NCBI GenBank assembly: GCA_025774615.1 | Contig: JALGVQ010000027.1 | Span: 1 to 18,463 of the forward strand | Origin: a bacterium | Lineage (GTDB): Bacteria > Blakebacterota > Blakebacteria > Blakebacterales > Blakebacteraceae | Direction of reading: 5' to 3' | DNA length: 18,463 nucleotides | Shown: piece by piece, positions 1-18,463 of the stretch | How the letters are laid out: every line of letters starts with the position of its first letter | Numbering within the stretch: position 1 is the first letter of the stretch | Translations under genes and position numbers: made by a program | The notes under the pieces: generated by a model | Database searches by the model: none | Told to the model about the DNA's origin: nothing | Seen by the model: the letters and a program-made list of their open reading frames with translations, nothing else

Positions 1-397
1 GTTCACAGATCATGAATTCACCGGGACCTTGGCCCCGTCGTCCGATCGATCGCTCGAACCGGCCATCGGTACCAAATACGGCGATCCTGGCACCCCCGCT
101 GTCATTCACATAGTAGCGGCCGTCTCTACCGAGGAAGAAACCCTTCACCGTACGGAGGAACGATCGGCCCTGATAAAGGAAGGAATCAGGATGCTCCTCA
201 TCCTGATGCAGAGTAACGACCGGTTCATACCTGAAGAGTTCCCCGTCATGTTCTGGTCCACCCCTGTTCCGTGCAACCGGGATCCCCTCGTCAGTGAGCT
301 CTGTGAATGAATGTTCTGCCTCCGGAGTATCGGAACAGTTCGACAGCAGTACAGATGAAAACACCATGAGGATTATGAGCCTCGGGCACATGTTCAT
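1..397 (-). CDS. Six-bladed beta-propeller lipoprotein, N-terminal part (runs off left edge)
   Basis: This gene is read on the minus strand and is cut by the left edge of the window. The predicted protein begins MNMCPRLIILMVFSSVLLSNC, a short basic start and a hydrophobic stretch ending in a Cys at residue 21. This fits a lipoprotein signal, although Asn just before the Cys is not the usual lipobox residue. After a charged linker, a first propeller blade is visible around residues 85-130, ending in G-R-R-G-Q-G-P-G-E-F. This G-x-G-P-G-E-F motif is typical of the 6-bladed beta-propeller (NHL/TolB-like) proteins of Bacteroidota and related phyla. The start ATG at 397 has AGAGG seven bases upstream; a second ATG lies two codons later. 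Function is unknown. It is probably exported and membrane-anchored, possibly binding a ligand or protein partner. A second propeller gene fragment occurs at the right end of the window. Confidence 0.72.
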   Translation of the reverse strand, partial: MNMCPRLIILMVFSSVLLSNCSDTPEAEHSFTELTDEGIPVARNRGGPEHDGELFRYEPVVTLHQDEEHPDSFLYQGRSFLRTVKGFFLGRDGRYYVNDSGGARIAVFGTDGRFERSIGRRGQGPGEFMICE

Positions 398-462
398 CGA
401 ATGACCTCTGTATACTGTGTTCGCGATATTCCAGCGGATGGGCAGGTCACTTCGTCGGTTGG

Positions 463-530
463 CAGACCGGACTCTCCCTCCATGATACTCTTTTACCGGC
501 ATCCGGTTCCAGGTCCGGTCGGCTGGTCTG
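463..530. repeat. Nested inverted repeats upstream of the propeller lipoprotein gene
   Basis: GACCGGAC at 465-472 is complementary to GTCCGGTC at 513-520. Between them, ACCGG (495-499) and CCGGT (503-507) form a second, inner hairpin with a 3-nt loop. CAGACC (463-468) can also pair with GGTCTG (525-530). The structure sits 66-133 bp upstream of the minus-strand start at 397, so it could be part of that gene's leader or promoter region. No poly-T tract follows it on either strand. The rest of 398-560 shows no credible coding frame. Confidence 0.35.
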
Positions 531-562
531 TCAGCACGATACACATTCCATTCATTTTCCCC

Positions 563-591
563 TTTTCCGGAGTTGCGCGATTTGGTATATA
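563..591 (+). promoter_or_regulatory. Possible sigma-70-type promoter for the two-CW regulator
   Basis: A TTTTCC -35-like element (563-568) lies exactly 17 bp from a TATATA -10-like element (586-591). The -35 match is weak. The predicted start would fall near base 598, immediately before the palindrome at 602-618. If it is used, the regulator mRNA has a leader of about 200 nt that contains the strong hairpin at 684-733. Confidence 0.35.
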
Positions 592-601
592 AACCATGGT
601 G

Positions 602-618
602 GTATCACTCAGTGATAC
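602..618. promoter_or_regulatory. Perfect operator-like palindrome GTATCACTCAGTGATAC
   Basis: Eight-base arms GTATCACT and AGTGATAC flank a single central C. The site lies just downstream of the possible -10 element at 586-591, where a bound repressor would block transcription. The same GTATCAC/GTGATAC half-sites recur at 8905-8936, in the leader of the gamma-glutamyltransferase gene. The binding factor is unknown; the HTH regulator downstream is one candidate. Confidence 0.55.
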
Positions 619-683
619 TTACCTGCGTACTGCACTCTGGAATTACTAATGAATGTACCCGTTGCATTTCTGCCTTGCTGAAT

Positions 684-733
684 GGAGGGGCCGTCACTTC
701 TTGCGTTGGAGCGCGAGGAGTGACGGCCCTTTC
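684..733 (+). promoter_or_regulatory. Very long, strong hairpin (attenuator or terminator-like) in the regulator leader
   Basis: Bases 688-705 pair with 712-729 in an uninterrupted 18-bp stem with two G-U wobbles and a 6-nt loop (TTGGAG, 706-711). The stem can extend through 684-687 / 730-733 with further wobbles. The 3' arm is followed by TTTCC on the plus strand, a poor U-tract, and there is no U-tract on the minus strand. The hairpin lies between the possible promoter at 563-591 and the regulator start. It could be an intrinsic attenuator, an RNA-processing or stability element, or a repeat element. The stem is directly visible; the role is not. Confidence 0.55.
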
Positions 734-759
734 CAGCATCTGGCCCCCTGGAATATCGG

Positions 760-778
760 CGGTCATCCGGAATGACCG
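760..778. promoter_or_regulatory. Inverted repeat overlapping the upstream ATG of the regulator gene
   Basis: CGGTCAT (760-766) and ATGACCG (772-778) form 7-bp arms around CCGGA. The right arm includes the ATG at 772 that would be the upstream start of the regulator. It could be an autoregulatory operator or a small mRNA hairpin over that start, and either would favour translation from the GTG at 796. Confidence 0.4.
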
Positions 779-795
779 ATAGGGGATGTGAAACT

Positions 796-1215
796 GTGAA
801 CAGCGGCACTTTCATCGATCTGAAAGCGATACGGAAAAAACTCGATCTCAGTCAGGCCGAGCTTGCAACCCTTATCGGTGTCTCCGAGCGGACCGTTCAG
901 AGCTGTGAACAGGGATGGAGGAATCCAGGGCAGGCGGTGGAGAAGGCGGCGATCCTCCTCCTGGTGGCGAAATGGCATGGTGCCGAGATGGAAAAACATC
1001 GTTGCTGGGAATCAATTGGTTGTACTGACGAGGAACGGTCGAATTGCCTGGTCTTTCAATCACACCAGGGTCACGTCTGCTGGCTGTTGTCGGGTAACCA
1101 GTGTCGAGGCAGGGATCTGAAAACCTGGGTGGACAAGAAAGAAGCCTGCTTCGATTGTCCCTTCTTCCTGGAACTGCTTCCTGACGGCGTTCCGATCCTC
1201 ACACCAGACGCTTGA
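796..1215 (+). CDS. XRE-family HTH regulator with C-terminal two-CW cysteine domain
   Basis: A small putative DNA-binding regulator, 139 aa from the chosen GTG start. Residues ~8-58 form a Cro/C1-type helix-turn-helix (LSQAELATLIGVSERTVQ, then E-Q-G-W-R). The C-terminal half carries a spaced cysteine pattern with two Cys-Trp pairs: CW, C, C, then CW, C and finally C-x2-C followed by P-F-F. This is the layout of the two-CW module, a probable metal- or redox-binding domain attached to bacterial signalling proteins. GTG at 796 has AGGGGA about nine bases upstream. An in-frame ATG at 772 adds eight residues but has no good ribosome site and sits inside an inverted repeat. The gene converges on the corrinoid-protein gene and their 3' ends overlap by 17 bp. 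That placement suggests, but does not prove, that it controls the methyltransferase locus. Confidence 0.82.
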   Translation: MNSGTFIDLKAIRKKLDLSQAELATLIGVSERTVQSCEQGWRNPGQAVEKAAILLLVAKWHGAEMEKHRCWESIGCTDEERSNCLVFQSHQGHVCWLLSGNQCRGRDLKTWVDKKEACFDCPFFLELLPDGVPILTPDA

Positions 1216-1828
1216 CGAGCTCCACCGCACTCAGACCATCGAAGCCGTAGCCGACCGCCCCGATCTGGTTCGCGAAATCCTCAGAGACAGGAGCTCCACC
1301 GACAATGGAGTGGATCTCACCGCGAAGACCCTCCTGCTCCAGCCGTTCGATCGTCTGACCCATGCTGGACATCGTGGTCGTCAAGAGGGCTGACATCCCG
1401 ATCACCTGAGCCTCCTCCTCCAGAGCAGTCGTCACGAATGCCTCCGGAGAGACATCGTTGCCGAGATCGATCACCTCGAAACCGGCACCTCTGAGCATGA
1501 TACCGACGAGATTCTTCCCGATGTCATGGAGGTCACCCTGGATGGTTCCGATGACCACCTTCCCGCGGGAGGCTGCACCCGAGGCTGCAAGCAACGGCTC
1601 GATACGGTCGAGCCCTGCGTACATGGCTCGAGCCGCCAGAAGCACCTCCGGCAGGAATATCTCATGGATCCTGAATCGCTCTCCGATGACATCCATTCCC
1701 GCGATCAATCCGTCATCGAGGATCACCTGTGGATCGAGCTGCTTGTCGAGAGCTTCCGCAGTGAGGAGTGAGACCGCGTCATTGTCTCCGCGCTGAAGGG
1801 ATTCCGATATCCGGGTCACGAGGTCCAT
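1199..1828 (-). CDS. Methyltransferase cognate corrinoid protein (MttC/MtbC family)
   Basis: A 209-aa B12-binding methyl carrier, the usual length for this family. The N-terminal ~85 residues are the helical cap (LIAGMDVIGERF and FLPEVLLAARAMYAGL are typical). The C-terminal part is the Rossmann-like cobalamin domain with the D-x-H-x2-G signature G-D-L-H-D-I-G-K-N at 98-106; His101 should be the lower cobalt ligand. GMSALLTTTM (144-153) and GGAPVSEDFANQIGA (177-191) are further family landmarks. It should accept a methyl group from the adjacent MttB-like enzyme and pass it to a second methyltransferase not encoded here. ATG at 1828 is preceded by GGAG at nine bases. It lies downstream of the methyltransferase gene, 80 bp apart, with a strong hairpin between them. 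The expected location is the cytoplasm. Confidence 0.93.
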   Translation of the reverse strand: MDLVTRISESLQRGDNDAVSLLTAEALDKQLDPQVILDDGLIAGMDVIGERFRIHEIFLPEVLLAARAMYAGLDRIEPLLAASGAASRGKVVIGTIQGDLHDIGKNLVGIMLRGAGFEVIDLGNDVSPEAFVTTALEEEAQVIGMSALLTTTMSSMGQTIERLEQEGLRGEIHSIVGGAPVSEDFANQIGAVGYGFDGLSAVELVKRLV

Positions 1829-1846
1829 AGGGTCCGTCTCCGTAAC

Positions 1847-1887
1847 GGATCGATCCTGGCGTCCGGGATCAGGACGCCGGTCGATCC
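1847..1887 (-). promoter_or_regulatory. Intercistronic hairpin between methyltransferase and corrinoid-protein genes
   Basis: GGATCGA (1847-1853) pairs with TCGATCC (1881-1887), and GGCGTCC (1858-1864) pairs with GGACGCC (1872-1878). They are separated by a small internal loop, and the terminal loop is 7 nt. No T-run follows it on the minus strand, so a terminator is unlikely. A processing or stabilising element that sets different levels of the two proteins is plausible. Confidence 0.5.
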
Positions 1888-1908
1888 TTGATGATGTACA
1901 CTCTTTCG

Positions 1909-3366
1909 CTACTCCCGATCCGGGAGTCTGTCCAATCCGAATTTCCGGGCTGCCTCTTCCATCAACTGAACCAGCTCCTTCTCCTCCATCTCACCGAGTC
2001 CGGTGGGTTCCCAGTCGGTGATCTTCTGTTCGACTTCCCGGTGGGCCCGTTCACCGAGTGTCAGACTGCCTTCCTCCTGCCACCTGGATCGATTGGCTCG
2101 ATCGATGACAGGAGTGGGGAAATAGTGCTCCTCACGCAGATTGGTGAGAGTATGGTCGGAGATCAGAAGATGTCCATCTCTGAGCAGTTCCTCGAAGATC
2201 GGAAGTGCCGGGAAGTCGCCCCGTGGTTCGATCCCACGAGCAAGTCGGAAGACAAGCCCGCAGATATCATTGTCGAGTACGAGTTTCTCAAGGCTTTGAC
2301 AGCTCTCGAAATCGAGCATGCCGGGTCCGGAGACATTATTGATGCCTGCCAGGACCGAAAGGGTCGCGCCCATGGAAGTCTCAAGACCTGCCTGGGCGTC
2401 CAGGAGTTTGGCGTCGCTCAGAGCGCTATAGGCCTGTGTCGGCAAGCCGAGGTGTTTACCGATCTCGCTACACGCGCAGTCGATCATCTGGGTCTCGATC
2501 GCACCCATCGGAGTGGTCTCATACCGGACATCGAACGCGGCCGGAGAGCCGCCCCAGAGGGCCGGCGCACCGGGATTCCTCAGCTGGGTGAGTGCTACTC
2601 CACTCAGGGTCTCTGCGGTATGCTGCACCAGGGTCCCGACGATTGTCACTGGTGATATGAAACCGGTCAACGGCATCGAGATATATTCGACAGGGATGGA
2701 GTGATCAGCGCAGTCGAGCAGATTCTGTGATGTCACATCACTCCATTTAAGCGGGGCAGTGGGGCAGACCGAGAAGATCGTGAGCGGTTTCTCCTTCAGA
2801 TGCTCCTTCGATCCCCGTACAGCGATCTGCATATCCTTCATCAACTCGAACGACTCGATCGTGAAGGCTCCTGTCACGACCGGTTTCGAACAGTAGAGAA
2901 GGCTGAGAAAGAGGCGATAAGCGTCAGTCACTTCATCGGGGACATCGGTGGGTATGAAGGCCGTACTCTGAGAAGCGATGTTATCCATAGATGACATGAG
3001 TCTGGCATATCGGACGTAATCTCCGGTCACCGGCTTCCTCATCGTCCCCGTTTCATGGTCGAGAATGTTTATCGCCGCAGATCCGGGAGTGAAATACACG
3101 TTCTCACCCGAGAGATCGTGGGTCTCCTCACCGTTCACGTCATAGAGCCTGAAACCGGGAAGCGCGGTAGAGAGGGCGCGATCGATGATCTCATCGGTGA
3201 ACCATGCATGGTGTGCCCCGGAGTCCACTCGGGCACCGTGATCCGAGAGGAGTTTCAGAGCCTGTTGATTGTGGATCTCCATCCCGAGGGTGCCCAGGAC
3301 ATCCCTGGCTTCGGAGATGATTCGCTCGATCAGATCTTTTTCGAGGAATCTCAGTTGAGGTCGCAC
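1909..3366 (-). CDS. MttB-superfamily (trimethylamine/betaine) corrinoid methyltransferase, non-pyrrolysine
   Basis: A 485-aa TIM-barrel methyltransferase of the MttB superfamily (COG5598). It should transfer a methyl group from a quaternary or tertiary amine to the corrinoid protein encoded just downstream. The frame is continuous, with no internal TAG, so it lacks the pyrrolysine of true trimethylamine methyltransferases and belongs with MtgB-type glycine betaine enzymes and relatives. Family landmarks include FTPGSAAINILDHETG, the AFTIESFELMKDM stretch, SVCPTAPLKW and the glycine-rich ALWGGSPAAFDVRYETTPMG segment. The start is GTG at 3366 with AGGAG nine bases upstream. The terminal stop is TAG, but the protein is already full length there. 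The divergent neighbour is an AdiC-like transporter, suggesting the substrate is imported. The exact substrate (glycine betaine, proline betaine, carnitine, methylated amino acid) cannot be read from sequence alone. Confidence 0.9.
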   Translation of the reverse strand: MRPQLRFLEKDLIERIISEARDVLGTLGMEIHNQQALKLLSDHGARVDSGAHHAWFTDEIIDRALSTALPGFRLYDVNGEETHDLSGENVYFTPGSAAINILDHETGTMRKPVTGDYVRYARLMSSMDNIASQSTAFIPTDVPDEVTDAYRLFLSLLYCSKPVVTGAFTIESFELMKDMQIAVRGSKEHLKEKPLTIFSVCPTAPLKWSDVTSQNLLDCADHSIPVEYISMPLTGFISPVTIVGTLVQHTAETLSGVALTQLRNPGAPALWGGSPAAFDVRYETTPMGAIETQMIDCACSEIGKHLGLPTQAYSALSDAKLLDAQAGLETSMGATLSVLAGINNVSGPGMLDFESCQSLEKLVLDNDICGLVFRLARGIEPRGDFPALPIFEELLRDGHLLISDHTLTNLREEHYFPTPVIDRANRSRWQEEGSLTLGERAHREVEQKITDWEPTGLGEMEEKELVQLMEEAARKFGLDRLPDRE

Positions 3367-3448
3367 GATTCCAGACTCCTGTTTCAGTGCTGTGCCAGTC
3401 GCATAACGACCGCCACACTACTCCCAATCCCGATGTACTGACAAATCC

Positions 3449-3477
3449 TTCTCGATAGGACGATCTGCCACTATGAT
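3449..3477 (+). promoter_or_regulatory. Possible promoter of the APC transporter gene in the divergent intergenic region
   Basis: TTCTCG (3449-3454), 17 bp, then TATGAT (3472-3477). The -10 is good and the -35 is weak. The 136-bp region between the divergent starts at 3366 and 3503 must hold both promoters. I could not identify a convincing one for the methyltransferase side, nor a clear shared palindrome. Confidence 0.3.
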
Positions 3478-3502
3478 GGTGTCCGCTGCGGGGAGATGAG
3501 CC

Positions 3503-4825
3503 ATGGAACGGAGAACATTGGGATTCTGGATGTGCACGGCACTCGTGGTCGGCAACATGATCGGCTCGGGTGTCTTTCTTCTGCCTGCCTCCCTCGCTCC
3601 TTACGGCGGCATCAGTATCGTCGGCTGGGTGATCACCGCCGTCGGCGCGATGCTGCTCGCACTCGTCTTCGCCCGTCTGAGTCGACTGGTACCGAAGGCG
3701 GGTGGACCGTATGCGTACACGCGGTATGGATTTGGGGACTTCGCCGCCTTTCTGGTCGCATGGGGGTACTGGATCTCGATCTGGGCAGGGAACGCGGCGA
3801 TATCGATCGCTTTCACCGGGTATCTGGGAGTATTCCTGCCCAGCATTACCAGGAGCGCCATTCTCTCGGCCGGGACCGCCCTCACGGCGGTCTGGTTCCT
3901 GACCTGGGTCAACAGCAGGGGAGTGAGGAATGCCGGGATCGTCCAGGTTGTTGCGACAGCGCTGAAGCTCGTGCCGCTGGCCGCGGTCGGTATCCTCGGT
4001 CTCCTCTATCTGAGGGTTGAGAATTTCATGCCCTTCAACCAGAGCGGCGGTTCCGGATTCTCGGCGATCACCGCGACCGCCACCCTTACCCTCTGGGCCT
4101 TTCTGGGACTCGAATCCGCCACGATCCCTTCCGGGGAAGTAAAAGACCCCGGAAGGACGATCCCCCGGGCAACAATCGTCGGCACGTTGTTGACGGCAAT
4201 CATCTACATCCTGGGGACCGTAGCCGTGATGGGTGTGATCCCTCCGGAGATCCTCGCCACATCGACCGCTCCCTTCGCTGACGCGGCCAGTCTGATGTGG
4301 GGTGGGTGGGCCGCTTATGCCGTTGCGGCAGGCGCCGCGATCTCCTGTTTCGGAGCTCTCAACGGCTGGATACTCCTGCAGGGACAGCTCCCCCTGGCCG
4401 TTGAAGCTGATGGCCTCTTTCCACGGCTGTTCGGTCGACTCGGAAGCAGGGGTACACCGACAGCGGGTCTTATCGTATCGAGTCTGTTGATAACAATCCT
4501 GGTCGGCATGAACTTCACCAGAAGTCTGGTAGAGCTCTATACCTTCATTATCCTGCTCGCCACACTCACCACCCTGATACCCTATATTTTCTCAACGGCA
4601 GCAGAATTGCTCATCTTTTTTCGGGAACGTGAACGGTTTGAAGGCAGGAGGATGTGGGGTGCTGCAACCATCGCCATTCTGGCTCTCGCCTATTCACTCT
4701 GGGCGATCACCGGCATCGGGAAGGAGGCCCTGATCTGGGGAGCCCTGTTACTCCTTGGTGGTGTCCCGGTGTATCTCTTCCTTGGCAGATCCCGCAGGTC
4801 CATCGATTCCGAACAGACAGGTTGA
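3503..4825 (+). CDS. AdiC-like APC superfamily amino acid/amine transporter
   Basis: A 440-aa inner-membrane transporter with about 12 hydrophobic segments, the length and pattern of the basic amino acid/polyamine antiporter group (AdiC, PotE, CadB). By recall-based comparison with E. coli AdiC, the residues known to shape its pocket line up at a constant offset of four: G-N-M-I-G-S-G (17-23, helix 1 break), Tyr89, Asn97, Trp198, Glu204 and Trp289 match AdiC Tyr93, Asn101, Trp202, Glu208 and Trp293. AdiC Ala96 and Cys97 are replaced by Ser92 and Ile93, so the substrate may differ from arginine/agmatine. GGGGAG lies seven bases before ATG 3503. The gene is divergent from the MttB-like gene, so it may import the methylated substrate or exchange it for its demethylated product. 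Its stop codon lies in the first unit of a 35-bp tandem repeat. Confidence 0.9.
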   Translation: MERRTLGFWMCTALVVGNMIGSGVFLLPASLAPYGGISIVGWVITAVGAMLLALVFARLSRLVPKAGGPYAYTRYGFGDFAAFLVAWGYWISIWAGNAAISIAFTGYLGVFLPSITRSAILSAGTALTAVWFLTWVNSRGVRNAGIVQVVATALKLVPLAAVGILGLLYLRVENFMPFNQSGGSGFSAITATATLTLWAFLGLESATIPSGEVKDPGRTIPRATIVGTLLTAIIYILGTVAVMGVIPPEILATSTAPFADAASLMWGGWAAYAVAAGAAISCFGALNGWILLQGQLPLAVEADGLFPRLFGRLGSRGTPTAGLIVSSLLITILVGMNFTRSLVELYTFIILLATLTTLIPYIFSTAAELLIFFRERERFEGRRMWGAATIAILALAYSLWAITGIGKEALIWGALLLLGGVPVYLFLGRSRRSIDSEQTG

Positions 4826-4883
4826 ACCGGGCGCGATTCGATTCCGAACAGACAGGCTGAACCGGATCGGATTCAGTTCCGAA
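4800..4883. repeat. 35-bp tandem repeat (about 2.4 copies) across two convergent stop codons
   Basis: Units begin at 4800, 4835 and 4870 (partial). The best-conserved 28 bases (4803-4830 and 4838-4865) differ by a single T/C change. The third, partial unit GATTCAGTTCCGAA (4870-4883) matches the second at 12 of 14 positions. The transporter's TGA (4823-4825) lies in unit 1 and the convergent lipoprotein gene's TGA (4873-4875, minus strand) in unit 3. No stem-loop terminator was seen here. Confidence 0.8.
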
Positions 4884-6018
4884 AGCTGGTGATCGATTCC
4901 ACGAGCGATTCATCGAAGAGGAACACAGCCTCACCACGATCGAGGGCTTTTCGGGACGCCCGATTGTAGATCTCGAGGAAGAGGCGGTAATCGTCGGGAA
5001 TGGTACGCAGTACACGGAGTCCGAGATGTCGCTCGATCGTGGCGATCATGTTGGAACCAAGTATGTATGCGGGACCCTGATAACCGGTCAGCCAGTACGC
5101 CAACAGTTCGTCCTGATCCAGCTCTCCCGCAAGGCCCTTTCTGATGTCTGTTTCCGCCCGACGGTAGATCTCCGGCAGTTTGGGCAGCAGACGGTCCCAG
5201 TCGCGCGCGATCCCCCGGGCGTTCTCATCGGGAGCTGCCCGGTACTCTTCAAGATGATCGAGTGGACGGTTTATAAGCCAGGTGGCCATGCCCTCGGCTG
5301 CCAGCAGCCCGACCATGTCGATACGGGAGGCATCCTTGAGGTCCTTCATACCGATACCGGCAGCATTCGAGAAACCGGTGTGATGCAGTTCGTGGGCGAA
5401 GGTTTTCAGAATGTCCGGGATGTTCAGATCCCCATCGCTCGTAAGCGGCATCTGCAGCAGATCGTAGCCGTTCACGTCACCGACCGAGAACGCGTTCGAT
5501 CCTCCGAAGAGGACAATATAAAACTCGTTGGTGATATCGGCGTCGCGGGGCAGGTAACGGCGTGCCAGCCTGATGGCCGCCTTCCGGGGATCAGCTTCTT
5601 TCAGAGCCTGCAGTTTCTCCCGCAATCGATCACGGTCGGCGAGCGCGGAAGACCAGAGTTCCCGTCGCTTCCCGAAGGAGGTCAGCGCTCCCGCTTCATC
5701 TGTCAGGGGTTGATCGGTCGGTTTCATACCCGCCGCTTCGAGTATGAAGTCATAGAATATTTCCTCATCCCACTCCCTGAAGCGGGCCCAGTGCCGGATG
5801 ATCGCCTGACATCCGAGTGAGGAAGCGATCTGATCGAGAAAGTGGCTTCGGAGAACGGAATCCGAAGCTTCGGACGCGGCGAGATCGAGCCAGTCGATCA
5901 TGAGTTCCGCTGTCTCGAAGTCGATGGTGACCACGTTTTCGGTCCGGCACTTCGAGCAACAGCCCTGTGGCATCAAAAGGATCAGACAGGCGATCGCGAA
6001 AACCTGGATTCTATTCAT
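4873..6018 (-). CDS. Putative zinc-dependent peptidase lipoprotein (DUF5700-like)
   Basis: A 381-aa exported protein. The N-terminus has a basic start, a hydrophobic stretch (residues 6-17) and then G-C-C, which fits a lipoprotein or other exported signal although the residues before the Cys are not a standard lipobox. The key motif is A-H-E-L-H-H-T-G-F, giving the zincin signature H-E-x-x-H at 209-213. Glu242 in AAEGMATW, about 29 residues later, is a good third zinc ligand (gluzincin-like). The overall shape resembles the DUF5700 putative zinc-peptidase family. It follows the FabH-like gene on the same strand after only 34 bp, so the two are probably co-transcribed, though a functional link is not obvious. 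No clear ribosome site precedes ATG 6018. Its 3' end reaches into the 35-bp tandem repeat. Substrate unknown. Confidence 0.75.
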   Translation of the reverse strand: MNRIQVFAIACLILLMPQGCCSKCRTENVVTIDFETAELMIDWLDLAASEASDSVLRSHFLDQIASSLGCQAIIRHWARFREWDEEIFYDFILEAAGMKPTDQPLTDEAGALTSFGKRRELWSSALADRDRLREKLQALKEADPRKAAIRLARRYLPRDADITNEFYIVLFGGSNAFSVGDVNGYDLLQMPLTSDGDLNIPDILKTFAHELHHTGFSNAAGIGMKDLKDASRIDMVGLLAAEGMATWLINRPLDHLEEYRAAPDENARGIARDWDRLLPKLPEIYRRAETDIRKGLAGELDQDELLAYWLTGYQGPAYILGSNMIATIERHLGLRVLRTIPDDYRLFLEIYNRASRKALDRGEAVFLFDESLVESITSFRN

Positions 6019-6052
6019 AATGCGCCATTCGGATCACAGTGGAGAAGGGCGA

Positions 6053-7051
6053 TCAGTAATGAAAGAGGTTCGCTCCCCAGGTGAATCCGGATCCGAAGGC
6101 GACGGTACAGATCAGGTCTCCCCGTTCGATCATACCGCTCTTGACGACTTCACTGAGCGCTATCGGAATGCTCGCGGCGGTTGTATTCCCGTATTTCGCG
6201 ATGTTGCTGAAGACCCGCTCGGGTGGTCCACCAACCCGTTTGCGAACCCCCTCGGTGATCCGTTCATTCGCCTGATGAGGAATCACGAGTTTGAGATCGT
6301 CGAGAGTGAGGCTCTGGGTCTCGAGTACCTCTTTGATGACTTCAGGGAACTTCGTGACCGCGTTCCTGAATACTTCCCGCCCGTTCATCTGCGGGAAGAA
6401 GAGGCCCTCATCGAGCATCTCTTTGGATATCCACGGTTTCCGCTTCGGTGTGGGAGCGGGCATGCACAGATCTTCAGCGAACGCACCGTTTGAATGGAGA
6501 CGGTGCCAGAGGAACTGACTGCCCTCTGAGCCGTCGGTGACCTCGATGCAGGCCGCCCCTGCTCCATCCCCGAAGAGGACAGCCGTGTCCCGGCCCTCGG
6601 TCGTCATGCTCATTGCGGTGGAATGTACTTCGGAACCAACGACCAGGATGCGGTCGTACATGCCCATACGGATGTAGGCGTCGGCGATGGAGAGGGAATA
6701 GACGAAACCGGTGCACTGGTTCCGGATATCGAGAGCCCCGATATCATCGACTCCGAGCAGGTTCTGAAGAAAGCAGCCGTCACCCGGAAAGTACATGTCG
6801 GGAGAGAGTGTAGCGAAGATGATGAAATCGAGATCTTCAGGACCCCAGCCTGCTTCATCGAGGGCTGCCTTCGCTGCCTCGAATCCGAGATCTGTCGATC
6901 CTGTGCCCGGTTCCACGAACCGCCGTTCTTTTATCCCGGTCCGCTCCTGAATCCACTCATCCGAGGTGTCCATCACCTTTTCAAGATCTTTGTTCGTAAC
7001 AATACGTTCCGGCAGGAAATGGCCGGTACCGGCAATCCGGGCGAGGCGCAT
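6053..7051 (-). CDS. fabH: Beta-ketoacyl-ACP synthase III (FabH family)
   Basis: A 332-aa thiolase-fold condensing enzyme. In fatty-acid synthesis FabH joins acetyl-CoA or another acyl-CoA to malonyl-ACP to start chain elongation in the cytoplasm. The catalytic triad is visible: Cys113 (N-Q-C-T-G-F), His259 (I-P-H-Q-A-N-E-R) and Asn289 (K-Y-G-N-T-T-A-A-S). N-terminal G-T-G-H-F-L-P-E-R and D-E-W-I-Q-E-R-T-G-I-K-E-R-R are typical, and length is normal. I chose ATG 7051, ten bases after AGGAAGG, because homologues start here. A longer frame from TTG 7153 adds 34 low-complexity residues, and that TTG is part of a promoter-like TTGACC. A FabH-like enzyme of other use (for example OleA-type) is less likely but not excluded. 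The lipoprotein gene follows after 34 bp. No other fab genes are nearby. Confidence 0.92.
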   Translation of the reverse strand: MRLARIAGTGHFLPERIVTNKDLEKVMDTSDEWIQERTGIKERRFVEPGTGSTDLGFEAAKAALDEAGWGPEDLDFIIFATLSPDMYFPGDGCFLQNLLGVDDIGALDIRNQCTGFVYSLSIADAYIRMGMYDRILVVGSEVHSTAMSMTTEGRDTAVLFGDGAGAACIEVTDGSEGSQFLWHRLHSNGAFAEDLCMPAPTPKRKPWISKEMLDEGLFFPQMNGREVFRNAVTKFPEVIKEVLETQSLTLDDLKLVIPHQANERITEGVRKRVGGPPERVFSNIAKYGNTTAASIPIALSEVVKSGMIERGDLICTVAFGSGFTWGANLFHY

Positions 7052-7116
7052 GGCTGATATCCCTTCCTCAGGATCCGGGTCCGCCGCTGGCGGACGTGAA
7101 GGTGATGAAGAGCGCG

Positions 7117-7153
7117 TTATGTATACATAATACACAGAGGCGTTCGCGGTCAA
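7117..7153 (-). promoter_or_regulatory. Promoter-like region and palindrome upstream of fabH
   Basis: On the minus strand TTGACC (7153-7148) is followed after 15 bp by TATTAT (7132-7127), a short but usable spacing. TTATGTATACATAA, a perfect 14-bp palindrome (7117-7130), overlaps the -10 and the predicted start site, as a repressor operator would. The leader to ATG 7051 would be about 70 nt. Confidence 0.45.
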
Positions 7154-7167
7154 TCCAACTGAAATGG

Positions 7168-7188
7168 CTGCCTGCTATTCTCTGGCAG
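7168..7188 (-). terminator. Weak hairpin after the gamma-glutamyltransferase stop
   Basis: CTGCC/GGCAG arms with an 11-nt loop begin a few bases after the minus-strand stop at 7192. ATTTC follows rather than a real T-run, so termination would be weak. The fabH promoter-like region begins immediately downstream, which supports separate transcription units. Confidence 0.25.
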
Positions 7189-7191
7189 TGC

Positions 7192-8889
7192 CTACCAGGC
7201 GAGCGCGATGGCCTCTCTCCGCGGGTCGGCCCCTGCCATGAAGACCGAACCCGCCGCCCCCGACTGCAGGATCACGATACCCTGAGCGCCGCCGAAATCG
7301 ACCGATTGTCCGGTTCTGAACAGCCGGAGGCGATGTCCGCGTAACTCGAGGTCGCTGATCGATTCAGGTCCCACACCCTCCTCGATACTGACATCGAGTC
7401 CATCGTAGGAGCGGAATCTGGGAGCTTCGATAGCCGACTGGATATCCATCCCGAAGAGATGCCAGTTGTTGATCACCTGCACCAGGGTCTGGACCTGGCC
7501 GTCACCACCTGGTGTAGCCAACCCCAGAACCGGGGAACCGTTATGCATGATGAGACTGGGGCAGAGGGTGTGGTATGGCCGGCGACCGGCTGTGAGTTCA
7601 TTCGGGTGTCCCTGTTCAAGAGAGAACAGTGCCCCCCGATTCTGCAGGATGATCCCTGTTGAGCCGGCTACTTCACCAGACCCGAATGAATTGAAGAGAC
7701 TCTGAATGAGGACCACCACGTTGCCCTGTATGTCAGCTGATGTGCAAACGACGGTGTCGTCATCGAGGCGTCTCGACTGTCCGGTCTGCCTCTCTGCGGC
7801 TGCTCTCTGCGGATCGATCATCTCCGCGCGGATACCCGCGTATACTTTGCTGATGAGCGAGTCGATCGGCGCCTCATACCCGGCCGGATCGGCCACGTGT
7901 TCATCGCGATCAGCGAATGCCAGCTTCTTTGCTTCGATGAGCAGGTGCAGATACTCCGGGCTCGTTGCTGTTATGCGATCGAAGTCGAACTCTTCGATCA
8001 TGTTCAGAAGCATCAGCAGGGCGATACCCTGTGTGTTCGGTGGAAGAGCGTATACATCGAGGCCGTGGTATGACGTTACCACCGGTTCCACCCATTCCGC
8101 GGACTGGTCCGCCAGATCCTCCCGGGTGATCAATCCTTCCCCGGCAGAAAAATAGTCGGCAAGTGTTCCGGCCAGATCGCCCCGGTAGAACGCCTCACCA
8201 TTCGATTCTGCGACCACGCGCAGGCTCTCACCAAGATTTGCCTGAGTGACAAGGTCACCCACTGCCAGCAATTCTCCTCCGGGCATGAATGTCTGACTGA
8301 GTTCTGCGGAGCGTGAAATAATGTGTCGTGCGGACTGAAGATCGCTCCCCAGTCGCTGTGAAACGGGGAAGCCGCCGAATGCAAGCCTGATGGCCGGCTG
8401 CAGAAGTGCTGAGAGTCTCCGGGTACCGAAACGTGAAGAGGCCGCAGCCCAGGCGCTCACGGTCCCGGGAACGGTTACTGCGTTCAGTCCGCGCACCGGC
8501 ATCCTCTGAAGTCCACGGGCTCGGAACGCGTCGGCATCCGCCCGGCTACCCGCGCGGCCTGAACCGTTGAGTCCGTAGACCCTGCCCTCAGAAGCGTTGT
8601 AGATCAGCATGAATGTGTCGCCACCGATCCCGTTCATGTGGGGGCGCACAACTGCGAGCACTCCTGCCATCGCCACTGCCGCATCGACCGCGTTGCCTCC
8701 GTTCTTGAGGATATCGAGGCCTGCCTGCGCAGCGAGTGGATGTCCGGCCGTGACTGCTCCATGGTTTCCCAGAGCGGGCTGCCGCCAGGGCAGCTGCTGT
8801 GGGGAGTCGGTTTGCGAAAGAGAAACGAACGCGCTGGAGGAAACCACCAGTGCGATCGCGATGAACAGGGAGGTAGATCTTCTTCTCAT
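7192..8889 (-). CDS. Secreted gamma-glutamyltransferase family protein (Ntn hydrolase)
   Basis: A 565-aa gamma-glutamyltranspeptidase-fold precursor that should self-cleave into large and small subunits and hydrolyse or transfer gamma-glutamyl groups (glutathione, gamma-glutamyl peptides). Some relatives act as acylases. Residues 1-25 are a signal peptide (R-R-R, then a hydrophobic core), so it acts outside the cytoplasm. Large-subunit landmarks include G-N-A-V-D-A-A-V-A (65-73) and G-G-D-T-F-M (89-94). The predicted cleavage and nucleophile residue is Thr379 in D-D-D-T-V-V-C-T. Small-subunit motifs follow: GSTGIILQNRGALFSL (409-424), GHPNELTAGRRPYHTL and T-P-G-G-D-G-Q (459-465). GGAGAG lies eight bases before ATG 8889. 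An operator-like cluster abuts this ribosome site. It may supply amino acids from extracellular peptides. Confidence 0.93.
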   Translation of the reverse strand: MRRRSTSLFIAIALVVSSSAFVSLSQTDSPQQLPWRQPALGNHGAVTAGHPLAAQAGLDILKNGGNAVDAAVAMAGVLAVVRPHMNGIGGDTFMLIYNASEGRVYGLNGSGRAGSRADADAFRARGLQRMPVRGLNAVTVPGTVSAWAAASSRFGTRRLSALLQPAIRLAFGGFPVSQRLGSDLQSARHIISRSAELSQTFMPGGELLAVGDLVTQANLGESLRVVAESNGEAFYRGDLAGTLADYFSAGEGLITREDLADQSAEWVEPVVTSYHGLDVYALPPNTQGIALLMLLNMIEEFDFDRITATSPEYLHLLIEAKKLAFADRDEHVADPAGYEAPIDSLISKVYAGIRAEMIDPQRAAAERQTGQSRRLDDDTVVCTSADIQGNVVVLIQSLFNSFGSGEVAGSTGIILQNRGALFSLEQGHPNELTAGRRPYHTLCPSLIMHNGSPVLGLATPGGDGQVQTLVQVINNWHLFGMDIQSAIEAPRFRSYDGLDVSIEEGVGPESISDLELRGHRLRLFRTGQSVDFGGAQGIVILQSGAAGSVFMAGADPRREAIALAW

Positions 8890-8904
8890 GCGGTGTACTC
8901 TCCG

Positions 8905-8936
8905 GTATCACGGGTGATACGTGTATCACATATCAC
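8905..8936. promoter_or_regulatory. Cluster of GTATCAC/GTGATAC half-sites in the gamma-glutamyltransferase leader
   Basis: GTATCAC (8905-8911), GTGATAC (8914-8920), GTATCAC (8923-8929) and a partial ATATCAC (8930-8936) alternate in orientation. The first three start exactly 9 bp apart. The cluster begins 16 bp before ATG 8889 (minus strand) and is just downstream of a TATAAT at 8968-8963. This is the same half-site as the palindrome at 602-618. A repressor binding here could block both transcription and access to the ribosome site. Confidence 0.6.
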
Positions 8937-8962
8937 AGCGCCGATATTCAGAATCGATCCTT

Positions 8963-8992
8963 ATTATAATCACTGCACAGCCTCCGCGCGAA
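8963..8992 (-). promoter_or_regulatory. Possible promoter of the gamma-glutamyltransferase gene
   Basis: A consensus TATAAT (8968-8963, minus strand) has a weak -35-like TTCGCG (8992-8987) 18 bp upstream. The predicted start near 8956 gives a leader of about 65 nt containing the half-site cluster. Confidence 0.45.
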
Positions 8993-9013
8993 CGTGAGGC
9001 ACAAATGTCGGAC

Positions 9014-10012
9014 TCAGGGCACCAGCACCGCATCTCCGGTGATCTTACTCGATTTCATCTGCAGGAGTGCCTCATTCGCTTCTTCGAGAGGGAATTGTGT
9101 CGTCTCGGTGATGATCGGAATCTCTGATGCATACCGGAGCAGTTCCTGACCATCCTCCCGTGTGGCATGCGCCACGCTTCTGATGACCTTCTCATCCCAG
9201 AGATGGGGCAGGTACTCCATTTCGGGGACCGGGGTCATGAAGATGCCGCCGAGGACAAGAACACCGCCGCGATCGAGCATCCTCAGAGCAGGTGGTACGA
9301 GGGTTCCGGCGGGTGCGAACATGATCGCCGCATCGAGTGGGAAAGGGGGGGCTTCCGGCACTGTTCCCACCCAGACCGCTCCCAGTTCTTCCGCGTGACG
9401 CTGGTGATCGGGATCACGGGTGAACACAGCGACTTCGCATCCCAGGTGGCGGGCTACCTGGATGCTCACATGAGCCGAGTTGCCGAATCCGAACATGCCG
9501 ATCCGTTTTCCCGGTGCAGGATCCGTATACCTGAGGGCTCGGTAGCCCACGATCCCGCCACAAAGGAGTGGTGTGGCATCCACTGCATCGATCCCATCCG
9601 GGATCGGGTAAGCCCAATCCTCGCTCACCAGCGTGTATTCAGCGTAACCACCATCCACATCCCACCCGGTGAACCGACCTTTGAGGCAGAGGTTCTCGCG
9701 TCCGCTCCGGCAGAACCGGCAGGCGCCGCAGGTCTCATGCAGCCAGGCGATCCCCACACGGTCTCCGATCCCGAAGCGCGTGACTCCCTCTCCGAGCGCA
9801 TCGACCGGGCCAACAATCTGATGGCCGGGAATGATCGGTTCTTTCCTCAGTTCGAAATCGCCCTCGATCGTGTGCAGATCGGTATGGCAGAGACCGCACG
9901 CATCGACCTTGATCCTGATCTCCCCTGCCCCCGGTTCGGGGATCTCGATATCCTCAAGCCTCAGCGGGGCAGTCTCGATCGGGGCCTGTTCATGCAGGAC
10001 CATCGCGCGCAT
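9014..10012 (-). CDS. Zinc-dependent alcohol dehydrogenase family protein
   Basis: A 332-aa medium-chain dehydrogenase/reductase, probably oxidising an alcohol or reducing an aldehyde with NAD(P). The GroES-like domain holds the catalytic zinc ligands Cys42 (in G-L-C-H-T-D), His64 (P-G-H-Q) and Cys151. The usual GHE is GHQ here. The four structural-zinc cysteines are 95, 98, 101 and 109. The Rossmann fold carries G-F-G-N-S-A (175-180). The combination of GFGNSAHVSIQVARH with LWDEKVIRSVAHATREDG points to the adh_fam_2 group of zinc-binding alcohol dehydrogenases. Start ATG 10012 has GAGGTG seven bases upstream; in-frame GTG 10030 is a poorer choice. It ends 124 bp before the gamma-glutamyltransferase start and appears to have its own promoter region. 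Physiological substrate unknown; a fermentative role would fit the anaerobic context. Confidence 0.93.
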   Translation of the reverse strand: MRAMVLHEQAPIETAPLRLEDIEIPEPGAGEIRIKVDACGLCHTDLHTIEGDFELRKEPIIPGHQIVGPVDALGEGVTRFGIGDRVGIAWLHETCGACRFCRSGRENLCLKGRFTGWDVDGGYAEYTLVSEDWAYPIPDGIDAVDATPLLCGGIVGYRALRYTDPAPGKRIGMFGFGNSAHVSIQVARHLGCEVAVFTRDPDHQRHAEELGAVWVGTVPEAPPFPLDAAIMFAPAGTLVPPALRMLDRGGVLVLGGIFMTPVPEMEYLPHLWDEKVIRSVAHATREDGQELLRYASEIPIITETTQFPLEEANEALLQMKSSKITGDAVLVP

Positions 10013-10062
10013 CGCCATCACCTCGAACACCTCGATCCGACAACTGATATGCTATCCCTGAC

Positions 10063-10114
10063 CAGTCTATCAGAGACTGTGTTGTTGTATACCGTTTCCG
10101 GGAGTTGATGGCAG
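10063..10114 (-). promoter_or_regulatory. Possible promoter and operator of the alcohol dehydrogenase gene
   Basis: On the minus strand CTGCCA (10114-10109) is followed after 17 bp by TATACA (10091-10086), predicting a start near 10079. The inverted repeat CAGTCT-ATCAG-AGACTG (10063-10079) lies exactly over the predicted first transcribed bases. The leader to ATG 10012 would be about 68 nt. Confidence 0.4.
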
Positions 10115-10144
10115 TCGGGGGTGATTCTGCAAACAACAGGTGAA

Positions 10145-10160
10145 TTTGACTAAAGTCAAA
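10145..10160. promoter_or_regulatory. Palindrome TTTGACTAAAGTCAAA upstream of the AAA+ ATPase gene
   Basis: Seven-base arms TTTGACT/AGTCAAA flank AA. The site lies 18 bp before the -35 element of the ATPase promoter, a position suited to an activator or repressor. The local sequence is more AT-rich than its surroundings. Confidence 0.5.
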
Positions 10161-10177
10161 AGCGTCAGCGGTTACTC

Positions 10178-10206
10178 TTGACCATAGTCCAATATATCAG
10201 TATTAT
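10178..10206 (+). promoter_or_regulatory. Strong sigma-70-type promoter predicting a leaderless ATPase mRNA
   Basis: TTGACC (10178-10183), 17 bp, then TATTAT (10201-10206): near-consensus boxes at ideal spacing. Seven bases after the -10 comes the A of ATG 10214, so transcription should start at or next to the start codon. No ribosome site is visible upstream of that ATG, which agrees with leaderless translation. Confidence 0.65.
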
Positions 10207-10213
10207 TCGAGCC

Positions 10214-11329
10214 ATGAATATTCACCGATATCTGCTTCCACAGATCCTGAAGGATCTGGAAAAGAAGATGGTCTTTGTGAGCGGCCCTCGGCAGGTCGGG
10301 AAAACCACCCTTGCCCTGTCAATCCCCGGTGGCAGTCGCGTATATCTGAACTGGGATATCACCGAGGACAGAGAGCGGATTCTCAAACGCGAACTCCCGG
10401 TGGGGACTCTCTGGATCTTCGACGAGATCCATAAGTACCGTGGCTGGCGGAACTGGTTGAAGGGAATGTATGATGGCCGCCCGGATGGACAGCGGATTCT
10501 TGTTACCGGCTCAGCCCGGCTTGATTTCTACCACTATTCCGGTGATTCACTCCAGGGACGGTACCACCACCTCCGCCTTCATCCACTCACCGTTGCGGAA
10601 TTGGGAATAACCGGAAGTGAGGGATTGCAGGAACTGCTGCAGTTGGGAGGTTTCCCAGAGCCGTTCTTCAGCAGCTCTGACCTCGAAGCCCGCCGCTGGT
10701 CACGCGAGTATCGGAATCTGCTCATCAGGGAAGAGTTAACGAGCCTCGAGCGGGTCGATGACCTTGGCCGATACGAGCTTCTCATGCTGAGATTGCCCGA
10801 GCTGGTCGGCTCGCTTCTATCCGTCAACGCACTGCGTGAAGATCTCCAGTTGAGTCACAAGACTGTTGAACGCTGGATCAGCATCCTCGAACGTCTCTAT
10901 GCGATCTTCAGACTGCCTCCTATTGGTTCGCCGCAGATTCGAGCCATTCGCAAGGCTCAGAAACACTACCATTTTGACTGGAGTCTGGTGGATGATGCCC
11001 CGGCCCGTTTCGAGAACCTCGTCGCCGTCCACCTGCTCAAATGGGTGCACTACCAGCAGGATACACAGGGCCTCGACTTCGAGTTGCGATATTTCAGGGA
11101 CACCGATGGGCGTGAGGTGGATTTTGTAATTGTCGAGAAGCAGGTACCCCGCTACCTCGTCGAGTGTAAATGGAACGACGCTCCACCTGACCGCGGCCTG
11201 CGCTATCTCAAAACCCGGTTCCCGGATGCTGTCGCCTGGCAGATCTCGGCGACAGGGAACAAGGACTATCAGACCCCGGGAGGAATCCGGGTTGCCCCGG
11301 CGGTGGAATTCCTGAAAACACTGGTTTGA
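10214..11329 (+). CDS. AAA+ ATPase with DUF4143 domain
   Basis: A 371-aa stand-alone ATPase of a widespread family of unknown role, found patchily across bacteria and archaea. It has Walker A G-P-R-Q-V-G-K-T-T (24-32), Walker B L-W-I-F-D-E-I-H (66-73) and a sensor-like I-L-V-T-G-S-A-R (95-102). Residues ~197-237 look like a winged helix. The C-terminal DUF4143 region contains R-E-V-D-F-V-I and L-V-E-C-K-W (Asp303, Glu317, Lys319), a PD-(D/E)xK nuclease-like signature. I chose ATG 10214 because the LLPQILKDL opening is typical and because the longer frame from TTG 10178 starts inside the -35 box. Neighbours on both sides are on the opposite strand, and a bidirectional terminator follows, so this is a solitary, probably mobile-by-descent gene. 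Defence-like or toxin-related roles have been suggested for relatives but nothing here shows one. Confidence 0.92.
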   Translation: MNIHRYLLPQILKDLEKKMVFVSGPRQVGKTTLALSIPGGSRVYLNWDITEDRERILKRELPVGTLWIFDEIHKYRGWRNWLKGMYDGRPDGQRILVTGSARLDFYHYSGDSLQGRYHHLRLHPLTVAELGITGSEGLQELLQLGGFPEPFFSSSDLEARRWSREYRNLLIREELTSLERVDDLGRYELLMLRLPELVGSLLSVNALREDLQLSHKTVERWISILERLYAIFRLPPIGSPQIRAIRKAQKHYHFDWSLVDDAPARFENLVAVHLLKWVHYQQDTQGLDFELRYFRDTDGREVDFVIVEKQVPRYLVECKWNDAPPDRGLRYLKTRFPDAVAWQISATGNKDYQTPGGIRVAPAVEFLKTLV

Positions 11330-11331
11330 CG

Positions 11332-11367
11332 AAAAAGCCCCGACTCCATCAGGAACCGGGGCCTTTT
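11332..11367. terminator. Bidirectional rho-independent terminator
   Basis: GCCCCG (11337-11342) pairs with CGGGGC (11357-11362), with a short inner TCC/GGA pairing. The stem is flanked by an A-run (11332-11336) and a T-run (11364-11367), giving a U-tract on both strands. It lies between the stops of the converging ATPase (11329) and flavoprotein (11385) genes and can serve both. Confidence 0.8.
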
Positions 11368-11384
11368 ACAGACTGTTGAGGATA

Positions 11385-12371
11385 CTACCAGGAGTAGAGT
11401 GTCTTCATGTAGTTCGCGCGCTCGAAAGCAGCGGGGTCGGCCACTGATTTCATGCACAGACATCCCTTCATCTGTTCGAGCGACTCATACTCCTTCTCTT
11501 CCATCCACCGGGTCAGATTCTCAAGAACGGTACTCAGATATGAGTTACCATTCGTCAGAAGAGAACCGGTCATCTGGGTGATATCGGCACCCGCCATGAT
11601 CATCTTCAGAACATCCTCATGGGTGTGAATGCCCTGTGAAGCAGCAAGGCTGGCTCCGATCTGTCCGCGGAGGATCGCGATCCAGCGCAGACTCGTCCTG
11701 TTCGCGTATTGAGTGCTCATCACCAGGTCAGGCTTCACCTCGAGCGTTTCCAGGTCGATATCGGGCTGGTAGAAGCGGTTGAAGAGCACGATTGCGTCGG
11801 CGCCATCATCATCGAGTCGCTTGGCCATATTCGCCAGTGCGCTGAAGTAAGGGCCGATCTTCACCGCGATCGGCTTCTTCATGGCGAGTTTCGTCTCCTG
11901 CAGGATGCTCGAATAGATTGTCTCAATCGCGCCGCTGGTCATCTCTGTGCCGGTTGCCAGGAAGTAGATGTTCAGCTCGATCGCGTCCGCGCCGGCCTGG
12001 ACCATCAGTTGCGAATAATCGACCCACCCGCCGGTCGTGATGCCGTTGAGGCTCGCGATAACCGGGATATCGACCGCTTCCTTCACCTTCCGGATGTGCT
12101 CCAGATACGATTCCGGACCGATGAATCCTTCTTCGAAATTGGGGAAGTAGGTGAGGGCTTCGGGGAATGACTCGGTACCTTCGAGCATACGCCGTGAGAG
12201 TTCTTCACTCTCATGCATGATCTGTTCCTGGAAGAGGGAAGGGAGAACGAGAGCAGCCGCTCCGGCGTCCTCCAGCTGCTTGCAGCTCTCAACATCCGCG
12301 GTGAGAGGTGAAGCGCCGGGAACGAGCGGATTGCTCAGGTTCAGCCCCATGTATGAAGTCTTCAGGTCCAT
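11385..12371 (-). CDS. Dihydroorotate dehydrogenase-like flavoprotein
   Basis: A 328-aa FMN-type TIM-barrel protein of the dihydroorotate-dehydrogenase-like group that is commonly found beside pyruvate:ferredoxin oxidoreductase. Landmarks are the N-terminal LGLNL-like sequence MGLNLSNPLVPGASPL, VIASLNGITTGGWVDY, GADAIELNIYF, P-I-A-V-K-I-G-P (phosphate/FMN-side strand) and the C-terminal MTGSLLTNG region. I do not see the catalytic Cys or the N-K-P-N-x-x-D context of true class 1A enzymes, so de novo pyrimidine synthesis should not be assumed; an electron-transfer or unknown oxidoreductase role is possible. GAGGAG lies seven bases before ATG 12371. It starts 45 bp after the PFOR stop, so the two are almost surely one operon. 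A terminator follows its stop. Confidence 0.88.
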   Translation of the reverse strand: MDLKTSYMGLNLSNPLVPGASPLTADVESCKQLEDAGAAALVLPSLFQEQIMHESEELSRRMLEGTESFPEALTYFPNFEEGFIGPESYLEHIRKVKEAVDIPVIASLNGITTGGWVDYSQLMVQAGADAIELNIYFLATGTEMTSGAIETIYSSILQETKLAMKKPIAVKIGPYFSALANMAKRLDDDGADAIVLFNRFYQPDIDLETLEVKPDLVMSTQYANRTSLRWIAILRGQIGASLAASQGIHTHEDVLKMIMAGADITQMTGSLLTNGNSYLSTVLENLTRWMEEKEYESLEQMKGCLCMKSVADPAAFERANYMKTLYSW

Positions 12372-12416
12372 CTCGGTTCTCCTCTGGCAGTTGAGGATCG
12401 GCAGTTATCCGCCGAT

Positions 12417-15400
12417 TCAGTCCTCTTCCTTCTTGGCAACCACACCCGCGAGCTTCTCGTAGCTCTCCCACTTCCGGTCGACGTCTTCCTGGGCTTCCTT
12501 CAGAAGCATCTTCGCCCGTTCCGGCTTCGTCTTGGTGAGCACCTTGAACCGCGTCTCTTTGTAGGCGTACTCCTCGAACGGGATCGACGGCGCCTTCGAG
12601 TCGAGCTGGAAGGGGTTTTTATCCTGTTCCCTCAGGATCGGGTCGTACCGGTAGAGGGGCCAGTGTCCGGAATTGACCGCCGCCTTCTGATGCGTCATCC
12701 CGGTCGTCATGTCCACGCCGTGGGCGATGCAGTGGCTGTAGGCGATGATCAGTGCTGGGCCGGGGTAGGCATCCGCTTCGAGGAATGCCTTCAGGCACTG
12801 GGTGTCGTTGGCTCCCATGGCGACCTGTGCCACGTAAATGTTCCCGTACGTCATCGAGATCATACCGAGATCCTTCTTCGGCAGCGGCTTCCCGGCAGCA
12901 GCGAACTTGGCTACCGCGCCCCGTGGTGTGGCCTTCGATGCTTGTCCACCAGTGTTCGAGTAGACTTCGGTGTCGAGCACGAGCACGTTCACGTTCCGTC
13001 CTGATGCCAGCACGTGGTCGAGACCACCGTAACCGATGTCGTAGGCCCAGCCGTCGCCGCCCACGATCCAGATACTGCGCTTGACGAGGTAGTCGGCCAC
13101 GGTGAGCAACTGTGTTGCCGTACTGCTGGCCGATCCAGCCAGAATCTCTTTTACCTTCGCGATCCGCTTACGCTGCGCGTCGATCCCGGTCTCATCCGAC
13201 TGGTCGGCGTTCAGGATCTCATCAGCCAGCTCCTGGCCGATCTCAGCCTCCAGACGGCTTACCAGTTCTTTCGCGTATTCATTCTGCTTGTCATTCGCCA
13301 GCCGCATGCCGAATCCGAATTCGGCGTTATCCTCAAAGAGGCTGTTCGACCATGCGGGTCCACGACCCTGTTTGTTCGCAGCATACGGTGTCGTCGGCAG
13401 GTTGCCGCCCCAGATGCTTGAACACCCGGTGGCATTGGCGATGATGGTACGGTCACCGAAGAGCTGGGTAAGCAGCTTCACGTAGGGAGTCTCTCCACAT
13501 CCGGCGCAGGCGCCGGAGAACTCGAAGAGCGGCTCCAGCAACTGACTCTCCTTCACAAGGTGAGTCTTCAGCGCCGTCCGGTCATAGTCATCTATTCCGA
13601 GGAAGTGTTCCCAGTTGGCGGCCTCCGCCTCGCGGATCGGCTGCTGCGGCTCCATGTTCACCGCCTTCAGTTTCGGCTCCGCCTTGTTCTTCGCGGGACA
13701 GATGTCGACACACACGCCACATCCGGTGCAGTCTTCGACCGCGACCTGCAGAGTGTAGAGCCAGCCTTCCGGGAAACCACGTCCGGTGACCGGGGTCGAC
13801 TTGAAGGTCTCCGGCGCGCCCTCCAGGTGCTTCGGGTCGTAGACCTTCGCCCTGATCGTGGCATGGGGACAGAGCATCACACACTTGTTGCACTGTATGC
13901 AGACCTCAGTGTCCCAGACGGGCACCTCCATGGCGATATTCCGCTTCTCCCACCTTGTTGTCGAGAGGGGATAGGTGCCGTCGGCCGGAAGCAGGCTGGT
14001 CGGAAGGTCATCACCCCGACCGGCGATGATCTCGGCGGTGACGTTCTTCACGAATTCCGGCGCGTGGTCGGGTACGATCGGCTTCCGTTCGAGCGTGGAG
14101 GTGACCGTGTCTCCGACCTCGACCTGGTGCAGGTTCACGAGAGTGTTGTCGACAGCGGCATAGTTCTGTTCCACGACCGCTTCACCCTTCAGGCCATAAG
14201 TCTTCTTGATGGTGTTCTTGATCTTCTGGATCGCTTCCTCCCTGGGGAGGATCCCGGAGATCGCGAAGAAACAGGTCTGCATGATGGTGTTGATACGGGC
14301 GCCCATCTTGTTTGCTTTGGCGACCTCGTAGGCATCGATCGCCCACACATCGATCCCCTTCTCGATGACCTGCTCCTGCGTCGTCCGGGGGAGGCTGTCC
14401 CATACCTGATCGATGGGCTTTGTGGTGTTGATCAGGAGGATCGCTCCGGGTACCGCCTTGGCGAGTGGTTCGAACTTCTCGAAGAACTGCTCCTGATGGA
14501 TGGCGATGAAGTTGGCCTTGTCGATCAGGTAGGTCGAGTGGATGGGATTCTTGCCGAAGCGGAGGTGACTGACGGTCGTGGAGCCGGCTTTCTTCGAGTC
14601 GTAGACGAAATATCCCTGCGCGAAGTTATCCGTTTCCTCGCCGATGATCTTGATCGAGTTTTTGTTCGCTCCGACCGTTCCGTCGGCCCCGAGTCCATAG
14701 AAAAGGCCGCGGAATACATCGTCTGGTTCAGTCGAGAAAGAGTGATCCCACTCGAGGCTGCTGCCCGAGAGGTCGTCATGGATGCCGACGGTGAAGTTGT
14801 TCTTCGGCGTGTCATTCGTCATCTCATCGAAGATGCTCTTCACCATGGCAGGGGTGAATTCCTTCGAAGAGAGGCCGTACCGACCGCCCGTGATCACCGG
14901 CATCTCACTGAATGGGACTATGCCGGTCGAGAATCCCTGCACGATCGCGGTCACTATGTCCTGGTACAGAGGCTCACCGAGACTTCCCGGCTCTTTGGTC
15001 CGGTCGAGGACAGAGATCTTTTTCACGGTCGAAGGCAGCGCCGCTGTGAAGTGTTCCATCGAGAAAGGGCGGAAGAGCCTGACTTTCAGGACGCCCACCT
15101 TCTCATCTGCAGTCTCATTGAGGTAATGGACGGTCTCTTCCACGGTTTCCGCGCCGCTGGCCATGATGACGATCACCCGATCGGCGTCTTCGGGGCCGAC
15201 ATAATCGAAGAGGTGGTATGAGCGGCCGGTGAGTTCGGAGAACCGATCCATTGCGTTCTGAACGATACCCGGACAGGCGGCATAGTAGGGATTGACCGTT
15301 TCTCTGGCCTGGAAGAACACATCAGGATTCTGAGCCGTTCCCCTCATCACCGGGTTATCGGGGCTCAGGGCGCGAGCCTTGTGGGCCCGTACCATTTCGT

Positions 15401-15995
15401 TATCGATCATCCCCCGAATGGTCTCATCATCGATCTCATTGATCTTCATCACTTCGTGGCTCGAACGGAATCCGTCGAAGAAATGAATGAAGGGGATCCG
15501 GGCTTCCAGTGTGGCGGCAGTCGCGATCAGCGCCAGATCGTGGATCTCCTGGATGCTGGCAGATGCGAGGAGACCCCATCCGGTGGATCGGGCGGCCATC
15601 ACATCAGAGTGGTCACCGAAAATTGAAAGAGCCTGTGCCGAAACTGACCTGGCAGAGACATGGAAGACGGCGGAAGTGAGTTCACCCGCGATCTTGAACA
15701 TGTTCGGCAGCATGAGCAGGAGCCCCTGCGAAGCCGTGAATGTCGTGGTGAGCGCTCCCGTCTGCAGCGAGCCGTGTACGGCGCCCGCGGCGCCTCCCTC
15801 ACTCTGCATTTCAGCGACCAGGGGAACGGTGCCCCAGATGTTCGGGAGATCATTTGCAGCCCATTCATCGGCCATCTCACCCATGCCTGAAGATGGGGTG
15901 ATGGGATAAATGGCGATGACTTCACTGACCTTGTAAGCCACACGCGCTGCAGCTTCGTTGCCTTCGATTGTGACCACATTTGATGCGGAACTCAT
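12417..15995 (-). CDS. nifJ: Pyruvate:ferredoxin (flavodoxin) oxidoreductase, single-chain
   Basis: A full-length 1192-aa PFOR that oxidises pyruvate with CoA to acetyl-CoA, CO2 and reduced ferredoxin in the cytoplasm. All fused domains are present. The N-terminal domain has YPITPSS (30-36). Two 4Fe-4S clusters sit in the ferredoxin-like domain, with cysteines 699/702/705/709 and 756/759/762/766. The C-terminal TPP domain has G-D-G-W-A-Y-D-I-G (980-988) and E-V-Y-S-N-T-G-G-Q (1010-1018). The proximal cluster ligands are Cys830, Cys833, Cys858 and Cys1089. Start ATG 15995 has GGAGG eight bases upstream. It lies 75 bp after the hydratase gene and 45 bp before the flavoprotein gene, all on one strand. 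PFOR marks an anaerobic or microaerophilic metabolism and could feed fermentation or reductant to corrinoid activation. A 553-aa open frame on the opposite strand is only its shadow. Confidence 0.97.
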   Translation of the reverse strand: MSSASNVVTIEGNEAAARVAYKVSEVIAIYPITPSSGMGEMADEWAANDLPNIWGTVPLVAEMQSEGGAAGAVHGSLQTGALTTTFTASQGLLLMLPNMFKIAGELTSAVFHVSARSVSAQALSIFGDHSDVMAARSTGWGLLASASIQEIHDLALIATAATLEARIPFIHFFDGFRSSHEVMKINEIDDETIRGMIDNEMVRAHKARALSPDNPVMRGTAQNPDVFFQARETVNPYYAACPGIVQNAMDRFSELTGRSYHLFDYVGPEDADRVIVIMASGAETVEETVHYLNETADEKVGVLKVRLFRPFSMEHFTAALPSTVKKISVLDRTKEPGSLGEPLYQDIVTAIVQGFSTGIVPFSEMPVITGGRYGLSSKEFTPAMVKSIFDEMTNDTPKNNFTVGIHDDLSGSSLEWDHSFSTEPDDVFRGLFYGLGADGTVGANKNSIKIIGEETDNFAQGYFVYDSKKAGSTTVSHLRFGKNPIHSTYLIDKANFIAIHQEQFFEKFEPLAKAVPGAILLINTTKPIDQVWDSLPRTTQEQVIEKGIDVWAIDAYEVAKANKMGARINTIMQTCFFAISGILPREEAIQKIKNTIKKTYGLKGEAVVEQNYAAVDNTLVNLHQVEVGDTVTSTLERKPIVPDHAPEFVKNVTAEIIAGRGDDLPTSLLPADGTYPLSTTRWEKRNIAMEVPVWDTEVCIQCNKCVMLCPHATIRAKVYDPKHLEGAPETFKSTPVTGRGFPEGWLYTLQVAVEDCTGCGVCVDICPAKNKAEPKLKAVNMEPQQPIREAEAANWEHFLGIDDYDRTALKTHLVKESQLLEPLFEFSGACAGCGETPYVKLLTQLFGDRTIIANATGCSSIWGGNLPTTPYAANKQGRGPAWSNSLFEDNAEFGFGMRLANDKQNEYAKELVSRLEAEIGQELADEILNADQSDETGIDAQRKRIAKVKEILAGSASSTATQLLTVADYLVKRSIWIVGGDGWAYDIGYGGLDHVLASGRNVNVLVLDTEVYSNTGGQASKATPRGAVAKFAAAGKPLPKKDLGMISMTYGNIYVAQVAMGANDTQCLKAFLEADAYPGPALIIAYSHCIAHGVDMTTGMTHQKAAVNSGHWPLYRYDPILREQDKNPFQLDSKAPSIPFEEYAYKETRFKVLTKTKPERAKMLLKEAQEDVDRKWESYEKLAGVVAKKEED

Positions 15996-16070
15996 TACTT
16001 GGCCTCCGAGGAAGTATTAAGGAGTGGGCTATCTGAAAATGGTGAATCAGCAGGGTTCAGACAAGGTACT

Positions 16071-17861
16071 TCAGTCGCCGGGAATGGATGAAAACGGGCC
16101 AGATCTGTTCAGTGGATGTGGCGCGTAATCGTCGCCGTACCGTTGCTGCATTTCAAGCAGTCTCTCACGGATTCTTTCAGGGCCCATGTTGCGCGCCGCG
16201 CCGATAACTCCACCACGGAATGAAGGACCGCCAAGGACGAATACATCGAGGATCGACCAGCTCTCTTCCACCGGGTCGTCCACCGATTCCCAGTTCCTGC
16301 TCACGGTGAGGAGAAGCGCGGAGACCACCTCTTCGATCAGGCGCTCTTCGGCTTCTTTCCCCGTGTTGACGGTCATTCCTGATTCAGTGAGAGGATCGGG
16401 ATCAGGGCCGGATGAGTTCCTGGCCTCATCGGGTGATTTCCAGGCGCCACCGGATGATTTCACGACCTGACCCCAGGCGTCACCCCAGACTTCACCAAGG
16501 GAGAGGGAAAGCGCGTGCGGACCCTTGACCATACCCCATTTCTCAAGGATCTCATCGATCTGTTCCGTGCTCCACCCCTCTGCTGCAAGTCGTTCCCCTT
16601 CAAGAAGATACGTCGTGATGAGACTCAGACCGGGTGAAGATTCAGGATTTCGGCAGTAGACCGGGGAACCACCGGCTTCGACAACGAATCGACGGGCGAG
16701 ATCCTGGAAGAGGTCGGGACTATCGGATTCCACCCATGCCACTTCGATCGTCACGGGCGGTACGGCGAGTGGAAGCCGACGCAGGAGACCGTAGCCACCG
16801 GGTACCTTGATCGCAGGAACAATCCGCGATGGAGAGGGCAGGTCGTCGGGGGCAGTGGATCTCATCCGGTTCCTGAGGGATGCCCTCAACTCTTCCGGCA
16901 GGGTGAGGTCCGCGGTCAGATCGACCGGAGCGCCACCTTCTGTATTCTTCCCACGCGGGCGTCGCATCGCCTGCCGGCAGCGCAGGAGTCGCAGCAGATG
17001 AGGGTGGACATCACCGGCGATCAGGTCGGCGAGCATGCCGGCTTCCCGCTCGAGTCCTTCAGCAAGAGGTATCCGGTCGGCGCTCAGCCCCACCGCCTGG
17101 ATGGCCGACTCAGGGGCGGGGTGATGTCCCCCGGTCTTGCGCCGTACAACCCGCTGGTAGCGCTCCCGCACCATGCGGCGCCCTCGCCGTGTTTTCTCCA
17201 GCATCCGGTCGGTAAGCCCGGGCCGGGAGAGGGGGGAGAGCCTGGCACGCCGACCTTCTCCAAGATCGAGGACCATCTGGACCGCTTCCTCCCTGAGCAT
17301 GGCGGGTTCGACAAGCCTGTCGATAAGCCCCTGCTCGAACGCCTGCCGTGCAGGAATCGGCCCTCCGGTGAGGATCATGTTGAGAGCGTGCTGCTGACCG
17401 ATCAACCGGGGCAGGCGCTGAGTGCCGCCGAATCCGGGGATGATGCCCAGCAATATCTCGGGGAGCGTGAGAGTCGTGGCAGGTGTGTCAGCGGCGATCC
17501 GGGCGTCGCATGCCAGTGCGAGTTCAGTACCGCCGCCGATGCATCTACCCTCGATAGCCGCGACTACAGGGCAGGGCAGATCGGTGAATCGCTGAAAGAG
17601 GAGCTGGATCGCGCGGGAAGATTCATAAGCTTCCTCCCGTGACGCGACGTCGGTCATGTGTTCAAGGTCGACGCCGGCCTGGAAGTCACCACCCTCGGGT
17701 CCGGTGAAGATGATACCTGCCGGTGGATTCCCGGCTGCCTCATCGGCGAGTGCCCGCATCGAATCGAAAATGGCAGGTGTCATGGTGGGTGGACGCCTGC
17801 CGTCGGAGATGAACTCGGCCACGATGATGCCCGAGTCGCTGCGGGTAACAGAGAGTTCCAT
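16071..17861 (-). CDS. FadJ-like enoyl-CoA hydratase with degenerate 3-hydroxyacyl-CoA dehydrogenase half
   Basis: A 596-aa protein (numbered from ATG 17861) shaped like the beta-oxidation multienzyme FadB/FadJ (usually ~715 aa) but shortened. Residues ~1-190 are a crotonase domain with both catalytic glutamates: Glu113 in I-G-G-G-T-E and Glu135 in T-L-P-E, plus IIPGFGGTQRLPRLIG. A basic linker follows (to ~345). Where an NAD-binding Rossmann fold with a G-x-G-x-x-G motif is expected there is none. The text resumes at the LPLAVPPVTIEVAW segment and the GWSTEQIDEILEKWGMVKGP helix typical of the dehydrogenase half, and ends with G-G-P-S-F-R-G-G-V. So the hydratase is probably active and the dehydrogenase is not. 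The start is uncertain: TTG 17897 would add 12 residues. It is probably co-transcribed with PFOR, 75 bp downstream. Confidence 0.85.
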   Translation of the reverse strand: MELSVTRSDSGIIVAEFISDGRRPPTMTPAIFDSMRALADEAAGNPPAGIIFTGPEGGDFQAGVDLEHMTDVASREEAYESSRAIQLLFQRFTDLPCPVVAAIEGRCIGGGTELALACDARIAADTPATTLTLPEILLGIIPGFGGTQRLPRLIGQQHALNMILTGGPIPARQAFEQGLIDRLVEPAMLREEAVQMVLDLGEGRRARLSPLSRPGLTDRMLEKTRRGRRMVRERYQRVVRRKTGGHHPAPESAIQAVGLSADRIPLAEGLEREAGMLADLIAGDVHPHLLRLLRCRQAMRRPRGKNTEGGAPVDLTADLTLPEELRASLRNRMRSTAPDDLPSPSRIVPAIKVPGGYGLLRRLPLAVPPVTIEVAWVESDSPDLFQDLARRFVVEAGGSPVYCRNPESSPGLSLITTYLLEGERLAAEGWSTEQIDEILEKWGMVKGPHALSLSLGEVWGDAWGQVVKSSGGAWKSPDEARNSSGPDPDPLTESGMTVNTGKEAEERLIEEVVSALLLTVSRNWESVDDPVEESWSILDVFVLGGPSFRGGVIGAARNMGPERIRERLLEMQQRYGDDYAPHPLNRSGPFSSIPGD

Positions 17862-17909
17862 GTCCGCATCAAAGCGGGTCAGGAACTCTCCGGTCAATCA
17901 GGTTCTGAC

Positions 17910-17933
17910 ATCCTCCACCGGTGGCTGGAGGAT
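17910..17933 (-). promoter_or_regulatory. Hairpin covering a GGAGG sequence upstream of the hydratase gene
   Basis: ATCCTCCA (17910-17917) and TGGAGGAT (17926-17933) form 8-bp arms, and CCACCGGTGG (17915-17924) is an alternative self-complementary core. On the minus strand the 3' arm contains GGAGG, which lies 13 bases before TTG 17897 and well upstream of ATG 17861. If it is used for translation it would be sequestered. There is no T-run, so it is not a convincing terminator for the upstream propeller gene. Confidence 0.4.
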
Positions 17934-17977
17934 ACATGACCTACGGTCAGTAAACCGGGTATGTGGCCTACGGCCAG
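17930..17977. repeat. Imperfect 27-bp-period duplication of the propeller gene's 3' end
   Basis: Twenty-one-base units at 17930-17950 and 17957-17977 match at 16 positions. The cores GACCTACGGTCAG and GGCCTACGGCCAG differ at two positions that keep the small inverted repeat paired (A/T versus G/C). The minus-strand stop TAG (17970-17968) lies in the right copy, and an equivalent in-frame TAG lies in the left copy. Confidence 0.55.
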
Positions 17978-18463
17978 AGGACCGTATACCGGTAGGCTGC
18001 CAGGGTAGCCCTGGTATCGATCAGCCAGAGATCACCCTCAGCATCGAACCGGATAATGGTCGCGGGTATGTCGAGCGGCATGGTTACCAGCAGTTCGCCC
18101 TCGAGGGAGAAGACCTCGATCCGGGTGAGTCCCTCATACTCGCCTTCGGTCTCCTTATCGTCGGCCTCGGCCTGGCTTGTGAGTCTCGTCAAGGTCCAGA
18201 TTCTGCCCTGGGGATCGACAGCGATGCCATCGGTAATCGGATCGATGTCTGGTCGCACCATCGCCCGTATCGACTGTCCCCCCGTATTCGGATCGGTCGT
18301 GGTCTCCTGCTGGATCGACATGTCCGGTTCTTTTGGAGAGAACGCCAGGCGTCGGGTGATGATCCGTTCGAGTTCTCCGGTGGCAGTATCGTAGACATGG
18401 ATCTCGTTGACGTTCTGGAAGCCAACGATCAGGTGACCGCCAGGGACGTAGGCCATCGCGGCC
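17968..18463 (-). CDS. Beta-propeller protein, C-terminal part (runs off right edge)
   Basis: The frame is open to the right edge, so only about 165 C-terminal residues are seen. Repeated blade-like strands are visible: HLIVGFQNVNEIHVYDTATG, then D-G-I-A-V-D-P-Q-G-R-I-W-T-L, I-E-V-F-S-L-E-G-E and F-D-A-E-G-D-L-W-L-I-D. These are the D-x-x-G-x-I/L-W and V-F-x-x-x-G patterns of six-bladed NHL/TolB-like propellers, like the fragment at the left edge. An acidic insertion (residues with many D and E near EADDKETEGEYEG) interrupts one blade. Function is unknown and it is likely exported, but the signal region is outside the window. The stop lies in a short duplicated sequence. The next gene on the strand starts about 105 bp downstream. 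Confidence 0.75.
   Translation of the reverse strand, partial: AAMAYVPGGHLIVGFQNVNEIHVYDTATGELERIITRRLAFSPKEPDMSIQQETTTDPNTGGQSIRAMVRPDIDPITDGIAVDPQGRIWTLTRLTSQAEADDKETEGEYEGLTRIEVFSLEGELLVTMPLDIPATIIRFDAEGDLWLIDTRATLAAYRYTVLWP

Follow-up and report, generated by a model that had tools for sequence, protein, structure and literature searches.

The stretch of DNA analyzed here (the window, 18,463 nucleotides) is contig C274 of genome G000, a 3.3-Mb assembly in 324 contigs that is 82% complete. On its minus strand, a predicted non-pyrrolysine methyltransferase of the MttB superfamily (MttB, positions 1909 to 3366; PF06253, 248 bits, and clade alignment) is followed in the same direction by a corrinoid protein gene (COR, 1199 to 1828; PF02607 and PF02310). 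By synteny, the 80-nucleotide gap between the two (1829 to 1908, minus strand) is the slot that a gene called ACT here occupies in most relatives. Two plus-strand genes flank the pair: an AdiC-like antiporter of the APC superfamily (3503 to 4825), divergent from MttB across 136 bp, and a protein with an Xre-type HTH and a two-CW domain (772 to 1215), convergent with COR and overlapping it by 17 nucleotides. The transporter matched the arginine/agmatine antiporter model with 353 bits, a score that does not reach the cutoff of 574; the regulator scored 30.8 bits against HTH_3 and 33.1 bits against the two-CW model, the latter slightly below the cutoff of 35. All four genes reported in the initial annotation were thus recovered by profile matches, and the same four-gene arrangement was observed in G001, the only same-genus genome searched. 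Elsewhere in the window, a 608-amino-acid protein (16071 to 17897, minus strand) combines an N-terminal half resembling the FadJ crotonase with a C-terminal half that was assigned to no family.

MttB is present in a single copy in G000. As had been claimed, it is not a pyrrolysine enzyme: Leu316 aligns with Pyl334 of the pyrrolysine-containing MttB, and the frame is open with no in-frame TAG. The Rfam family PYLIS_3 (RF02510) nevertheless scored above its cutoff at 2322 to 2421 on the minus strand, inside this TAG-free gene, and in a search of about 45 loci its matches lay in coding sequence. They do not signify pyrrolysine, because the frames carry Leu; the family follows the coding sequence of mttB and not the use of pyrrolysine. 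The window protein shares the superfamily, the barrel, and the non-pyrrolysine character of MtgB from Desulfitobacterium hafniense (2QNE, 9YCE). Unlike a close MtgB relative, however, it is 28% identical to MtgB (and likewise 28% identical to pyrrolysine MttB), and no MtgA or RamA partner was found for it. Four residues have been proposed to bind glycine betaine in MtgB, namely Y94, N199, R309, and H345 (PMC6855144). These positions are occupied by Ser96, Cys201, Gln311, and Ser346 in the window protein and are nearly invariant in its clade; Glu354, at the position of MtgB F353, is invariant. Since all four proposed residues are replaced, MtgB-type glycine betaine specificity was rejected, and alignment suggests that the donor of this clade is probably not bound as in MtgB. 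The pocket could not be read from the AlphaFold model of MttB, whose confidence was low (pLDDT 72, and below 50 in the pocket loops). The initial annotation was right to treat MttB and COR as a functional pair with an unassigned substrate.

Named bacterial and archaeal genomes were scanned, yielding 80 loci of the MttB clade (64 to 84% identical over the whole length), which was monophyletic with a local support of 0.66. The clade spans about 15 mostly uncultured phyla, including WOR-3/Stahlbacteria, Fermentibacteria/Aegiribacteria, Aminicenantes, Acidobacteria, Eisenbacteria, Zixibacteria, TA06, Cloacimonadota, Neomarinimicrobiota, KSB1, Planctomycetota, and Bacteroidetes. We counted operons by ORF clustering and tblastn at the 54 clade loci whose downstream sequence exceeded 3.5 kb. 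At 45 of these, MttB, ACT, COR, and a homocysteine methyltransferase gene (HMT) shared a strand, mostly in this order, and the gap between MttB and ACT had a median of 9 bp; at the other nine, at least one partner was missing nearby. No conserved fifth gene or general transporter was detected beside the operon across about 70 loci, and no SAM, SAH, or cobalamin riboswitch was found near it in about 45 loci. Of the 45 genomes with an MttB match, 43 carried one copy, and RACo was not found in 40 of 46 genomes. Two WOR-3 loci (L065 and L071) carry the operon without ACT, and the genome of the first (G158) encodes a RACo-type activase on another contig, which suggests that ACT and the RACo-type activase can replace one another as the reactivase. 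A class V aminotransferase or cysteine desulfurase-like gene adjoins the operon in Aminicenantes, Acidobacteria, and Planctomycetota, upstream of MttB at L062, L068, and L078 and downstream at L059 and L067. Outside the clade, ACT and HMT stay beside MttB in G004 and G079, whereas a locus in G060 (L029; G060:C1:589000-608900) encodes a distant MttB relative, COR, and HMT, with a Pterin_bind protein lying between the MttB relative and HMT. Compared with one another, these loci may represent steps leading from folate-linked systems to folate-free ones.

Three of the proteins encoded by the operon resemble modules of MetH. COR comprises a helical cap and a B12-binding Rossmann domain with an intact GDLHDIG motif, the DxHxxG of MetH-type B12 modules; its best solved relatives are 1y80 and MttC (7xcn). 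ACT belongs to PF02965, the MetH activation domain (36.5 bits for the G000 copy; cutoff, 25), and its profile finds Thermotoga TM0269 (1j6r). The ACT model (pLDDT 91) likewise retrieved 1j6r at an E value of 1e-11, with MetH activation domains as the only strong matches. Alignment of 20 diverse ACT sequences revealed four invariant cysteines, C164 within PGYCGW and a C220-x2-C223-x4-C228 set. The aligned stretch of 1j6r lacks C164, and the alignment stops before the C-terminal cysteines. This pattern suggests a putative site for a metal or an Fe-S cluster, which might assist in the reduction of Co(II). HMT belongs to PF02574; its closest counterpart is the homocysteine module of MetH (6.5e-67 for T. 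maritima MetH), with BHMT far behind (8.4e-30), and all three zinc cysteines (GSNCG, GGCCGT) are kept in the G000 copy and in its relatives.

The initial annotation had placed the missing partners of the window pair elsewhere in the genome. Their location was predicted correctly; their identity as a corrinoid:pterin methyltransferase and RamA was not, and ACT and HMT were found instead. On contig C151 of G000, the sole ACT gene of the genome (at about 10314 to 11036, plus strand; equivalent to L138:6315-7037) adjoins the sole HMT gene (11078 to 11959, plus strand). The same pair is present in G001 (C176), where HMT (L139:7353-8339) is apparently frameshifted near its end, reflecting either an assembly error in this draft genome or decay. 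In G003, which is from the same family, HMT, COR, ACT, and MttB form one block, with MttB cut by the contig end. Given the adjacency of ACT and HMT on C151 and the intact block in G003, the operon in the window's genus is split into MttB-COR and ACT-HMT rather than incomplete. Within the 82% of the genome that G000 represents, no RamA/RACo activase, corrinoid:pterin methyltransferase, MetE, or MTHFR was found. The methyl-folate-binding module of MetH (PF00809) is absent from the operon; G000 has DHPS only, its sole Pterin_bind protein being of the DHPS form associated with folate synthesis.

We next profiled the methionine synthase genes of about 50 genomes carrying the clade or its relatives. 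The operon HMT was the only clear MetH-type homocysteine methyltransferase in eight of them (G101, G154, G161, G162, G163, G166, G168, and G169), and no MetE, folate-type MetH, MTHFR, or pterin methyltransferase was detected besides the operon in these eight. G101 is rated 100% complete, and three others (G161, G166, and G168) are each a chromosome in one contig; genomes accessed by way of named contigs carry no completeness rating. A Pterin_bind protein was present in seven of the eight; on inspection every one showed DHPS motifs, and TIGR01496 confirmed three of them as DHPS. The 1.1-Mb assembly of G163 had none. The MetE-type core barrel (PF01717) was absent from G000 and the eight genomes in a search that may miss the MesC type, the M. 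acetivorans control having given no match. Full-length, high-scoring PF01053 enzymes were encoded by six of the eight genomes, consistent with putative homocysteine synthesis in these organisms. The three WOR-3 chromosomes (G161, G166, and G168; L153 to L156) also encode a PF02574 protein (about 305 amino acids) that is divergent and keeps GGCCG. The window organism itself may differ: full-length MetH occurs in the same-family genomes G002 and G003, and pieces of MetH occur in G001. The absence of MetH was therefore rejected as proof for this organism, in which the MttB system may be a second route to methionine.

Taking the operon together with these gene complements, we propose that MttB and COR probably form the half of a B12-dependent methionine synthase through which methyl groups enter. 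The enzyme would be modular and independent of folate, with MttB in the position of the MetH folate module. MttB would bind an N-methylated compound and pass its methyl group to Co(I) on COR; the resulting methyl-Co(III) COR would dock with HMT, the MetH-type zinc enzyme, which would methylate homocysteine to yield methionine. When Co(I) is oxidized, ACT, with its MetH-type AdoMet-binding reactivation fold, would restore it by reductive methylation. The gene content, the conservation of the operon, the domain assignments, the catalytic motifs, the split in G000, and the failure to detect folate or RamA-type partners are observations; we infer which way the methyl group moves, that its donor is an N-methyl compound, the reactivation chemistry, and the possible Fe-S cluster of ACT. 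Against this proposal, full dependence on a scavenged N-methyl donor would be unusual for an essential amino acid. The MetH genes of the window's family, the nine loci without a full set of partners, and the negative riboswitch search near the operon also speak against it.

The initial annotation had favored uptake and catabolic demethylation of an N-methylated compound, in which MttB would transfer methyl groups through COR to tetrahydrofolate. Such a unit would have its own transporter and local regulator and would rely on a RamA-type protein for reactivation. The systems built on MtgB, MtpB, MtcB, and MtyB work in this manner, providing precedent, and a transporter and a regulator do adjoin the pair in the window and in G001. 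However, the pterin methyltransferase, MTHFR, and RACo expected for such a pathway were not found in G000, there is one MttB rather than several paralogs, and the conserved partners are ACT and HMT rather than the transporter and regulator. Catabolism is thus not the best reading, and we regard it as highly improbable. The MttB gene that is nearly always single copy, the lack of RACo in most genomes, and the lone operon HMT of the eight genomes fit a biosynthetic rather than a catabolic role.

A combination of the two functions was also considered. In the MtgBCDE system of Ruegeria pomeroyi, N-methyl demethylation and methionine synthesis are joined through one corrinoid protein, and the MtgD pterin module is essential for both (PMC12478193). 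A hub of this type, in which COR would share methyl groups among MttB, homocysteine, and folate by way of a distant pterin module and so serve both degradation and methionine synthesis, has therefore been demonstrated, and the Pterin_bind protein between MttB and HMT in G060 recalls it. No pterin module was found, however, in the clade operon, in at least eight genomes, or in G000, where DHPS or nothing is left, making a hub very unlikely here. Alternatively, the MttB barrel may have switched to a donor that is no longer an N-methyl compound and is perhaps made inside the cell, the remainder still acting as a methionine synthase. Replacement of the four MtgB betaine residues, the invariant Glu354, the lack of a conserved dedicated transporter, and the apparent dependence of these genomes on the system would accord with such a switch. 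To our knowledge, however, all characterized MttB-superfamily enzymes use N-methyl donors, and methyl-THF is an unlikely donor because MTHFR was not found. A donor switch consequently seems unlikely, and we retain the N-methyl-dependent methionine synthase as the preferred reading.

This proposed synthase combines features of several known systems. MtgBCDE is the nearest precedent found, with separate MttB-family, corrinoid, and homocysteine modules. Unlike MtgBCDE, in which mtgE is often distant, the system described here has no pterin module, includes a MetH-type ACT gene, and forms a conserved four-gene operon. With MetH, and with the split MetH of Thermotoga and its TM0269, it shares a Zn-cysteine homocysteine module, a B12 module, and an AdoMet-binding reactivation fold; it differs in that an MttB barrel stands in place of the folate-binding module and all modules are separate. 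In the stretch that could be aligned, TM0269 (1j6r) does not show the invariant four-cysteine set of ACT. Four families of folate-independent methionine synthases, MesA to MesD, have been described, all of the MetE type, and MesA to MesC are thought to take methyl groups from corrinoid proteins (Price et al., PMC7857596). Our proposed system would likewise be folate independent, but its acceptor enzyme belongs to PF02574 rather than having a MetE-type barrel, and methyl groups would enter through MttB. No description of a folate-free MttB-ACT-COR-HMT operon was found in the literature searched, a set that most subscription papers lie outside; MtgBCDE was the one close precedent found.

We consider the chances about even that MttB, COR, HMT, and a reactivase, maybe with an Fe-S cluster, constitute a further class of folate-independent methionine synthase, one supplied directly by an N-methyl compound, and that members of several uncultured phyla possess no other methionine synthase. 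If so, methionine in these organisms would depend on scavenged or unidentified methyl donors, and the system could explain methionine synthesis in genomes of WOR-3, Zixibacteria, TA06, Cloacimonadota, and other mostly uncultured lineages in which no MetE, folate-type MetH, or MTHFR was detected. It would also predict that genes annotated as trimethylamine methyltransferases in such genomes are often biosynthetic rather than methylotrophic, affecting the use of mttB as a methylamine marker in metabolic reconstructions, and the modular-swap model of methionine synthase evolution would become directly testable.

The view that the four window genes form one unit held within the window's genus (window and G001) but not beyond it. 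Outside the genus, the transporter was linked at one Bacteroidetes locus (L104), where a homolog with 54% identity lies directly downstream of the operon, and the regulator was linked nowhere. A different APC transporter lies upstream of the operon at L106. The window transporter has the fold of the AdiC arginine/agmatine antiporter and keeps its pocket Asn, Ser, Tyr, Trp, and Glu; unlike AdiC, it has two small pocket residues changed (WLAC to WISI), as the initial annotation had noted, and scores below the family cutoff. The argument from this pocket for a methylated basic amino acid, resting as it does on the transporter, is weak. The transporter and regulator are best treated as lineage-specific accessories outside the conserved machine, and in the window lineage the transporter may bring in the methyl donor or serve in product exchange.
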